Below, in pieces: positions 1 through 64,000 of a stretch of 64,000 nt of DNA. The DNA comes from an uncultured Opitutaceae bacterium. GTDB taxonomy: Bacteria > Verrucomicrobiota > Verrucomicrobiia > Opitutales > Opitutaceae. How positions within the stretch are numbered: the stretch's first letter is position 1; the number at the start of each line of letters is the position of its first letter. Location of the stretch: positions 1 to 64,000 of the forward strand of contig CALFNN010000070.1 in the NCBI GenBank assembly GCA_937902925.1, in the 5' to 3' direction. Made by a program: the position numbers and the translations under genes. A model generated the notes under the pieces. The model saw only the letters and a list, made by a program, of their open reading frames with translations. It was not told where the DNA came from and did no database searches.

Positions 1-184
1 CGCCCTCCACGTAGAATTCGCCGGGCGTGGGTTGACCGGGCGCGATCGGCGCGGGAGCGGGTGCTGGTGCTGCTGCTGTCGCGGGAGCCGAAGAGGGAGC
101 GTTGCGGTTGCATCCGGCGAGCATCGCCATGATCATCATGGCGCCGGTCTCGCGGCGGAGTTGCGAAAGCGTGACGAATCTCAT
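1..184 (-). CDS. Partial YXWGXW-type lipoprotein (N-terminal part; gene runs off the left edge)
   Basis: Reading leftward from an ATG at 184, the frame is open to the window edge (61 codons). It starts MRFVTLSQLRRE, then a hydrophobic stretch ending in a lipobox (MLAGC) and CNRN. An Ala/Pro-rich linker follows, then GEFYVEG at the edge. The same arrangement (LLAGC, CNRD, Ala/Pro linker, GEIYVES) occurs in the complete lipoprotein at 2723-3112, so this is very likely a paralogue whose WXXGXW module lies outside the window. Predicted export and lipid attachment at the Cys are inferred from the lipobox. The function of the family is unknown; envelope association is the usual assumption. The identity rests on the shared N-terminal pattern only, because the diagnostic repeat is not visible here. 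Confidence 0.6.
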   Translation of the reverse strand, partial: MRFVTLSQLRRETGAMMIMAMLAGCNRNAPSSAPATAAAPAPAPAPIAPGQPTPGEFYVEG

Positions 185-367
185 GGGGTGGATTGGTTCT
201 TCCATTGGATTGTCCCGCGTCGCCGCCAGTTCCCGGCCGGGCCCGGAATTCCGGGCAAACCGCTGGGGTCTACACCTGCCGGCGAGAACGGGTGGGCGCG
301 CCCGGGTGTCGTCCGGCGGCTGCTTTTGGCTTGTTGCGCGGGCGCCGGCGCCGCGAAATTTCCGACG

Positions 368-1321
368 ATGAAGTTTCTCGTCACCGGCAGTGCGGGTCAT
401 CTCGGCGAGGCCCTGGTTCGCACCTTGCGCGACCGGCGCCACGAGGTCGTCGGCCTCGACCTCCTGTCATCGCCGTTCACCACCCATGCCGGCTCGATCG
501 TCGATCGCGCGTTCGTCCGCTCGTGCCTCGCCGGCGTGCAGGTCGTTTTTCACGCCGCCACGCTGCACAAGCCGCATGTCGCCACGCATCGCCGGCAGGA
601 ATTCGTCGACACCAACATCACCGGCACACTGAACCTGCTCGAGGAAGCCGCCGCCGCCCGCGTCGGGGCCTTCGTCTTTACGAGCACGACCAGCGTGTTC
701 GGCGACGCGCTCGTGCCGCCCGCCGGCGCTCCCGCCGCCTGGATCACCGAGGATGTCACGCCCGCCCCAAAAAACATCTACGGCGTGACCAAGGCGGCCG
801 CGGAAGACTTGTGCCAGTTGTTCCACCGCAACGAGCGCCTCCCGGTGATCGTCCTCCGCACCTCGCGTTTCTTTCCCGAGGCCGACGATGATCCGGAGAA
901 ACGGGCGGCCTACGCCGACGACAATGCGAAGGTAAATGAATTCCTCCACCGGCGGGTCGACCTCGAGGATGTCGTGAGCGCGCACCTGCTCGCCGCCGCG
1001 CGGGCGCCCGCGCTCGGCTTCCGGAAATTCATCGTCAGCGCCACCACGCCCTTCCTCCCCGGCGATCTGGCGGAGCTGCGCACCGACGCGCCGGCCGCAG
1101 TGCGACGTCGTGTGCCGGGCTACGCGGCCGAGTATGCGCGCCGCAATTGGAAAATGTTTCCCGGCATCGACCGCGTCTACGTCAACGCCCGCGCGCGCAC
1201 CGAGCTCGGCTGGCAGCCGCGCCACGACTTCGCGTCGCTGGTCGCCCGCTTGCAGGCGGACGGGGACACGAGAAGCCCGCTCGCGCGCGCGATCGGCTCC
1301 AAGGGCTACCACGCGACCTGA
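368..1321 (+). CDS. NAD-dependent epimerase/dehydratase (extended SDR family)
   Basis: A 317-residue protein that opens with the Rossmann motif VTGSAGHLGEA (GxxGxxG) at residues 5-15. It carries the extended-SDR active site with a Ser/Thr-rich TSTTSVFG strand and YGVTK (Tyr-xxx-Lys) near residue 140. This fold uses NAD(P) to modify nucleotide-sugar or sugar substrates in the cytoplasm; the substrate cannot be read from the sequence. I start it at the ATG at 368 because the Rossmann strand begins there. The frame is open further upstream to position 32, but that extension is Arg/Gly-rich, has no family similarity and overlaps the divergent lipoprotein gene. Family assignment is firm, specificity is not. 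Confidence 0.85.
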   Translation: MKFLVTGSAGHLGEALVRTLRDRRHEVVGLDLLSSPFTTHAGSIVDRAFVRSCLAGVQVVFHAATLHKPHVATHRRQEFVDTNITGTLNLLEEAAAARVGAFVFTSTTSVFGDALVPPAGAPAAWITEDVTPAPKNIYGVTKAAAEDLCQLFHRNERLPVIVLRTSRFFPEADDDPEKRAAYADDNAKVNEFLHRRVDLEDVVSAHLLAAARAPALGFRKFIVSATTPFLPGDLAELRTDAPAAVRRRVPGYAAEYARRNWKMFPGIDRVYVNARARTELGWQPRHDFASLVARLQADGDTRSPLARAIGSKGYHAT

Positions 1322-1573
1322 TTTCCGCGGAGCCTTCTCCCGCAAACTACCCGCGCCCGGGCGGTGAGACAACCCGGACGCAGTCCCGCCGCCTGCCCCG
1401 GCCATTTCTTGAGAAATTTGTCAAAGTGCGCCGGCGCCGCCCGTGGAGCGGATATTCGGGCGGCGTTCGCCTCGCCGGCAGCGCGCTAATACCGGACCCA
1501 GTCCACGCGATGGCGCTGCGCCTCGGCGCATTCGGGCCGATTACGGGAGCGGTGCCTCGCGCACCGATCATCC

Positions 1574-1915
1574 ATGAAAAGCTCCCTGCGAACCCTGTTG
1601 TGCATCGCCGGCCTCGTGACCGGCGGAATCCTGCGTGCGGCCGATGTCGAGCCGCCCGTCCCCGTGCGCACGATTGCGCCCGAATACCCGGCCGCCATGC
1701 GGGCGAACGGGACCTCCGGGGTCGTGTTCCTCGCCTGCGAGATCGATGACAAGGGAACCGTCACCGATGCGAAGGTCGCGAAAACGACGAACGAGGCGTT
1801 CAACGACGCCGCGGTGGCCGCCGTGACGAAATGGAAATTCCGCCCGGCCCAGAAGGACGGCAAGCCTGTCTCCATCCGCATCACGCTGCCCGTGAAGTTC
1901 ACGAGCGAAACTTGA
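1574..1915 (+). CDS. Small exported TonB C-terminal-domain protein
   Basis: A 113-residue protein with a signal peptide (MKSSLRTLLCIAGLVTGGILRA) followed almost directly by a TonB C-terminal domain. The domain shows APEYPAAMRANG, a VVFLACEIDDKGTV strand and the characteristic ending AAVAAVTKWKFRPA. Unlike true TonB it lacks an N-terminal membrane anchor and Pro-rich spacer, so it cannot couple ExbB/ExbD in the usual way. Such stand-alone domains are common in Verrucomicrobiota and are annotated as energy transducer TonB. A role as a periplasmic partner of outer-membrane receptors is inference. The gene is monocistronic and converges on the SYLF gene at 1992-2573. Confidence 0.75.
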   Translation: MKSSLRTLLCIAGLVTGGILRAADVEPPVPVRTIAPEYPAAMRANGTSGVVFLACEIDDKGTVTDAKVAKTTNEAFNDAAVAAVTKWKFRPAQKDGKPVSIRITLPVKFTSET

Positions 1916-1991
1916 GCGAACCCGGTCTCGTCCCGATACCTCGCCGGACACGCCCGTCGGGATCACCGATCCCCGCGACCGTGCCGCGCGC

Positions 1992-2573
1992 TCAGTTGAG
2001 ATCCTTGTCCTTCCAATATTTTGTGCCCTGCAGCGTCGCCTGCAGCGCAAGCCCGTTCTTGGTGATCTGATAGACCTCCACGCCCGGGATCACCGTCGCC
2101 GCGCCCGCCAGCGCCGCACCCTTGTCGTCGGACTTCGCCGCCGCATCGGCCTGGCCGCTGAAATCCCAGCCCTTGTCGATGAAGGCCGCGAGCTTCGCCT
2201 TGTCGCTGAAGATAAAAACCGCGCGGAAATCCTTCACGCCGAGTCCGAGCCCGATGCCCGCCGAGCCCATCTTCATGAACGTCTCCGAACTGCCCAGCAG
2301 GCCGTTCTTGACGACGATGCCGTGCCCGCCCGCAAAACTCGCCAGCACGAGGTTGATCCCGACATTGGAAAACACCGCGTAGCCGGCGGCCTCCTTGATC
2401 CGGGCCTTCGTCCCCGGATGCAGTTGGTAAAGTTCCGCCAGCACCGTGTCGCGCATCGTGCGGACCTTCGCCCGCTGCGCCTCGACCTCGGACTCGGCCC
2501 GGACGCCCGGGGAGCCGGCCGCCACGGCCAGCAGGACTAAAGCGAAACCGGAAGCGCGCGCGGAGATTTTCAT
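1992..2573 (-). CDS. SYLF (Ysc84-like) lipid-binding domain protein, exported
   Basis: A 193-residue protein with an N-terminal signal peptide cut near VRAES. The SYLF/Ysc84 domain fills the rest: a helical start with LHPGTKARIKEAAGYAVF, the Gly-rich core GGHGIVVKNG, and the GSAGIGLGLGVKDFRAVFIF block. It ends in VYQITKNGLALQATLQGTKY, typical of the family C-terminus. SYLF domains bind phosphoinositides in eukaryotes. Bacterial members are secreted or periplasmic and lack an established role. Length matches bacterial members. The start ATG at 2573 directly precedes the signal peptide. No operon partner is apparent. Confidence 0.85.
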   Translation of the reverse strand: MKISARASGFALVLLAVAAGSPGVRAESEVEAQRAKVRTMRDTVLAELYQLHPGTKARIKEAAGYAVFSNVGINLVLASFAGGHGIVVKNGLLGSSETFMKMGSAGIGLGLGVKDFRAVFIFSDKAKLAAFIDKGWDFSGQADAAAKSDDKGAALAGAATVIPGVEVYQITKNGLALQATLQGTKYWKDKDLN

Positions 2574-2722
2574 GGGTGCAATATTCGGTGGGATCGCCCG
2601 TCCTCCGAATCAACGTCACCCCGCCGCCGCTGTCGAGACGCGAGCAGGGCCGTCAGCCGGTCGTAACCGGCCAGGCCCGCCTCCCGCGACGCAACGCCAC
2701 TCGCCCGCTTCCCGCCCGGCGT

Positions 2723-3112
2723 TCAGTGCCAGTAACCGCGGACAAAGACGTAGCCGCGCCCGCGATGCTCCCAGCGCGGCTGCACCCATTCGGTCCGCGG
2801 CCGCGGCGGGCGTTCCCAATGCCCGCGCACCCACAGGCGCGCACCTCCACTCCAGCCCCAATAACCGCCGACCCACAGGAAACCCGGGCCGGGGCTGGCG
2901 ACGACCACTTCCGGCGGCGGCGGGGGCGGCTCCGACTCGACATATATTTCGCCCGGCGCCGACACCGCGCCCGGCGCCGGCTCCACCGGTGCGGGCGGCG
3001 CCGCGGCAATCGGCGGCGACGCGGTTTGGTCGCGGTTGCAGCCCGCGAGCAGCGCCAGCAGGAGGAAGGGAGCGAGTCCTCTCAATGATTCCCGGGCAAA
3101 GAAAGTTTTCAT
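2723..3112 (-). CDS. YXWGXW-repeat lipoprotein, single module
   Basis: A 129-residue predicted lipoprotein. Residues 1-25 form a signal sequence ending in LLALLAGC, so Cys is the probable lipidation site. A Pro/Ala-rich linker leads to one module of about 50 residues: FLWVGGYWGWSGG, LWVRGHWERPPRP, WVQPRWEHRGRGYVFVRGYWH. This W-x-x-G-[YH]-W pattern is the WXXGXW (YXWGXW) repeat family, whose function is unknown. Three other members are in this window (1-184, 11147-11629, 16786-17778). It is transcribed alone, with about 130 bp to the esterase gene upstream and 150 bp to the SYLF gene downstream. Confidence 0.8.
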   Translation of the reverse strand: MKTFFARESLRGLAPFLLLALLAGCNRDQTASPPIAAAPPAPVEPAPGAVSAPGEIYVESEPPPPPPEVVVASPGPGFLWVGGYWGWSGGARLWVRGHWERPPRPRTEWVQPRWEHRGRGYVFVRGYWH

Positions 3113-3246
3113 CGCGTGATTGGGTTCCGTCGTTCGATTTCACGGATCCGCCCCCGGTTCCCATCCGGGGCCGCTCAAAATCTTGCAAACCTCCGGAACA
3201 AACCGACGCACCGTGCCGACGCCCCGGGGCCGGCGGCGTCCGCCTT

Positions 3247-4491
3247 TTACTTCGACTGCCGGCGGAAAATTTCCCCGTTCGATGAAATCAGGAGATCCTG
3301 CACCGGGAAATAACGGAGGTCGGCGAAAGCCACCTTCGGCCGTTCGCCGGCGTTGGCGATTTTGTCCGCCGCGCTCTTCGCCAAATCCGGCGAACCGGCG
3401 TAGGGCACGACGCGTCCCTGCCCGGCCGGATAGTCGACGTGCACCAAGCGCGTGGCCGGATCGAAACTCCAGGTCACCGCGCACGCCGGCGCCGCCAGCG
3501 ATTCTCCGGCGCCATCGGCCTTGAGGCGGAGCCCCGAGCCGTCGGGCCCGCGGACATTTTTCCAGAGGCCCGGCACCTTGTCCATGGTCACGGCCGTCGG
3601 AGCCGGTTTCACCACGGCGGCATTTTCTCCCGTGCCGGCACTGGCAAAGGCATGCTGCAGCCAGGCGACGAACTGCTGTTTGTATTCCGTCTGCGGCGGA
3701 TTCATCCGGTCCCAGTTTCCCATCACATGCACGCCGTGCGGAATCGTGATCAACTCGCAGGGCACCCCGATCGCATCGAGGACCTCCTTCCAGATGACCG
3801 AGCCCGGATAGTCGACACTCTGGTCCGCGGTCCCGTGCAGCAGCAGGAATGGCGGCAGGTCCGTGCTCACGAATGCCATCGGCGAGGCGGCCTGCAGCAG
3901 CTTGACGGTTGGCGTATCGAGCGTCGTCGGGGGGATGCCAAAGAGCCGTTGCAACGACGGGCTCGGGCCGTTGCGCCGGAACGAGTCCTCCACCAGATCG
4001 TTCGGCCCGTAGAACGAGATCACGGCGACCAGGTGCCGTTCGGGTTTGTCGGGCGTCGCGCGCACCGCGACCATGTCGACCACGTGCCCGCCCGCCGAGT
4101 CGCCGCTGATCGCCACCTTGGCCGGATCCACCCGGTAGTCCTTCGCGTGCGCCTTCACCCACTGCACCGCGGCCTCCACATCCTCGACGCACGCCGGATA
4201 GTGGGCCTGGCCCGAAAGCCGGTAATTGACGCTGAACCACGCGATGCCGCCCTCCGTGAGCGGATCGAGCATCGGTCCGACTTCGTTGGGATCGTTCTTC
4301 CGGCCGCCACCCCAGCCGCCTCCGTGCACGATCACCACGGCCGGGAACGGCCCGGCCCCGTCGGGAATGCGCGCATCCAGCAGCAGCGGCACGCCGCCCG
4401 GCGCCGCATATTGGATGTCTTTCTGAATCTCGGCCGCGCCGGCCCAGCCGGACAACGCCAGCCCGGCGATCAAAACGGGGAAGGTTTTCAT
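3247..4491 (-). CDS. Secreted alpha/beta hydrolase (BD-FAE-like esterase) with C-terminal extension
   Basis: A 414-residue protein with a signal peptide (residues 1-20, ending GWAGAA). The alpha/beta-hydrolase fold has an oxyanion motif HGGGW at 56-60 and the nucleophile elbow GDSAGG at 130-135 (Ser132). The acid/base part is in LLLHGTADQSVDY and the segment ending ITIPHGVHVMG. This is the carboxylesterase/BD-FAE type used to remove acyl groups from plant polysaccharides. About 110 residues beyond the hydrolase fold (from about 300) form an unrecognised C-terminal domain. The gene lies last in a minus-strand run (GPH symporter, GH43, PL22-like, this gene). That context suggests de-esterification of pectin or xylan fragments; the precise ester is unknown. 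Confidence 0.8.
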   Translation of the reverse strand: MKTFPVLIAGLALSGWAGAAEIQKDIQYAAPGGVPLLLDARIPDGAGPFPAVVIVHGGGWGGGRKNDPNEVGPMLDPLTEGGIAWFSVNYRLSGQAHYPACVEDVEAAVQWVKAHAKDYRVDPAKVAISGDSAGGHVVDMVAVRATPDKPERHLVAVISFYGPNDLVEDSFRRNGPSPSLQRLFGIPPTTLDTPTVKLLQAASPMAFVSTDLPPFLLLHGTADQSVDYPGSVIWKEVLDAIGVPCELITIPHGVHVMGNWDRMNPPQTEYKQQFVAWLQHAFASAGTGENAAVVKPAPTAVTMDKVPGLWKNVRGPDGSGLRLKADGAGESLAAPACAVTWSFDPATRLVHVDYPAGQGRVVPYAGSPDLAKSAADKIANAGERPKVAFADLRYFPVQDLLISSNGEIFRRQSK

Positions 4492-4577
4492 GGGGTTCAG
4501 CCCGTCACAAAGCGCTCAAACCGAAATCAACTCCAGCCCATTTTCCCGCCGCTCCACCGGACAACCACGATTGCGGT

Positions 4578-5816
4578 TCACCGGCAACCGCCCGACGCCG
4601 GCGGCACGGCCACGCGGCACACGCTGCGGCTGCCGCCGAGATTCGACGTGAAATAAATCGCCTCGTCGCCGGGGCCGAACACCGGATGCGGGTGGCTGTC
4701 CTGGCAGTCCCAGAGCGAATGATGCCGGCAGAGCGGCGTCCACTCGATCCGGCCGCGCGGCCAGTCGACCGCCAGCCGGGTGATCCATTCGCCGCCCCAC
4801 TTTCCATCCCCGGGCTCGCCCGCCGGATGCCAGTAGCCGTCGCTCACGAGCCAGTCCGCGTGCTTGGTCCCGGCGGTGAAATGTCCGTAACGCTGGTAAG
4901 CCGGCGGCAGCGCGATCTCGACGTTGTCGCCGCCGGCCGGACTCACGCGACCGACGAACGCGGTCCCGTCCGCGTATTTGCCGTGATAGATGATCGCCGC
5001 GCCGTCGGCCTGCCACATCTCATGGCACGCCCAGTCGGATCGCGAACGTCGTCCACCCTCCGGCCGCAGGCGGCGGTGCTCGGCGCCATCCCACAACCAC
5101 AGGCGTCGAATCCCGCAGTCCGACGGCCACTCGTGGTTGTAGAGAATCCACGCGGGATTCGCCGGCGAAAATTGCACGTGCGTGATCCACGCCCGTGGCA
5201 CCCGCTCGCACGCGAGCGGTTCTCCCGTCACGGTGTCGAACACGCGCAGCCACGAGCTGAGTCCCTCGCGGCGCACCCGCTCGTCGATGTCGTAGGCTGG
5301 CTTGTCGGTGATGATTTCGTTCCGCCGCCCGGCCACGGTGTTTTCGCCGCGCGTCGGTCCGGACGGCGCGTCTTCCTCGAGCGCCCGCGCATCGGTGGTC
5401 GGCACGCAGAGCCGCCGCCCGTCCGCGCTCACGTGCGTGAACGCCGTCACCTGATCTGCCGGCAGCCGCGCGATGACGCGACTCCCGCCCGCCAGGTCGG
5501 TCCGGCAAATCTCCTGACCCTGGACGTAGTAGAGACAGCCGCGCACCGGATCGAGGCTGATGCTGGCCTTGCCGAGGCCGCGGTTCGGGTTGCCGCGAAA
5601 ATAGACATACGACTTGAGTGTGCCATCGCGGTTGTCGGTCAGCCGCCGCAACGCGCCGGTGCCGGGCTCGAGCGCCCAAAGGTTCGGGTTGCCGCCGTCC
5701 TCGCGCACCACGACGAGCGTCCGGCCATCCGCCGTGACGCTCGGCGTCGTGAAATAGAGCAATTGCGCGGGCGAGGCCGCGTCGCCGACGAGTTGTTGCA
5801 GGGCGCCGGAAGTCAC
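4578..5816 (-). CDS. Oligogalacturonate lyase-like protein (PL22 family beta-propeller)
   Basis: A 412-residue protein without a signal peptide, so cytoplasmic. It has TolB-like propeller blades (SPSVTADGRTLVVVRE-type strands) and the signatures of oligogalacturonide lyases: HVQFSPANPAWILYNHEW, CHEMWQADGAAIIYHG, HADWLVSDGYW and SHPHPVFGPGDEAIYFTSN. PL22 enzymes split short unsaturated oligogalacturonides to 5-keto-4-deoxyuronate using metal-bound His residues; several conserved His are visible in these motifs. It follows the GH43 gene by 65 bp and precedes the esterase gene by 86 bp, consistent with one transcript. Its presence indicates that galacturonan fragments are imported and cleaved inside the cell. 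Assignment rests on motifs, not a search. Confidence 0.8.
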   Translation of the reverse strand: MTSGALQQLVGDAASPAQLLYFTTPSVTADGRTLVVVREDGGNPNLWALEPGTGALRRLTDNRDGTLKSYVYFRGNPNRGLGKASISLDPVRGCLYYVQGQEICRTDLAGGSRVIARLPADQVTAFTHVSADGRRLCVPTTDARALEEDAPSGPTRGENTVAGRRNEIITDKPAYDIDERVRREGLSSWLRVFDTVTGEPLACERVPRAWITHVQFSPANPAWILYNHEWPSDCGIRRLWLWDGAEHRRLRPEGGRRSRSDWACHEMWQADGAAIIYHGKYADGTAFVGRVSPAGGDNVEIALPPAYQRYGHFTAGTKHADWLVSDGYWHPAGEPGDGKWGGEWITRLAVDWPRGRIEWTPLCRHHSLWDCQDSHPHPVFGPGDEAIYFTSNLGGSRSVCRVAVPPASGGCR

Positions 5817-5881
5817 CCGTGAATCAGAGCAGTCCGCCTCCCGAAAGAAAATGTTTTCCCCAACCGACGGCCGGGGGCGAT

Positions 5882-7525
5882 TTACGATGTCGGATCGGCG
5901 AAAAACGCCCGCGCGCGATACTCGAACCAGTCGAAGTCGGCCGGTCGCGCCGTGCCGGCGAGATCCTGGCAGGCCACCCCGACGAACGCGCCGGTGAAAT
6001 TCGGCTGCCCCGGCGCGCTCGCCTCGTCGGAGAGCATGCTGGCGTCAAACTGCTGCGGCAGCCACTGCCAGCCGGCGTCGCGGCCCTCCACGCGATAAGC
6101 GAAGAGCAGTCGCTCGTCGTCGATCTCGACGCGCAGCCCGATTCGCGCGCCGGCCGGAATCGCGATCGGCGGCGTAAACGCGTCGGCCTGCGGCGAGTCC
6201 GGCAGCGCCGACATCACGCGCAGGTGCTTGCCGGCGGTTTCGTCATGCGAGACGTGGAGATAGTGGAACTTGGCGGCGTTGTAGTAGCACACGAGTCCGG
6301 CGCTTTGCTGGAAATGCTCGGGCTCGAATTCGATGATCGTGGACGCGCCGAAGCAGTGCGCCTGCTGGCGGCGCGCGACCAGCGCCTGCCTGAACGGACT
6401 CCCGATCGTCTCGCGGCCGAACAGCCGCAGGTGCCCGGGGCGGGCCGTCAGGCTGAATAGCTCGTCCGGCCACGGCGAGCGCAGCCATTGAAAATCGATC
6501 GGCAGCGTCGGCGCGTCGAAATCTTCGCGGGCGGCTGGCAACGGGAAAACGTGCTCGCGCAGTCCGGCGGGCGCTGCGACCTCGGTCTGCGGCAGCCCCT
6601 GACCGTCAAGCGTGCGGAGCCAGCCGTCGGCGCCCCACTGCATCGGCTGGATCGCGGTCTCGCGGCCAAGCGTGCACCGGCCGCGGTTACGGAGCGGTCG
6701 CCCGCAAAGGTAAACCAGCCAGGTTTCGCCATTCTGCGTCTCGACGAAGTCGGCATGGCCGGCGCGCTGCAGTTCCACGTCCGGCCGGTGGCGCGAGCTG
6801 AGGATGTAGGTGTCGGGATGCAGCTCGTAGGGGCCGCGAAGATTCCGCGAGCGCGCCATCGTCACCGCGTGACCCCAGCCGGTGCCGCCCTCGGCCGTGA
6901 GCAGATAATACCAGCCGGCGCGTTTGTAGAGGTGCGGCGCCTCGGTGAAGCCGAGCGGCGTGCCCGGGAAGATGTTTTCGCGCCGGCCGGTGAGCTTGCG
7001 CCCGGCGACGGAGTATTCCTGCAGCACGATGCCGGCGAAACGATTCTGCCCGGGCCGGTGATCCCAGAGCATGTTGACGAGGTATTTTCGGCCGTCGTCG
7101 TCGTGGAAGAGCGAGGGGTCGAAGCCGCTGCTGTTGAGATAAACCGGGTCGGACCACTCGCCGTCGATGGTCGGGCTCGTGACGAGGTAGTTGTGGAAAT
7201 CGCGCAGCGAGGCGCCCGAGGCGCCGCCGACCGTCGTGCGGCCGTAGCGTTTCACGTCGGTGTAGATCAGCCAGAACCGGCCGTCCGCGTGCGTGAGGCA
7301 CGGCGCCCAGATGCCGCACGAATCCGGATCGCCGAGCATGTTGAGCTGGCCCGGGCGCGTCAGCGGCCGCGTCAGCAGCCGCCAGTGCACCAGGTCGCGC
7401 GAGTGATGAATCTGCACGCCCGGAAACCACTCGAAGGTCGAGGTCGCGAGGTAGTAGTCGTCGCCCACGCGGACAATCGAAGGGTCCGGATTGAAGCCGG
7501 GCAGGATGGGGTTGCGGATTCTCAT
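5882..7525 (-). CDS. GH43 beta-xylosidase / alpha-L-arabinofuranosidase-type glycosidase
   Basis: A 547-residue cytoplasmic-type protein beginning MRIRNPILPGFNPDPSIVR, the classic GH43 start with the catalytic base Asp in NPDPS. Further active-site blocks are FDPSLFHDDDGRKYLVN (pKa-modulating Asp) and the general acid in FTEAPHLYKR. The C-terminal 200 residues match the concanavalin-like domain found in full-length beta-xylosidases (about 540 residues), so architecture and size fit subfamily-11-like enzymes. The start at 7525 gives a 4-nt ATGA overlap with the upstream symporter gene, a sign of translational coupling. The pair would import short xylo- or arabino-oligosaccharides and hydrolyse them inside the cell. 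The frame stays open upstream of 7525, but only as an out-of-frame shadow of the symporter gene. Confidence 0.9.
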   Translation of the reverse strand: MRIRNPILPGFNPDPSIVRVGDDYYLATSTFEWFPGVQIHHSRDLVHWRLLTRPLTRPGQLNMLGDPDSCGIWAPCLTHADGRFWLIYTDVKRYGRTTVGGASGASLRDFHNYLVTSPTIDGEWSDPVYLNSSGFDPSLFHDDDGRKYLVNMLWDHRPGQNRFAGIVLQEYSVAGRKLTGRRENIFPGTPLGFTEAPHLYKRAGWYYLLTAEGGTGWGHAVTMARSRNLRGPYELHPDTYILSSRHRPDVELQRAGHADFVETQNGETWLVYLCGRPLRNRGRCTLGRETAIQPMQWGADGWLRTLDGQGLPQTEVAAPAGLREHVFPLPAAREDFDAPTLPIDFQWLRSPWPDELFSLTARPGHLRLFGRETIGSPFRQALVARRQQAHCFGASTIIEFEPEHFQQSAGLVCYYNAAKFHYLHVSHDETAGKHLRVMSALPDSPQADAFTPPIAIPAGARIGLRVEIDDERLLFAYRVEGRDAGWQWLPQQFDASMLSDEASAPGQPNFTGAFVGVACQDLAGTARPADFDWFEYRARAFFADPTS

Positions 7526-8928
7526 GCGGGAGCGGGTGCCGGGACGGCCCGGCGGGCGGCGAGTTCCCGCTCGATCACGTCGACCTGCTTCTGATCCAGC
7601 GGATAAATCATCAGCGCGCCGGCCTTGAGCAGGGCGAAAATCCCGGGCGCGATCGAGAACGCCAGCGTGATGCCGAGGATCGAGGTCGCCGTCTGCGTCG
7701 CGTTCCGCACGAAGCCGAACCGCGCGAGGAACAGCGGCAGCAGGTAGCCCCCGAGCAGGATGCCGGTCTTGATCGAAAACAACGAGGCCGAGTAGACGAG
7801 CGCCGTGGAGCGCCGGCCGAATTTCCATTCGCCGTAGTCCGCCACGTCCCCGTAGAGCGCCCAGGTGAGTGCGGAAGTCGGGCCGGCGCAGAACTGCGCG
7901 AGCGTGTTCAGCGCGAGCTGCAGGGGGAAGTTTTCCTTGGGGATGAAGAAAAACGCGAAGAAACACAGGCCGGTGACCGCGCTGAGCGCGGCGGCGCAGT
8001 ATTTCTTGTCGATCTTCCGCGCGACCGAGCCGAGGCACGCGGTGCCGAGCACGAGGCCCACCGCCCCCGTGGCGAGGAACACCGTGCTGCGATCGAGCTG
8101 GCCGAAGAGGATCGGCGCGCCGTTGTCCCCGGCGACATATTTGAAATAAAACAGCGTGCTGCCGGACCGCAGGGCCGCGAAGGCGTTGGAAAAAACCGAG
8201 GCGACGAGCAGCACGATCCAAGGCCAGTTGCGGGTCAGCTCGCGCAGTTCCTCCTTCGCGTTGGTCTGCTGCCCGGCCGGCGGCGTGACGCGTTCTTTCG
8301 TCGACGCAAACGTGATCCAGAACATTGCCACCGAGACGGCGGCGAAAATGAGCATCGTGAGCTGGAAACCCCGCATTTCGCTGCCCGCACCGAGAGATTT
8401 CACGAGCGGCCGCACGAAGAGCGAGATGAGCAGCGCGCCGCTGAACGCGCCCACGAACCGGAAGCTCGACGCGACGGTGCGCGTGCGCGACGACGGGCTG
8501 ATGACGCCGAGCAGCGATGAGTAGGGCACGTTGATCACCGTGTAGCTCATCAGCATCAGGGCGTAGGTGACGTAGGCGTAGGTGAGCTTGCCGCCCGGCC
8601 CAAGGGCCGGCCCCGCAAACATGAGATAGCCGAAAATTCCGTAGGGAATCGCGCCAAACAGCAGATAGGGGCGGAATTTTCCCCACCGCGTCTGCGTGCG
8701 GTCCGCAATCAGTCCCATGACCGGATCGTCGAGCGCGCCAATCAGCCGGACGATCGGCATCATCCACAGCAGTGCCGTCGCCGGGATGCCCCACACGTCG
8801 ACGTAGTAGTAGGTCAGGAAAATATTGAACGTCTGGAAAAAGAAGTTCGAGGCGGTGTCGCCGAGGGCATAGCCGACGTATTCACCGACCGACAAGCCGT
8901 CGCGGGCAGGGGGGTGCTGCATGTCCAT
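7522..8928 (-). CDS. GPH-family sugar:cation symporter (MFS)
   Basis: A 468-residue membrane protein with about 12 hydrophobic segments. GPH signatures are present: the N-terminal SVGEYVGYALGDTASNFFFQ, and the loop DPVMGLIADRTQTRWGKFRPYL, which contains the conserved D-x-x-x-G-x-x-x-D-R and R-x-G-x-x-R-P pattern. The family moves glycosides, pentosides or hexuronides with H+ or Na+ across the inner membrane. I chose the ATG at 8928 (MDMQHPP); the frame continues upstream, but that stretch is charged and not homologous. It overlaps GH43 by 4 nt and heads the probable four-gene operon running to 3247. Xyloside or uronide fragments are the likely cargo, by context. Confidence 0.88.
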   Translation of the reverse strand: MDMQHPPARDGLSVGEYVGYALGDTASNFFFQTFNIFLTYYYVDVWGIPATALLWMMPIVRLIGALDDPVMGLIADRTQTRWGKFRPYLLFGAIPYGIFGYLMFAGPALGPGGKLTYAYVTYALMLMSYTVINVPYSSLLGVISPSSRTRTVASSFRFVGAFSGALLISLFVRPLVKSLGAGSEMRGFQLTMLIFAAVSVAMFWITFASTKERVTPPAGQQTNAKEELRELTRNWPWIVLLVASVFSNAFAALRSGSTLFYFKYVAGDNGAPILFGQLDRSTVFLATGAVGLVLGTACLGSVARKIDKKYCAAALSAVTGLCFFAFFFIPKENFPLQLALNTLAQFCAGPTSALTWALYGDVADYGEWKFGRRSTALVYSASLFSIKTGILLGGYLLPLFLARFGFVRNATQTATSILGITLAFSIAPGIFALLKAGALMIYPLDQKQVDVIERELAARRAVPAPAPA

Positions 8929-9096
8929 CGACGGTAACGACGACGCAACGAGACCGACAAGTGGATTAGACGGTGCGCGCGAAGATTCGCGCCGTCGCCG
9001 GTCGAATGTTCGACTGATAGTGCCCTCGCGACCGCCGTGCGCGAACGGGACGCTCGCGGCGAGTTCGTCGTCGTCACGCCACCCCCGCTCAACCCC
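8929..9096. promoter_or_regulatory. Divergent intergenic region between symporter operon and esterase gene
   Basis: These 168 bp separate the starts of two outward-facing transcription units (symporter/GH43 to the left, secreted esterase to the right), so promoters for both should lie here. I could not identify a convincing -35/-10 pair or an operator palindrome by eye; the assignment is from gene orientation only. Confidence 0.4.
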
Positions 9097-9951
9097 ATGA
9101 GAGTCGCCCCGCTCCTCGTTTTCGCTTCTTCCCTGCTGGCGTGTGCCAGCCATGTCTTGGGCGCTGAGCCGGCCGGTGGAGCGTCGTTACCCGACGCTCC
9201 ACCTTTCGTGCTGCAGAATTCGCAGCTCCGCCCGCTGCCCCGCTCCGCCAACGGCCGCGACTACCTGCTCTATGTCGCCCTGCCCGCCGACTACGCGAGC
9301 TCGCCGGGCAAACGCTACCCGGTGGTCTACGTCTGCGACGGCTATTGGGATTTCGTCCTCTACAACGGATTCTACGGCAACCTGATTTACGACCGGGTGG
9401 CGCCTCCGTTCATCATCGTCGGCTTCGGCTACCCGGGAACGCACACGAACGCCGACTACGATGTTCTCCGCCGGCCGGACTACGCACCGCCACCCGAGGG
9501 CCACGCCGACGAGTTTCTCGGCGTCGTCGAGCACGAGATCATCCCTTTTGTCGAACGGGAATACCGCGTCGATCCCTCTTACCGGGTGCTGAGCGGTAAT
9601 TCGCTTGGCGGCACGTTCAGCCTCTACGCCATGCTCGCCCGGCCGGGATTATTCCAGGCGCACGTGGCCATCAGCCCGGCGGTCCCCAAGCCGCTCGCGG
9701 AACTCGAGGAAAAATTTGCCGCGAGCAAGGAGAAGCTGCCCGCTCGGCTCTTCCTGGCCGGCGGGGAAAAGGAGGCGCCGGATTTTCTGGAAAACATGAA
9801 GCGCTTCAACGAGCGGCTCGCCGGGCGCCACTATGCCGGCCTCGTCCTCCAGTGGCGGCTGATCGACGGCGAGAAACACACCGGCACGAAGGCCGAGGGC
9901 TACAGCCGCGGCCTGCGCTTCGCCTTCGCCCCGCTCGCGCCAAAAGAGTGA
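9097..9951 (+). CDS. Secreted esterase (enterochelin esterase / feruloyl esterase-like fold)
   Basis: A 284-residue protein with a signal peptide (MRVAPLLVFASSLLACASHVLGA). It has the putative-esterase fold: YPVVYVCDGYWDF, FIIVGFGYPG, a helix with EHEIIPFVEREYRVDP, and the nucleophile elbow SGNSLGG (Ser169). The C-terminal His is probably the one in GEKHTGTK. Homologues cleave ferulate, acetyl or siderophore esters; the polysaccharide neighbours favour a plant cell-wall ester. I start at ATG 9097, where the signal peptide begins; the frame is open 20 codons further up without signal character. It is divergent from the symporter operon and appears to be a single-gene unit. Confidence 0.8.
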   Translation: MRVAPLLVFASSLLACASHVLGAEPAGGASLPDAPPFVLQNSQLRPLPRSANGRDYLLYVALPADYASSPGKRYPVVYVCDGYWDFVLYNGFYGNLIYDRVAPPFIIVGFGYPGTHTNADYDVLRRPDYAPPPEGHADEFLGVVEHEIIPFVEREYRVDPSYRVLSGNSLGGTFSLYAMLARPGLFQAHVAISPAVPKPLAELEEKFAASKEKLPARLFLAGGEKEAPDFLENMKRFNERLAGRHYAGLVLQWRLIDGEKHTGTKAEGYSRGLRFAFAPLAPKE

Positions 9952-10149
9952 ATTGCGCCAACCGGCCGGCGGCGCTCCGGCGCCGGTGGGGCCTGCCTCC
10001 CGGGCGAGCCTGGGTTCCCGGCCGGCGATGGCTGCTTCACTTCGAACTCAGGGCGGCTCGGAGCCGTCCCTGCTCCCGGAAGCGCCCAAGCCGAATAGTT
10101 CCGCCGGGCAACCCAATGGGTTGCCATGCAGTCGGGCCAGTCGCCGCGC

Positions 10150-10992
10150 TCAGGCCACGGCGGCGTGCAGCCGCTGAAAGGTCCGCTGCGCCCGCTCGCC
10201 CGCCGTCTGGAATTTGCGCGCATCGATGCCCGCCTTCGCAAAATTGTCCGGCGTGAATTTCCAAAACCCTTCCTCGCCCGGCAGCCCGTAGCAGCGGTGC
10301 TCGGCGGAGCCGGCGGCGAGATTGAGCAGGTGGATGACCGGATTGTGCCGGTGCTCCGGATGATAGTGGTCGCGGATCGCGATCACCGTCTCGTGCGGCA
10401 GCCGCCAGTGCGTGAGAATCCGCTCGCCCGCCTGACAGTTGGTCACGCCCCACCATTTCTGCTCCCACGCATCCAGCTCCGTTTCGCCGCTCTCGGCAAA
10501 CGGCGGCGGCGCCGACTCGGCGGCAACCAAACGCTCGAGCGCCATCTTTCCAATCGAGCGCAGCAGACCGACCGTGTAACAGCCGCGCGGGTCCTCGCCC
10601 GCGAGTTCGGCGAGTTCCTCCATGATCACGGCGACGAACAGTGCGTTCTCCCGCAGCTTCCCGCCCGCCACGCCATACAACGCCAGGCGCTGATCGGTGA
10701 GCTGCGTTGCCGCCACGGCACCGACCAGCCGGTGCACTTCGCGGAACCCGATGCACGCCACCGCCTCCTCGATCGAACCGGCGGGTTCGGCCCGGGCGTA
10801 GGCCGCGCTGTTGGCCATCCGGATCAACCGGGCCACGAGGGCCGCGTCCTGTCGCAGCAGTGCGGTCACTTCACGGGCGTCGATCGCCGGGTTGCGAATC
10901 GCCTGGCCCAGCTCCACGAGCAGGCGCGGCGCGGCGGGCAGATCCTGCGCGACGCGGACAAAATCGGCATCTGAAATTTGAGCGGACACCAT
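10150..10992 (-). CDS. HDOD-domain signalling protein
   Basis: A 280-residue cytoplasmic protein. The HDOD domain (a catalytically inactive relative of HD phosphohydrolases) spans about residues 10-210. It includes LPAAPRLLVELGQAIRNP, LLRQDAALVARLIRMANSAAY, the helix SIEEAVACIGFREVHRLV and the region around GLLRSIGKMAL. HDOD proteins act as adaptors in regulation of motility, stress or c-di-GMP signalling. The start at ATG 10992 is supported by an AAGGAG Shine-Dalgarno motif about 7 nt upstream; the longer reading from 11049 lacks one. No partner gene is adjacent. Confidence 0.85.
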   Translation of the reverse strand: MVSAQISDADFVRVAQDLPAAPRLLVELGQAIRNPAIDAREVTALLRQDAALVARLIRMANSAAYARAEPAGSIEEAVACIGFREVHRLVGAVAATQLTDQRLALYGVAGGKLRENALFVAVIMEELAELAGEDPRGCYTVGLLRSIGKMALERLVAAESAPPPFAESGETELDAWEQKWWGVTNCQAGERILTHWRLPHETVIAIRDHYHPEHRHNPVIHLLNLAAGSAEHRCYGLPGEEGFWKFTPDNFAKAGIDARKFQTAGERAQRTFQRLHAAVA

Positions 10993-11146
10993 ATGCTCAC
11001 TCCTTCGGCGCAGCGGCCACCGGAGTTTAGCCGATTCGACATCTCCCACGGCCAGGTGAGGACCGAGCCGGGCAGCGTCGCGGCGTCACCCCCCGGCGCG
11101 CAAGGCCGGGGTCCGGGCGCTGCGGCCCGGCTGCGAAGGCCGGTGC

Positions 11147-11629
11147 TCAGTTCCAGTAGCCGTCGTAAAAGACGTAGTCGTTCGTTGCGTCACGATGCTC
11201 CCACCGCGGCGGCATCCAGGTGGCATCAGGCCGCGGCGGCACCTCCCAGTGACCGGCGATCCACAGGTAGTGGTCGTCGCGCCAGGCCCAATAACCCGCA
11301 ACCCATTTGTGCGCAGAGGAAGGCTGCGGCGGCACGACCTCGGCCGGGACCACGGGCGGCGCCTGCGTGACGACCACGGTGTTTGGCGCGACCGGGGTGG
11401 CCGTGGTCGCAACGGGCACCCGGGCGGTGGCGGGCGCGGTGGTGACGGTGGTGGTCGTGGTGGTGTTGGCGGCGACCGGCCCGGCCGGCGGCGGTGCCGC
11501 CACGACATGGGACTCGGGCTCGGACACGCAGCCGGCGACCATCGCCGCGGCCCCGAGAATGACGACCAGCGATGCGGCGCGCGAATGTTCACGCCGGGAA
11601 CTCGATGCAACGCGAGGTGGAGTTTTCAT
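11147..11629 (-). CDS. YXWGXW-repeat lipoprotein with Thr/Val/Ala-rich linker
   Basis: A 160-residue predicted lipoprotein. The signal sequence is ARG-rich at its start (MKTPPRVASSSRREHSR) and ends in MVAGC. A long low-complexity linker of Thr, Val, Ala and Pro (about residues 50-105) precedes one repeat module: HKWVAGYWAWRDDHYLW, IAGHWEVPPRP, WMPPRWEHRD and a final FYDGYWN. It is related to the genes at 2723 and 16786. The start at 11629 is chosen because the signal sequence begins there; the open frame runs to 11896 without signal character and would overlap the divergent VOC gene. Function unknown; anchoring in the envelope is predicted. Confidence 0.8.
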   Translation of the reverse strand: MKTPPRVASSSRREHSRAASLVVILGAAAMVAGCVSEPESHVVAAPPPAGPVAANTTTTTTVTTAPATARVPVATTATPVAPNTVVVTQAPPVVPAEVVPPQPSSAHKWVAGYWAWRDDHYLWIAGHWEVPPRPDATWMPPRWEHRDATNDYVFYDGYWN

Positions 11630-11795
11630 CCTGCCATAGTGGCAGACCGGGGCGAAAGGTTTCCGCCCGACGCCGGACTTTTCCGGAGTAACCGCCCCAT
11701 TTTCGCCGACCCGGCACCTACCTCCGCCGGACACCACCCGGCGATCGCGGCAAAATTTCCGTGCCGAACGGCGCCGACAATGCCACAGGTCTGCC

Positions 11796-12218
11796 ATGCC
11801 CCGACCGCGAAAAAAGTCGCTTTCCTCCGCCCGCGCCGCGATCCCCGTCCGCGCCCTCGACTTCGTGATGTATAACACGAAGGACATCCGCCGCACCCGC
11901 GCGTTCTACCAAAAACTTTTCGGTTTCAAGCGCGGCCACGAGTGGAACGACTTCTGGTCCGAATTCGCCACCGCGCCGCTTACGCTCTGCCTGAACGGCC
12001 CCTCGCGCTCCGCCGACCCGAAATGGAACTGGCAGGGTCCAGCCTGCGTCGCCCTGGCGGTGGACCACGTGCCGACCGCGATTGCCCAATGCCGGAGACG
12101 CCGCGTCAAGATCCTGATCGAGCCCGTCGAGACCCGCGTGTGCTGGATGGCGTGGATCGCCGACCCCGCCGGCAACCGGATCTGCCTGCATTCGCGCAAG
12201 GACGGGACCGCCGGCTGA
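11796..12218 (+). CDS. VOC-family (glyoxalase-like) protein
   Basis: A 140-residue protein with one VOC/glyoxalase-type paired beta-alpha-beta unit: VRALDFVMYNTKDIRRTRAF, YQKLFGF, and a C-terminal WMAWIADPAGNRICLHS. The second half shows the usual Asp-Pro-x-Gly-Asn ending. Members include metal-dependent lyases, dioxygenases and antibiotic-binding proteins. The first metal-ligand position here is not an obvious His, so catalytic activity is uncertain. It is divergent from the YXWGXW gene with a gap of about 166 bp. The N-terminal basic segment (MPRPRKKS) may be an annotation overshoot. Confidence 0.8.
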   Translation: MPRPRKKSLSSARAAIPVRALDFVMYNTKDIRRTRAFYQKLFGFKRGHEWNDFWSEFATAPLTLCLNGPSRSADPKWNWQGPACVALAVDHVPTAIAQCRRRRVKILIEPVETRVCWMAWIADPAGNRICLHSRKDGTAG

Positions 12219-12266
12219 GCCCGCGTCCCGGTTCCCGTTTCGGTCCCCAACGCCGTCGCCTCATCC

Positions 12267-13811
12267 TCAAACCAGGATCGTCGCGCGTTCGGTTCGCCCG
12301 GGCTTTCGGGCGGAACGCGGCGTGGCTTCCGGGCCGGCGGTCAACGACGCCTTCGGCCCGTTCACCGTCTGGGCGGCAGGCGCTGCCTCCTCGCTGCGGC
12401 CCAGCTCCGCGATTTCCCGCTCCATCTGTCGCACGGAACCGGCGATGTCCCGCGCGGCGGCCGGCGTCTCCCGGGCCAGTGAATCCAACTGGTCGAGCGC
12501 GTCGTTCAAGCCGGCCAGCTGTCCGCGGGTATTGTCGATCTGCCCGCCGATATCCGTAAACACCGCGGCGAACCCGGCCTGCTCGCTGACCCGGGTGGTC
12601 TCGACCCGGCCGCCGAGCTGGGCGACATGCAACGCCAGGATATGCCGGCCCAGATCGCGTGAAGTCGGGTTGAGCTCGCGCGTGCTGTCCTCGAGTTCAT
12701 GCAACGCGGTGCTCGCCCGTTCCAGCGAGCGATCGAACGCCTGGTGCAAGAGGCCGATCAGCCGGTGATGCGACCGGTCCTTTTCCGCCGGCGCGGTCGC
12801 GGTCAGCAATTCGTGGACATACGCCAGCAGCATCTCGATCTGCAGGCGTCCCGCGGCGAGGTTGAAGATCACGGAGCGCAGGCGCTTCGAAACGCCCTGA
12901 ATGCCGGAGGTGAGCACGCGCACCACGCCCGCAACATCCGATGACGCGTCGCCCATGTGGTGCGAGATGACGCCAAGGCTCTGGCCTTCACCGCCCAGCC
13001 GCGCCGAGGCGAGCGCCACGTTCATCGCCGCCAGCCGGAGTTCCATCGTCAGGTTGTCGACGAAGCCCGCCTTGCTCGCGAGCGTCTGCTGCAGCGCCAC
13101 GAATTCGTCGAGCCGCGCATACAGCCGGCTGAGCGACGCATACGCCTGCGTCCCGTGTCGATAGAGCGACCGCAGCCGTTGCCGCGCAGGATCGTCGTTT
13201 CCGCGCAGCTCCGCGCCGGCGGGCAGGGGGCGCACGACCGCTCCGCCTGTGCGGCCGAGCACGGCGTCGCGATTTTTCAGCTCGTCGCACAGCAACACCC
13301 GCATGAACTCGTCGTAGTCGGCAAAACCGCGCGCCCGGACGGCCGCCCTCAGCAGCGCCGCCGCCGCATCCATGCCCGTCTTCTCGTCCGCGCCAGCCTC
13401 CCGCTGCCGGCGCTCCTCCGCCAGCATCGCGGCGTAGACCTCGGTGAGCTCATCGCGCCACTGGCCGGTGGGCTTGAAGCGAATCGAGAGATAGCCGTCC
13501 GCCGCCGGGGCGAACAAGGCCACGACCCAGTAGTTGCAGCCGTCCTTCGCGAGGTTCTTCACCATCGCCACCGAGCGGCGCGACTGCTCGAGGTAGTCCC
13601 ACACCAACCGGAACGCCGCGCGGGGCATGTCCGGATGACGCACGAGATTGTGCGGGCTGCCGATCAGCTCGTCCGGGCGGTAGGCGCTGACGCGCACGAA
13701 AACCCCGTTGCCGGCGGTGATGATGCCGCGGGTATCCGTGGTGGAAAAAAACATCTCGTCGGCGCGAAATTCGCGTTCGACATCGCGCGGTGTGACGGCG
13801 GGGGACTTCAT
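12267..13811 (-). CDS. Aer-like PAS protein with degenerate chemoreceptor signalling region
   Basis: A 514-residue soluble protein. Residues about 15-115 form an Aer-type PAS domain: FFSTTDTRGIITAGN, VSAYRPDELIGSPHNLVRHP, DMPRAAF and VKNLAKDGCNYWV. The rest is predominantly helical. A stretch LAAMNVALASARLGGEGQ aligns by eye with the hairpin tip of methyl-accepting proteins (LLALNAAIEAARAGEQG), but the following GRGFAVVA block is replaced by SLGVISHHM. There are no transmembrane or HAMP segments. Aer-like proteins sense redox or energy state through a PAS-bound flavin. Here coupling to CheA/CheW may be lost. The start at 13811 removes an unrelated upstream extension. Confidence 0.75.
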   Translation of the reverse strand: MKSPAVTPRDVEREFRADEMFFSTTDTRGIITAGNGVFVRVSAYRPDELIGSPHNLVRHPDMPRAAFRLVWDYLEQSRRSVAMVKNLAKDGCNYWVVALFAPAADGYLSIRFKPTGQWRDELTEVYAAMLAEERRQREAGADEKTGMDAAAALLRAAVRARGFADYDEFMRVLLCDELKNRDAVLGRTGGAVVRPLPAGAELRGNDDPARQRLRSLYRHGTQAYASLSRLYARLDEFVALQQTLASKAGFVDNLTMELRLAAMNVALASARLGGEGQSLGVISHHMGDASSDVAGVVRVLTSGIQGVSKRLRSVIFNLAAGRLQIEMLLAYVHELLTATAPAEKDRSHHRLIGLLHQAFDRSLERASTALHELEDSTRELNPTSRDLGRHILALHVAQLGGRVETTRVSEQAGFAAVFTDIGGQIDNTRGQLAGLNDALDQLDSLARETPAAARDIAGSVRQMEREIAELGRSEEAAPAAQTVNGPKASLTAGPEATPRSARKPGRTERATILV

Positions 13812-14028
13812 CAAAGGAGTTATTCTTCGTTCGTCCTGTCCGGCCCGCCGGTTGAGCGAATTTGCTACGCGTTTATTGGTATGCGTTTTCCTTATTTGAC
13901 AGGAATGCTGGCAGGCTCCCCCGGGCTCCACGGACAAGCAGCGGGAAATCCGGCGTCCCTTCATCCCACCAAGAAGGGAGGCCTTTCCGGGTTGGCCCGC
14001 GCGAGCCCGGCCTCCATGATGCCGTGAC

Positions 14029-15150
14029 ATGCCCGCCCCGCCTTCCGCCGCGACGCGACTCGACGCCCTCGATGCGATGCGCGGCTACGCCATTCTTGGC
14101 GTCGTGCTGGTGCATACCAGCCAGTGGACTAAGCCGGCCGCCAGCTGGGCGGTCCAATTTTGTGCGGATGGGGCGCGGGGCGTGCAGCTTTTTTTCGTCG
14201 CAAGCGCGTTCGCACTCTTTCTGTCGCATGAACGGCGCCGCGAACGGGAGCGCCGGCCGGTCACCGTTTTTTTCATCCGGCGGTTCTTTCGCGTCGCTCC
14301 GATGTTTTATGCCGGGCTCGGCTACTTCCTGCTGCTGGTCGGGCTGCGGCCGCAATACTGGGCGCCGCGAGGCCTGACGAAGCTGGCAGTGGCCCTGACC
14401 GCGTTGTTTCTCCACGGCTGGCACCCGGAGACGATCAACGCGCTCGTGCCCGGGGGCTGGTCGATCGCCGCCGAGGCGATGTTCTATCTGTTGTTGCCGC
14501 TGCTGTTTCGGCTCGTGACCAGTCGCACGGGCGCGCTGGCGTTTCTGGCCCTGGCCATTGCGTTGGGTCCGGCGATGGACCGGTGGCTGGCACCTTCGCT
14601 CATGCCGGTCTATCCGGAAGGCTTCGAGTATCTCGCCGATAACTTCCGGACGTTTTGGATCTTTGGCCAGCTGCCGGTCTTCGCCCTCGGCATCGTGATG
14701 TATTTTCTCCTGCGCGACCGGTTGACGCAAGTCGACCGCCGGCGGGGCCTCGGCTGCTTCGCCTGCGCCGCCGTGTTGGGGACGGCACTGCTCTGCCATT
14801 CACATCCGCCCGACCCGCCATCGTTCTCCGTCACGATTCTTTTTGGCGTCGCCTTCCTGTTCTTCGGCCTGGCACTGCACCTCACGCGCTCTCCGCTCTG
14901 GGTCAACGGCCCGGTCGTCTTCCTGGGTCAGGTCAGTTACAGCCTCTACTTCGTGCACTTCGCGGTCTTCTACTTTGTTTCGCGCCACTGGCCGGGCGGC
15001 CTGCCGCTGACGGGGGTCTGGGCGCTGCCGCTTGCGTTCCTCCTCGTGTTGGCGGTCGCCACGGGCATCGCGTTCCTCACCTACCGGTGCGTCGAGCTTC
15101 CCGGCACTGCGCTGGGCCGGAAACTCGTGGCCCGCGTCGAGGGGCGCTGA
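14029..15150 (+). CDS. Membrane acyltransferase, acyltransferase-3 (OafA/YrhL) family
   Basis: A 373-residue polytopic membrane protein. It starts with the family hallmark RLDALDAMRGYAILGVVLVH, in which the His near residue 29 is the conserved candidate catalytic residue. FFIRRFFRVAPMFY follows, then about ten hydrophobic segments. PGGWSIAAEAMFYLLLP is the conserved middle block and LGQVSYSLYFVHFAVFY the C-terminal one. Such proteins O-acylate surface glycans, exopolysaccharide or antibiotics at the membrane. No glycan-biosynthesis neighbour identifies the acceptor. Divergent from the PAS gene with about 217 bp between. Confidence 0.88.
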   Translation: MPAPPSAATRLDALDAMRGYAILGVVLVHTSQWTKPAASWAVQFCADGARGVQLFFVASAFALFLSHERRRERERRPVTVFFIRRFFRVAPMFYAGLGYFLLLVGLRPQYWAPRGLTKLAVALTALFLHGWHPETINALVPGGWSIAAEAMFYLLLPLLFRLVTSRTGALAFLALAIALGPAMDRWLAPSLMPVYPEGFEYLADNFRTFWIFGQLPVFALGIVMYFLLRDRLTQVDRRRGLGCFACAAVLGTALLCHSHPPDPPSFSVTILFGVAFLFFGLALHLTRSPLWVNGPVVFLGQVSYSLYFVHFAVFYFVSRHWPGGLPLTGVWALPLAFLLVLAVATGIAFLTYRCVELPGTALGRKLVARVEGR

Positions 15151-15229
15151 TTCCCGCAGGTCCCGGGGATGGACGTTTCCTGATTTGCCAACCCGCGCGG
15201 CGGGGCGTTGCCTCGTCGGCAAAAACTCC

Positions 15230-16630
15230 ATGCCACGCACCTTGATCAAAGACGCCCTCGCCGCCACCGCGCCGACGGACGCCATCCTCCTCCAGGGCTG
15301 GGTTCGCACCCGCCGCGACGCGAAGGCGTTTTCCTTCATCGAACTCAACGACGGTTCCTGCCTCAAGGGCATCCAGGTCATCGCCGACGCCGCGCTTCCG
15401 AATTATGCGACCGAAATCGCCCGGGCTCACACCGGTGCCTCGCTCGAAGTGCGCGGGAAGCTCGTCGAGTCCAAGGGTCAGGGCCAGAAATGGGAGGTCG
15501 TCGCGCAATCGTTCACCGTGCTCGGCGAGGCCGATGCGACCTATCCCCTCCAGAAAAAGGGCCACACGCTCGAGTTTCTCCGCGAGATCGCGCACCTGCG
15601 GCCGCGCTCGAATCTCTTCGGCGCCGTCTTCCGCGTCCGCAGCCGGCTCGCCTACGCCGTGCACCGGTTCTTCCAGGAAAAAGATTTCATCTACGTCCAC
15701 ACGCCCATCGTGACCGTGAGCGACGCCGAGGGCGCGGGCGACATGTTTCGCGTGACGACGCTCGACGTCGGCGCGCCGCCGCGCGACGAGCATGGTGCCG
15801 TCGACAACGCGAAGGACTTCTTCGGCAAGAAGACCTTCCTCACCGTCAGCGGCCAGCTCGAGGCGGAGATCTTCGCCACCGCGCTGTCCAACGTCTACAC
15901 GTTTGGCCCGACCTTCCGCGCCGAGAACTCCAACACCTCGCGCCACGCCGCCGAGTTCTGGATGATCGAGCCCGAGGTGGCGTTTTGCGATCTCGCGGGA
16001 GACATGACGCTCGCCGAGGAATTCGTGAAATATCTCATCCGCGACGCGAAGGAGCACTGCGCCGCCGACCTCGAGTTCTTCGGCAAGTTCGTCGACAAGG
16101 AGCTGGCGGCGCGGCTCGACTTCGTGCTCGAGAAACCGTTCGTCCGCTGCAGCTATACCGAGGCGGTCGAAATCCTGACGAAATCAGGCAAAGCTTGGGA
16201 GCATGCGGTGTCGTGGGGTTCGAACCTCCAGGCGGAACACGAGCGCTTTCTCACCGAGGAGCACTTCAAATGCCCCGTCACCGTCTACAACTATCCGCGG
16301 GCGATCAAGGCGTTCTACATGCGCAAGACCGACGGCTGCGCGCCCGACCGCCAGACGGTCGCCGCGATGGACCTGCTTGTGCCCGGCATCGGTGAAATCA
16401 TCGGCGGCAGCCAGCGCGAGGAGCGGCTCGCCGAGTTGCGCGAAGGCATGGCGCTGCACCAGCTCGACGAGAAATCCTACTCGTGGTATCTCGACCTCCG
16501 TCGCTACGGCAGCGTGCCGCACGCGGGCTTCGGACTCGGGTTCGAACGCATGCTCATGTTCGTCACCGGCGTCGGCAATATCCGGGACGTGATCCCGTTC
16601 GCCCGCACGCCGGGTAGCGCCGAGTTCTGA
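15230..16630 (+). CDS. asnS: Asparagine--tRNA ligase
   Basis: A 466-residue protein, the same length as the E. coli enzyme. The N-terminal OB-fold anticodon domain is seen in [22 protein letters not shown]. The class II catalytic core includes motif 2 ([21 protein letters not shown]) and motif 3 ([15 protein letters not shown]). [11 protein letters not shown] is the expected C-terminal end. It charges tRNA-Asn with asparagine in the cytoplasm. The start at ATG 15230 matches the family N-terminus; the open frame upstream to 15032 is an off-frame shadow of the acyltransferase gene. Housekeeping gene, followed by a large hairpin. Confidence 0.97.
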
Positions 16631-16657
16631 CGAACCCGGCGAGAAGCTCCAAATCCC

Positions 16658-16769
16658 AAGCTCCAACCTCCAAATAATTTTCAAACTTCCAGACGCCGGC
16701 TCACGCATTGGCCGGCAGGTCCGGGAGTCTGGACCTTGGAGTTTCTCGGAACCTTGGAGGTTGGTGCTT
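16658..16769. repeat. Large nested imperfect inverted repeat downstream of asnS
   Basis: The outer arms 16658-16673 (aagctccaacctccaa) and 16754-16769 (ttggaggttggtgctt) are reverse complements with one mismatch. Inside, aaact at 16683 pairs with agttt at 16740, tccagac at 16688 pairs with gtctgga at 16727, and gccggc at 16695 pairs with gccggc at 16711. Together they can form one long interrupted hairpin between two convergent genes. It could serve as a bidirectional terminator or be a dispersed repeat of the REP/MITE kind. Confidence 0.65.
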
Positions 16770-16785
16770 CCGCGTCGCGTCGCGG

Positions 16786-17778
16786 CTACCGCCACACGCC
16801 CTCGACGAACACGTAGGTGCCGCCGCGGTTCTCCCAGCGCGGCTCGATCCACTCCCGATGGCCGCGCGGCGGGACTTCCCAGTGTCCGGACAGCCAGACA
16901 TAACCGTGGCCATCGTTCCGCCAATAGCCGCTGATCCACACGGCGTCGCGGGAAGGCCGATGGCGCTCGTCGATGCGTTCACGCCGCGGCGGCGGCGGAC
17001 CCTCGCGAATCACCATCATTGCACGCGGCGGCGGCGGCGCGCCCACGGACACGCCCAGCGAGATGCCCGAGCCGCCGATATCGCGCCAGAAACCCTGCAC
17101 AAGAACGTAACCGTTGGACCGGTGCTCCCAATGCGGATCGACCCAGGCCGCGTGTTCGCGGGGCGGCAACTCCCAGTGCCCGCCGATCCAGACGTGCCGG
17201 CCAGCCCGCACTCCCCAGTAACCGGCGATCCAGACGTGCCGTGGCGACGGCCGCTCGACGATCACTTCCTGCACCGGCGGTGGCGGTGCCTCCATCACCA
17301 CCACTTCCTGCGGCACCGGCGCCGCCATCGGCGCGGGCGTCGCGACGGCGACCGGCATCGCGGGCGCAGCGGCACCCGCCGCCTGCCAGTAGCCGCTGGC
17401 CAGCACGTAACCGTTGCTCCTCTGTTCCCAGTGCGGCTCCACCCACGTCAGATTTGCGCTCGGCGGCAGTTCCCAATGGCTCGCCACCCACACGTAGTTG
17501 CCGTCCTGCCAGCGCCAGTGGCCCGGAATCCAGGCGTGTTGCGATGACGGCCGCTCCTCGACCATCTCCTGGCCGGCGGCGGGTTGCAGCGGGGCCTTGA
17601 TAACGGCGGCGGCCGGTAGCGTCGACGCGTCGGGCACCGTCGGCGCATCGGGCACAGCCGGCGTTTGGGCCGCCGCGCCGGGGATCGAGACGGCAAAGGC
17701 GAGGCTCAGGCTCGCGAGCTGGACCGCGGTCGATGCGACGCGCGGCAGGGAGCACCGGGAAATCAGGTTCGGGATCAT
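16786..17778 (-). CDS. Exported protein with three YXWGXW modules
   Basis: A 330-residue protein with a signal peptide (about residues 1-37, ending GAAAQ) and no lipobox Cys, so it is probably periplasmic or surface-exposed rather than a lipoprotein. Three modules of about 50 residues lie at 81-131, 181-231 and 279-330. Each reads W-x-x-G-[HY]-W, then WxxxHWExPP, then W[VI][ED]P[HR]WE and a closing G[YFV]W. Pro/Ala-rich linkers separate them. The modules are more alike within this gene than to the single-module paralogues (for example HWELPP and EQRSNGYVL or EHRSNGYVL in modules 1 and 2), which points to internal duplication. Function of the family is unknown. Confidence 0.8.
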   Translation of the reverse strand: MIPNLISRCSLPRVASTAVQLASLSLAFAVSIPGAAAQTPAVPDAPTVPDASTLPAAAVIKAPLQPAAGQEMVEERPSSQHAWIPGHWRWQDGNYVWVASHWELPPSANLTWVEPHWEQRSNGYVLASGYWQAAGAAAPAMPVAVATPAPMAAPVPQEVVVMEAPPPPVQEVIVERPSPRHVWIAGYWGVRAGRHVWIGGHWELPPREHAAWVDPHWEHRSNGYVLVQGFWRDIGGSGISLGVSVGAPPPPRAMMVIREGPPPPRRERIDERHRPSRDAVWISGYWRNDGHGYVWLSGHWEVPPRGHREWIEPRWENRGGTYVFVEGVWR

Positions 17779-17830
17779 GGGCGCTTAGACGCCTGAAGCC
17801 CGCAGATGTTTCGCCGGCCCCGGCCTGTCG

Positions 17831-18955
17831 CTAAATTTTCACGAGGGTCCGTTTCCCGGACGCCGCCGACTCGTAAATCGCCGCGATGATCTTCATGTCG
17901 CGCAGCCCCATCTCCCCGGACACCGGCGACTCCCGGCCTTCGCGCACGCAGGCCGCAAAATCGTCCATCTGCCGGGCCTGCTGGTTGGCGGTCACCGGCC
18001 GCAACGGCCCCCGGCTCGTCTCGGCGCTGACGCCGGTATACATGAATGCGTTGCTCTTGAACTCGACCCAGTTGCCGCCGGCGCTTTCCGCCCGGAAGCG
18101 ATTCGCACCTTGGGAATAGCTCGCACACGCCTCGCATACCGCGCCGTTCGCAAACTCCATTGTCCAGTTCATCGTCTGCTCCACGTCGGCGAAGATCTCG
18201 GGCTTCGTTGTCGGTCCGGCCTTCGCCGTCACGGCGACCGGTGGCGTGTCGCCACCTGCCATGCACGCTTCCTGCATCACATAGACGCCGAGGTCCATCA
18301 CCTGGCCGCCCCCGGCGTATTTTTTTTCGGCGCGCCACACCTTGGTGCGCATCACGAAACTGAACTCGCCGCTCATCTTCGTGAACGGCCCGAAGCCGGG
18401 CTCCCGCGCGAGCCGCATGAACTCCTGCTGGACCGGGTCGAAGTGCAGCCGGTAGCCGATCGAGAGCTTCACGTTCGCCGCGCGGCACGCCGCGATCGCC
18501 CGCTCCGCATCGGCTACGTTCGTCGTGAACGGCTTTTCGCTGATCACGTGCTTGCCCGCCTGCGCCGCGATGATGACCTCCTCCGCGTGCAGCGAGTTCG
18601 GCGTGACGACGTAGACGATGTCGATGTCCGGGTTGTCCGCGACGCGATGCATCGTGTCGTAATCGTAGATGTTGCGCTCGGGAAACCCGTAATCCGCCGC
18701 CCATTTCCGCCCCTTGTCGCGCGATCCCGTGACCACGCCCGCCAGATGGCAGTTCTTTGTCTCGCGCAACGCCGGTCCCAGTTCGGTCGTGGCATAGTTG
18801 CCGAGTCCAACGAGTGCGATGCCGAGCTTTTTCGCGGGCGGCGCGGATTCGCCCCGGTCCGGCGTCGCCAGCGCCAGCGCGGCGGCCCCGAGCGACACCT
18901 GGCCGACAAATTTGCGGCGGGTCATCACGTCGGGCACGCCGGGGGTCGGGTTCAT
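17831..18955 (-). CDS. Tat-exported Gfo/Idh/MocA oxidoreductase (first of tandem pair)
   Basis: A 374-residue protein. A twin-arginine signal (TRRKFVGQ followed by an Ala-rich segment) lies at about residues 11-35. The Rossmann fold begins at LGIALVGLGNYAT, with TGSRDKGRKWA and the family motif EKPF. The C-terminal half has the glucose-fructose oxidoreductase alpha/beta domain, with GGGQVMDLGVYVMQ. Family enzymes oxidise or reduce sugars with tightly bound NAD(P). Tat export suggests cofactor loading before secretion, as in glucose-fructose oxidoreductase. The gene follows its paralogue by 66 bp. Start chosen at 18955 so that the Tat motif lies close to the N-terminus; ATG 18925 (MTRRKF) is an alternative. 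Substrate unknown. Confidence 0.88.
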   Translation of the reverse strand: MNPTPGVPDVMTRRKFVGQVSLGAAALALATPDRGESAPPAKKLGIALVGLGNYATTELGPALRETKNCHLAGVVTGSRDKGRKWAADYGFPERNIYDYDTMHRVADNPDIDIVYVVTPNSLHAEEVIIAAQAGKHVISEKPFTTNVADAERAIAACRAANVKLSIGYRLHFDPVQQEFMRLAREPGFGPFTKMSGEFSFVMRTKVWRAEKKYAGGGQVMDLGVYVMQEACMAGGDTPPVAVTAKAGPTTKPEIFADVEQTMNWTMEFANGAVCEACASYSQGANRFRAESAGGNWVEFKSNAFMYTGVSAETSRGPLRPVTANQQARQMDDFAACVREGRESPVSGEMGLRDMKIIAAIYESAASGKRTLVKI

Positions 18956-19021
18956 TGCCCGGCTACCGTGACCGCCGCCAGCCGCAGCGCAAGCCGCGAC
19001 CCGCTCAAACAATAGACGCGC

Positions 19022-20179
19022 TCAAACCTTCACCGCCACCCGCCGGCCGGTCCGCGCCGCCTCGTAAACCGCCTCGATAATGACAAGATCGCGCCGGCCC
19101 ATCTCGCCGGGCACGCGCGACTCGCGCCCCTCGCGCACACACTGCGCGAAGTCGTCCATCTGCAGCGCCTGCTGGTTGACCGGCGGGTCGAAATGCAGCG
19201 GACCGCGGTTCGTCTCGACCACCATCCCGCGATAGGTGAACGCGTGTTCCTTGAACTCGATCCAGCCCTTGCCGCCTTCCGCGCGAAACGTGTCGGCGCT
19301 CGGCTGGACATACGCCGTGTGCGCCTGGCACACCGCCCCGTTGGCAAACTCGAGCGAGAAATTGATGCCCTCCTCGACGCCCGCGCCGAATTGCTGCGGC
19401 TTCGTCTTCGGGAGTTCCTTCGCCGTGACCGCCACCGGTGCGGCCTCCAGCCCGCCGCCCAGTTTCGGAAAACCGTAATAGGCCATGCACGCGCCTTGGA
19501 TGAGGTAGATGCCGAGGTCCATCATCGGCCCGCCGCCCGCGAGCTTCTTGTCCGCGCGCCACGCCCCCGCCGCGAGTTGGAACGCCCGGTCGCCCTGCAT
19601 CTTCAAGAACGGTCCGCACGCCGGATCCGTCGCGAGCCGCATCATCGTCTGGTGATACGGATCGAAATGCAGCCGGTAGCCGACCGAGAGCTTCACCTTC
19701 GCCGCGCGGCAGGCCGCCAGCATCGTGTCGCATTCCGCGACGGTGTTCGCCATCGGTTTTTCCGAGATGACGTGCTTGCCCGCCTTCGCCGCCGCGATCG
19801 CGTGCCGCGCGTGCAGGCCGTTCGGCGTGACCACGTAGACGACGTCGATGTCGGGATTGTCCGCCATCCGGGGCATCGTGTCGTAATCGTAAATGTTCGT
19901 CTCGGGAAACCCGTGCTCCTTCGCCCACGCCATTCCCTTGTCGCGCGAGCCGGTGACGACGCCAACCAGCCGGCAGTTCTTCGTCACCTTCAACGCCGGC
20001 CCGAGCTGCCCCGTGCTGTATTTGCCGAGACCGACCAGCACGACGCCGAGCTTCTTCGCCGGCGCCGACTCCGCCGCCCGCCAGCGCGGGGCGAGGGCGA
20101 GCGCCGCCGCACCGAGCGACAGCCGGCCGAGAAAGTTGCGACGCGAGACCACGGGCACGGGGCGATGGGGCGTTTTCAT
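19022..20179 (-). CDS. Tat-exported Gfo/Idh/MocA oxidoreductase (second of tandem pair)
   Basis: A 385-residue paralogue of the preceding gene. Tat motif SRRNFLGRLSLGAAALAL is at about residues 12-29. The NAD(P)-binding start is LGVVLVGLGKYST, and EKPM and GGGPMMDLGIYLIQ are the C-domain landmarks. The two proteins share long blocks, including NIYDYDTM and NPDID-VVYVVTPN. The start at 20179 precedes the Tat signal; the frame is open to 20278 without similarity. The upstream position in the pair and the 66-bp gap suggest co-transcription. Pectin-sugar oxidation is possible from context, but nothing in the sequence fixes the substrate. Confidence 0.88.
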   Translation of the reverse strand: MKTPHRPVPVVSRRNFLGRLSLGAAALALAPRWRAAESAPAKKLGVVLVGLGKYSTGQLGPALKVTKNCRLVGVVTGSRDKGMAWAKEHGFPETNIYDYDTMPRMADNPDIDVVYVVTPNGLHARHAIAAAKAGKHVISEKPMANTVAECDTMLAACRAAKVKLSVGYRLHFDPYHQTMMRLATDPACGPFLKMQGDRAFQLAAGAWRADKKLAGGGPMMDLGIYLIQGACMAYYGFPKLGGGLEAAPVAVTAKELPKTKPQQFGAGVEEGINFSLEFANGAVCQAHTAYVQPSADTFRAEGGKGWIEFKEHAFTYRGMVVETNRGPLHFDPPVNQQALQMDDFAQCVREGRESRVPGEMGRRDLVIIEAVYEAARTGRRVAVKV

Positions 20180-20327
20180 GCGGCACGGCACTCTCGCCGC
20201 GCTTGCCACCGGCGCAATCGCGGCGTCGGTCGAATCGTTAACCAGCCGACCGGCGGCGGACGGGCTAGTCGGCAACAATCCTCCGGCCTCTCCTTAGTCT
20301 CGAGGCGCTCGCGCCAAGACAACTCCC

Positions 20328-21749
20328 CTACGGCTTCCTCGGATTGTCGAACACGCTCAACGCAACGGGGAACGGCACGAAGCGGTCCGTGCTCGCCAGG
20401 CTCGCGACGGCCGTGGCGGCGGCCGCCCCAGTGACCGTGACGTCCTCGCCGGTGGCGGGAATGTTGCAGCCTTCGAATTTGAGGTCCGCGTGATCAGCCA
20501 CGACCTGATAGGCGTCGGGGCGGTCAAGCATGACGTGACGCAGCGTGACGCCGAGGCGGTGCGCCGCATCGAAGCCGTCGAGCGTGATCTTGCCGCCGCC
20601 TTGAATGGAGACGTCGTTGAAGCGGATGTCCGTGAACTGCGGCGGATGATGGGGATCGTCGCCGTCGACCTCGTGGCCGCTGGAGTCGTAGTGCGTCTCG
20701 ATGAAGAGCGGGTTCCGGCTGTTGCGAACCAGCACGTCGTCGAACTGGACGTCGTGGACGTAGCCGCCGAGCTTGACGTTGGACTTGATGTGAAACGCGT
20801 TCGCGGCGCCGTCGATCGTCAGGTCGAAGACCCGGACCGCCGTGACGCCGCCGGACGTCGCGCTGCCGATGGACATGCCGTGACCCGTGTAGAAATGGTT
20901 GTGCGCGACCGTGACGTGACTCGTGAGATAGCCGAGCGGAGCCTTGAGCGCGACGATGTCGTCGCCGGCGTGGATGAACGTATGCGTGACCGTGACATTG
21001 GTGGTCGCTCGCGGGACGACCGGCCACGGCTGGCCGATGTCGATGCCGTCGGCGTTATGCGCGTTGGCGGGGACGCCGATGATGACGCCCCAGACCGTGA
21101 AACCGTCGCCGCCCGAATAGGAAACGTGGAAGTTGGGTGAGTTGCGGAGCTGGATGCGATAGAGGACCGCGTTGTCGCAGCCGGCGAAGACGATCATCCG
21201 CGGATTGTTTTGCAGCGCGTGCGGCCGCCCTTGCGCGGCGAGCTGCCACCAGGTGAGGTCCTGGCCGAGCATTCGCTCTCCCCCGCGGCCGTCGATGATG
21301 CCGTCGCCCATGATCGCCGTGCTGGCGACGTTGGTGCCGGTGATGAGCGCCGTGCAGCCGTGGCCGCGCTCGGTGATCGTGCCGCAGACGCCGGGCAGGA
21401 GATCGTAGTCCCGCGGATTGCGGGAACCGAAAAGGACGACGCCGCGGTCGATCAGGAGCGTGACGCCCGCGCGCAACTCGATGGGTGCAGTGAGGAAGGC
21501 GTCGTGAGCGCCGTCCGATTTGAGTTCGACCGCGCGGCCGGGCGGACAGCGATCGAGCGCTTCCTGGATGCGCGCGGTGTCGAGATTCGTTTCGTCGGGC
21601 TCGGCGAGGGTCGTGCCCTGAGCGGTCAAACGCGCGATGAGGACGATGCCCGCGGCCGGAAACACCGGCTCGATCACGTGCCGCGTATCCTGCGCCGGAG
21701 CGACTACCACGGCGGCGGAAAACAGGAGCGCGGGCAGGATCGATTTCAT
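20328..21749 (-). CDS. GH28-family polygalacturonase-like protein, secreted
   Basis: A 473-residue protein with a signal peptide (residues 1-20, ending APAQ) and a right-handed beta-helix. GH28 motifs appear in order: NADGID (232-237), GDDIVALK (262-269), GHGMSIGS (289-296) and HIK (320-322). The first three carry the catalytic Asp residues and His. The fourth normally reads RIK, and here Arg is His, so substrate binding at the +1 site may differ. GH28 enzymes hydrolyse polygalacturonan, rhamnogalacturonan or xylogalacturonan. Of the three GH28 proteins in this window it is the best conserved. The start at 21749 matches the signal peptide. Confidence 0.85.
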   Translation of the reverse strand: MKSILPALLFSAAVVVAPAQDTRHVIEPVFPAAGIVLIARLTAQGTTLAEPDETNLDTARIQEALDRCPPGRAVELKSDGAHDAFLTAPIELRAGVTLLIDRGVVLFGSRNPRDYDLLPGVCGTITERGHGCTALITGTNVASTAIMGDGIIDGRGGERMLGQDLTWWQLAAQGRPHALQNNPRMIVFAGCDNAVLYRIQLRNSPNFHVSYSGGDGFTVWGVIIGVPANAHNADGIDIGQPWPVVPRATTNVTVTHTFIHAGDDIVALKAPLGYLTSHVTVAHNHFYTGHGMSIGSATSGGVTAVRVFDLTIDGAANAFHIKSNVKLGGYVHDVQFDDVLVRNSRNPLFIETHYDSSGHEVDGDDPHHPPQFTDIRFNDVSIQGGGKITLDGFDAAHRLGVTLRHVMLDRPDAYQVVADHADLKFEGCNIPATGEDVTVTGAAAATAVASLASTDRFVPFPVALSVFDNPRKP

Positions 21750-21810
21750 ACGGGGTCCGACGTGCGTGCAGGGTGATCGGTTGCACCCAGCATTGTCGCG
21801 ACAAGCCAGG

Positions 21811-22716
21811 CTATCGTGCCGCGCCGGCCGCCAGCTCCTTGCGCCAGTTGTGCTCTTCCTTGAAGCCAAGCACCTCGCGGATTTTCCGATTGGAAATCGG
21901 GGCTTCATCGCCGACGAGCGGCCGGCGGTGCGGCGTTTGAGGACACCACTTTTTCAGAAACCCGGCGGTCGGGCCGTTGGCGGTGATCGTGTCGTTGACC
22001 GCGTTGAAGACCTGGAACCCGAGGCCGTCCTTCTGGAGGCAAAGGTGGACGATCTGGCCGAGGTCGCGGGCGTCGATATAACTCCACGCGTTGCGCTTTC
22101 GTGTCATCGGCTCGGCGACGAAGCCGGGGAAGCGGGCGTATTCGTGCGGCTCGATCACGTTGCCGATGCGCAGCGCGTAGATGTCGGCCTTGAACCGCTC
22201 GGCAAAGGCGCGCGCGGTTTTCTCGTTGATCACCTTCGACAGCCCGTAGCTGTCCATCGGGTCGCTGTCGTAGTCCTCCTCGAGCGGAAACGCGTGGAAA
22301 TCCCGGTCACCCTCCGCAAAACAAACGCCGTAGGTCGTCTCGCTCGACGCGATGATGACTTTGCGGATGCCGAGCTTCATCGCGGCCTCGATGACGTGGT
22401 AGGTGCCCATCACGTTGACGCGATAGGTCTCGACGTCCGGCCAGAGCAGCATGCGCGGGATCGCGGCGAAATGAACCACGGCATCGACCGGGCCGGGCGG
22501 GTGCCCCTGCGTGAATCCGATGAAGTCGAAGTGCGACGTCATCGCGTTGAGCACCTGACCCGCGTCGGTGATGTCGCCGAGGAGTGTCGGGATGTGCGGA
22601 TGCCCGGACGCCGTGAGATCGAAATTCAGGAGCGCACAACCGCGGCTCGCGAGCCACGGCATGACGTGGCGGCCGGCCTTGCCGGAACCGCCGGTAAAAA
22701 GAATGCGTGGGGACAT
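21811..22716 (-). CDS. NAD(P)-dependent epimerase/dehydrogenase (extended SDR)
   Basis: A 301-residue cytoplasmic protein. The Rossmann start is ILFTGGSGKAGRHV (GxxGxxG), followed by VDAVVHFAAIPR, VIIASSETTYG and the active-site SYGLSKVINEK (Tyr-xxx-Lys). Sugar epimerases and uronate dehydrogenases share this fold. A uronate-oxidising role would fit neighbouring pectinases, but it is longer than typical uronate dehydrogenases and I cannot assign it. Its first 24 codons and about 170 bp of upstream DNA are repeated at 25835-26088, where the copy is broken. The start at 22716 is the same ATG that the duplicated copy preserves. Confidence 0.85.
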   Translation of the reverse strand: MSPRILFTGGSGKAGRHVMPWLASRGCALLNFDLTASGHPHIPTLLGDITDAGQVLNAMTSHFDFIGFTQGHPPGPVDAVVHFAAIPRMLLWPDVETYRVNVMGTYHVIEAAMKLGIRKVIIASSETTYGVCFAEGDRDFHAFPLEEDYDSDPMDSYGLSKVINEKTARAFAERFKADIYALRIGNVIEPHEYARFPGFVAEPMTRKRNAWSYIDARDLGQIVHLCLQKDGLGFQVFNAVNDTITANGPTAGFLKKWCPQTPHRRPLVGDEAPISNRKIREVLGFKEEHNWRKELAAGAAR

Positions 22717-22890
22717 GGATGGATTGCTCCGGCGGTTGGTGTTGAATCGGAAGCAACCGCAAGGGCAACCCTGCATTGCAGCCGGGGTCGCTGACCCACG
22801 GGCACTAAACCAAGCGAATTAGACCCGTTCACTTCTCCGCAGCCACAATATCGCTGGACCCCGGCACCCGGGTCAAAGCCCCCGTTTCCA
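22640..22890. repeat. Direct repeat, copy A (epimerase 5' end plus upstream region)
   Basis: About 250 bp that recur at 25835-26088 in the same orientation with scattered mismatches and a few short indels. The similarity begins inside codons for LASRG of the epimerase, crosses its ATG at 22716 and covers its upstream region, including the landmarks ggaagcaaccgcaagggcaa and tctccgcagccacaatatcg. Similarity fades near 22890. It also contains the short hairpin ggggtcgctgaccc. Confidence 0.85.
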
Positions 22891-22942
22891 CGACATCTTC
22901 CTTTTCGGCACAACGTAGGGCGTGGGTCGAATCGACCGGCGC

Positions 22943-23125
22943 CTAACTCATTCCCATGACTTTTGCCGATTGCAGCCACGCGGCCCGCCGCGATGGGACC
23001 AGCGCGAAGACATGGCGGTGTGTCAGGCCGCGTTCGGCCGCGACTTCCCGAATCACGGACAGACGGGCCTGCATCTGTTGGCCGCGAAAATCGGGCATGA
23101 TCAAGCTGAGGCTTACGCCGATGCC
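22943..23125 (-). pseudogene. Possible aldo/keto reductase C-terminal remnant
   Basis: An open stretch of 61 codons without a proper start. It reads IMPDFRGQQMQARLSVIREV, then AAERGLTHRHVFALVPSRRA. This resembles the family segment (PRFQGEN..., then REIAAERGCTPAQLALAW) that precedes the end of aldo/keto reductases, but is divergent and ends early at a stop. It sits between duplication copy A and the GH106 gene. I regard it as a probable decayed fragment; chance resemblance is possible. Confidence 0.3.
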
Positions 23126-23153
23126 TCACCTCGGAAATCCGCCTTCGCCGCGC

Positions 23154-25613
23154 TCAGCCCGCGGCGGGGGGCATCGGGCCGATGACGATGAAGCGCGACT
23201 CCTGCGGACCGAGCGTCAGGGGCAGCGCGACGCTGCCGGTGGCTTTCGCCGCACCGTCGACGGGACGAATTTTTCCGCTCGCGGCCTCCCACACCTGCAC
23301 CTGGCCGTTGCCGTCGAGGGTGGCGGTGCGTATTTGCGTTTCGTTGGATTCGTTGAAGAAGAAATAAACGTCCCCATCCTTCAGCGTGCGGTGAATGTAT
23401 TTCAGGGGTGCGCAGGCGCCATCGAGCTTGACGTCCGGTTTCGGCAGGGCCGCGACGACCCGGGCGGTGATCTCCGGGGTGGGTTCGAGCGTGGCGAAGC
23501 GCAGGTCCGGCGCGCCCGTGGCATTCAGGAATGTCCGATCCACCACCAGGGTCGGCGTCCGGCCGACAAAGATGACCCTGCCCCCCGCCGCGGCGAAGGC
23601 GCGCAAACGATCGAGGACGTTTTTCTGGATGACGGTCGACGTCGGGACGATGACCGCGCGATAAACCTGGCCGCTGAGATTTTTGAGCGTGCCACCCTCG
23701 AGCGTGCAGACCGAGGCCAGCGAATCGTGATCGACGTGATCGAAATCGATCTGATGCTCCAGCAATTGCGTGGCCAGCTTCACGGTGACCGCGTCCGCCT
23801 CGAGATCGTTCAACCAATAACTATCGGAAGGATGGTAGAGTGCGACTTGGGCCGCCGGCCGGCCCATCGCCAGCAGGTAGCTCGCGCGCGTGACATACCA
23901 GCCGGTGGTGGCCGTGGATTCCGAGGCCGAGGCGGGCGGCGTGGCGGCGTTGAGCCCGCGGATGTTCATGAAATTGATGCCGCGCACCAATTGGTAATCG
24001 ACCACGAATTTCCCGCCCGCGGAGGTGTTGCCGCCCGATTCGGTCCAGGCCTGGGGGCGGCCGAACAAATGGGCGGCGGAGCCGGCCAGCTTTGGAAAGT
24101 CCGCCACGATGCCGGGGCCGATCTGGTTGAGATTGTCGACGCCCGGCACGCCCATGTAGCGCATGTCGCGGAAAAACGAGCCCTCGTTTTTCGTCATGTC
24201 TCCGCCGGCCGGGTTGCGGTTCAACATGAGTTCCTCGTGGTTCAGATGCATCATGTAGTCCATGCCATGCGCCCGGCACCACTCCTCCATGGGCTTGAAG
24301 AAATTGTCGCGGAACATTCCGCTCCACACGTCGAAATAATCGGCTTTCGCCCGCGCCGCTTCCGCGGAGAGCGGGGAACCGAAGAACTGGGCGAGGTAGG
24401 GCTGCAGATCGTAGCCTTTTTGCCGTTTGAACGTCGCGAGCAGCTTGGGCGTCCAGGGAATGAAGCCGGTGAAGTCGGTCTCGTCGCCGCGAAAGCCGAG
24501 AATGGTTTTGCCGAAGTCTGCGCCGACATATTTTCCGTAGGTCTCCATCACGAGCTGGAGGTAGAGCGCCGTGGCCTCGGGATCCAGATAGTCGATGAGC
24601 GAATAAAAACTGTCCTTGTCGCGCGTGCCGTCCTCGCGCTGACCGAAGCGCGTGGGCGAACTGCGATAGATGTGGCGGACAAACGAAACTTCCCAGGGCC
24701 CGTTGCCCGCGGGCGCGGTCCACGTGAGTTTTCCGTCGCGCGGCATCGGCAGGACGGTGGTGGTCGGTGCGGGAGCGGGTGCGCCGCCGCCCCGGCGTCC
24801 GCCGCCGCCGGCTTGGACATGAAGCTGCGCTTGGATGCGTTTGGTCCCCTCGGGTAGAGGGATTTTCAGCGTTTGGCCGGAGCTCACATTGTAGCGCGCT
24901 TCGCCGACACTGCCCTCGAAGATCGCGTCCCAATTTCCGCCCGGAGAACCGACCCATTTGACCTGCCCGTCGGCCGGGAGCGGCACCTCGTGGTCCTCCG
25001 GGATCATCGCGAACATCGGCTGTCCCGGCCGCCGCTGGCCGTTTTCGGCAAGACCGGGGCCGGGCGCCGGGGCGGCCGCCCGCGGCACGGGTGCGACTTG
25101 CGGTGGCTGGAGATTGGCCAGGATGCCCAGCGTGTCGGGCGGCACCGCAATGGTCAGGGTCTGGCCCGCTTCGAAGGTGTAATGGGCATCGGCCACGATC
25201 GCCTGCATGCCCAGCTCCGGATGAAGTTTGCTGATCATGCCGCCGGCGAAACCGTCCGGATAGCCGTCGTCGCCGTCGATCCACATTTTCATGCCGCGCT
25301 TTTTCAGCTCGTCCATCGCGACCTTCATCCGGTCAAAATATTCCGGCGAAAGAAATTTCACGGTGCGGCCGCCGGCGTTGATCATGTAAACGCCGCCACC
25401 GTTGGCGGCGGTGTTTTCGATGTCGGCCACGATGCGCTCCCGGGCCTGCGGGAATCCGGTGGCCCAGTGGATCGCGCCATACTCCTTGGGCGGAGCGGGG
25501 AACGCGGCGGCAGCTTCGGCCACCGTCGGCGTGGTGAGCTCCTGCCACGGTTGGGTCGCAGACATTCCGAAAGGCAACGCAGCCAGCAGCGCGGGGCGGA
25601 ACAATGTTTTCAT
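23154..25613 (-). CDS. GH106-type alpha-L-rhamnosidase, secreted
   Basis: An 819-residue protein with a signal peptide (MKTLFRPALLAALPFGMSA). It shows the pattern of GH106-like glycosidases: PPKEYGAIHWATGFP, a TIM-barrel segment with MWIDGDDGYPDGFAGG, then FRGDETDFTGFIPWTPKLL, FKRQKGYDLQPYL and MHLNHEE. It ends in beta-sandwich strands (VYFFFNESNETQ). GH106 enzymes remove L-rhamnose from rhamnogalacturonan. Two low-complexity insertions rich in Pro/Ala and Gly/Arg lie at about residues 170-198 and 268-286, within otherwise conserved sequence. The start at 25613 fits the signal peptide. Its GH28 and epimerase neighbours support a pectin role. Confidence 0.8.
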   Translation of the reverse strand: MKTLFRPALLAALPFGMSATQPWQELTTPTVAEAAAAFPAPPKEYGAIHWATGFPQARERIVADIENTAANGGGVYMINAGGRTVKFLSPEYFDRMKVAMDELKKRGMKMWIDGDDGYPDGFAGGMISKLHPELGMQAIVADAHYTFEAGQTLTIAVPPDTLGILANLQPPQVAPVPRAAAPAPGPGLAENGQRRPGQPMFAMIPEDHEVPLPADGQVKWVGSPGGNWDAIFEGSVGEARYNVSSGQTLKIPLPEGTKRIQAQLHVQAGGGGRRGGGAPAPAPTTTVLPMPRDGKLTWTAPAGNGPWEVSFVRHIYRSSPTRFGQREDGTRDKDSFYSLIDYLDPEATALYLQLVMETYGKYVGADFGKTILGFRGDETDFTGFIPWTPKLLATFKRQKGYDLQPYLAQFFGSPLSAEAARAKADYFDVWSGMFRDNFFKPMEEWCRAHGMDYMMHLNHEELMLNRNPAGGDMTKNEGSFFRDMRYMGVPGVDNLNQIGPGIVADFPKLAGSAAHLFGRPQAWTESGGNTSAGGKFVVDYQLVRGINFMNIRGLNAATPPASASESTATTGWYVTRASYLLAMGRPAAQVALYHPSDSYWLNDLEADAVTVKLATQLLEHQIDFDHVDHDSLASVCTLEGGTLKNLSGQVYRAVIVPTSTVIQKNVLDRLRAFAAAGGRVIFVGRTPTLVVDRTFLNATGAPDLRFATLEPTPEITARVVAALPKPDVKLDGACAPLKYIHRTLKDGDVYFFFNESNETQIRTATLDGNGQVQVWEAASGKIRPVDGAAKATGSVALPLTLGPQESRFIVIGPMPPAAG

Positions 25614-25830
25614 GGGGAAAGCGACGGGGCGCAAAGGGGGTGGGCCTGCACCGGAGGGGCGACGGCCGGTTTGACGGCAGCGAACGAGGTTGGCAATCCC
25701 TCTTGGACACGGGCAGGCAACCGCCCGAGATTATTCCGTCTCCACCGCTTTTTTTGCCGCGTCGCGACGGCGAAAACAACAAATCGCCATCCCGCCCTGA
25801 TCGATGCTCGAGACGAGCGCGAGTGCGCCG

Positions 25831-25911
25831 CTAGCCGCAGCTCGCGAGCCACGGCATGACGTGGCGGCCGGCCTTGCCGGAACCGCCGGTGAAGAGGATG
25901 CGGGGGGACAT
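25831..25911 (-). pseudogene. Truncated epimerase gene (copy B of duplication)
   Basis: The ATG at 25911 and the following codons repeat the start of the epimerase at 21811-22716 (MSPRILFTGGSGKAGRHV, then MPWLAS), but after Cys-Gly the frame meets a TAG at 25831-25833. Only 26 residues remain, covering the first beta-strand and nucleotide loop. The upstream region is also duplicated, so a promoter may persist. Nothing downstream of 25831 resembles the rest of the epimerase. Confidence 0.7.
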
Positions 25912-26088
25912 GGGAGGATTGCGCCGGTGGTTGGTTTTGAATCGGAAGCAACCGCAAGGGCAACTCCGCATTGCAGCTGGGGTCGCCGCCCCACGGGCAT
26001 TAAGCTAAACGAATTGGACCGGTTAGCTTCTCCGCAGCCACAATATCGCTGGAGCCCGGGGCCCGGGACAAAGCCCCTGTTTCAGTGA
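25835..26088. repeat. Direct repeat, copy B (broken epimerase 5' end plus upstream region)
   Basis: The second copy of the roughly 250-bp segment at 22640-22890, in the same orientation. It shares ctcgcgagccacggcatgac, ggaagcaaccgcaagggcaa and ctccgcagccacaatatcgc, with substitutions scattered over the whole length. The two copies flank the GH106 gene. Between the GH106 start (25614) and this repeat (25834) I see no gene or clear signal. Confidence 0.85.
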
Positions 26089-26140
26089 CGTTCCATTCTG
26101 CAACACGCAGAAATCAGGATCTAACGAGTTCGATTCGCCG

Positions 26141-27163
26141 CTAATTCCGGTGTGCGATTGCTGTGTAATGACCGGATCGCCAAATCGCGGGCGTTGTGCC
26201 CTCCCACGAACGAAATGCTCGGTAGAACGATCGGGGATCGTCATATCCAAGAAGATAGGCCGCTTCGTTTATCTCAATCGATGGCTCGGCGAGGTATTGC
26301 CGCACAAGCTCCTTCCTGGCTTCTAAAAGCAACTGTCGGAAACTCGCACCCTCGTCAGTTATTCTACGTTGCAAAGTGCGCCCGCTTACGCCGAGTTCCC
26401 GGGCCACCGCGAGGATGTCGGGACGGTTGCCCGCCAGCAGCCGCTTAAGAACCCATTTCACGCGATCTCCGATTCGAGCCTGTGCTTTTCGCCCGGCGAG
26501 TTCCTTGTCCAGTTGAGGGTCGAGCATCTCCAAGAGATCGGAGTTGTATGTGACGAAGCGGCGATCAAGGTCCGCTGGACGAAGGACCAGCGCGTTGCGG
26601 CGGGCGCGAAACTTCACCGGACACTGGAAATGTTGTTCGTGTGCTCTCGATGGCTCTGGCGCTCGCTTCAGCTCAACGCGCTTGGGATGAATTGACGTTT
26701 CAGTGCCGCGGCTACCGAGCTTGATTAGAGAGGTAGAAATTGCGTCCGTCAGCGCAGGAGGTCCATCCTCATTGGAGTATAGCCAACGGGTCTCGATCAC
26801 GCATTCCTCCTTTTCTTCGGAGATCTTCATTTCTTCGGGGCAGCATAGCTCCTTGTAACGCGCAATTCGTGAAAGCGCATCGCGAAAGTCACGGGCGTGC
26901 TGCGCCGCAACGGCGAACGGATGAAAGCTTTCAGAGTCGATCTCTTGTCCAAGCCTCAATCCTATCGCGGGGTCGGAACTCAGTTCGCCAACCGCCCGCC
27001 AGAGAGAAAAGTATTGCCCCGTAGAAACGACGGCTTTCTCGCCGTCATAGAGGCTGATCGGCAGCCCGCTCTGGCGAAGAACGGTTGTTGGCGTGAGCCC
27101 CATTTTGCGCACGCCTCCCCAGAATACATTTGATGCTTTGAATCGGTCCGGCGGTGAGTTCAC
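26141..27163 (-). CDS. AraC-family transcriptional regulator
   Basis: A 340-residue regulator. Residues about 20-210 resemble the arabinose-binding-like N-terminal domain of OruR/ArgR-type regulators (LRQSGLPISLYDGEKAVVS, YFSLWRAVGELSSDP, IGLRLGQEI). The C-terminal double helix-turn-helix is clear: DILAVARELGVSGRTLQRRI, then EINEAAYLLGYDDPRSFYRA and a final RSWEGTTPAIWR. The gene is visibly AT-richer than most of the window and lies at the end of a minus-strand set with an SDR and an aldehyde dehydrogenase. It probably controls that set; a candidate operator lies at 29789-29817. Confidence 0.9.
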   Translation of the reverse strand: MNSPPDRFKASNVFWGGVRKMGLTPTTVLRQSGLPISLYDGEKAVVSTGQYFSLWRAVGELSSDPAIGLRLGQEIDSESFHPFAVAAQHARDFRDALSRIARYKELCCPEEMKISEEKEECVIETRWLYSNEDGPPALTDAISTSLIKLGSRGTETSIHPKRVELKRAPEPSRAHEQHFQCPVKFRARRNALVLRPADLDRRFVTYNSDLLEMLDPQLDKELAGRKAQARIGDRVKWVLKRLLAGNRPDILAVARELGVSGRTLQRRITDEGASFRQLLLEARKELVRQYLAEPSIEINEAAYLLGYDDPRSFYRAFRSWEGTTPAIWRSGHYTAIAHRN

Positions 27164-27245
27164 GGGATACGGGATGGAATTATAGAGAGTTCGTCCGATT
27201 CGACACGAGTGAGAAAGGCCTTGGGCGCCGCCTTGAAAAAATGGT

Positions 27246-27356
27246 TCACGAATCGGCCTTGTCCGTTGCGGTTACGATGATAAGGCCAAGTAAGATGATG
27301 ACGACAGGGATCATAGTATGAAAAATTTTGAAGCGAACGGCGCAGTTCAGGCCCAT
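27246..27356 (-). CDS. Possible small membrane peptide between SDR and AraC genes
   Basis: A 36-codon open frame beginning 8 nt after the SDR stop (MGLNCAVRFKIFHT, then MIPVVIILLGLIIVTATDK). Its second half is a strongly hydrophobic single-span segment, and an internal ATG at 27314 would give a 22-residue peptide of almost only that segment. No clear Shine-Dalgarno sequence is seen. It could be a real small membrane protein of the acquired cassette or a chance frame in AT-rich DNA. Confidence 0.25.
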   Translation of the reverse strand: MGLNCAVRFKIFHTMIPVVIILLGLIIVTATDKADS

Positions 27357-27363
27357 CGCCTCG

Positions 27364-28245
27364 CTAAGTTCGCGGTCCTTTTTGATCGTTTTGAGTAAAG
27401 TCGGTGGAAAGGCTCAGCTCCCGCCACCCTTTGTCGGCTTCCATTCGGACCAGGTCGGCCTGCTCGGCCGCCTTGACCGCGTCACTACCGAGCAGCAGGC
27501 GCAGAGGCGATTCCGCCAAGTCCGCGATAGACAGCAGCGCTTTTGCTGCTTTTGCAGGATCACCCGGCTGTGAACCCGAGAAATCACGCTGGTAGCGGGC
27601 CATCTGGCCGACGGTGGCAGAGTATTCGGGCCGCCCTTCGCGAATCGTCGTTGAAGCGCCCGCAAAATCGGTGCGAAAACCACCCGGTTCAATGATCGTT
27701 ACTTTGATTCCCAAGGGTCCGACCTCCTTGGCGAGCACCTCAGAGAAGCCCTCGACTCCCCATTTTGCCGCAGAATAGGCTGCGCGACCCGGAGGTCCCA
27801 GGCGTCCTCCGACTGACGAAAACTGCATGATGTGACCCGACCGTTGTTCTCGCATTATCGGGATGGCCACCTTGGTGACGATGATTACGCCAAAGAGATT
27901 GGTTTCAATCTGCGCGCGAAAATCGGCGAGGCTGGTATCTTCAATCGACCCGATGTCGCCGTAGCCGGCATTGTTTACGAGCACATCCAGACGCCCAAAG
28001 GCTTCCGTGGCCATCTTGACGGCATCACTCGCCGCTTGTTCGTCACTCACATCGAGCGCAATCGTGCGAACCCTATCGCCATAGCGCCGCGCCAGATCGT
28101 CAAGTTGGGCGGGCTTGCGCGCCGTCGCGACCAGCTTGTGGCCGGCTGCCAAGACGGCTTCGGCGAGCGCCCGGCCCAAGCCGCGGGAACTCCCGGTGAT
28201 TAACCAGACCCGAGAGCGCGGGATGTCATTTGATTTTGAATTCAT
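27364..28245 (-). CDS. Short-chain dehydrogenase/reductase (classical SDR)
   Basis: A 293-residue cytoplasmic oxidoreductase. It has the cofactor motif TGSSRGLGRALAE, the NNAG motif (VLVNNAGYGD), Ser in QFSSVGG, and the catalytic Tyr-xxx-Lys in AAYSAAKWG. PGGFRTDFAG follows, as in the NADP-type oxidoreductases near 290 residues. It reduces or oxidises an alcohol/carbonyl pair; the substrate is not identifiable. It is the middle gene of the AT-richer set, 63 bp after the aldehyde dehydrogenase gene. The start at 28245 (MNSKSND) is preferred over 28308, which adds unrelated residues. Confidence 0.92.
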   Translation of the reverse strand: MNSKSNDIPRSRVWLITGSSRGLGRALAEAVLAAGHKLVATARKPAQLDDLARRYGDRVRTIALDVSDEQAASDAVKMATEAFGRLDVLVNNAGYGDIGSIEDTSLADFRAQIETNLFGVIIVTKVAIPIMREQRSGHIMQFSSVGGRLGPPGRAAYSAAKWGVEGFSEVLAKEVGPLGIKVTIIEPGGFRTDFAGASTTIREGRPEYSATVGQMARYQRDFSGSQPGDPAKAAKALLSIADLAESPLRLLLGSDAVKAAEQADLVRMEADKGWRELSLSTDFTQNDQKGPRT

Positions 28246-28308
28246 GGTGGTTCGGTCGTTTGAAATTTCGGAAATTAGACGGGGAGTCCCGTGCGTCCAA
28301 AAATGCAC

Positions 28309-29742
28309 TTATGACAGGATCGCCTTCGGCTCGCAGAATTCGTCCAGGCCGAAAATTCCACCCTCTCGGCCAATCCCCGACTGCTTGAATCCGCCGAAAG
28401 GCGCCAACGGGTCATGGTTGAGGGTGTTGATCAATACACGGCCGGCCTCGATTTGGGAAGCGACCCGCTTTGCTCGATCCAGATTGGCCGAGCTGACGTA
28501 AGCTTGGAGGCCATACACGGTGTCGTTGGCGATTTGGACCGCCTCTTCCTCGGTTTTGTAGGAGATGATCGAAAGCACCGGGCCAAAGATTTCCTCTCTG
28601 GCAATGCGCATGTCATTAGTGACGCCGGCAAAGACGGTGGGCTTGACGAAGAAACCTTCCTCCTCGATTCCCTCGGGCTTTCCTTCTCCGCCGACGATCA
28701 GCTCCGCTCCCTCGTCGAGCCCGATTTTGATATACTGGCTCACGCGGTCATACTGTTTACGGCTCACGAGTGGTCCGATCGCGGTTTGTGGATCCCGTGG
28801 ATTACCGACTTTCAATTTTTCCACGGCGCTTTTCACGAGTGCCTTCACTTCTGGCAGGCGGTGCTCCGGCACAATAAGCCGTGAGCCGGCAATACATGCC
28901 TGCCCGTTGTTCATGAAACAGGCGGTCACAGCCATCGGGATTGCTTTGGTGAGATCGGCGTCGTCCAGGATGATGTTGGGTGACTTCCCGCTCAATTCGA
29001 GCGTGATGCGCTTCATCGTGTCCAACGCGGCCCGAGCAATCTCCTTCCCGATTTGCGTCGAACCGGTGAACGCAATTTTTGCGACATCCGGATTTCTGGC
29101 CAACTCGCCGCCCACAATGGCGCCGCGGCCGTTGACGACATTGATGATCCCGGCCGGCAAACCGGCATCATGAAAACACTCGGTCAGAATCTGCGTTTGG
29201 ATCGCGCTCATCTCGCTAGCCTTGATGACGACCGTGCAACCCGCCGCGATGGCGGGTGCAAGTTTGATGCAGATCGAACCAGCGTTCGAGTTCCAGGCCG
29301 TCAGGATCGCGGAAACTCCCAACGGCATGAGCACGACCGTCGATGCTCCCACTTTCCTCTCAAACGCAAACCCTTGAAGGAGCTGCTTGAACTGCAGGAA
29401 GCTTTCGGCCGCGATGCGGTTCGACCATTCGGCTCTTTCTACCGTCGCGCCGTATTCCTCGATCGTCGCCTCTTTCAAATCATTGATCCGCCTCAGAACG
29501 GCGTCGTGCAAGCGCTGCAAGTAGTCCATGCGCGTCGCAACGCTGGACGCCGAAAAATCCTTGAACGCAACTTTTGCCGCGGTGATGGCCCGACGCGTGT
29601 CCGCTTCATCGCCCAGCGTTACGCGGCCGATCAATTTTGCGGTTGTTGGATTGATCAGATCGACGACTTCGCTTCCGCGTGGGGTCACGAATTCTCCGTT
29701 AATGTAGATCTTATCGACGAGTTTTGTTTGTGTGAGGTTCAT
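28309..29742 (-). CDS. NAD(P)-dependent aldehyde dehydrogenase
   Basis: A 477-residue enzyme of normal family length. The oxyanion Asn region is LTAWNSNAGS, the cofactor site has KASEMSAIQT and FTGSTQIGKEI, the general base Glu is in LELSGKSPNII, and the nucleophilic Cys is in NNGQACIAGSRL. EEIFGPVLSIISY and the C-terminal FGGFKQSGIGREGG complete the pattern. It oxidises an aldehyde to the acid in the cytoplasm; the natural aldehyde is unknown. It is first in the AT-richer minus-strand cassette and is preceded by a 21-bp-spaced direct repeat. The start at 29742 matches the family N-terminus. Confidence 0.93.
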   Translation of the reverse strand: MNLTQTKLVDKIYINGEFVTPRGSEVVDLINPTTAKLIGRVTLGDEADTRRAITAAKVAFKDFSASSVATRMDYLQRLHDAVLRRINDLKEATIEEYGATVERAEWSNRIAAESFLQFKQLLQGFAFERKVGASTVVLMPLGVSAILTAWNSNAGSICIKLAPAIAAGCTVVIKASEMSAIQTQILTECFHDAGLPAGIINVVNGRGAIVGGELARNPDVAKIAFTGSTQIGKEIARAALDTMKRITLELSGKSPNIILDDADLTKAIPMAVTACFMNNGQACIAGSRLIVPEHRLPEVKALVKSAVEKLKVGNPRDPQTAIGPLVSRKQYDRVSQYIKIGLDEGAELIVGGEGKPEGIEEEGFFVKPTVFAGVTNDMRIAREEIFGPVLSIISYKTEEEAVQIANDTVYGLQAYVSSANLDRAKRVASQIEAGRVLINTLNHDPLAPFGGFKQSGIGREGGIFGLDEFCEPKAILS

Positions 29743-29788
29743 GCCCCAACAATACCAACCACGGCCACACTTGTGACTGACCGATTGC

Positions 29789-29817
29789 GCCAATCTAGTG
29801 GCAGAACATGCCAATCT
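29789..29817. promoter_or_regulatory. Candidate AraC-type operator: direct repeat spaced 21 bp
   Basis: The octamer gccaatct occurs at 29789-29796 and again at 29810-29817, exactly 21 bp apart, about 47-75 bp upstream of the aldehyde dehydrogenase start. Two direct half-sites two helical turns apart are the usual layout for AraC-family activators, and an AraC gene closes this same cassette. No promoter elements were identified with confidence. Confidence 0.5.
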
Positions 29818-30009
29818 GGCGCCTGGCGGATATTTCAGGATGGTGCGGCAACCTCGTGTCCCAGAAGGAACCCTCTCAGAAACATCGCGGGCAACTGAGC
29901 ATTCCACGACGCAGGGGGCTTATCCCGATCAGGGGCGTTTTAGAAACAGTGGATTTCAATCGCATCGAATCGGCTTGGGCTAACGCCTACGGGTCACTGA
30001 CCCCGGCCC

Positions 30010-30028
30010 CCGGGCTCAACGAGCCCGG
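30010..30028. repeat. REP-like hairpin (ccgggctc...gagcccgg)
   Basis: A perfect 8-bp stem with a short loop (ccgggctc aac gagcccgg), followed by ctacatc. It lies just past the end of the aldo/keto reductase gene. The same unit recurs at 32812 and in variant form at 35898, so it is a dispersed element that may also act as a terminator. Confidence 0.65.
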
Positions 30029-30043
30029 CTACATCGCGCAGCG

Positions 30044-31042
30044 TCAACTGAAGCCGAGCACCGGGTGCGGCTCGTAGGGTTCCTCGAGCGCGGCGACCTC
30101 CTCGGTCGTCAGGCGCACCGCGAGCGCCGCGACGGCATCGGTCAAGTGATGCGGTTTCGTCGCCCCGACGATCGGCGCGGTGATATACGGCTTGCCGAGC
30201 ATCCAGGCCAGCGCGACCTGGGCCCGGGGCAGCCCGCGCCGCCCGGCAACCTCGCCGAGCCGGTCGACGACCTTGCGATCGCTCTCCTCGGTGCGCCGAT
30301 ACATGCCGTTCCCGAATTGATCGGTCTCGGAGCGCTTCGTGGTTTCGGATTGCCAGGCGCGGGTCAGCCGGCCGCGCGCGAGCGGGCTCCAGGGAATCAC
30401 GCCGATGCCCTCCGCCTGGCAGAGTGTCATCATCTCGCGCTCCTCCTCGCGATAGAGGAGGTTGTAGTGGTTCTGCATCGAAACGAAACGCGTCCAGCCG
30501 TGCCGGTCCGCGAGATAAAGCGCCTGCGCAAACTGCCACGCATGCATCGACGAGGCGCCGAGATAGCGCACCTTGCCCGCCTTCACGACGTCGTGCAGCG
30601 CCTCCAGCGTTTCAGCGATCGGCGTTTCGTAGTCCCAGCGATGGATCTGGTAGAGATCGACGTAATCCATGCCAAGCCGGCGCAGGCTCTCGTCGAGTTC
30701 GTGCAGGATCGCCTTCCGCGAAAGTCCGCGACCGTTGGGCTCGTTGCGCATCACGCCGTGAACCTTCGTCGCAACAACGACGGACTCGCGGCGGGCGTGG
30801 CGCTTGAGGAATCGTCCGAGCACTTCCTCGCTGGCGCCGCTCGAGTAGACGTTGGCGGTGTCGAAAAAGTTGATCCCGAGATCGAGAGCCTGGCGGAGGA
30901 ACGGCTGGCTCTCCTCCTCGCCGAGGCTCCACGCGTGCCGGCCCGGCTTGGCGTCGCCGGTGGCGGGCGCGCCATACGTCATGCAACCGAGCGCGACGCG
31001 CGATACCTTGAGGCCGGTTCTGCCGAGATTAACGTAGTCCAT
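30044..31042 (-). CDS. Aldo/keto reductase
   Basis: A 332-residue (beta/alpha)8 oxidoreductase. It begins MDYVNLGRTGLKVSRVALGC. The catalytic Asp and Tyr are in FFDTANVYSSGASEE, the Lys in VVATKVHG, and the His in DLYQIHRWDYETPI. The NADP-binding end is APIVGATKPHHLTDAV. Family members reduce sugar or xenobiotic carbonyls with NADPH in the cytoplasm. It stands alone, divergent from the GH28 gene at 31282 with about 240 bp between. The start at 31042 fits the family; the longer frame does not. Confidence 0.93.
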   Translation of the reverse strand: MDYVNLGRTGLKVSRVALGCMTYGAPATGDAKPGRHAWSLGEEESQPFLRQALDLGINFFDTANVYSSGASEEVLGRFLKRHARRESVVVATKVHGVMRNEPNGRGLSRKAILHELDESLRRLGMDYVDLYQIHRWDYETPIAETLEALHDVVKAGKVRYLGASSMHAWQFAQALYLADRHGWTRFVSMQNHYNLLYREEEREMMTLCQAEGIGVIPWSPLARGRLTRAWQSETTKRSETDQFGNGMYRRTEESDRKVVDRLGEVAGRRGLPRAQVALAWMLGKPYITAPIVGATKPHHLTDAVAALAVRLTTEEVAALEEPYEPHPVLGFS

Positions 31043-31281
31043 GCGCGTCGTGATTTGATTCCGGGCCGGGCGAACGCCGCCGACCCCGGCACGTTGCAGC
31101 ACGCGCGGAGAATGACAAGGCGCATTGGCCACTTCGCGTATCGCGCCGCGGCGCCAGCGGCGCCAGTGTTCTCGGGAGTCCCCGTCGGCCCGGTCATGAT
31201 CCCACGAACTCGCCCGATTGCTCGCTTCGCCCGCGACGTTTTGTGCCGCGAAACGTCACTCTTCATCACGCGCACCCCGTC

Positions 31282-32778
31282 ATGAGCCACCTTCCCGTCC
31301 GTCCCCGCCTCGTCGCTTTCCGTTTTCTCGCGGCCACGTTCCTTGCGTGTTGCGTCTCCACCAGTCGCGCCGCCACGGAATTCCTCATCACGGAACACGG
31401 CGCGGTCGGCGACGGTTCGACGGTCAACACCAAGGCCCTCCAGTCCACCATCGATGCCTGCGCCGCGGCCGGCGGCGGCGTGATCGTCGTGCCGAAGGGC
31501 ACCTTCCTGACCGGCGCGCTCTATTTCAAACCCGGCGTGAATCTCGAGCTGCAGAAGGACGGCGTGCTCAAGAGCACCACCGTCATGGCCGACTTTCCGC
31601 CGATCTACACGCGCTGGGAAGGCATCGAGCGTTACTGGACGTCGGCCGTCTTGAATTTCGTGGGAACGAACGACGTCGTCGTCAGCGGCGAGGGCACCAT
31701 TGACGGTTCCGGCCTCGAATGGCCCGGGGCCGGCGCCCGCCGGGGCCCGCGACCGGCCGGTGCAGCCCGTTCGCCGAACGCGGCTGGACGCGGCCCGTCG
31801 CCCGCGGCCGCGGCCGGCCCGCTGCCGAAAGTCGATGACGTTTACCCGACGCCGTTGCCGACCACCTCCTCCATCAACCTCGCGCCCGATCCCGCCCATC
31901 TGCCGCCGATCAACGCCGCGGGCATTCCCCTGCCGGGCGGCGCGGGCCGTCTCGCCCCGCCGCGCGCGATCGTGTTTCAGGATTGCACGAACGTCCGCGT
32001 CTCCGGCGTGCACCTCAAGAACCAGGCGCGCTGGGGTTTCGTTTTCATTTATTGCCGCCACGTCGTCGCCGAGAACCTCGACGTTCATATCGACAGCTAC
32101 ATCCCCAGCTCCGATGGCATCGACGTCTGCTCGTGCCAGGACGTGCAGATTTCCCACTGCGACATCGCGTGCACCGACGACAACATCTCAATCAAGGCTG
32201 GCAAGGACGCCGACGGCCTGCGCGTGAACCGGCCGTGCGAAAATATCACGATCAGCGATTGCACCTTCGGCACCGGCGGTGGCGTCGCGATGGGCTCGGA
32301 AGTCACCGGTTCGATCCGCCACGTGCTCGTGCAGCGGTGCAAGTTCACCGGTTCCGGCTCCGCCGCGCGGATCAAGTCGCAACCGAGCCGCGGCGGCGTG
32401 ATCGAAGACATCGTCTATCGCGATTTCCAGATCGCCGACGTCGCCCGCGCTTTCAGCTTCGAGCTCGAATGGAGAATGGTGGGCCCCCCGCCGCCGCCGG
32501 CCAAGGTCCTGACGCAGGTTCGCAATGTCCGGCTGATAAATATCTCGGGCACGGCGCAGGCGGGCGGCGTGATCCAGGGCCTGACGGGCAGCCCGATCAC
32601 GGACCTCAAGATCGAGAATTGTCACGTGACTGCCCAGCGCGGCCTCGTCCTCTCGAACGTCGAGGCGCCCGATCTTTCCGGCCTCGACCTCAAGGTCGCC
32701 GAGGGCGAACCCCTCATCCGCCGTGACGCGACTGGATCAACTGAAGCAACTCCGCTGTCCGCCGCGCCCGCGCGGTGA
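31282..32778 (+). CDS. GH28-like protein with altered active site, secreted
   Basis: A 498-residue protein with a signal peptide (about residues 1-31) and a pectin-lyase-type beta-helix, starting FLITEHGAVGDGST. Motifs are SSDGID (276-281), TDDNISIK (298-305), GGGVAMGSE (332-340) and RIK (363-365). The third motif normally contains the catalytic-site His (GHGG...GSE), which is absent here, while the Asp residues and RIK are kept. Residues about 149-180 form an Arg/Gly/Ala/Pro-rich insertion. Activity on pectin is plausible but altered; a binding or unusual hydrolytic role is possible. Starts at 31282, where the signal sequence begins. Confidence 0.8.
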   Translation: MSHLPVRPRLVAFRFLAATFLACCVSTSRAATEFLITEHGAVGDGSTVNTKALQSTIDACAAAGGGVIVVPKGTFLTGALYFKPGVNLELQKDGVLKSTTVMADFPPIYTRWEGIERYWTSAVLNFVGTNDVVVSGEGTIDGSGLEWPGAGARRGPRPAGAARSPNAAGRGPSPAAAAGPLPKVDDVYPTPLPTTSSINLAPDPAHLPPINAAGIPLPGGAGRLAPPRAIVFQDCTNVRVSGVHLKNQARWGFVFIYCRHVVAENLDVHIDSYIPSSDGIDVCSCQDVQISHCDIACTDDNISIKAGKDADGLRVNRPCENITISDCTFGTGGGVAMGSEVTGSIRHVLVQRCKFTGSGSAARIKSQPSRGGVIEDIVYRDFQIADVARAFSFELEWRMVGPPPPPAKVLTQVRNVRLINISGTAQAGGVIQGLTGSPITDLKIENCHVTAQRGLVLSNVEAPDLSGLDLKVAEGEPLIRRDATGSTEATPLSAAPAR

Positions 32779-32811
32779 TAAAATTGCATCCGGAGTCGTC
32801 GACCCCTGCCT

Positions 32812-32830
32812 CCGGGCTCAACGAGCCCGG
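32812..32830. repeat. REP-like hairpin (ccgggctc...gagcccgg)
   Basis: Identical 19-bp unit to 30010-30028, again followed by ctacatc, placed 34 bp after the GH28 stop. It may end transcription of that gene. Confidence 0.65.
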
Positions 32831-32879
32831 CTACATCCGGCGACATTCCTTTTCGGGTAATGGGTCAGTTTGCCCGGAT

Positions 32880-32927
32880 GTAGGTCGGGCTTCACGCCCG
32901 ACACGTCGGGCGTAAACCCCGACCTAC
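32880..32927. repeat. Long REP-like palindrome (gtaggtcggg...)
   Basis: Outer arms gtaggtcggg and cccgacctac are perfect complements, and inner arms cgcccgac and gtcgggcg pair across a short loop. The 48-bp element lies about 90 bp before the start of the six-hairpin glycosidase gene, so it would be in that gene's leader or upstream of its promoter. Confidence 0.7.
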
Positions 32928-33019
32928 AAAAAACAGACCAAACCGACCCACCACCCCTTTCGCTGCTCCTCACGACAAATATTCTTAGCCTCCATTCTCC
33001 GCCCCATCCGTTCCAGCGC

Positions 33020-35185
33020 ATGATCAAGATGCCTCATTCGATCCGTTCGGCCTTCGGTCATTTCGCGCCGGCGCTTGCGACGATGCTGGTCTTGGCGGTC
33101 GCACGGTCGCCGGCCGCGGAGGCCGCCCCGCCGCGCATCGACCGGCGGGCGCTGGTGGCGCGGCATAATGTCACGTTGACGAAATTCGACGTGACCAACC
33201 CGCTCTCGGTCGGCAACGGCGGCTTCGCGGTCACCGTGGACGCGACCGGCCTGCAGACGTTCGCCACCAATTATGCGCGCGCGTTTCCGCTGTGCATCAT
33301 GTCCGACTGGGGCTGGCACTCCTCGCCGAACCCCAACGGGTGGACGATCGACAATTTCCCTTTCGTGCCTTTCGACACCCACGGACGCGCAGTGCCGTAT
33401 GCGGACCAGGTCGGCGAAGCCAATAACTTTCTCCGCAACAATCCCCACCGGCTTGATCTCGGGCAGCTCGGTTTTGTCCTGACGAAAAAGGACGGCCAGC
33501 CGGCGCAGATGACGGATCTCGCCGACGTGAGGCAAACGCTCGATCTGTGGACCGCCACGATCTCCAGCCACTTCACCCTCGAGGGCGACGCGGTCGACGT
33601 GCGCACGGTCTGCCACCCCGACTCGGATGAAATCGCGGTCCGCGTCGAATCGCCGCTCGTCGGCGAGGGCCGCATCGGAGTCTTCACGGCATTCCCCTAC
33701 GGCTCGCCCCAGCGCTCCGCGGCGGATTGGAACCAGCCAAATGCGCACACCACGACGGTGTCGCACCCGTGGGCTGACAGCGCGCTGTTTGCGCGGAAGC
33801 TCGACGCCGACACCTATTGGGCCGCGGCCGCGTGGTCGGCCGGCGCGAGGTTTTCCGAGACCGGGCCGCACCGGTATCTCGTCACGCCGGCCGCCGGTTC
33901 GAAAAGCTTCGAGTTCTGCTGCCGGTTTTCCCCAACTCCACCCCCCGCGCCGCCCGCGGATTTCGCCGCCACGGCCGCAGCCGTCGTGAAGCATTGGAAT
34001 GACTTCTGGAGCACCGGTGGCGCGATCGATCTTTCATCCAGCCGCGATCCTCGCTGGATGGAACTCGAACGCCGCATCGTCCTCTCGGAATACCTGACCG
34101 CGATCCAGAGCGCCGGCCGCACGCCGCCGCAGGAAACCGGACTCAGCTTCAACAGTTGGAACGGCAAGTTTCATCTCGAGATGCACTGGCTCCATGCGGC
34201 GCATTTTGCGCTGTGGGGCCGGCTGCCGTTGCTGGAAAAAAGTCTCGGCTTCTATTCCCGCATCCTGGAACGCGCGCGCAGCACGGCGCAAAAGCAGGGC
34301 TACGCCGGTGCGCGCTGGCCGAAGATGACGGACCCTTCCGGGGCCGAGTCGCCATCGAAGACCGGCCCGTTTCTCATCTGGCAGGAGCCGCACCCGATTT
34401 ATTACGCCGAACTCGCCTACCGCGACCGCGGCGACCGGGCGACGCTCGCGAAATACCGTGACGTCGTTTTCCAGACCGCGGAGTTCATGGCGTCCTTCGC
34501 GTGGAAGGATCCGGCGACGGGAGAATACGTGCTCGGCCCGCCGCTGAAGTCCGCGCAGGAGACGCTTCCACGCGAGACGACCGCCAATCCGGCGTTCGAG
34601 CTCGCCTACTGGCGCTGGGGCCTGGAGACCGCGCAGAAGTGGCGCGAGCGGCTGGGCCTGCCGCGCGACCCCAGGTGGGACGACGTGATCCGGCATCTGT
34701 CGCCGTTCCCGGTGTCCGACGGCAAGTATCTTTTCACGGCCACCACGCCCGACAGTTACTCCAACCCGAAATGGTCGACCGATCATCCCGCGGTGCTGAT
34801 GGCCATGGGCTTTCTGCCCGGCGAGGGCATCGACCGCGCCACCATGAGCGCGACGCTGGACTGGATTTGGGACCATTGGAACTGGCCGAGCGCCTGGGGC
34901 TGGGATTGTCCGATGGTCGCGATGACCGCCGCCCGACTCGGCGAGCCGGCCCGCGCCATCGACGCGCTTCTCCGCGACACGCCAAAAAACGTCTTCACCT
35001 CAAACGGCCACAACTTCAACACCGCCGGATTCCTGAATGTCTACCTGCCCGGCAACGGAGCGTTGCTCGCCGCCACGGCAATGATGGCCGCGGGTTGGGA
35101 TGGTGCGCCGCCGGGCAACGCACCCGGCTTTCCGGCGGATGGATCGTGGACCGTGAAGTGGGAAGGTTTGAAAAAAGCGCCGTAG
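33020..35185 (+). CDS. Secreted six-hairpin glycosidase (GH65-like fold)
   Basis: A 721-residue protein with a signal peptide ending near SPAAEA. The N-terminal half is a beta-sandwich (NPLSVGNGGFAVTVDATGLQTF). The C-terminal half is an (alpha/alpha)6-type region with FNSWNGKFHLEMHWLHAAHF, ARWPKMTDPSG, WQEPHPIYYAELAY, FELAYWRWGLETAQ, and a Trp-rich WDHWNWPSAWGWD. The Glu in KFHLEMHW and in WQEPHP are candidate catalytic residues, by analogy only. Proteins of this look in Opitutaceae are usually annotated as GH65-like or hypothetical; the substrate is unknown. ATG 33020 is used, with 33029 as an alternative nine bases downstream. Confidence 0.7.
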   Translation: MIKMPHSIRSAFGHFAPALATMLVLAVARSPAAEAAPPRIDRRALVARHNVTLTKFDVTNPLSVGNGGFAVTVDATGLQTFATNYARAFPLCIMSDWGWHSSPNPNGWTIDNFPFVPFDTHGRAVPYADQVGEANNFLRNNPHRLDLGQLGFVLTKKDGQPAQMTDLADVRQTLDLWTATISSHFTLEGDAVDVRTVCHPDSDEIAVRVESPLVGEGRIGVFTAFPYGSPQRSAADWNQPNAHTTTVSHPWADSALFARKLDADTYWAAAAWSAGARFSETGPHRYLVTPAAGSKSFEFCCRFSPTPPPAPPADFAATAAAVVKHWNDFWSTGGAIDLSSSRDPRWMELERRIVLSEYLTAIQSAGRTPPQETGLSFNSWNGKFHLEMHWLHAAHFALWGRLPLLEKSLGFYSRILERARSTAQKQGYAGARWPKMTDPSGAESPSKTGPFLIWQEPHPIYYAELAYRDRGDRATLAKYRDVVFQTAEFMASFAWKDPATGEYVLGPPLKSAQETLPRETTANPAFELAYWRWGLETAQKWRERLGLPRDPRWDDVIRHLSPFPVSDGKYLFTATTPDSYSNPKWSTDHPAVLMAMGFLPGEGIDRATMSATLDWIWDHWNWPSAWGWDCPMVAMTAARLGEPARAIDALLRDTPKNVFTSNGHNFNTAGFLNVYLPGNGALLAATAMMAAGWDGAPPGNAPGFPADGSWTVKWEGLKKAP

Positions 35186-35225
35186 GATCGGGTTCATGCC
35201 CGGCTAGATTTCTCGGCTACGCCGC

Positions 35226-35789
35226 TCACTTCGCCTCGCCGCCCTTCGCCGACACGGGCGCAGCGGCCGGTTTCATGACTTGGGAGTCGTCCGCGAGCAA
35301 CGACCACTGCTTCGGATGCGGCTCGGCCGAGAGGCTGACGTAAACCTTGAACGGATGATCGTCCGGCCACGTCACCGGCACGATCGACGCGGAAATCTCG
35401 GTCTCTCCGGTCCCGGCCTTCACCGGCAGGTTGGTCACCCGCGTAAACGTCGTCGCAGACTTCAGGTTGAAGCCCAGGCTCAGGGTGCCTTCGGCGTAGT
35501 GGACGAGCGCGTAACGCAGGCGCACCGTCACCTTGCGACGCCCGTCGGCGTCGGGTTTCTGCTCCTTCACGCCCGCGATCTCCACGATGTCGTCGACGTA
35601 GTGCCGCCCGCCACTGTCGGTCTCGGGCGCGTCGGGCGCCGGAGGCCGGTCCCGGTCCTTGTCGGACAACGACGGCGAACCGCCGCCGCGCGACCCGGTC
35701 GAAAACTGCGCGCTCGCCACGGGCACGCCCACCCACAATCCGGCGCCAGCCGCCAGCAAGAGTCCGAGCATGTGACGCGTGATTTTCAT
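35226..35789 (-). CDS. Exported protein of unknown function
   Basis: A 187-residue protein with a signal peptide (MKITRHMLGLLLAAGAGLWV..., ending ASAQ). After a Gly/Ser/Asp-rich stretch it has a beta-rich domain (RHYVDDIVEIAGVKEQKP, VTVRLRYALVHYAEG, LSLGFNLKSATTF). I do not recognise the family. The alternating charged and hydrophobic strands suggest an immunoglobulin-like or beta-sandwich domain. It is a single gene between the glycosidase (convergent) and the carbohydrate-binding-like gene. Start at 35789 chosen for the signal peptide. Confidence 0.7.
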   Translation of the reverse strand: MKITRHMLGLLLAAGAGLWVGVPVASAQFSTGSRGGGSPSLSDKDRDRPPAPDAPETDSGGRHYVDDIVEIAGVKEQKPDADGRRKVTVRLRYALVHYAEGTLSLGFNLKSATTFTRVTNLPVKAGTGETEISASIVPVTWPDDHPFKVYVSLSAEPHPKQWSLLADDSQVMKPAAAPVSAKGGEAK

Positions 35790-35897
35790 CGGACTGGTTT
35801 CGCCAGGCGCACAGTCACGCGACACCGCTCATACGTCAATGCACCGGTCCGATTTGCGCCGCTTGTTGCCGGAGCCGCATTGTCGCAAGGTCCGCTT

Positions 35898-35926
35898 TGT
35901 AGCCGGGCTCAACGGGCCCGGCTACA
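35898..35926. repeat. REP-like hairpin (tgtagccggg...cccggctaca)
   Basis: A perfect 10-bp stem (tgtagccggg / cccggctaca) with a 9-nt loop, just downstream of the orphan carbohydrate-binding-like gene ending at 35954. It belongs to the same family as the elements at 30010 and 32812. Confidence 0.7.
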
Positions 35927-35953
35927 TCGATCGCCCAACCGCACCACCCGCCG

Positions 35954-36502
35954 CTACGGCGCCACCGGCTTTCCGCCCGGCTTGATGTCGAGCTTCATCA
36001 GCGACGGATTCGTGCCGGAAAACTCCAGCGTGAGCCGCCCGTCGCCGTCCAGCGATGGATCGCCCGCCGCGCCGCGCTTCACCACGACCGTGAAGGTTTT
36101 TGTCGCGCTCTGTCCCCGGGCGACGTGCACGTCCTGCACCATCGGCCGGTGGTTCTCGGCCTGGATGTTCGTGACCGAATCCCCCGCCGTGCCGCCAAGC
36201 GTGACCGTGACGTCGTAGGTGCCCGCGGGCACGTTGACGTCGAACCGGAAATATTTCGTCGCCGTGACGCCTCGCGCCGTGCCGATGAGCCCCGGCGAAT
36301 CGACAAACCCGAAGCCGTCGTCGGCGTGATAAAACGCCGGCGGCCGCACGACCGGCCGGTCGCCGTTCGGGCTGCCCTCGAACGCGAAATGCATCGTCGT
36401 CGCGCCGTCCGGATAAAACACGCCCGCGAGCGCCGTCGTCGCCATGGCCGCGACCAGCGCGCCGATGACGCCCTTCGCAATTCCAACGAGGTCATTGGCC
36501 AT
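35954..36502 (-). CDS. Small exported carbohydrate-binding-like protein
   Basis: A 182-residue protein with an N-terminal hydrophobic segment (VIGALVAAMATTALAG). The remaining beta-rich domain (TMHFAFEGSPNGDRP, FYHADDGFGFVDS, ATKYFRFDVNVPAGTYDVTV) looks like the N-terminal module that normally precedes the GDSL domain of rhamnogalacturonan acetylesterases. Here there is no catalytic domain. I choose ATG 36502 because GAGGAG lies nine bases upstream; the ATG at 36511 touches that motif. It follows the rhamnogalacturonan-lyase-like gene by 13 bp, so the two are probably co-translated, and it may bind the polymer that protein attacks. Confidence 0.65.
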   Translation of the reverse strand: MANDLVGIAKGVIGALVAAMATTALAGVFYPDGATTMHFAFEGSPNGDRPVVRPPAFYHADDGFGFVDSPGLIGTARGVTATKYFRFDVNVPAGTYDVTVTLGGTAGDSVTNIQAENHRPMVQDVHVARGQSATKTFTVVVKRGAAGDPSLDGDGRLTLEFSGTNPSLMKLDIKPGGKPVAP

Positions 36503-36515
36503 GGGGTTCATCTCC

Positions 36516-38291
36516 TCAGTAATGGGTGTGGTTCGAGATCGCATGCGCGCGGTAGACGGGGTCGCGTTTTTCCGCGGTCGGATTCGGCTTCGCGTTCTTG
36601 TAGCCGTAGACGCGGACCATGCCGTTGCGGCCGACGGTGATCGCCTGATCGTTGCCCGTCCCCATGAAGTCGAACATGTGAAAGACCTCGTCGGGAAACG
36701 CGATCGTGCCCGTGCCGTCGGGCTCGATGCGGAAGCGCTGCCAGAAAAGCACGTTCCGGCCGTCGCCCTTGAAGTCGCCCTTCGCGAAGTTCGGGTTCCC
36801 GGGAATCGGGTTGTGCGGCCAGATGTCGATCCGGTTGCCCGTCGGATCATACCAGCGCAGCAGCGCGCCGAGTCCGCCAACGTAAAACCGCGAACTCGCG
36901 ACCACCACTGGGCCGGCCACGTCGGCGCGATAGTTGCCCGCCTCGATCTTCTGGTTGTGGTTCGCGAAGCGCTGCCAGAGAAGTTTGCCGGTCGTGGCGT
37001 CGTAGAGCACGGTGCCGACATCGGATTGCCCGGCGACGAGCTCGAGTTTGCCATCGCCGTTCAGGTCGACAAACCGCGCCGAGTCGACGTGGTCGTGGTT
37101 GTCGGGAAACTCGGCGTAGTTGTTCCACACCTCGTGCCCGCGCGCATCGAGCATCACATGGGAAACGTAGACCTCATCGATCCCGTCGCCATCGATGTCG
37201 ATCGGGTAGATGTAGTGCCCGTGATAATCTTTCAACCGCGAGTGGCTGTAGGACCACAGCAGATTGAGCGTCGGGCCGTAGGCGTTGACCGAGACGGTGC
37301 CACCGGAATCGGTATAGACGATCAGGCTGTCGGGATAACCGGGATGGAGCTTCGCGATCGCCGTCCGGAAATTGTTATAGACGTGTGGGCGCGGCTGCGT
37401 CGGCCACTCGACCTGGTGCTTGATCGCGCCGGTGACGCCGTCGGACATCACGAGGTATTCCTTGTCGTCGATCATTCGCCATGCGACGACCTCCGCCTTC
37501 CCGTCCTGGTCGAAATCCCAGACGCTGCCCGGCGCCTCGAACTGCGACCGCAGCTCGCTACCGCCCGGCGGCGCATCGTAGTGCCACAGTTCCTTGCCGC
37601 TGTTGTCGAACGCGTAGGTCGAATAATTCGGCGTGAGGACGACGAGGTCCGTTTTGCCGTCGCCATCGAGGTCGCCGAATTTCACGCCGTCGATGACGAC
37701 GGGCAGCGGGTATTCCTTCAGCAGCACGATGTCGTCGGGATATTGCAACGGCGCGAGGTCCGATTCCTTCAGGTCGGGCTTCGGCGATAGCAGCAACACG
37801 TCGAAAGCGCTGCCGGGATGGATGTCGGTCAGCGTGACTTTGAGCGGGCCCGCCGGCAGCTCGAAGGTGCCGCCGGATTGAAACGCACCGCCGGGCGCCG
37901 CGCCGAAAGTCTCGGCGCTGGGCTTGCCGCCTACCGCAACCTTGAACGAGCTCCCATCCGCGACGCTGCGCGAGCGCACGTAGAGATGCCACGTGCCCGC
38001 CTGCGGAATATTCGCCTTGGCGGAAAACGGCGTGGGCTCGCGGAGGTTGATCGCGAAATTCTCGAACGTGAAAGCCGGAGCCGGACGCGCCGCCACCGTC
38101 GCGGCCGCTCCCCCGCGGCGCCCGCCACCGCCGCCGCGTGGTGCGCCATTGGTCGCGGTGTCGCCGTCGGGCAGTTCGCCGAGGAACTGCGTTGCATCGA
38201 GCACCACGACGCCGCCTCGCACCGGAGCGACGGCCCGAGCCCCCGACAGCAGCGAAACCGCCGACACGAGCGTGAACAAAAGGGCTTTCAT
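36516..38291 (-). CDS. Rhamnogalacturonan lyase-like beta-propeller protein (PL11-like)
   Basis: A 591-residue secreted protein with a signal peptide (about residues 1-20). A Gly/Arg/Ala-rich segment lies at about 49-73. The body has repeated Ca-binding-type propeller loops, GDLDGDGKTDLVV, DFDQDGKAEVVAW, DIDGDGIDEVYVS and DLNGDGKLELVAG, and strands such as GKELWHYDAPPGG. This order matches bacterial rhamnogalacturonan lyases of PL11, which cut the Rha-GalA backbone by beta-elimination. FG-GAP-type proteins without lyase activity are the main alternative. It lies between the carbohydrate-binding-like gene and a GH28 gene on the same strand, an arrangement consistent with a rhamnogalacturonan operon. 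Confidence 0.7.
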   Translation of the reverse strand: MKALLFTLVSAVSLLSGARAVAPVRGGVVVLDATQFLGELPDGDTATNGAPRGGGGGRRGGAAATVAARPAPAFTFENFAINLREPTPFSAKANIPQAGTWHLYVRSRSVADGSSFKVAVGGKPSAETFGAAPGGAFQSGGTFELPAGPLKVTLTDIHPGSAFDVLLLSPKPDLKESDLAPLQYPDDIVLLKEYPLPVVIDGVKFGDLDGDGKTDLVVLTPNYSTYAFDNSGKELWHYDAPPGGSELRSQFEAPGSVWDFDQDGKAEVVAWRMIDDKEYLVMSDGVTGAIKHQVEWPTQPRPHVYNNFRTAIAKLHPGYPDSLIVYTDSGGTVSVNAYGPTLNLLWSYSHSRLKDYHGHYIYPIDIDGDGIDEVYVSHVMLDARGHEVWNNYAEFPDNHDHVDSARFVDLNGDGKLELVAGQSDVGTVLYDATTGKLLWQRFANHNQKIEAGNYRADVAGPVVVASSRFYVGGLGALLRWYDPTGNRIDIWPHNPIPGNPNFAKGDFKGDGRNVLFWQRFRIEPDGTGTIAFPDEVFHMFDFMGTGNDQAITVGRNGMVRVYGYKNAKPNPTAEKRDPVYRAHAISNHTHY

Positions 38292-38326
38292 GGAACGTGG
38301 ACGCAAAGAAGACTGCCAGCATTGTA

Positions 38327-38347
38327 GCCGGGGTCGCCGACCCCGGC
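38327..38347. repeat. REP-like hairpin in the GH28/PL11-like gap
   Basis: gccggggtc gcc gaccccggc, a perfect 9-bp stem with a 3-nt loop, in the 63-bp gap between two minus-strand genes. It could attenuate transcription between the GH28 gene and the PL11-like gene or stabilise the upstream message. Confidence 0.65.
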
Positions 38348-38354
38348 CGCCAAC

Positions 38355-39881
38355 TCATGGAGTGGTCGCGCCGCGCCCGGCCCGGGCGGCCCGCGCCGCG
38401 GCGTCCGGCGGCGGACGAGGCTCGAACTTGACCGCGCCCTCGAGACCCGTGCCGGTCGTATTTTCCGTCGACAGCAACGGGCCGGCATACCCGGTCACAT
38501 TGACATCCTTGAGCACCGCATGGTTGACGTTCACCAGCGCGATCCCGCGGGCGCAGTCGCCGGTGATATTTTCCAGCACCAGGCCCTCGACCGGCTTCTG
38601 CGTGTTGGTCTGGTAAACCGCGACAAGATCGCGGACGTTGGTGACGCGAATGTTGGTGCAGCGAATGTTTTTGACGAGCGGGACGCCGATGTCGCCCTCG
38701 ACCGGATCGTCCGCCGTGCTCGTGTTGCCGCCGTTCACCGTGTTGATCCGGAGAAATCCGCCGGCGTCGGACACGTCGATGTCATCGAACGTGATGTTCT
38801 CGGTCACGCCGGCGCGGCCGGGCCGTGTCTTGATGTAGATCGCATACCAGTTTTGCCCCGAGTGGACGAACTTGCAGTGCTCCACCCGCATGTTGCGCAC
38901 GCCGCCGGACATTTCACTGCCGAGCCCGATGCACGCGTTGCCACGATCGGACAGCGTGCAATTGGAGATGACGATGTTCTCGGCCGGCTTGCCGAGGCGC
39001 GCGCCATCCATGCCGCGGCCGGACTTGACGCTGATGGCGTCGTCGCCGCCGGTGATGTTGCAGTGATCGACCAGCACGCCGTTGCAGGAATCGATGTCGA
39101 GGCCGTCGGACGTGTTCGTCAGCGTCAGGTTGCGAAAGATGACATCGGTGCAATAGGTCGGATGATTCGCCCACGTGCCGGTGTGGTCGCCGGTAAAATC
39201 CTCGAACCGGACGTCGTTGCACGAGATCGGCTCGATCAGCAACGGCCCGCGCGGTGGCCGGACGCCACCGGGTCCGCGGCCGGCGAATCCGCCCCGCCCC
39301 TGCGGTGCCGCCCCTGCCGCCGCCGCCCCCCCCGCCGCGGGCGCGGCACCGCCGGGCGCCGCCGCCGCGCCGGGAGCGCCGCCCCGCGCCGGCCCGCCGA
39401 AGCCGCCCCGCCCAAAACTCGCCGTGATATGCCCGGGCCCGATCACGCCGATGTGGTCGACGTTGGCGGCGTAGATCAACGCGCGATGCCCCGGCATCCA
39501 GCGGCCTTCCCAGCGAATGTCGATGAGCGGATAGTCGTTCAAATCCGTCGTGCCGGTCAGCGTCGCCTCCTTGTCCAGCTTCAGGATCGTGCGATCGCCA
39601 AGCTGGATGCTGCCGATGAGATAATTGCCCGCGGGAACCACGACGTAGCCGCCGCCGTTCACCGCGCACGTGTCGAGCGCCTTCTGGAACGCGACGGTGT
39701 CCTTCGTCGTGCCGTCGCCCGTGGCGCCGAACGCACGCACGTCGTAGGTCTGGGCGAGAGCTTGCGTCGCGCCGAACAGGCCGAACCAGCCGGCCGCGAG
39801 GAGGAGGACTTTGATGCGCGCCGGAAAAAATCCGGCGGAGGAGTGGGGGCTGCCTTTGGGGTCGTTCATGGGGAAGGGCAT
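38355..39881 (-). CDS. GH28-like protein with large low-complexity insertion
   Basis: About 508 residues (start 39881, or 39869 as alternative) with an N-terminal membrane/signal segment and a beta-helix starting YDVRAFGATGDGTT. Motifs are NTSDGLD (256-262), GGDDAISVK (278-286), NACIGLGSE (315-323) and YIK (349-351). Catalytic Asp residues are kept, but the His of the GHG motif and the Arg of RIK are lost. A block of about 58 residues made only of Gly, Ala, Pro, Arg, Gln and Phe sits at 156-213. Activity is therefore uncertain, though the fold is clear. The gene is first of a three-gene minus-strand set with the PL11-like and binding-like genes. Confidence 0.8.
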   Translation of the reverse strand: MPFPMNDPKGSPHSSAGFFPARIKVLLLAAGWFGLFGATQALAQTYDVRAFGATGDGTTKDTVAFQKALDTCAVNGGGYVVVPAGNYLIGSIQLGDRTILKLDKEATLTGTTDLNDYPLIDIRWEGRWMPGHRALIYAANVDHIGVIGPGHITASFGRGGFGGPARGGAPGAAAAPGGAAPAAGGAAAAGAAPQGRGGFAGRGPGGVRPPRGPLLIEPISCNDVRFEDFTGDHTGTWANHPTYCTDVIFRNLTLTNTSDGLDIDSCNGVLVDHCNITGGDDAISVKSGRGMDGARLGKPAENIVISNCTLSDRGNACIGLGSEMSGGVRNMRVEHCKFVHSGQNWYAIYIKTRPGRAGVTENITFDDIDVSDAGGFLRINTVNGGNTSTADDPVEGDIGVPLVKNIRCTNIRVTNVRDLVAVYQTNTQKPVEGLVLENITGDCARGIALVNVNHAVLKDVNVTGYAGPLLSTENTTGTGLEGAVKFEPRPPPDAAARAARAGRGATTP

Positions 39882-40279
39882 GGTCTTTCTTGTCCGGGGC
39901 CGGTCAATGCTCGGTGCCTCCCGGACTGTTCGGAGGACGCGGTTGGCCGGAAAAAGAACCGCCCTCCGGGCGAAAATCTTCCGCCGCCCGCGTGAAATTG
40001 CAGCAAAACACGTCGGCCAATACCGATTGGATTTACCCGGCTTGCCCGTCTTCACCGCCACTTCGTCGCCGGCTTTGATCGGATCGTCGATCAACCGCTG
40101 CGCTGCCGGCCCTGCGGCAGCGCCCCATGTCCGCCTGGCGTTCGCCGCCGGAATCCCCTCCCCTCTCAGCCCTGGCCCTCCGGGCTCGGCCGACCCCGTG
40201 CGCCTTTGGCGTGCGACTCGATCGCGGCCCGGGCGTCCGACAGGGTTGCGAACGTCCGCGGGATCGCAACGGTAGCGCG
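39882..40279. other. Intergenic region without a recognised feature
   Basis: These 398 bp separate divergent GH28 and rhomboid genes, so promoters for both should be inside. The GH28 reading frame is open through part of it (for example DDPIKAGDEVAVKTG on the minus strand), but I cannot relate this to a known protein. No RNA gene or convincing operator was seen. Confidence 0.4.
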
Positions 40280-41047
40280 ATGAGTCGCATGCCCCGCGTG
40301 GTCGCCAGCCTGTTGATCGCGAACCTCGTCGCGTTTGCCGCGGGCTACCTGCTGCCCAGCGGAAGCGAGCGATTGGTCGATGCGGGCGCCCTCTGGTATC
40401 CGGCGAACATCCACTTTGGCCCGTGGCAGGTGGTGACGTATATGTTTCTGCATGCGAATCTGACGCATATTTTCTTCAACATGTTCGCGCTCGTTTCCTT
40501 CGGGCGGATCCTCGAGCTGCAGTGGGGCGCGACACGCTTTCTGCTCTTCTATTTTCTCTGCGGCATCGGCGCCGCGCTCGTCCAGACGGGAATCAACTGG
40601 CACGATTTCCACGACCTCCACGCTCGCGCGGTTGCGGCCGGCCTGACGCCGCCTGAAATCAGTTCGCTGCTGGCCAATGGGGGCGGCGTGCTACCGCGGG
40701 ATCCGGCGGTCAAGGCGATGCTCGTCGAGCTTTATGGAATCTATGCGCGTCCGACGCTCGGCGCCTCCGGGGCGATCTACGGGCTCCTGGTGGCATTCGG
40801 GTTTCTCCATCCCAACGCCAAACTCGCCGTGATGTTCGTGCCGGTTCCGATCGCGGCGAAATACTTCATCCCGGGCCTGCTGCTCCTCGACCTGTTTTCG
40901 GGCGTCACCGGATTCTCCCTCTTCGGCGCCGGCATCGCCCACTACGCGCACCTCGGCGGCGCCGCGATCGGCTTCCTCCTGATGCTGCTTTGGCGCAAGC
41001 GCGGCCGCGCCCCGGCCGGACACGGCACGACGGCCGAAGGTAGATAG
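40280..41047 (+). CDS. Rhomboid-family intramembrane serine protease
   Basis: A 255-residue polytopic membrane protein. Rhomboid signatures are HANLTHIFFNMFAL (the H-x-x-x-N region, residues 58-71), the catalytic Ser163 in GASGAIYG and the partner His224 in HYAHLGG. A hydrophilic insertion of about 50 residues (about 107-158) separates the second and following membrane segments and is longer than in compact bacterial rhomboids. The enzyme cleaves membrane-spanning substrates within the lipid bilayer. Start at ATG 40280 puts the first helix at the N-terminus; the frame is open further upstream without similarity. Confidence 0.9.
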   Translation: MSRMPRVVASLLIANLVAFAAGYLLPSGSERLVDAGALWYPANIHFGPWQVVTYMFLHANLTHIFFNMFALVSFGRILELQWGATRFLLFYFLCGIGAALVQTGINWHDFHDLHARAVAAGLTPPEISSLLANGGGVLPRDPAVKAMLVELYGIYARPTLGASGAIYGLLVAFGFLHPNAKLAVMFVPVPIAAKYFIPGLLLLDLFSGVTGFSLFGAGIAHYAHLGGAAIGFLLMLLWRKRGRAPAGHGTTAEGR

Positions 41048-41147
41048 TGAAGCATTCCACCTTACGGCGGTCTGACCAAATTCGTCTGATTATCGCACGC
41101 AACGTCCTTGCGACCTATTGTGCGAAATGGTGCAGTTTTGAAACCCA

Positions 41148-41642
41148 ATGAACGAACCGAAAGCACCGCGAACTCGGTCGAGCTTGGAGGAGTTGGTCAA
41201 GTCCGGAGTCGGAGAAATCCGCGACGTGATGAATCGGGTAAAGCATCCTAGTTTGGTAATTATGGCTCGTGTATTTTCAGGCGATGGCGGCGAGCCGCGA
41301 CTGATTTTGCGGATTGCAAACAGCTCCGATGTGATGGCGCGACACTTTGCGGTGAACGTAAGGTTTCCGATTAGAATTGGACACGGATTTGTTCGCTGCG
41401 AAGGGGCCTTTCTTGAGAAGAAGAATGAAGAGTCCTATTGGGAATTCACAGAGATTGGCGGCTTACAACCGCTCTTCCCTCATTCGATGCGAGTCTTGAA
41501 GCGAGATTTCCAATGGGTGAATGCATTCAATCCGCCGCTTGGCAAAACGATTGACCATATCCGCCTTCGCGCTTTCGCCGATAATATGACCCCCATCGAG
41601 CTGGACAAAAATTTGCACGCTGCCGAAACCGATTGGACCTAG
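41148..41642 (+). CDS. Hypothetical protein, AT-richer than its surroundings
   Basis: A 164-residue cytoplasmic protein with no signal or membrane segment. A helical N-terminus (SLEELVKSGVGEIRDVMNRV) leads into a beta-rich domain (LVIMARVFSGDGGEPRLILR, VRFPIRIGHGFVRCEGAF, SYWEFTEIGG). I do not recognise it. Its base composition is clearly lower in GC than the rhomboid and serine-hydrolase genes on either side, and a toxin-antitoxin pair follows, so it may be an acquired gene. The 262 bp after it hold nothing I can identify. Confidence 0.65.
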   Translation: MNEPKAPRTRSSLEELVKSGVGEIRDVMNRVKHPSLVIMARVFSGDGGEPRLILRIANSSDVMARHFAVNVRFPIRIGHGFVRCEGAFLEKKNEESYWEFTEIGGLQPLFPHSMRVLKRDFQWVNAFNPPLGKTIDHIRLRAFADNMTPIELDKNLHAAETDWT

Positions 41643-41904
41643 CGGCGCACCTGAGGATTCTATGCAATGTTCAGGTTTGATGCCTTGGCATCTGCGCTAG
41701 CCGACCGGTGATTAACTCTAAGCCCTCGACCGCATCGCACACTAACACGTTGTGCTTCACCCTAAGCTGCGCTCCATCCGAATTCGTGTGGGCTTGGCAG
41801 GAAGACACAGGGCGCATTTGACTTCCTCGCTTGGAATCCACGTCCACAACGGCAAATCCCGCGGTCGCGGCCGGCGGTTCGAACCGCCGGGTGCGGTGCC
41901 ATGT

Positions 41905-42204
41905 TCAACGGGGTTCGCGCAGCTTCTTCCAGATCCACGTTGGATCGCGGCGGCAGTCCAGCACCGCTTTGACGTGGGCCGTGTCTCCAACGACGTCGTA
42001 GTAGATGGCAAATGGAAACGTCCGGGAGAGCGAGCGGTGGGCCCCAAAAACGCGGCGGTGAATTCCTCCGTAGAGCGCCAGCGAATCGAGATCGGCGGAG
42101 AGGCAGTCGAGGAAGTAGCTGCCCAATCCCGATTGTTGGCCTTCGTAAAACGCGAACGCGTCAGCCAGGTCGTCCAGCGCCGAAGGCCGGATCAGAACTT
42201 TCAC
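41905..42204 (-). CDS. ParE/RelE-superfamily toxin
   Basis: A 99-residue protein with the ParE-like pattern: VLIRPSALDDLADAFAFYE, an Asp/Ser helix, RRVFGAHRSLSRTFPFAIYY, and a C-terminal VKAVLDCRRDPTWIW. ParE toxins inhibit gyrase and RelE relatives cleave mRNA; which applies is open. I start it at GTG 42204, which overlaps the antitoxin stop as GTGA and gives normal ParE length. The frame continues to 42243, but that extension lies inside the antitoxin gene. Confidence 0.8.
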   Translation of the reverse strand: MKVLIRPSALDDLADAFAFYEGQQSGLGSYFLDCLSADLDSLALYGGIHRRVFGAHRSLSRTFPFAIYYDVVGDTAHVKAVLDCRRDPTWIWKKLREPR

Positions 42205-42419
42205 TGCAGGCGCTCGCGAAGATTGCGCTTGGCGACTTCCCACTCAACGGAAGTCTCCTTTCCCCCGGCAATCCGTTGGTCGCGGTCGCGGAGAACATCG
42301 GCGTGCCACGCGGGCGATTCAAATGTGTCGGCGTTGCGGGAGAGATCCGCCCACAGCGCTTCCATTGCGCGCAGCTTTTCCTCCGTGGTCATCTGGTCGA
42401 GCGGAAGGACGGCATCCAT
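42201..42419 (-). CDS. Antitoxin of the addiction-module (CHP02574-like) type
   Basis: A 72-residue acidic protein: LDQMTTEEKLRAMEALWADL, ESPAWHADVLRDRDQRIA and VEWEVAKRNLRERL. This is the common ParE-partner addiction-module protein, in which a helix wraps the toxin. It precedes the toxin with a 4-nt overlap, the usual antitoxin-first order. Start at 42419; an upstream frame to 42518 is open but unlike the family. Confidence 0.8.
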   Translation of the reverse strand: MDAVLPLDQMTTEEKLRAMEALWADLSRNADTFESPAWHADVLRDRDQRIAGGKETSVEWEVAKRNLRERLQ

Positions 42420-42424
42420 GAGGG

Positions 42425-42772
42425 TTACGCTACGAATGAGGCTTCCCCGGGCAAGGACGAAGGAGGGACTCGGCAATCCCGCCGATCCTTCAGCGGCGCA
42501 CTCGAGGGTGCGCAGCACCCGTCAGCGGACGCCGCGATTATGGTGTGCAGGGCCTGCGCCTGCGTGCGGGTCAACGGCGTGGGTTGATACGCCGTCAGCC
42601 GCGCCCAGTAGGCCACGGGCGGAGGGGCCTTGGCCGGCCGCGCCGTGTGGAGAGTGAGCCGGTATTTGGTCTCGCCGCCTTCGGACAGGAGCATCTTATC
42701 CCCAGCCTCGACGAGTTTCCGATTTTTTGGAAATCGATTACGCAGCTCGACGATGATGGCGGTGCCGGGCAT
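42425..42772 (-). CDS. Hypothetical short protein, possibly a remnant
   Basis: A 115-residue open frame (MPGTAIIVELRNRFPKNRKL, LTLHTARPAKAPPPVAYWAR) without recognisable domain. Codon use in its first 85 residues looks coding, whereas the end is Ser/Cys/Pro-rich and probably read-through after a break. It lies directly upstream of the antitoxin gene. It may be a small unknown gene or the residue of a larger one. Confidence 0.35.
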   Translation of the reverse strand: MPGTAIIVELRNRFPKNRKLVEAGDKMLLSEGGETKYRLTLHTARPAKAPPPVAYWARLTAYQPTPLTRTQAQALHTIIAASADGCCAPSSAPLKDRRDCRVPPSSLPGEASFVA

Positions 42773-42897
42773 GAGTGTGGAACGAATGGGATTCACCAGT
42801 CGCCCGGCGTCAGGCGGCACGTCTCATCCTGCCGTTCGCCACAGTGGGGACGGTCGGGTTTGATTCGCGTTTGCCACGGTAAGCGGCGGTCGCTCAC

Positions 42898-44073
42898 GTG
42901 AGGACCGTGCTCCCACCCTCCCCGCCCGCCAAGCCCCCCGTCGACGGCTGGAGGTTCCGGTGGAATCTCGTGGCGCCGCTGGCGTTCGTATTGGCGACGA
43001 GCGAAGGGGCGACAGCGACGGAACCACCGACGTCGGGGCCGCCGGCGGAAACCGTTGCCCAGGCCCACGCGTTGCTGGAAAAGGAAATCGCGCCCCACGT
43101 GCCCGGGCTCGCGGCGGCGGTGGCCGTGGACGGCTGGCTCGTGTGGTCGGAGGCATTCGGTTTCGCCGATCTCGAAGCCCAGCGACCGGTAACGTCCGCG
43201 AGCCGGTTCCGGATCGGCAGCATTTCCAAATCGCTGACGGCCGCCGGACTCCTGCGGCTCGTCGAGCAGGGCCGGATCGATCTCGACGCTCCCGTGCAAA
43301 AATACGTGCCGGATTTTCCGGTGAAGCCCGAGGGCGCGATCACCACGCGGCTGCTCGCGGGTCACCTCGCGGGCATCCGCGACTACCGCAATCGGGAGCC
43401 GTTCCTCAACCGGCCCTTCGCCGGCGTGCGCGCCGAGCTGCAACTCTTCGCGGACGATCCGCTGATCGCGCCGCCGGGCACGAGATTCAGTTATGCCTCG
43501 CTCGGCTGGGTGCTCATCAGCGCCGTCATGGAGTCTGCGGCGCACCGGGATTTTCTCGATTTCATGGCTGCGGACGTGTGCTCGCCGCTGGGCCTGAACC
43601 ATACGCGGCCCGATCGGACCGGAGCCGTGGATCCGGACCGCACGAGCTTCTACGCGACCGGTCCGGACGGAAAGTTCGTCGCAGCGCCGGCCGTCGATTT
43701 GAGTTCCTGCTGGGCCGCCGGGGGATTTCTTTCCACCGCGGAGGACCTCGTCCGGTTCGGCTCGGCGATGCTGCGGCCGGGCTACCTCACGGAGGATTCG
43801 CGGCGGCTGCTCTTCGCCGGGCAGAAAACGACGGCAGGCGAACCGACCGGCTATGGCATCGGCTGGTATGTGCGCAAGGACGGCGCGGGCCGGACACTCT
43901 ACTACCATGACGGCGCCAGTCATGGCGGAACGGCGGTGCTGTTCCTCCGTCCGGAGACGCGCGCCGTCGCCGCGATCCTTTGCAATCTGTCCGACGCTGA
44001 CATCGCCGACCAAAGCATGCGGCTCGCCGACCTGTTCGCGACGTTGCCGGCTGCAGCTCCGGAGAGGCCATGA
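42898..44073 (+). CDS. Exported serine hydrolase, class C beta-lactamase/penicillin-binding fold
   Basis: A 391-residue protein with the nucleophile motif SISK (Ser108-x-x-Lys111) in FRIGSISKSLTAAG. The second motif is around RFSYASLGW (Tyr retained, Asn replaced), and the third is HDGASHGG. Such enzymes act on D-amino-acid peptides or esters; clinical beta-lactamase activity should not be assumed. The N-terminus (PSPPAKPPVDGWRFRW, then a hydrophobic segment) repeats the N-terminus of the next gene, which it overlaps by 4 nt (ATGA). Confidence 0.85.
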   Translation: MRTVLPPSPPAKPPVDGWRFRWNLVAPLAFVLATSEGATATEPPTSGPPAETVAQAHALLEKEIAPHVPGLAAAVAVDGWLVWSEAFGFADLEAQRPVTSASRFRIGSISKSLTAAGLLRLVEQGRIDLDAPVQKYVPDFPVKPEGAITTRLLAGHLAGIRDYRNREPFLNRPFAGVRAELQLFADDPLIAPPGTRFSYASLGWVLISAVMESAAHRDFLDFMAADVCSPLGLNHTRPDRTGAVDPDRTSFYATGPDGKFVAAPAVDLSSCWAAGGFLSTAEDLVRFGSAMLRPGYLTEDSRRLLFAGQKTTAGEPTGYGIGWYVRKDGAGRTLYYHDGASHGGTAVLFLRPETRAVAAILCNLSDADIADQSMRLADLFATLPAAAPERP

Positions 44074-44735
44074 CACCATCTCCGCCCGCCAAGCCCCGCG
44101 TCGACGGCTGGAAATTTCGGTGGGATGTCGTGGTGCTGCTCGCGTTCGTGCTCGCGGCGATGCGGCATTGGACCGATCTGCCGTGGCACGAGGTGCTCGG
44201 CGCCGCCGTCGTGCCGGTGCTGGCCGTCCACCTATGGCTCAATTGGAAATGGATCGTCGACGTGTTCCGCCGCTCCACCCGCTCCCGGCCGGGCGAGGTG
44301 CGTTTCAACCGCGCGTGGGACCTCGCGCAATGCGCCGTCGCCGGCGTGGCGATCGGCACCGGGCTGGCCGTGTCGCGCAATCTCCTGCCCGCGCTCGGGA
44401 TCGCGCCCGGACGCCACCGTTTTTTGGAAGACGTGCACGCCTTCTCGGCGTGGGCGCTGATGACGATGATCGGCGTCCATCTCGGCGTGCACGCGCATTG
44501 GATCTGGTCGAAGGTGCGGAGGCCGCGGTTCGCCCTCGTCGTCGTGGTTCTCGTCATGGCGGTGGCGGGCGTGACGCGACTCGACATCGTGCGGCGCAAT
44601 GGCGCGTTTTCCCGGCGGTTTCGCGGCGACGCCATCCAGGTCGCGATGGCGATCGTTCCCTCCGGGCTCGTCGCGTTCGGTGCGCTGGTCGTGTTCCGCC
44701 GCCGGCGGCCGAATTCGGTCCCGGCTTCGGGATGA
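44070..44735 (+). CDS. DUF4405-type membrane protein (cytochrome b-like)
   Basis: A 221-residue inner-membrane protein with about four to five spans. His residues in paired helices (VHLWLNWKW; FLEDVHAFSAWALMTMIGVH; LGVHAHWIW) are placed as heme ligands would be in b-type cytochromes, as suggested for DUF4405. A redox role is inference from these His. It is translationally coupled to the serine hydrolase by an ATGA overlap. The first 28 residues duplicate those of that hydrolase. It converges on the RnfD-like gene, ending 92 bp from it. Confidence 0.75.
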   Translation: MTPSPPAKPRVDGWKFRWDVVVLLAFVLAAMRHWTDLPWHEVLGAAVVPVLAVHLWLNWKWIVDVFRRSTRSRPGEVRFNRAWDLAQCAVAGVAIGTGLAVSRNLLPALGIAPGRHRFLEDVHAFSAWALMTMIGVHLGVHAHWIWSKVRRPRFALVVVVLVMAVAGVTRLDIVRRNGAFSRRFRGDAIQVAMAIVPSGLVAFGALVVFRRRRPNSVPASG

Positions 44736-44827
44736 ACGCCAGGGCGCAGGGTCGCGAAGACCGATCGCCAAGGATGTTTTTTCGCGCAGTTCTTCGCGCT
44801 TTCGCCGCTTTGCGTTTCAACGCCTCA

Positions 44828-45649
44828 CTAACCCGCCCGCGAGCGGCGCCACGCTTCCCACGCGTTGCCGAGGAGCAAGCCGGCGAGGAGAAACCACGCC
44901 GTGCCGAAAAACTCGAACACCGCGTAACTGATCGCGGCGACGATCGCACCGAAGATCCGCTGGTCCCGCTCGCGCGGCGGCGAGGTCGGCGGATCCGTGA
45001 CCATGAAGAACGCGAAATACAGCGTCATGAAGACGTCGGGCGCCCGGTAGATTTCGGCGACGTTGCGCGGATTCCCGACAAACGCCGTCGCGGTGAACAA
45101 CAGAAAATAAACGCCGAGAAACCACAACAAGGCGGGCAGCCGGTTGACGCGGTTCGCCACATACGCCCCCGCGACGATCAGCACGAGGGCCGCGACCGTC
45201 GAGGCGCCGGGCTGGGCGCCCCACCAATCCTCGCCGGGATCGAAAACGTAATAACTCACAACGAGCGCCAGCGCCGCCGGGTTGAACACGTTCGCGCTGC
45301 GGCCGCGGAGCGGATATTTGCCCAGCACCGCCAGGGCCGCCGTGGCGGGCGCGACATACCACGCTTCCTTCCGGCTCAGGATCATCGCCACGATCATCCC
45401 CGTGAGGAGCGCGCCATCCGGAAAAACCCAGCGGCCTTTCCTTCGCCGCAGGATCGGCGCATCGACCAGCATCGCCGCGAGCGCTGCCATGACCAGACTC
45501 GGCGGCAACCCGGCCTTGCCGCCGTCAAATCCGGCCAGCGCGGCCAGCGCCGCGAGGACCGCGATCAGCAGTCCCTTCGGCCTTTCCAAAAATCGCCCGA
45601 CCGCCGCCACTGCCGTCGGCGCGGATCGAAGGGTGGCGGCGTTGTTCAC
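44828..45649 (-). CDS. RnfD/NqrB-family membrane protein
   Basis: A 273-residue protein with about nine membrane spans. RGRSANVFNPAALALVVSYY and a late FFMVTDPPTSPP resemble NQR2/RnfD/RnfE proteins, which pass electrons through a covalently bound FMN. The FMN-attachment motif of RnfD/NqrB (S-G-A-T) is not evident here. It overlaps the ApbE gene by 4 nt (ATGA). No RnfA, B, C, E or G genes are nearby, so this is not a full complex. Its partners are probably ApbE and the FMN-binding protein. Confidence 0.75.
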   Translation of the reverse strand: MNNAATLRSAPTAVAAVGRFLERPKGLLIAVLAALAALAGFDGGKAGLPPSLVMAALAAMLVDAPILRRRKGRWVFPDGALLTGMIVAMILSRKEAWYVAPATAALAVLGKYPLRGRSANVFNPAALALVVSYYVFDPGEDWWGAQPGASTVAALVLIVAGAYVANRVNRLPALLWFLGVYFLLFTATAFVGNPRNVAEIYRAPDVFMTLYFAFFMVTDPPTSPPRERDQRIFGAIVAAISYAVFEFFGTAWFLLAGLLLGNAWEAWRRSRAG

Positions 45650-46575
45650 GTTTTGTCCCCGAATCCCGCGGTCGCGAATCGTTCCAGCGTGTCGGAAAAG
45701 ATCACGCCTGCCACGCCATGACGCTCGAGCAGTTGCAGTCCCTCGACCGGGCCGAGCACAAACGCGGCGGTCGCCAGAGCGTCGGCCACCATCGCCGATG
45801 GCGCGACGACGGTGGCGTTGACCACGCCGGCCGGCGACTCACCGGTGCGCGGATCGAGGATGTGGTGCCCGCCGTCACCGGAAGCGGACGTGCGGCGTTC
45901 GTAGTCGCCCGAAGTGCAGACGGCGGCATCCGACACGCGCATCGTCTCGATCACCGCCAGCGGATCGCGCGGGTGCCGGATGCCGACGGACCACGGCCGG
46001 CCCGCGGCGTTGCGGCCGCCGAGGTAAAGGTCACCGCCCGCATCGATCGAAAAGTTGCCCTGCCCGCGGAGTTCGCGCGCCGCCAGGTCGATCGCAAGGC
46101 CCTTCGCCACCGCGCCGAGGTCGAGCACGAGCGGCCGGCCGAGGGTGATCGTTCTGTTTTCAGGATCGAGGATGACGTCGCGAAAACTGGCGGGGTCGTC
46201 CAGCACGGCGACGTTCGAGCACGCTTTCCAGCCATGGCGGAATTCGCGATCAAAGCCGCGCGCCTCGTTGCGGTGGCCGATTGTCGGATCGAAAGCGCCG
46301 CCGGTTTCCGTCGCGACGCCGATCGCAAACCGGACGGCTTCGAAGAGCAGCGTGCTCACCGGAACGGCGACGCCGGTTTGCGCCGAGAGCTGCCGGAGTT
46401 CACTCGCCGGATCGAATCGGGTGCAGACCCGTTCGAGGTGGCGAAACCAACCCACGGCACGCCCGACCGCCGCCTCGCGGTCGAGCTGCCGCGTGGCATC
46501 GCCAGCCTGGCCGAGCACCTCGAACGTGACGACGGTGCCCATCACGGCCTCGGCATGAAAATGCATGCCACTCAT
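45646..46575 (-). CDS. apbE: FAD:protein FMN transferase
   Basis: A 309-residue enzyme with ApbE landmarks: AVMGTVVTFEV, FDPASELRQLSAQ, the FDPTIGH block, LDLGAVAKGLAIDLA, FSIDAGGDLYLGG, and the C-terminal HHILDPRTGESP with VVAPSAMVADALATAAFVLG. It moves FMN from FAD onto a Thr or Ser of a target protein. The gene before it encodes such a candidate target, and the genes overlap by 4 nt on both sides. The start at 46575 is set by the upstream overlap; there is no clear signal peptide, so its cell side is unsure. Confidence 0.9.
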   Translation of the reverse strand: MSGMHFHAEAVMGTVVTFEVLGQAGDATRQLDREAAVGRAVGWFRHLERVCTRFDPASELRQLSAQTGVAVPVSTLLFEAVRFAIGVATETGGAFDPTIGHRNEARGFDREFRHGWKACSNVAVLDDPASFRDVILDPENRTITLGRPLVLDLGAVAKGLAIDLAARELRGQGNFSIDAGGDLYLGGRNAAGRPWSVGIRHPRDPLAVIETMRVSDAAVCTSGDYERRTSASGDGGHHILDPRTGESPAGVVNATVVAPSAMVADALATAAFVLGPVEGLQLLERHGVAGVIFSDTLERFATAGFGDKT

Positions 46576-47105
46576 TTGGCCTGGACCAGCGCCGCGGTCA
46601 CCGCGTCGTAGAACGCGTCGGAGCTCTCCGTTGCCCGCGAGACCTGGTCGACGTCGGCGGATTGTCGCGCGACGACCTGGCCCGGGAGCCGGGCGATGAC
46701 GTTTTTCGAGTAACGTGTCAGGCATTTCGAAATCGACGCGAACACGATCCGCCCATGCAAGATGACCACGGAGGCCTGGAGATCGCCGTGCCGGCAACTG
46801 CCCCACCCGAGGTAGGTGCCGTCCTTCCACCCATGCGGGGAAGCAGGAAGCCGCTCGGCGATTTTTGTGACAAGCTCCACCCGCTGGGCAGCCGGAATGG
46901 TGTGGATGTAGCCGACGGAGTAGACGGCGAGAACCGCCGCCGAACCGATGGCGACGAGGCTGCCCTTGGGTGACAGGCGGGTGCCGATCCCTCCGCTGCA
47001 AGCCAGCGGATAGTCGCCCAGCACGGACGGCGGAGTTGGTCCTTTGGGATCCAAGTGATGGGGCGCGGGCGGTGGGTGGGGCTTCCGACACGGACAACGA
47101 ACCAC
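46572..47105 (-). CDS. FMN-binding-domain protein with one membrane anchor
   Basis: About 177 residues. One hydrophobic span (SLVAIGSAAVLAVYSVGYI) is followed by an FMN_bind domain (KDGTYLGWGSCRHGDLQASV). It ends with DQVSRATESS at 153-162, which fits the flavinylation pattern D-x-x-[ST]-x-A-[TS], so Thr159 is the likely FMN attachment site for the adjacent ApbE. RnfG/NqrC-like proteins carry the same domain. The start is uncertain: 47105 is the first ATG, but the first 42 residues lack any family trait and a non-ATG start near 46980 is possible. First gene of the overlapping trio. Confidence 0.7.
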   Translation of the reverse strand: MVRCPCRKPHPPPAPHHLDPKGPTPPSVLGDYPLACSGGIGTRLSPKGSLVAIGSAAVLAVYSVGYIHTIPAAQRVELVTKIAERLPASPHGWKDGTYLGWGSCRHGDLQASVVILHGRIVFASISKCLTRYSKNVIARLPGQVVARQSADVDQVSRATESSDAFYDAVTAALVQAK

Positions 47106-47184
47106 GAGCCCGCGTAGATTTCAAGACGCGCTCGCGCCGGCGGCCCAAGCGCGTCGGGCACGGGGGGCTTTTGTAAAACTGCAG

Positions 47185-47203
47185 CCGGGATTGCCAACCC
47201 CGG
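47185..47203. repeat. Weak REP-like hairpin (ccggg...ccccgg)
   Basis: ccgggattgccaaccccgg, preceded by gcag, a degenerate relative of the elements at 22780 and 38327, in the gap upstream of the FMN-binding gene. Confidence 0.4.
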
Positions 47204-47282
47204 AAAGCCTTGCCCGAAACGTCGACCCAAGGCCCGGAGCAGCGGACCCCGGCGGCAACCTTATCTCACCCGCCGTCGCCGG

Positions 47283-47870
47283 TCAGTAATTCTGGCCGAA
47301 GAGGTGACGGATGGCGGCCTTTTCGGCCGGCGGATAGAACTCTCCCTGATGGATCACCAACGTCTTGCCGTCGGCAAACGTGAGTGTGAAGCGAAACACC
47401 CGCACGCTGTTCGAGATCGTCGCGACCCAGCCCATCCGGGGTTCGGCCAGGTCGGGCAGTTCCAGCCTGCCCCGCCATTGCCCGGCGGCCGAAAGCTGCG
47501 GCTGCGCGTCGTCAACGAACAAGACCGGCGCGTTGTCCGATACGTCCTCGACGAGCACCCGGCGCAGCGCCCGTTTCCGGCTGTCGGTGAACTCGAAGGT
47601 GTAATCGAACTTCTTGTCCTTGGTCAGGGTGAAGTTCGCCGTGTTGATCTGGACGTCGTCCTCGGCCGACAGCACGACTCCGCCGCGACCGAACGGCACG
47701 CGGATCTTCTCCCCGCCGACAATCGTGACGAGCATCGCGACGTCGCCGGTCGCGCAACCCGCCATCCCGATGATCAACAGGGCGGAAAGAACCAGGGATC
47801 GCCCGGGCCGACCGGACAGAAGCGAACGCAACGGAGAGCGCAGGAGACGGAGTGGCAGACTCAAGGACAT
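47283..47870 (-). CDS. Lipoprotein of unknown function
   Basis: A 195-residue protein. A long Arg-rich N-terminus (RLLRSPLRSLLSGRPGRS) leads to a hydrophobic core and lipobox MAGC. After it are beta-strands (KIRVPFGRGGVVLSAEDD, NTANFTLTKDKKFDYTFEF, VFRFTLTFADGKTLVIHQG). I do not recognise the domain. Start at 47870 is chosen to give a normal signal; it remains unusually long (about 38 residues before the Cys). Single gene. Confidence 0.65.
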   Translation of the reverse strand: MSLSLPLRLLRSPLRSLLSGRPGRSLVLSALLIIGMAGCATGDVAMLVTIVGGEKIRVPFGRGGVVLSAEDDVQINTANFTLTKDKKFDYTFEFTDSRKRALRRVLVEDVSDNAPVLFVDDAQPQLSAAGQWRGRLELPDLAEPRMGWVATISNSVRVFRFTLTFADGKTLVIHQGEFYPPAEKAAIRHLFGQNY

Positions 47871-47978
47871 ACCCTTCGGTGCCAACCGAATCGCCCCCTG
47901 ACGAGAAAAATTCCGGAGGGCGGATTCGATCAACGCGCCGGCCCCGCGCCACGCACCCGGATGGCGAGCGGCCCGTCC

Positions 47979-48371
47979 TCAGTCGAACCACTCGTCGTTC
48001 GGGTCGAACGCGGGCACCGGGATGTTCACGATCTTCAGCTTCCCGACTGCGCGGTGGCGGCAGCCGGGTTTGATGAAGATCGCCGTCATCGGTTTCACCG
48101 GGTGCATCTCCCCGTCGAGTTCCATGAAGCCCTCGCCCTCGAGGATCAGATAAATCTCCGTCAGCTTCTTGTGATAGTGCGTCTGCGCGTCCGTCTGGAT
48201 GTCGACCAGGTGGATCGTCGCGACCGGATTGTCGGGCGACACGAACGCCCGGCGCGAGAAACCGCACGGGCACTTCGCCGCCGGCACCGCGTCGAGCTGC
48301 GTGACGGTGAAATTCTTCTTCGCCCCGGTCGGGCGGGCGGCGGGAGCGACGGAGGCGGTGGAATGACTCAT
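47979..48371 (-). CDS. Cupin-domain protein
   Basis: A 130-residue protein with one cupin barrel. The first motif is THYHKKLTEIYLILEGEGF (His, His, Glu metal ligands) and the second is around FIKPGCRHRAVG (His). An N-terminal PCGFSRRAF segment is unusual for the fold. Small cupins bind metal and act as isomerases, dioxygenases or sugar sensors; no specific role can be deduced. Start at 48371 (MSHSTAS); an upstream extension to 48548 is Arg-rich shadow sequence. Confidence 0.85.
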   Translation of the reverse strand: MSHSTASVAPAARPTGAKKNFTVTQLDAVPAAKCPCGFSRRAFVSPDNPVATIHLVDIQTDAQTHYHKKLTEIYLILEGEGFMELDGEMHPVKPMTAIFIKPGCRHRAVGKLKIVNIPVPAFDPNDEWFD

Positions 48372-48447
48372 CGGCGGGCGTGGGTTTTGGCCGGCACGCT
48401 GTCCCCTGCGGCGCCCAAAGTCAAAAACTCCGCGCGCCGCCCCGCCT

Positions 48448-50103
48448 TCACGCCGGCCCGGCTTCGGCCTCGGGTTTTTTCCGCGAACGTCCCCCGCCGC
48501 GGCGCGACGGCTTTTTCTCGCCGCCATCGTTCCCGGCGGCATCGCCACCCTTGTCCGCGAACTTCGACGCCTTGGCGTTGAGCCACAATTCGTCCTTCGC
48601 GTTCTTGTTGAGCCAGAAAATCTCGCCGGCGTGCTCCACGAAAACCGGTTTCTCGCGCGATTTCTCCGGCACCTTCAGCCCGGCGCCCGTGAGCGTCGCA
48701 ATCAGGTCGTCCGGCGCCTTGCCGATTTCGCCCGCGAGCCGGTCGACCTTGCCGGCGACTCCGCCGGTCCGGGTCGGCTGCATCAGCAGGCGCAACGCCG
48801 CCAGCGGTGAGCCGGAGGCGGCAGGCGCGACGGCCGGATCGACCGCCGGTGTTTCGACTGGCGCGGGTGTCGGGCTCGCGGCTGAAGCGCTTTCCGCCCC
48901 GCCCTCGGCTGCCGCCGTCGCCGAGGCCACGGTCTCGCCGGCTTTCTTTTCGCGGCCGTTGATCCAGACGCCGCCGCGCGAATCCTGGTTGAGCCACCAT
49001 AGATCGTTGCCGATCTCGACGAACACCGGCTTGTCGTTCGGGTTGGCGGACAGCGTGAGCCCGAGCCCGGCAAACGCCGCCATCAAATCCGCCTCGGTGC
49101 AGCGCAGCGCGCGTGACAGGAAACTCGTGCTGCCCGAGCCGCCGGGACCGCGACGGTTGCGGCGCATCTGCGGGCGGATCCGGTCGAGCAACGCCGGACC
49201 CGCCGGCAACGACTGGCCGGGGACCGCCGGCGCCCCGGCCTCGGCCGCCCGTTCGCGCTCGGGGTGGCGCGGCCGCGCCTCGGCCGCGGGCTTCGCTTCC
49301 GCCGGTTCGTCCGCCATCGGCGCCGCCGACTCGACGGGCTTCGGCTCCTCGGCGGGCGTTTCCACGCGCTGGCCTTTCACCGCCCGGAACACCGGCCGCG
49401 GTTTCTCCTTCGTGTTGATCCAGAGTTCGCCGCGCCGGTTGATATTCAGCCAGTAGAGGTCGCCCTCGAATTCGAGATACTCGGGCTTCGAGTCCTCGTC
49501 CGCCGGCAGCACGAAACCGCACTCGAGCAGCGCGCCCTTGAGGTCCTCGTCGGACTGGTCCCATTTCTTCGCAAGATATTCCACGCCGACCGACATCCCC
49601 GGCCCGCGTTGATTGCGGCGCAGGTGCGGCTTGATCGCGTCGAAGAACGACGGGAGCTCGTCCATCTCCGCGGCGGTGAGCTTGTCCCACTCGTCCTTCG
49701 GCTCGTCGTCGGTCTCGGGTTCGTCGTCGTGCGAGGTGTCGACGGGCTTCCGGAAGCCGTCGTCCGGCGCGACCTTTTCCTCGAGAAAGCCGGCGGACTT
49801 TTCCTCGGCCACCGCCCCGGCGCCACCGCCCGCCGCGGCACCCTTGAATTTCGCCTCGAACTCCGCCCGCAGCTTTTCCGCCTCCGCCTTGGCCGCGGCG
49901 GCCGCGGCGTCCTGCAGCGTCCAGTCGCGCTGCGTCGAGCGGCGGGCGAGCCCGGTGAACGAGAGGAAGTTTTCCGGCTGGGTCTGAAAGTGGACGATCT
50001 CCCACTCGTCGCGGCCGAGATCGTTCAGAAATTTCTCCAGCAACGCGGGCGTGGCGAAGCCGCCCTTGCCGCTGGTGATGACCTTGTATTCCCAGAGTGA
50101 CAT
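48448..50103 (-). CDS. Three-repeat protein with DUF4177-like N-terminus, function unknown
   Basis: A 551-residue cytoplasmic protein. Residues 1-45 (WEYKVITSGKGGF, NDLGRDEWEIVHFQ) resemble the small DUF4177 domain. An Ala/Glu helix follows. Three repeats of about 82 residues lie at 150-232, 303-384 and 432-512. Each has a basic start (for example LRRNQRGPG, MRRNRRGPG), a helical middle, a line ending P.Y/VF.E...LYW/LWW/IFWLN and a closing ELWIN or ELWLN. Acidic and Pro/Ala linkers separate them, and a Lys/Arg-rich tail (SRRGGGRSRKK) closes the protein. I know no name for this repeat. A nucleic-acid-binding role is possible from the basic tail. Confidence 0.8.
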   Translation of the reverse strand: MSLWEYKVITSGKGGFATPALLEKFLNDLGRDEWEIVHFQTQPENFLSFTGLARRSTQRDWTLQDAAAAAAKAEAEKLRAEFEAKFKGAAAGGGAGAVAEEKSAGFLEEKVAPDDGFRKPVDTSHDDEPETDDEPKDEWDKLTAAEMDELPSFFDAIKPHLRRNQRGPGMSVGVEYLAKKWDQSDEDLKGALLECGFVLPADEDSKPEYLEFEGDLYWLNINRRGELWINTKEKPRPVFRAVKGQRVETPAEEPKPVESAAPMADEPAEAKPAAEARPRHPERERAAEAGAPAVPGQSLPAGPALLDRIRPQMRRNRRGPGGSGSTSFLSRALRCTEADLMAAFAGLGLTLSANPNDKPVFVEIGNDLWWLNQDSRGGVWINGREKKAGETVASATAAAEGGAESASAASPTPAPVETPAVDPAVAPAASGSPLAALRLLMQPTRTGGVAGKVDRLAGEIGKAPDDLIATLTGAGLKVPEKSREKPVFVEHAGEIFWLNKNAKDELWLNAKASKFADKGGDAAGNDGGEKKPSRRGGGRSRKKPEAEAGPA

Positions 50104-50257
50104 AAAGATATATTTGGGGCGCGAAACCCCACCCATCCCAAAAGCCCGTGCCGTTGCCGAGCATAATCGCGCCACCGGAGTCCGCGGGGGTCGCCCAAAC
50201 AGATGACCCGCCCGCCGCTTGCGCTGCGCCCGGCACCTTCTCATCGTGATAATTACT
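50104..50257. promoter_or_regulatory. Divergent region between three-repeat and dehydrogenase genes
   Basis: These 154 bp lie between two outward-facing starts and should hold both promoters. An AT-rich patch near 50245-50257 (gtgataattactatg) precedes the dehydrogenase ATG. No clear -35/-10 pair was identified. Confidence 0.35.
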
Positions 50258-51967
50258 ATGCGCCACCCGTTCCCCCTGGCCTCCCTCGCTGTGCTCTGTC
50301 TGCTCGTCGCGCCGCTGCACGCGGCCCTGCCCTCGCCCGACCCGGATGACGGCGGCATCTCGCTCCCGCCCGGCTTCCGCGCGCTCGTCTACGCCGACAA
50401 CCTCGTCGTCGGCAAACGCGTGGGCCGCTCCAACGAAAACCTCCGTTTCCTCGCCGTCGCGCCCAACGGCGACGTCTACGCCAAGGGCAAGTTCGGCAAG
50501 ATCTGGGCGCTGCGCGACACCAACGGCGACGGCCGGGCGGACAAGATCGAGGAGTTCGGACCCGGCGACGGCGGCACGCACATCATGTTTCACGACGGCT
50601 ATCTCTACCACTCGAGCCGCACCGCCGTTTACCGCTACAAATACATCCCCGGCGAACTCGTGCCCTCCTCGCCACTCGAGGTCGTGATCCATGATTTGCC
50701 CGCGGAAAAGGACCACGACGCGAAGGCTTTCGCGTTCGACGAGAGCGGCGGCATGATCGTCGAGGTCGGCTCGCCCTACAACGTCTACAGCAAACCCGAC
50801 CGCCAGTTCGGCGCGAAGGGGTTCAGCGACGAGGAAGTCGCCAAGTTCCAGCAGACCTACGGCGGCTTCTGGCGCTACGACCCGAACAAGCTCAACCAGA
50901 CGCAGGCCGACGGCGTGCGCTTCTCCACCGGCCACCGCCACTGCCTCGCGCTCGTGTGGAATCCCACCTCGAAGAATTTCTTCATGACGATGATGGGCCG
51001 CGACAATCTGGACATCGTCGACCCCGCCGACTACGACGCGCTCGACAACGCCGAGCGCGACGCCGAGGAATTCCACTTGCTCAAGCCCGGCACGAACATC
51101 GGCTGGCCCTACAGCTATTGGGACCCGATCAAGCACGCGCGGATGCGCACGCCCGAATACGGCGGCGACGGCCGCAAGCGCGAGGACAACCCCGCGTTCG
51201 ACAAGCCGCTGATCGCCTTCCCCGCCCACTGGGCGCCGCTGCAGATGTGCCTCTACGACGGCACGCAGTTTCCCGAAAAATACCACGGCGGCATGTTCCT
51301 CGCGTTTCACGGCTCGTGGAACCGCGCCCCGCGTCCGCAGGCCGGCTACAAGGTCGTCTTCATTCCGTTCGACAAGGACGGCATGCCGATCGGCAAGACC
51401 GCGACCGGCGAGGGCACCTACGAGGAGTTCGCGACCGGCTTCCCCGGCGTCGACTACTTCACCAACACCCGCGACGCCAAATACCGCCCCGCTGGCGTCG
51501 CCGTCGGCCCCGACGGCTCGCTCTACATCAGCGAAACCGAAAAGGGCCGCATCTGGCGCGTGATCTACACGGGCGACATGACGCCGCGCGCCGGCGTCCG
51601 GGCGACGGTCGCCACCGCCCAAACCTACGCCGCCATCGGCGCCGACACCCCTGGCGGAAAAATCTACGCGGCCGTCTGCGCCGCGTGCCACATGCCCAAC
51701 GGCAGCGGCGTCCCCTCGATGCAGCCCGCGCTCGCTGGCAGCGCCGTGGTCGCCGGCGACACCGCCCGCCTGATCGACGTCCTCCTCAAGGGCCCCGCCG
51801 CCGTGCTCCCGGCCGACCGCGAGAAATTCAACAACGTCATGCCGCCATTCGGCGCGGTCTACAACGACGCCGACCTTGCCAGCGTGATCAACTACCTCCG
51901 CAAAAATTTCGCCCCCGCCGCCGCCGAGGTCACCGCCGCGCAAGTCGCCGCCCAACGCGCGCAGTAG
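50258..51967 (+). CDS. Sorbosone-dehydrogenase-like (PQQ-type) propeller fused to cytochrome c
   Basis: A 569-residue secreted protein. The signal peptide ends in LHAA. A six-bladed propeller of the glucose/sorbosone dehydrogenase family covers about residues 25-440 (FLAVAPNGDVYAKGKFGKIW, HIMFHDGYLYHSS, RFSTGHRHCLALVWNP, FHGSWNRAPRPQAGYKV, YRPAGVAVGPDGSLYISE). The C-terminal 100 residues are a cytochrome c domain with heme motif CAACH. Such enzymes oxidise sugars in the periplasm and pass electrons to the heme; PQQ use is by family. No PQQ synthesis genes are in the window. Confidence 0.85.
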   Translation: MRHPFPLASLAVLCLLVAPLHAALPSPDPDDGGISLPPGFRALVYADNLVVGKRVGRSNENLRFLAVAPNGDVYAKGKFGKIWALRDTNGDGRADKIEEFGPGDGGTHIMFHDGYLYHSSRTAVYRYKYIPGELVPSSPLEVVIHDLPAEKDHDAKAFAFDESGGMIVEVGSPYNVYSKPDRQFGAKGFSDEEVAKFQQTYGGFWRYDPNKLNQTQADGVRFSTGHRHCLALVWNPTSKNFFMTMMGRDNLDIVDPADYDALDNAERDAEEFHLLKPGTNIGWPYSYWDPIKHARMRTPEYGGDGRKREDNPAFDKPLIAFPAHWAPLQMCLYDGTQFPEKYHGGMFLAFHGSWNRAPRPQAGYKVVFIPFDKDGMPIGKTATGEGTYEEFATGFPGVDYFTNTRDAKYRPAGVAVGPDGSLYISETEKGRIWRVIYTGDMTPRAGVRATVATAQTYAAIGADTPGGKIYAAVCAACHMPNGSGVPSMQPALAGSAVVAGDTARLIDVLLKGPAAVLPADREKFNNVMPPFGAVYNDADLASVINYLRKNFAPAAAEVTAAQVAAQRAQ

Positions 51968-52113
51968 CGCCCGTCTTCGTGCGTTTCCGCGACATCCGAT
52001 CGGCGCGCGCCCGACCCCGCGCCCGCCCGTTGTTGTTTGTCGCGGGACACGCCTAAGTTTTTCCTCGCTGCGTCGTAGGTTGGACAAATCGTCCCCTCCA
52101 CCCTCGCCTCGTC

Positions 52114-54585
52114 TTGAGCCTTCGCCAACTGCTTGCCGCCTTCATTTGCGTCGCTGCTACGGTGAACGGCGCGGAGCCGGAGGCGTCCGCCGGCCCCAGC
52201 GGGCAGACCGCGGGACCGCCGGGCTCTCCTCCGCCCGCAGCGTCGGCGCCGGATGGTTCGCCGACCGCCATCCAGCCGGGGCCGAACCAGCCGGCTGGCG
52301 CAACCGCGCCGCCAACGGAGTCCGCCCGGCAGATGGAAAAATACATCGTCACGGCACCGCACTATCACGAGCTACCACCTCGCCCCCCGGAATCACCTCG
52401 AGCCGGCCCCTTGTTTCTTCCTCCAATCCCGCTGCCGCCGATAACCTTCGGCTGGCCGACCCAGCTCGGCGCCTTTGTCGTCACGGCCACGCGCACGCCG
52501 CAGCCGCCCGAGCAGGTCGCTGTCGCCGTGCGGATTTTCGACGCCACCGCACTCCGCTCGGGGCCGACCGCCACGCTCGACGGCGCGTTGCGTTCGCTGC
52601 CGGCCTTCAGCCTGTTTCGCCGGAGCGACAGCCTGACCGCCAACCCCACCGCGCAGGGCGTCTCGCTCCGCGGCCTCGGCCCGAGCGGGGCGAGCCGCTC
52701 GCTCGTGCTGCTCGACGGCGTGCCGCTCAACGATCCGTTCGGCGGCTGGGTCGCCTGGACCGGGGTTCCGCGCGAAGGCCTCGCGCGCGCCGAGATCGTC
52801 TCCGGCGGCGGCGCGGCCGCCTGGGGCAACGCGTCGCTCGGCGGCGTGGTGCAGCTTTTCACCGCTCCCGCCCGCACCGAACTCGCGGTCATTCGCTCGG
52901 GCAATCCGCCCGTCGTGACCGGCGTGAAAGACGCCGGCATGCTCGACATCAGCGCGATCGCCGGCGATTTCTCCACCCGCAGCGTCGAGGTGGTCGCGGC
53001 GCAGCCCGCGGGCAACGGCATCGTCCAAATCCTCGGTCGCGATTTCTCCACCGATGGATTTTCACTCGTCGCCCCGGAACGTCGCGGCTCGATCGACGTC
53101 GCCGCGTGGAGCCGGCATCGCTGGCTCGAGGGCCGGTGGCGCACCCCGGTGGCCGAGAACCTCGAGGCCACGTTCACCGCCCGCACGTTCGAGGAATTCC
53201 GCGGCAACGGCACGCCCTACCAGCGGAACGGCTCGCGCGAAAAATTTCTATCGGCCAGTCTCGCCGGCCAGCCAAGCGCCACGTTCGCGTGGAACGCCGT
53301 CGCCTATGCGCAGGACCAGTCGTTCGCGAGCACGTTCAGCTCGGTCAACGCCACCCGCACCGCCGAGACACCCGCCAGCGACCAGTTTGCCGTGCCGGCG
53401 ACTGCGTTCGGCGCCGCGTGGACCGGCGCGTGGAAGAACGCGGGCGACGCGCGCACCAGCGCGGGCGGCGACTTCCGCTTCGTCCGCGGCGAGACCCGTG
53501 AGCATTTCACGCTCGCCAACGGCGCCTTCACCCGGCTGCGCGTCGCCGGTGGCGCGCAAGCGGTCGGCGGACTTTTCGCCGTGCACGAGCGGCCCGTTGC
53601 CACCGGGCTGCGGCTGACGCTCGGCGCGCGGCTCGACGACTGGCGCGAGACCGACGGCCATCGCCGCGAAAGCGATCTCGCCACCGACACCGCAAGTCGC
53701 GACGACCACTACGCCGACCGCGACGGCATCGAGTTCAGCCCGAGCGCCGGCCTCGTGTGGCAGGCGAACAAGGCGTGGCGCGTCCGCGCCGCCGCGCAAC
53801 AGGCTTTCCGGCGCCCGACGCTCAACGAACTCTACCGGCCGTTCCGCCAGGGGACGACCGTGGTCGAAACCAATCCCGATCTCCGCACCGAGCGCGTGAC
53901 CACGGGCGAACTCGGCGTCGAGCGCTCCTTCTTTCGCGAGCCCTCACCTCCGCCCAATCTCGGTCCGCACGATACCTGGAAGGCGGGCGCACCGGTCAAA
54001 TTTCTCACGCTCGGCGCCTCCGCGTTCTGGAACGACCTGCGCGATGCCGTCGGCAACGTCACGCTCGCCCGCGGCCCCGGCACGTTCCCGCTCTTCGGCA
54101 CGCTGCCGGCCGGCGGCATTGGCCGGCAACGGTTGAATCTCGACCGCACGCGGGTGCAGGGACTTGAATTCTCCGCCACCTGGCAGGTCAGCCGAAGCCT
54201 CTCGCTCGATGCGGCCGCGCTGTTCAACGATGCGATCGTCCGCCGTGCCAGCGTCGCCCCGGCCCTCGTCGGGAACCAAGTCGCCCAGGTGCCGCGGCAC
54301 AGCGCCTCCCTCGGCGCCACGTGGCGTGCGCCCGGCGGCGTCACGTTCACGCCGCGCATCCGCTGGATCGGCCGGCAGTTCGAGGACGACGAGAACACCC
54401 TCGTGCTCGGCGAGGCCGTCGTCGCCGACCTCGGCGCCAGCCGGCCGCTGACCAAGCAGCTCGAGCTTTTCCTCACCGTCGAGAACCTCGGCAACGCCCG
54501 CGTCGAAACCGGCCGCAGCGCCGACGGCGTCGTCAACACCGGCACGCCGCGCCTCATCCTCGGCGGCCTGCGCGGTTCGTGGTAG
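52114..54585 (+). CDS. TonB-dependent outer-membrane receptor
   Basis: An 823-residue protein starting at TTG 52114 with a signal peptide (LLAAFICVAATVNGA). A Pro-rich stretch of about 100 residues separates two TonB-box-like sequences, EKYIVTAP and GAFVVTATRTP. The plug domain follows (SLRGLGPSGASRSLVLLDGVPLNDPFGGW, GNASLGGVVQLFT), then a 22-strand-type beta-barrel with the aromatic end LRGSW. Receptors of this type import vitamin B12, siderophores or oligosaccharides with TonB energy. The cargo is not readable. The Pro-rich N-terminal piece is unusual. It precedes msrP by 107 bp. Confidence 0.9.
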   Translation: MSLRQLLAAFICVAATVNGAEPEASAGPSGQTAGPPGSPPPAASAPDGSPTAIQPGPNQPAGATAPPTESARQMEKYIVTAPHYHELPPRPPESPRAGPLFLPPIPLPPITFGWPTQLGAFVVTATRTPQPPEQVAVAVRIFDATALRSGPTATLDGALRSLPAFSLFRRSDSLTANPTAQGVSLRGLGPSGASRSLVLLDGVPLNDPFGGWVAWTGVPREGLARAEIVSGGGAAAWGNASLGGVVQLFTAPARTELAVIRSGNPPVVTGVKDAGMLDISAIAGDFSTRSVEVVAAQPAGNGIVQILGRDFSTDGFSLVAPERRGSIDVAAWSRHRWLEGRWRTPVAENLEATFTARTFEEFRGNGTPYQRNGSREKFLSASLAGQPSATFAWNAVAYAQDQSFASTFSSVNATRTAETPASDQFAVPATAFGAAWTGAWKNAGDARTSAGGDFRFVRGETREHFTLANGAFTRLRVAGGAQAVGGLFAVHERPVATGLRLTLGARLDDWRETDGHRRESDLATDTASRDDHYADRDGIEFSPSAGLVWQANKAWRVRAAAQQAFRRPTLNELYRPFRQGTTVVETNPDLRTERVTTGELGVERSFFREPSPPPNLGPHDTWKAGAPVKFLTLGASAFWNDLRDAVGNVTLARGPGTFPLFGTLPAGGIGRQRLNLDRTRVQGLEFSATWQVSRSLSLDAAALFNDAIVRRASVAPALVGNQVAQVPRHSASLGATWRAPGGVTFTPRIRWIGRQFEDDENTLVLGEAVVADLGASRPLTKQLELFLTVENLGNARVETGRSADGVVNTGTPRLILGGLRGSW

Positions 54586-54692
54586 CGACGGTCTTCGATC
54601 GGCGCTACTTTCCGCCGGCGACCCGTGCGTTTTTGTGGCAATTGACTTTGTTTTCCGTGGAATAGGCTCCGCCCCCCAACACTCCCACCACC

Positions 54693-55664
54693 ATGCTCAT
54701 TCGCTCACCCAAAGACTGGGAACTCTCCGAATCGGCCGCCACGCCGGAAAAGCTTTACCGGCTCACCCACCGCCGCGAATTCCTCAAGACCCTCGGCCTT
54801 GGCGTCGCGACCGCCGCCTTTCTTCCGCGCGGTCTCCTTGCCGCCACCGCCGGCTTCCCCACCAAGGTCAACCCCGCCTACCGCGACCCGGCGCTCAAGC
54901 CCACGCCCTACGAATTCGTCACGGGCTACAATAATTTCTACGAGTTCGGCACCGACAAGTCCGACCCCAAGCCCAACGCCAACCGCGGCTGGCAGACCGA
55001 ACCGTGGACCGTCGAGGTCGCGGGGCTGGTCGGCAATCCCGCCAAGTTCGACGTCAACGATCTCGTCAAGCAGCTGGGCGGCGCCGAGCAGCGCGTTTAC
55101 CGCCATCGCTGCGTCGAGGCGTGGTCGATGGTGATCCCGTGGGACGGATTTCCCCTCGCGAAGCTGGTCGCGCTCGCCAACCCGAAGCCCGAGGCGAAAT
55201 TCCTGAAGCTCTCCTCTTTCGTGGACAAGAAGAACGCCCCCGGCCAGCGCGAGGGCAACCTCGACTACCCCTACGTCGAGGGTCTGCGGATCGACGAGGC
55301 GGCCAACGAACTCGCGTTCATCGCCACGGGCATTTACGGCAAGCCGATCCCGAACCAGAACGGTGCGCCGCTGCGGCTGGTCACGCCGTGGAAATACGGC
55401 TTCAAGGGCGCGAAATCGCTCGTGAAGATCGAGTTCGTCGCGAAGCAGCCGCGCAACACCTGGAACATCATGGCGCCCGACGAGTATGGCTTCTACGCCA
55501 ACGTGAACCCGAACGTCGACCACCCGCGCTGGTCGCAGGCCAGCGAACGCGTCATCGGCGGCGAGGGTGTCTTCGGCTCGCGCCAGCGCACGCTCATGTT
55601 CAACGGCTATGAGAAGCAGGTCGCCGGTCTCTACCGGGGGCTGGACCTCGAGAAGAACTATTGA
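54693..55664 (+). CDS. msrP: Periplasmic methionine sulfoxide reductase, molybdopterin subunit
   Basis: A 323-residue protein with a Tat signal (HRREFLKTLG at about 26-35). The sulfite-oxidase-type molybdopterin domain has Cys140 in YRHRCVEAWSMVIPW, the Mo ligand. Further blocks are PLRLVTPWKYGFKGAKSLVKI and NTWNIMAPDEYGFYANVNP. MsrP reduces oxidised Met residues in periplasmic proteins, taking electrons from MsrQ, which is encoded next. Length and motifs fit the E. coli enzyme. Tat export is required because the cofactor is inserted in the cytoplasm. Confidence 0.95.
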   Translation: MLIRSPKDWELSESAATPEKLYRLTHRREFLKTLGLGVATAAFLPRGLLAATAGFPTKVNPAYRDPALKPTPYEFVTGYNNFYEFGTDKSDPKPNANRGWQTEPWTVEVAGLVGNPAKFDVNDLVKQLGGAEQRVYRHRCVEAWSMVIPWDGFPLAKLVALANPKPEAKFLKLSSFVDKKNAPGQREGNLDYPYVEGLRIDEAANELAFIATGIYGKPIPNQNGAPLRLVTPWKYGFKGAKSLVKIEFVAKQPRNTWNIMAPDEYGFYANVNPNVDHPRWSQASERVIGGEGVFGSRQRTLMFNGYEKQVAGLYRGLDLEKNY

Positions 55665-55690
55665 GCGACGGACTGTGAAGGTTGGAATGC

Positions 55691-55766
55691 GGAAATCGGG
55701 AAGGTCAGGAAAGAATCCCCGGCCAGGTTGCCGCAGTTTGCGGCCGTTCCTGATTTCCTGAGTTCC
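55691..55766. repeat. Nested imperfect inverted repeat in the msrP-msrQ gap
   Basis: The outer arms, 55691-55711 (ggaaatcgggaaggtcagga) and 55747-55766 (ttcctgatttcctgagttcc), are imperfect complements. Between them gccgca and tgcggc (55730-55744) form a perfect small hairpin. The structure sits inside the probable operon, where it could act as a processing or attenuation site, or be a dispersed repeat. Confidence 0.55.
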
Positions 55767-55788
55767 ATCTAAAAAATTTTCCGCCTCC

Positions 55789-56439
55789 GTGCTCGCCAAA
55801 CTCCTCCGCTCGAAGGTCGTCGTCTGGATCCTGATCGTCCTGCCCGGCCTCTGGCCGCTGTGGCCGATCTTCGTGAGCCACGACCCGAGTGTGCTTGCCG
55901 ATCCGCTGAAATTCATCCTGCACCATCTCGGCTTCGTGGCGTGCCTGCTCCTCGCGACGGTCCTCGCCCTCAGCCCGCTGCGCGTGCTCTTCCCAAAATG
56001 GAGCGTCGCCCTCGCGCTCAATCGCCACCGCCGGCTTGTCGGCGTCAGCGCCTTCTTCTACGCCGCGCTGCACTTCACCACCCATCTCGTCTACGAGGGC
56101 GGGACGGATGTCTCCGCCATCCCGAAAATTCTCCAGACCGCGGTCAAAAAACCTTTTCAGCTCACCGGCCTGATCACGCTGACGATCCTGTTCGTGCTCG
56201 CCGTCACGAGCCTGCACGTCTTCGTCCGCTGGCTCGGCGGAAAGAAATGGAAGATGCTCCACCGGCTCGCCTATGTCGCCGCCGGGCTCGCCGCCTACCA
56301 TCAGGCGGCCGCGCGGAAAATTTTCCCGATGCAGGTCGTATGGATCTTTGCGCCGCTCGTCGCGCTGGAGCTCGCGCGCATCGTAAAGCTGCGGATGGCG
56401 GCGCGCCCCAGGCCGGCCGCGCCCGCCGCGGCAACGTGA
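55789..56439 (+). CDS. msrQ: MsrQ, heme b membrane subunit of the MsrPQ system
   Basis: A 216-residue integral membrane protein of the YedZ family starting at GTG 55789. It has about six spans and conserved His in HHLGFVACLLLATVL, HRRLVGVSAFFYAALHFTTH, LHVFVRWLGGKKWKMLHRLAYVAAGLAAYH, which bind heme. It carries electrons from quinol or flavin in the membrane to MsrP. The gene follows msrP with a gap of about 124 bp that contains an inverted repeat. The Pro/Ala tail (PRPAAPAAAT) is not conserved. Confidence 0.95.
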   Translation: MLAKLLRSKVVVWILIVLPGLWPLWPIFVSHDPSVLADPLKFILHHLGFVACLLLATVLALSPLRVLFPKWSVALALNRHRRLVGVSAFFYAALHFTTHLVYEGGTDVSAIPKILQTAVKKPFQLTGLITLTILFVLAVTSLHVFVRWLGGKKWKMLHRLAYVAAGLAAYHQAAARKIFPMQVVWIFAPLVALELARIVKLRMAARPRPAAPAAAT

Positions 56440-56505
56440 GTCAGGGCCGGACCGCGGACCCGGCGATCCGCCAGCCCCGTCCGCCGGACGGCCTTCGCGT
56501 TCTCC

Positions 56506-58254
56506 TCACAGCCCCAGTTCTTCCCGCACGAACTTCACCGGCGGGCTGCCGAACGACAGCACGGTGTCGTGATATTTCTTCAGGCTGAAGTCCGCGCCCC
56601 ACTTCTTCTCGGCCGCCGCCCGCATGTCGTCGTGCTCCACCGTGCCGACGAAATACGACGAGAGCTGCGTCGAGCTCTGGCAGGCGCGCCGCCACTTGCC
56701 GACCGCCTCGCCCTCCTCCTGAAAACCGCGCGTGGTCATCAAGTCCAGCGCCTCCGGCTCGGTCATGTTTCCGGCCTGGACCTTCTGGTCGAGGATCGCG
56801 TTGATGATCGACCGCAGCCGCATCTTGAGCTGCTGCATCTTCACCTCGGGCCCGCCGAACCCCGTCTCCGCCATCACGCGCTCCATGTAGACCGCCCAGC
56901 CCTCGACGAAGGTCCCGCTGCGGAAAACCGCGCGCACCAGCGTCGGCGCGTGAAACTCGTTCGCGTGCGCCAGTTGCAGGTAGTGCCCGGGCATCGCCTC
57001 GTGCACCGCGAGATCGTGGAGCATGTAGTCGTTGTATTCGCGGAAGAACGAGAGCTTCCGCGCCGCGCTCCAGTCCTGCGGGGTCGGCGACACCGCGAAG
57101 AACGTCTCGCCGTTCGGCTCGAGCGCACCCGTGGGCTCGCAATACGCGATTGCCACGCCGCGCTGGAATTCAGGCAGCACGATCACCTTCAACGGCGTGT
57201 CAGGCACCGTCACCAGGTTGTGGTCGCGCACGAATTTCGTCGCGGCCAGCGTGAGCTCCTTTGCCCGCGCCACGACCGTGTCGTCGTCGGCGTGGTTCTC
57301 CGCCAGCCGGTCGAGCACCGCCTTGATCACGCGCGGGGGATCGGCCAGCGCCGCGGCCCCGGCATCGGGAAAATATTTCTGGAACAGCGGCCGGGCCGTC
57401 GCGTAGAGCGCATCCGTCGTGGTCGCGAGTTCCCGTTCGGCGCGCGCGAGGATTTCCTCCGGCGTGAGATCGGACGCGAGGGTGTAGTGCAGTTTTTTCC
57501 GGAAACGTTCGGCCCCGAGGCGGAAGTCGCCGTTCGCGTGCGGCAGCACATCCTTTTCGAGCCATTGCTTGTAGCCGGTGAGCGCGGCGATGGCCTGCGC
57601 CTGGGCGGGGGCGAGCTCCGCCTTCAGCTCCGGCGCTTCCGCCAGCAACGGGTCGAGGCCGGTGCGCACCAGTTCAATGGCCCCGGCGGTCTGCTGGATC
57701 GCGGTCTCGGTGTGGATCCGCGGCGGGTTTTTGAGGTTGGCCTCGATCTGCGCGATGACCCGCGGCATCGCCACGAGCCGCTGCGCGGCGCTGTGCAATC
57801 GCTGGGCGGCGGGCGCGAAGTCGCGCGCCGTGAAGGCGTAGATGCTGTTCGCGAGGCTGGAATTATAGGAAAGCGGATTCCAGGCATAGGGCCGCTCCTC
57901 GGTGAGTTCGAAGAGGGTGGACTCAAGTTCGAGGCGGAGAATCTGCGCATCGATCCGGTTGGCGCCGGTGAGCGTCGCCGGGTCGATTTGCGCGAGCGCC
58001 GTGAGTTCCCCGCGCACCGTCGCCTCCCACGCCGCGAGCCCCTCGGGACTGTAGTCCGTGAGCCGGCCGTCGAACCGGTGGTCGCCGAGCTCGGTGGCCT
58101 CCTCGGGGTTGGCCTGGAGCCGCGCCTCGATGGTTTCGCGCGCGAGCTTTTCGAAGGCCGCATCGGCCGGGGTCGCGGCTGGCATCGCCGCCGGCAGGAG
58201 AAACAGGAGTGCCGGCACGAGTCCGGCACCCCAAGCGGGGAAACGTTGCTTCAT
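56506..58254 (-). CDS. DUF885-family secreted metallopeptidase-like protein
   Basis: A 582-residue protein with a signal peptide (about residues 1-25, ending MPAA). It matches DUF885: ETIEARLQANPEEATELGDH at the start, and the metal-binding motif HEAMPGH at 418-424 within DLAVHEAMPGHYLQLAH. Family members are thought to be zinc carboxypeptidases or dipeptidases. No substrate can be deduced. It is convergent with msrQ, 66 bp away, and on the same strand as the following esterase-like gene. Confidence 0.88.
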   Translation of the reverse strand: MKQRFPAWGAGLVPALLFLLPAAMPAATPADAAFEKLARETIEARLQANPEEATELGDHRFDGRLTDYSPEGLAAWEATVRGELTALAQIDPATLTGANRIDAQILRLELESTLFELTEERPYAWNPLSYNSSLANSIYAFTARDFAPAAQRLHSAAQRLVAMPRVIAQIEANLKNPPRIHTETAIQQTAGAIELVRTGLDPLLAEAPELKAELAPAQAQAIAALTGYKQWLEKDVLPHANGDFRLGAERFRKKLHYTLASDLTPEEILARAERELATTTDALYATARPLFQKYFPDAGAAALADPPRVIKAVLDRLAENHADDDTVVARAKELTLAATKFVRDHNLVTVPDTPLKVIVLPEFQRGVAIAYCEPTGALEPNGETFFAVSPTPQDWSAARKLSFFREYNDYMLHDLAVHEAMPGHYLQLAHANEFHAPTLVRAVFRSGTFVEGWAVYMERVMAETGFGGPEVKMQQLKMRLRSIINAILDQKVQAGNMTEPEALDLMTTRGFQEEGEAVGKWRRACQSSTQLSSYFVGTVEHDDMRAAAEKKWGADFSLKKYHDTVLSFGSPPVKFVREELGL

Positions 58255-58306
58255 GCCCGCACGCTACGTGCCGCCCGTGCCCACTCAACGCCGAACTCAG
58301 CCCGGA

Positions 58307-59473
58307 TCACTTCGTCACCGCCGTGAGAAACCACTCGAGCGCGAACGTCGCGAGCTGGCCGCCCGGGCCGTCGAGATTGAAGTCAAACGCGTGCGTCGCC
58401 CACGGCAACGAGACCAACGCCTGCGACACGCCCTGCCCGGCCAGCCGGGTCGCCAGCCGCTCGCTCTGCCGGTGCCACACCAGCGTGTCCAGCGCCCCGT
58501 GCACGAGCAGCGTCGGCGGCGACGATTTCGTCACGTGCCGGTAACCGCTCGCGTCGTCGAACGCCGCCCGCGCCGTCTCCGGCGTGCCGCCGAGCAACTG
58601 CCGCAACAGCCGCAGCGGATCGAGCATGTCGCCCTCGTGCGAGTTGGCCCACGCGAAGTTCAGGTCGGCCGGCGCGTAGAACGCGACGACGCCGCGGATC
58701 GCCGGGTCGTTCGCCGTGTAGCTCACCGCCTCCGCGATCTGTCCACCCGCCGACCGGCCGAACAGCACGAGCCGCGTGCCGTCGATGCCGAGTTCCGTCG
58801 CGTGCGCCCTCAGCCAGGCGAGCGCCGCGAGCACATCCTCCCGTTGCGCGGGCCAGATGTGTGCCGGCGCCAGCCGGTAGTCGATCGTCGCGACGGCAAA
58901 TCCGCGGGACGCCAGCCACCGGTAAAGATCCGGCAACTGGCTGCGTTCGCCACCATCCCAGCCGCCGCCATGAATCGCGATCACACACGGCACCGGCCGC
59001 CCGTCCGGCCGCCGCGCTTCGTGGAAATCGAGCCGCAACTCGTCCGTCGCGCCGGCGCGGGCGTAGGAAAACGTCCTCACGTTTTCCGCGGGCAGCGGCG
59101 GCGCATCCAGCAGCCGGCCGTATTCAAGGGGCGCGCGGTCCAATTTCACGGGACCGAACGCCTGGGTCAGCGTCGCCGGCAGCTCGCGCGCGATCCCCGT
59201 CGCCTGCACCAGCGGCTTGAGCAGGAACCCGATCGCCGCCACAGCGAGCGCCAGCGCCACCCAGCGAACCGGCCCGGCGGATTTCAGCACGCACGCCAGC
59301 ACGGCCACGACGATCGGCAGGAAGATCACCAGATAACCGAACTCGCCGACGAAGACGGCGGCCTTCCACGCGCCCAGCGTCGGCGCCCGGACGGTTGTCA
59401 GCGATGCGGCGGCGGCGATGAAGAGGGCGAGGACGAGCAGAATCCAGCGAAGCATGGGCGTGTTACGCGCCAT
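58307..59473 (-). CDS. Membrane-anchored alpha/beta hydrolase (BD-FAE-like)
   Basis: A 388-residue protein. About the first 100 residues contain three to four membrane spans (LRWILLVLALFIAAAASL, AVFVGEFGYLVIFLPIVVAV). The C-terminal hydrolase domain has IHGGGWDGGE (oxyanion), the nucleophile in GRSAGG, and a late PTLLVHGALDTLVWHRQ and SLPWATHAFDF with acid and His. It is a BD-FAE/esterase-type enzyme with its active site on one side of the membrane. Start at 59473, or at 59455 (MLRWILL). A 52-bp gap to the DUF885 gene suggests co-transcription. Confidence 0.8.
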   Translation of the reverse strand: MARNTPMLRWILLVLALFIAAAASLTTVRAPTLGAWKAAVFVGEFGYLVIFLPIVVAVLACVLKSAGPVRWVALALAVAAIGFLLKPLVQATGIARELPATLTQAFGPVKLDRAPLEYGRLLDAPPLPAENVRTFSYARAGATDELRLDFHEARRPDGRPVPCVIAIHGGGWDGGERSQLPDLYRWLASRGFAVATIDYRLAPAHIWPAQREDVLAALAWLRAHATELGIDGTRLVLFGRSAGGQIAEAVSYTANDPAIRGVVAFYAPADLNFAWANSHEGDMLDPLRLLRQLLGGTPETARAAFDDASGYRHVTKSSPPTLLVHGALDTLVWHRQSERLATRLAGQGVSQALVSLPWATHAFDFNLDGPGGQLATFALEWFLTAVTK

Positions 59474-59541
59474 CGACGCCGAACGGCGCGGCAAACGCAA
59501 AAAAACTTTGTGCCGGCGCGAATCTCTGCCGCCATGGGGTC

Positions 59542-60234
59542 ATGCGCCGCCTCGACCAGCTCCTCGCCAACCTCGGCTATTGCAGCCGGCGCGGCGCCCG
59601 CGATCTCGCCGCCGCCGGCGTCGTGACGGTGCGAGGCGAGGTCGCGGATGATTGCGCCGCGAAGGTCGAGGCCGCCGACGTGCGCGTCGACGGCGAACCG
59701 CTCGATCACCCCGACGGGCTGCTGCTGCTCCTGCACAAGCCCACCGGCCTCGTGTGTTCGCACGACGAACGCGAGGGTCCCAATGTCTATTCGTTGCTGC
59801 CCGAACGCTGGCGCCGCCGGAATCCCGGCGTGACGAGTGTTGGGCGCCTCGACAAGGAAACCAGCGGGCTCCTCCTGCTTACCGACCAGAGCGCGCTCGT
59901 CCACCGGCTCACGTCGCCGAAACACAAGGTGCCAAAAGTCTACCGCGCCACCGTCGATCGCGACCTCACGCCCGAATTCGGGCCGCGGTTCGCGAGCGGC
60001 ACCTTGCTGCTGGAGGGGGAAACCGCCCCCTGCGCCCCCGCGGAGCTGAGCGTCCTTTCGCCGCGCGAGGCCGAGCTCACGCTGACCGAGGGGAAATATC
60101 ACCAGGTGCGCCGGATGTTCGCCGCGGGCGGCGCGACCGTGCTCACGCTGCACCGGGCCCGCTTCGGCCACCTCGCGCTCGGCGACCTGCCGGCGGGCGC
60201 GTGGCGCGAGCTGCCGCTGGACACTTTGGGCTGA
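59542..60234 (+). CDS. rsuA: Ribosomal small-subunit pseudouridine synthase (RsuA-like)
   Basis: A 230-residue protein: an N-terminal S4-like RNA-binding domain (RRLDQLLANLGYCSRRGAR), then the pseudouridine-synthase core with catalytic Asp104 in SVGRLDKETSGLLLLT and the RsuA-family end LTEGKYHQVRRMFAAGG. It converts one uridine of 16S rRNA (U516 in E. coli) to pseudouridine; RluB/E-type rRNA targets are the alternative. The start at ATG 59542 directly precedes the S4 domain. Confidence 0.88.
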   Translation: MRRLDQLLANLGYCSRRGARDLAAAGVVTVRGEVADDCAAKVEAADVRVDGEPLDHPDGLLLLLHKPTGLVCSHDEREGPNVYSLLPERWRRRNPGVTSVGRLDKETSGLLLLTDQSALVHRLTSPKHKVPKVYRATVDRDLTPEFGPRFASGTLLLEGETAPCAPAELSVLSPREAELTLTEGKYHQVRRMFAAGGATVLTLHRARFGHLALGDLPAGAWRELPLDTLG

Positions 60235-60244
60235 AGCCGCGCGG

Positions 60245-61051
60245 TCAGTCCTCGCCCTCGACCAGCCGGAACACGATGGGCACGCGCATCCGCGTGTTCA
60301 CCTTGCGACCGGCCTTCATGCCGGGACGGAACCGCCATTTGCGGACGCCCTCCACCGCCGCGTCGTTGAATCCCTGGTGCGTGCTGTCGATCACGAGGGG
60401 ATCCAGCACATAGCCCGCGGAGTCGACGATGAATTCGACCTGCACGACCGCGTGGTTGACCTCGCGCTTGAGCGAATTGGGAAAGATCGGCGTCGGCTGC
60501 ACGATCGGCTCCGGGCGGCGGTCGAGATCCGCGAGATTGAGAATGTCGCCGATATTCCCGGCCGGGCCCTCGCCGCGGCGAATGTGCGGCGGGATGGTGA
60601 ACACCTTCGCCGCGCTGAGATCCGGCGGCGGAATCAGCGACGAATAATCGAGCGTCTGCACGAAATCCGTCGGCAGCACCAGCCGCGGCGTGTCGGCCAG
60701 CACCGGGGCATACTCCATCAGGTCCTTGACCGGCGCCGGATCGTCGCTCGGGGCGTGTTCCGGCTCCTCGAGTTCCTTGACGACGGGAATGGAAAAATTC
60801 AGTTGGAGCACCGGCTCCTCGACGACGGCCTTCGGCTTGTGCTTCGGCCACCCGGGGCCAAAGAGCACGACGGCATGAAATGCCGCGGATCCGAGCAGCG
60901 CCACGGCCAGCGTCAGCCGTGAGCGACGCACGGCGGGATAGCGCCACGAGCCTGGCGGCGCGATCACCTTGGGCGGCGGCCGGCGCACGACCCCGGTCGA
61001 CGGTGGGGCGGGCCGCGCCTGGAGCGCGGACATGGGGTATTCCGTTGTCAT
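60245..61051 (-). CDS. TonB-family energy transducer
   Basis: A 268-residue protein. A cytoplasmic N-terminus of about 55 residues is followed by one membrane span (LTLAVALLGSAAFHAVVLFG), a Pro/Glu spacer (VVEEPVLQLNFSIPVVKELEEPEH), and a TonB C-terminal domain: QPTPIFPNSLKREVNHAVVQ, VEFIVDSAGYVLDPLVIDS, AAVEGVRKWRFRPG. It could energise the outer-membrane receptor at 52114 through an ExbB/ExbD pair not present here. Start at 61051 or 61033; the latter has GGA six bases upstream. Divergent from yhbY. Confidence 0.85.
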   Translation of the reverse strand: MTTEYPMSALQARPAPPSTGVVRRPPPKVIAPPGSWRYPAVRRSRLTLAVALLGSAAFHAVVLFGPGWPKHKPKAVVEEPVLQLNFSIPVVKELEEPEHAPSDDPAPVKDLMEYAPVLADTPRLVLPTDFVQTLDYSSLIPPPDLSAAKVFTIPPHIRRGEGPAGNIGDILNLADLDRRPEPIVQPTPIFPNSLKREVNHAVVQVEFIVDSAGYVLDPLVIDSTHQGFNDAAVEGVRKWRFRPGMKAGRKVNTRMRVPIVFRLVEGED

Positions 61052-61190
61052 ATATCTACTATACGCCCCGGGTGTCCCAATCTTTTCGCATCCCTTGCCC
61101 AAAACACCGCATCCCTTGCCGGCCTCCGGCGGGCCTGCCGCGTCAACCCGGGCTTGGCGCGGGGTCAACTTTGCGCAAGCCTCCGGCGGC

Positions 61191-61499
61191 ATGTATGACT
61201 TTCCTCTCACCGGCGCCCAGAAATCGCACCTGCGCAGCCTCGGCCAGACGCTCGCGCCCGCGCTCAAGGTCGGCAAGGGCGGGCTCACGCCGGCATTTTT
61301 CACGGAGCTGCAGAAGCACCTCCGCACCCACGAGCTCGTGAAGCTGCGCTTCCTCGGCGCCGAGCGCGAGGAACGCGCCGCCCTCTGCACCCAGATCGCC
61401 GACGAAGGCCGCTGCGTCTGCGTCGGCGCCGTCGGGCATACCGCGTTGTTCTACCGGCAGCATCCCGAGCCATCCGAGCGCCGCGTGGACCTGCCCTGA
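61191..61499 (+). CDS. yhbY: YhbY-family RNA-binding protein (CRS1-YhbY domain)
   Basis: A 102-residue protein of typical length: LTGAQKSHLRSLGQTLAPAL, the domain hallmark VGKGGLTPAFFTELQKHLRT, HELVKLRF and a closing VGAVGHTALFYRQH. YhbY binds pre-50S ribosomal particles and is thought to help ribosome assembly. Start at ATG 61191, preceding the domain; the frame continues upstream to 60969 across the divergent TonB gene, which argues against a longer protein. Confidence 0.9.
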   Translation: MYDFPLTGAQKSHLRSLGQTLAPALKVGKGGLTPAFFTELQKHLRTHELVKLRFLGAEREERAALCTQIADEGRCVCVGAVGHTALFYRQHPEPSERRVDLP

Positions 61500-61638
61500 A
61501 ACCGGCCCGCAAACCGCCGCAGGAGGGAAATCCGCGCCAACCGTTTCACCGGCCGGCGCGAACGGAGCCACGCTTGCTTCGCGAAATTCGCCGTTGCAAC
61601 CACGAACCCCGGAGAAACGCGCGCCCCAGTTGGCATCC

Positions 61639-63528
61639 TCACCGCCAGTCCGCCAGGGGCTTGAACGCGGGCGGATCCAGCTGCGGCCATTTGTCTCCGA
61701 CGGGAGTCAGCAAGACGGCAAGCCGGGTGACGCCAGAGCCGGCTTCCGGCGTCAGCTCAATCGCGAGAAGGGTCGTGCCGTCATTCTGAGTTTCCGCCGC
61801 GGTGGGCGGCCGGGTCGAGCCGACGTGCAATCGCGCTGACGCTGGCTCCAGAATGTCGACCCGCAGCGAACGACCGTTTCGGACCATCGTCGCCGAACGC
61901 CCATCCCCAGCCAGTTCGATTTTGGCTCCGGTCACCATCGCCCAATGAAGCGGCGTGCCGGGCCGGGCCGGCCGATATTCGTCCTGCACCAGCACGCGGG
62001 CTCGATCGAGCAGGGCAACCCCCCGGCGCAGGCTGGCCGCTTCCGCCGGATAGGCGGGCGTCAGATCAGCCACGGCGAAGCCGCGCTCGGGCGCGGTTCC
62101 GAACGCCACGATCGGCGCGACGATATGCCGGCTCTGCAACGCTTCGCCGGGCGTCACGGTGTTGTGGCTGTGGTTGTTGGTCCGAAAATAAGTCCAGCGC
62201 TGCTGCTTGTTGTCGAAGTAGCCGGGAAGGTCGTAGTGGGCGCCGGGGGAGTCCGGCCCGAGGTCCATCGCCCAGCGCTGCCCATCGGCATCGAGCACGA
62301 ACGAACCCAGGTCGAGATGGTTGTGATGGTCGCCATTTTCGCCGGCCTTGAAGCCGGCAAAAATCGCGCGGGGATCGTGCCAGGCGCTGCGGAAAACCGC
62401 GAGGTCGGCGACGCCGTGGAAATGGAGATCGAGCGGCAGCTCGGGCGCCGCGTCGGTCCCCGCCGGTTCGCGCGGAAACCAGACCGCGTGCAGCGCAAAG
62501 AACCGGTTGACGACTTGTCCCTGGATGGCGCGGTCGAACGGGGTGACCGTTCCGTGACTGAGCGTCTCCGCCAGCAGCGCCCGCGTGTCGCGCGTGGCCG
62601 TGACCACATGGTATCGTTCGGCCAGCCAGGCGCGCGCCGGCGAATTCTGCAGGTCGTCCGTGGAGTCGGCGTAGTTGAACATGGCGCCGAACGGGCCTTG
62701 CATCGCTTCGTAGTATTCGATCGTGCGGGCAAACCCGGGCGTTGCCGCCAGGCCCAGATCGGTGCCGAGCGCGCTTTCGAGCTCGGCAAACGTGATGACG
62801 GAGTAAGTCGTGCCATACGTCCAGTAGCCCGGCCCTTCCGGAAACGCGCCATCGGGCGCATAGGCGGCCAGCGCATAGGGCATGGACCCGCGCGCCCCGG
62901 CGATGACCCGGCGGGCCAGCGCCGGTTCTTCATCGGCCACGGCCAGGGCGCCGCTCACCAAGCCGCCGTTGTAAACCTGGTTGTGGTTGCCCGCGTTGGT
63001 CGTCGGCGAAGCGCGGCGGAGGGATTTTTCGATCAGCGCCTGCTTGATCTTCGCCCGCGCCTCGAGGCCGAGCCGCGCGTAGAGCCAGTCGTAGCCGATG
63101 GCCACGGCGAAACTCATTTCGCCGATCGCGAGATCGTGCGCTGGATCCCAGTCGGGGAAATCCGCGATCGTGAGCAGATCGCTTTTCACGCGCGCCGCAA
63201 AGCGTTCCTCGCCCGTGAGCCGCCAGGCCATCGCGCAGGTGAGGAGGTGATAGACCGCATTCCGCTCCTGCTCGGGTGCCGTCCGGTTGTCGTTGGGCCG
63301 GAGCGGCGGCGAAGGGAGGATGGCCTCGGCCGTGGCAATGATGCGCTGGTGCAGCGCCGCGCGCAGCGGGTCGGTCTTGGCCGCCGCCATCGCCGCCGCG
63401 AGCCCTTCGTCGGTCAACAGCAGCCGCGGATGTCCTGGACGAAGGTGAGACAGCGGATCATCCGAGGCGGCGCAAAGTTCCGTCGCTGTCAGGAGCAGCG
63501 ACAGCAAAAAGACGATTCCATGGCGCAT
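61639..63528 (-). CDS. Heparinase II/III-like polysaccharide lyase, secreted
   Basis: A 629-residue protein with a signal peptide (MRHGIVFLLSLLLTATELCAA). The N-terminal helical toroid (LTDEGLAAAMAAAKTDPLR, WRLTGEERFAARVKSDLL, GEMSFAVAIGYDWLYARL, NHNQVYNGGLVSGAL) is followed by a beta-sandwich containing the heparinase-II/III block FKAGENGDHHNHLDLGSFVLDADG. Family enzymes cut uronate-containing polysaccharides such as heparin or alginate; the source polymer here is unknown. Start at 63528 fits the signal peptide; upstream codons do not. About 150 bp separate it from the truncated gene on its upstream side. Confidence 0.8.
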   Translation of the reverse strand: MRHGIVFLLSLLLTATELCAASDDPLSHLRPGHPRLLLTDEGLAAAMAAAKTDPLRAALHQRIIATAEAILPSPPLRPNDNRTAPEQERNAVYHLLTCAMAWRLTGEERFAARVKSDLLTIADFPDWDPAHDLAIGEMSFAVAIGYDWLYARLGLEARAKIKQALIEKSLRRASPTTNAGNHNQVYNGGLVSGALAVADEEPALARRVIAGARGSMPYALAAYAPDGAFPEGPGYWTYGTTYSVITFAELESALGTDLGLAATPGFARTIEYYEAMQGPFGAMFNYADSTDDLQNSPARAWLAERYHVVTATRDTRALLAETLSHGTVTPFDRAIQGQVVNRFFALHAVWFPREPAGTDAAPELPLDLHFHGVADLAVFRSAWHDPRAIFAGFKAGENGDHHNHLDLGSFVLDADGQRWAMDLGPDSPGAHYDLPGYFDNKQQRWTYFRTNNHSHNTVTPGEALQSRHIVAPIVAFGTAPERGFAVADLTPAYPAEAASLRRGVALLDRARVLVQDEYRPARPGTPLHWAMVTGAKIELAGDGRSATMVRNGRSLRVDILEPASARLHVGSTRPPTAAETQNDGTTLLAIELTPEAGSGVTRLAVLLTPVGDKWPQLDPPAFKPLADWR

Positions 63529-63680
63529 ACCGACCAGTAGCACCCAGGCTCGGGCAAGCCACAACAAAGCCGCGGGAGTCCACCCACCCGGTGGACGCCA
63601 GCATTGGGCGTTGCCCAACCGAACGTCTGCGACACAGGCAAATTGCCCGAACGCCGGTCGGCGAGTCACGCGGCGATCGT

Positions 63681-64000
63681 CTACGGGCCGGGGTTGACTA
63701 CCACCTGCGAGGTCACGTCGACGCCGTCCTGCAACAGGACCGCCTGGTTGGTTTTCGCCGAGAGCAAGTTGCCGCCGGAATCGGACCCGATGGTGAATTT
63801 CAATTGCGTGAGACCGGCGACCTTCACGGGTTGCCCGTTGGTCTGCTGGAGGCTGCCGCCGGTGATGCGCGTGTCCGGCGACGAGCCGATGATGATCGCA
63901 GGCGTCGCGCTGGAGAAAGCGCTGAGATCGCCGAGGAATACCGGCCCCTGAAACTGAACCCCGGGCGCGTAGACCCCCGTCACGCCCTTGGTCGCAAAGA
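63681..64000 (-). CDS. Partial protein, C-terminal part only (5' end beyond the window)
   Basis: The last 106 codons of a gene whose start lies past 64000. The visible segment (GVYAPGVQFQGPVFLGDLSA, AIIIGSSPDTRITGGSLQQT, VNPGP at the end) is Gly/Ser/Thr-rich with short beta-strands, as in secreted or cell-surface proteins. The family is not recognised. The frame has no stop between 63683 and the edge, and the GTG at 63983 is internal to it rather than a convincing start. Confidence 0.55.
   Translation of the reverse strand, partial: FATKGVTGVYAPGVQFQGPVFLGDLSAFSSATPAIIIGSSPDTRITGGSLQQTNGQPVKVAGLTQLKFTIGSDSGGNLLSAKTNQAVLLQDGVDVTSQVVVNPGP

Follow-up and report, generated by a model that had tools for sequence, protein, structure and literature searches.

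What kind of protein does the three-repeat gene of this Opitutaceae contig encode, and what might it do? The gene lies at positions 48448-50103 (minus strand) of the window, the 64,000-nucleotide stretch of DNA analysed here. A preliminary description had called its product undescribed and its repeated unit impossible to relate to a named domain. By sequence, the unit indeed relates to none; by fold it does, as a predicted winged helix. Thus, a likely fold can now be given to a protein family without a name in the libraries searched, and a conserved element upstream of the gene gives its possible function a testable form.

Gene and distribution

The open reading frame runs on the minus strand from an ATG at 50103 down to a stop codon at 48448-48450, and its product has 551 amino acids. 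The whole gene is supported by the reading frame itself and by relatives: it is present in all 40 regions taken from them, which were picked by their hits. An alternative longer in-frame start is present at 50358; the methionine just ahead of WEYK occupies a position common to 39 of 40 relatives.

Nothing in Pfam or NCBIfam exceeded the curated cut-offs, and only weak or sub-cut-off matches appeared, so that within the searches made the protein stays undescribed. Empty PADLOC and PHROGs searches (E up to 1) rule against a defence or phage family. A PDB sequence search with the whole protein returned no match at E up to 10, and one with a profile of the unit gave a best E of 0.18, which is chance-like, with IF2 (1nd9) at E 1.2. 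A literature search of titles and abstract openings found no publication on the protein or its unit.

The protein search recovered the gene in 48 of 61 Opitutaceae genomes and in none of 34 genomes from other families of the order (95 genomes searched overall). Across the phylum, the unit profile matched 30 of 387 genomes, every one Opitutaceae, and seven further members of the family gave no match in that search. The class-wide search with the unit profile (E up to 0.1) returned 23 family genomes with a best E of 5e-23 or better, and 12 genomes from outside the family at E 0.005 to 0.1 only, with mostly partial matches. Scanning named genomes gave 184 loci, the best 80 of which were taken into the analysis; the titles of these 80 name Opitutaceae, Opitutae, Opitutia, Opitutus, Cephaloticoccus, Didemnitutus, Oleiharenicola or just Verrucomicrobia. 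A plasmid search gave no match for the protein. Judged by these sequence searches, the protein appears so far to be known solely from one Verrucomicrobia family, Opitutaceae, where it occurs in most sampled genomes; it was not found in the rest of the phylum sampled.

Three diverged units

The presence of three diverged units of about 80 residues in one protein was confirmed by alignment against shuffles, by profile search and in relatives. Local alignment scores were 172 for units 1 and 2, 113 for units 1 and 3, and 114 for units 2 and 3; in 1000 shuffles of each pair the highest scores were 41, 45 and 54, respectively. A unit profile, whose training set includes the window's own three units, places the predicted winged helices on the minus strand at residues 151-230 (49414-49653; E 9.6e-38), 303-382 (48958-49197; E 3.2e-36) and 431-509 (48577-48813; E 9e-32). 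Unit 1 is additionally supported by modelling, conservation and the unit tree, unit 2 by the unit model and fold matches, and unit 3 by the full-length model and fold matches.

All three units are present in 40 of 41 proteins, the window's own among them, and in 76 of the best 80 of 184 named loci; the remaining four loci carry two units and were excluded from the unit tree and from the charge and conservation analysis. In a tree of 231 units (77 per position), the positions form three perfect groups with support of 0.93-1.00. Mean identity is 0.74, 0.61 and 0.61 within the groups, unit 1 being the most conserved, and 0.30-0.37 between them. Because the positions form separate clades, the triplication predates the divergence of the sampled sequences, and the copies evolve without homogenisation. 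Across the 77 proteins, unit lengths are nearly constant (76-80 residues) and linkers are variable (18-150 for linker 3).

Several particulars of the preliminary description needed adjustment. The basic entry RRNxRGPG is found in units 1 and 2, but unit 3 has QPTRTG-GV, and the finish given as WLN...ELWIN actually reads WLNINRRGELWIN, WLNQDSRGGVWIN and WLNKNAKDELWLN in the individual units. Linkers said to be acidic are strongly so only in the first case (residues 96-150, 49654-49818, minus strand; pLDDT mostly low), where the net charge is -14 here and at the median of 77 proteins; for linkers 2 and 3 it is 0 and -3 here, with medians of 0 and -4. The C-terminal tail (residues 510-551, 48451-48576, minus strand; low pLDDT) is Lys/Arg-rich as proposed, and is also short and variable, with a net charge of +5 here and -5 to +11 in the 77 proteins. 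The DUF4177-like start can be aligned, although its score is under the Pfam cut-off (19.8 bits versus 25; 23.7 in the six-frame search).

This N-terminal domain (residues 1-58, 49930-50103, minus strand) is predicted as beta-alpha-beta-beta, with ACT-like fold matches at Z 5.0 or less. The alignment and the full-length model then place a predicted long Ala-rich helix, with low to medium confidence, at residues 63-90 (49834-49917, minus strand). Directly after unit 1 lies a conserved stretch (residues 231-240, 49384-49413, minus strand) in which the columns of residues 231, 233-235, 239 and 240 are invariant or near-invariant in the alignment of relatives.

Predicted fold

An AlphaFold2 model of the unit, built from 66 unit sequences (pLDDT 94.2), has the element order H-E-H-H-E-E-E, which is the winged-helix topology. 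In a full-length model built from 45 orthologues and nothing else, the same elements recur three times, preceded by a beta-alpha-beta-beta domain at the N-terminus and then a long helix, and the predicted order H1-S1-H2-H3-S2-wing-S3 is present in both models. In all three units the mean pLDDT of ten-residue blocks is at least 90, and most linker blocks fall below 60; with an overall pTM of 0.34, the full-length model does not fix the relative placement of domains.

The 50 matches listed by VIA-align for the unit were mostly winged helices, as judged from titles and recall, and the best solved structures among them were mostly MarR, ArsR, Z-alpha and ScpB winged helices with Z at most 6.2. The leading rows were SlyA-DNA (top, with Z 6.2 over 61 residues at 2.4 A), ZAP, AntR, Mb0332, Z-alpha and AbfR, at Z 5.7-6.2 over about 60 residues, levels that according to the tool can reflect merely a common arrangement; we did not count ZAP as a clear winged helix. 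With the full model, VIA-align placed AbfR, Z-alpha and HlyU winged helices on unit 3 (residues 430-512); unit 2 was matched by an ESCRT-II winged helix and unit 1 by MerB. Foldseek alone gave no significant match for the unit (best E 0.37) or for the full model (best E 0.075, Pur-alpha).

Profile comparison with MarR aligned 67 columns at P 0.008 and beat all 10 column shuffles, with an hhalign probability of 5%. IF2_N also beat all 10 shuffles, over 34 columns (P 0.005; hhalign probability 7%), the S1 control gave P 0.4, and OST-HTH/LOTUS (PF12872), with a profile from just 6 sequences, gave P 0.15, inside the shuffle range. The Pfam search at E up to 10 did not list MarR (PF01047) and gave no ArsR match. 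The order of elements, the make-up of the match list and the weak profile match to MarR point the same way; we therefore take the unit as very likely a winged helix, no single score being decisive.

A conserved upstream element

When 81 upstream regions (the best 80 of 184 loci and the window) were aligned, a single strongly conserved block stood out. This 37-bp cis-element (50131-50167, minus strand) was delineated by alignment and by pattern and matrix scans, and has the core CTCGGCAA-N11-TTTGGGATG at 50134-50161. The exact core occurs once in the window's 6-Mb genome, upstream of the gene, and the reversed-pattern control gives 0 matches in that genome; in 90 genomes it occurs 11 times, and all 11 matches lie just upstream of the gene. 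A relaxed core matches 54 of the best 80 of 184 loci. It is always 28 nt long, with internal spacing identical in 54 of 54 matches although gaps of 4-20 were allowed, and it starts at a variable distance, 48-66 nt, before the ATG. The 1.17 Mb of sequence from the 80 loci holds no further copy. An element matrix, trained on such sites themselves, scores above 12 at 72 of the 81 expected sites (best 80 of 184 loci and the window) and at one other, weak, position among about 2.46 million.

Allowing up to two mismatches gave 124 matches in the 90 genomes, 28 just upstream of the gene and 96 away from it, versus 35 away for the reversed-pattern control. Outside the family, where the gene was not found, the excess is at least as large (43 versus 11 in 32 genomes, compared with 53 versus 24 in 58 family genomes), and we therefore read it as word composition. 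At the level of sequence, there is still room for the element to control a small regulon besides its own gene.

The standard element is absent from 24 of the 121 upstream regions compared, which come from overlapping sets. Of the 24 proteins concerned, 13 group in one 16-member clade of the protein tree with weak support (0.26), and the presence label changes 9 times along that tree, where 200 shuffles average 22 changes. By eye, several of the regions without the standard form carry a variant (GGCTGGCG...GGATG-like) nearer the start codon, as at L047, L061, L065, L069, L136, L144 and others. L078 and L110, likewise inspected by eye, have the element in the same frame as the gene's ATG; several other loci differ. 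A short coding sequence is disfavoured despite codon-like degeneracy, given in-frame stops: in 64 sequences, TAG directly precedes the core in 9, a stop stands there or inside the core in 10, and codon 11 is a stop in 15. Between the element and the start codon lies a terminator-like hairpin (50115-50131, minus strand), one of 2 such sites versus 2.4 expected, and GC-rich inverted repeats are visible by eye at the matching place in relatives such as L072, L074, L079 and L085.

No conserved operon was seen in the 81 regions (best 80 of 184 loci and the window), many of which end at contig ends; recurrent neighbours vary in distance. A gene that we take to be alpha/beta-hydrolase-like recurs in 42 of these 81 regions. 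The downstream same-strand gene (47979-48371, minus strand), presumably cupin-like, is present in 14 of the 81, including the window. The divergent gene at 50219-51967 (plus strand), which we assume from its appearance to be a sugar dehydrogenase with a C-terminal cytochrome c motif, starts near the element and is present in 5 of the 81, again including the window, where the element could in principle serve both this gene and the three-unit gene.

Possible function

A winged helix combined with a single-copy, gene-bound element is an established autoregulator pattern, and its presence here suggests an autoregulator. Three predicted winged helices and the gene's own conserved upstream element together point to a probable nucleic-acid-binding regulator, which may regulate itself. 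In its full form, as a lineage-specific, multivalent and oligomeric regulator that recognises the 37-bp element before its own gene and in this way adjusts its level, we give this preferred reading slightly less than an even chance. Three ancient, diverged winged-helix modules would hang on disordered linkers, and the N-terminal DUF4177-like (ACT-like) domain and the long helix would probably oligomerise the protein. The units would bind nucleic acid, DNA or RNA binding being compatible with the predicted fold, through the RRNxRG loop between helix 1 and strand 1 and through the basic wing, not through helix 3. The connection between element and protein is one of genomic linkage, and because the element is single-copy, gene-bound and fixed in spacing, the regulatory hypothesis is directly testable. 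A bolder version, which we hold to be somewhat unlikely, is a new class of family-specific triple winged-helix autoregulators, in which the three diverged units would contact the two half-sites CTCGGCAA and TTTGGGATG, whose starts are 19 bp or about two turns apart, via loop and wing, with DUF4177 as oligomeriser or ligand sensor.

The third helix of a winged helix is usually the DNA-recognition helix, and is typically though not universally basic. The units lack the basic recognition helix typical of winged-helix DNA readers: their helix 3 is hydrophobic, with an acidic start and hardly any conserved basic residue. Helix 2 and the wing carry conserved basic residues instead, as do the last part of helix 1 and the H1-S1 loop, which has RRNxRG in units 1 and 2; the wing is flanked by conserved WLN and W-I/L-N strands. 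Net charges are -5, +3 and +1 for units 1 to 3, and -14 for the whole protein. The non-basic helix 3 and the acidic protein argue for caution on the autoregulator reading, and a helix 3 without basic residues makes a protein-binding scaffold a serious rival, if on balance an unlikely one. The winged helices would then be protein-protein modules on a flexible scaffold, as in ScpB and ESCRT-II, which are among the fold matches, and the element would be another regulator's site. The acidic first linker and the strongly conserved Trp-rich hairpin agree with a scaffold; the conserved basic loop and wing of units 1 and 2 do not, and neither does the single-copy exact element, which makes a regulator with several targets less likely.

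We consider it quite improbable that the protein instead binds RNA, acting on mRNA or ribosome assembly in a SelB-like manner, with the element as a linear site in the mRNA leader. Genes that we take to encode an RluB-like pseudouridine synthase and a YhbY-like protein would suit such a role: they occur in 48 and 35 of 81 regions, respectively (best 80 of 184 loci and the window), on the opposite strand 0.8-8 kb upstream of the gene (L072-L151; median about 2 kb). They are not universal, however, and gene clustering found neither in the window's 9-kb flank. A Shine-Dalgarno-like word is absent from 72 of the 81 starts (best 80 of 184 loci and the window), which also favours an RNA role. YjzH, a DUF4177 protein of Bacillus subtilis, is entered among RNA-bound proteins in an OOPS proteomics table, in a source whose authors liken it to SpeG (PMC12456014). 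This one table entry constitutes the lead from DUF4177 to RNA, and the DUF4177 match here is itself sub-threshold; a second source notes that regulators of the CRP and WhiB types are syntenic with a DUF4177 gene in Streptomyces (PMC13118837). The element does not look like folded RNA: 64 aligned copies gave no covariation, and their top 15 mutual-information column pairs pair standardly in just 17-50% of sequences. RNAalifold found no structure for the 64 elements nor for any of 100 shuffled controls, and this test thus says little. Near the gene, Rfam gave no match over the gathering score, and the window's leader does not fold better than shuffled sequences do (z -0.49).

The element could also be the promoter of a dedicated sigma factor rather than the protein's own site, since fixed internal spacing combined with a variable distance to the start codon (-48 to -66 at 54 loci) is promoter-like. 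With the exact element having no second copy in the genome, we give this a similarly low probability; a sigma-70-like promoter scan found none, but it expected just 0.1 sites and covers sigma-70 alone.

It is very improbable that the winged-helix look of the unit is a prediction artefact and the domain in truth IF2_N-like or helical in some other way, for although IF2_N (PF04760; 12.1 bits for the whole protein, under the 25.3 cut-off) is the commonest weak Pfam match of the units (14 of 66; best E 0.0023) and DUF3606 matches 5 of 66 (best E 0.00052), IF2_N spans the middle helices only, and two models built in different ways both predict the strand hairpin at high confidence.

Comparison with known systems

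MarR/ArsR-type proteins (SlyA, HlyU, MepR, AbfR) share the predicted order of helices and strands with the unit over about 60 residues at roughly 2.3-3.1 A, and MarR additionally gives a colinear yet weak profile match. The protein described here differs in having no Pfam match to them, three copies per chain, and a basic loop before strand 1 in place of a basic helix 3. Z-alpha contacts Z-DNA through helix-3 positions, and the Trp of its last strand has a role in that domain. The unit resembles it in fold (Z 5.7 or less) and in a last-strand Trp, whereas by eye the positions that would contact Z-DNA are hydrophobic or acidic.

SelB is a multi-winged-helix protein, and the two share several winged helices (predicted, in our case) in a single bacterial chain; the present chain has no Pfam match to a translational GTPase domain as in IF2 or SelB. 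ScpB and ESCRT-II use tandem winged helices in protein complexes. The predicted tandem arrangement is similar, but neither was matched in sequence searches (Pfam, PDB), and the present protein has long disordered linkers. The likeness to IF2_N is a weak match across the middle helices of the unit, below cut-off and leaving the hairpin uncovered, in a protein without an IF2 GTPase match.

Residues 4-40 align with positions 1-44 of the DUF4177 profile (PF13783). Here this sub-cut-off match is fused to three predicted winged helices, and the protein may thus also offer a functional handle on DUF4177.
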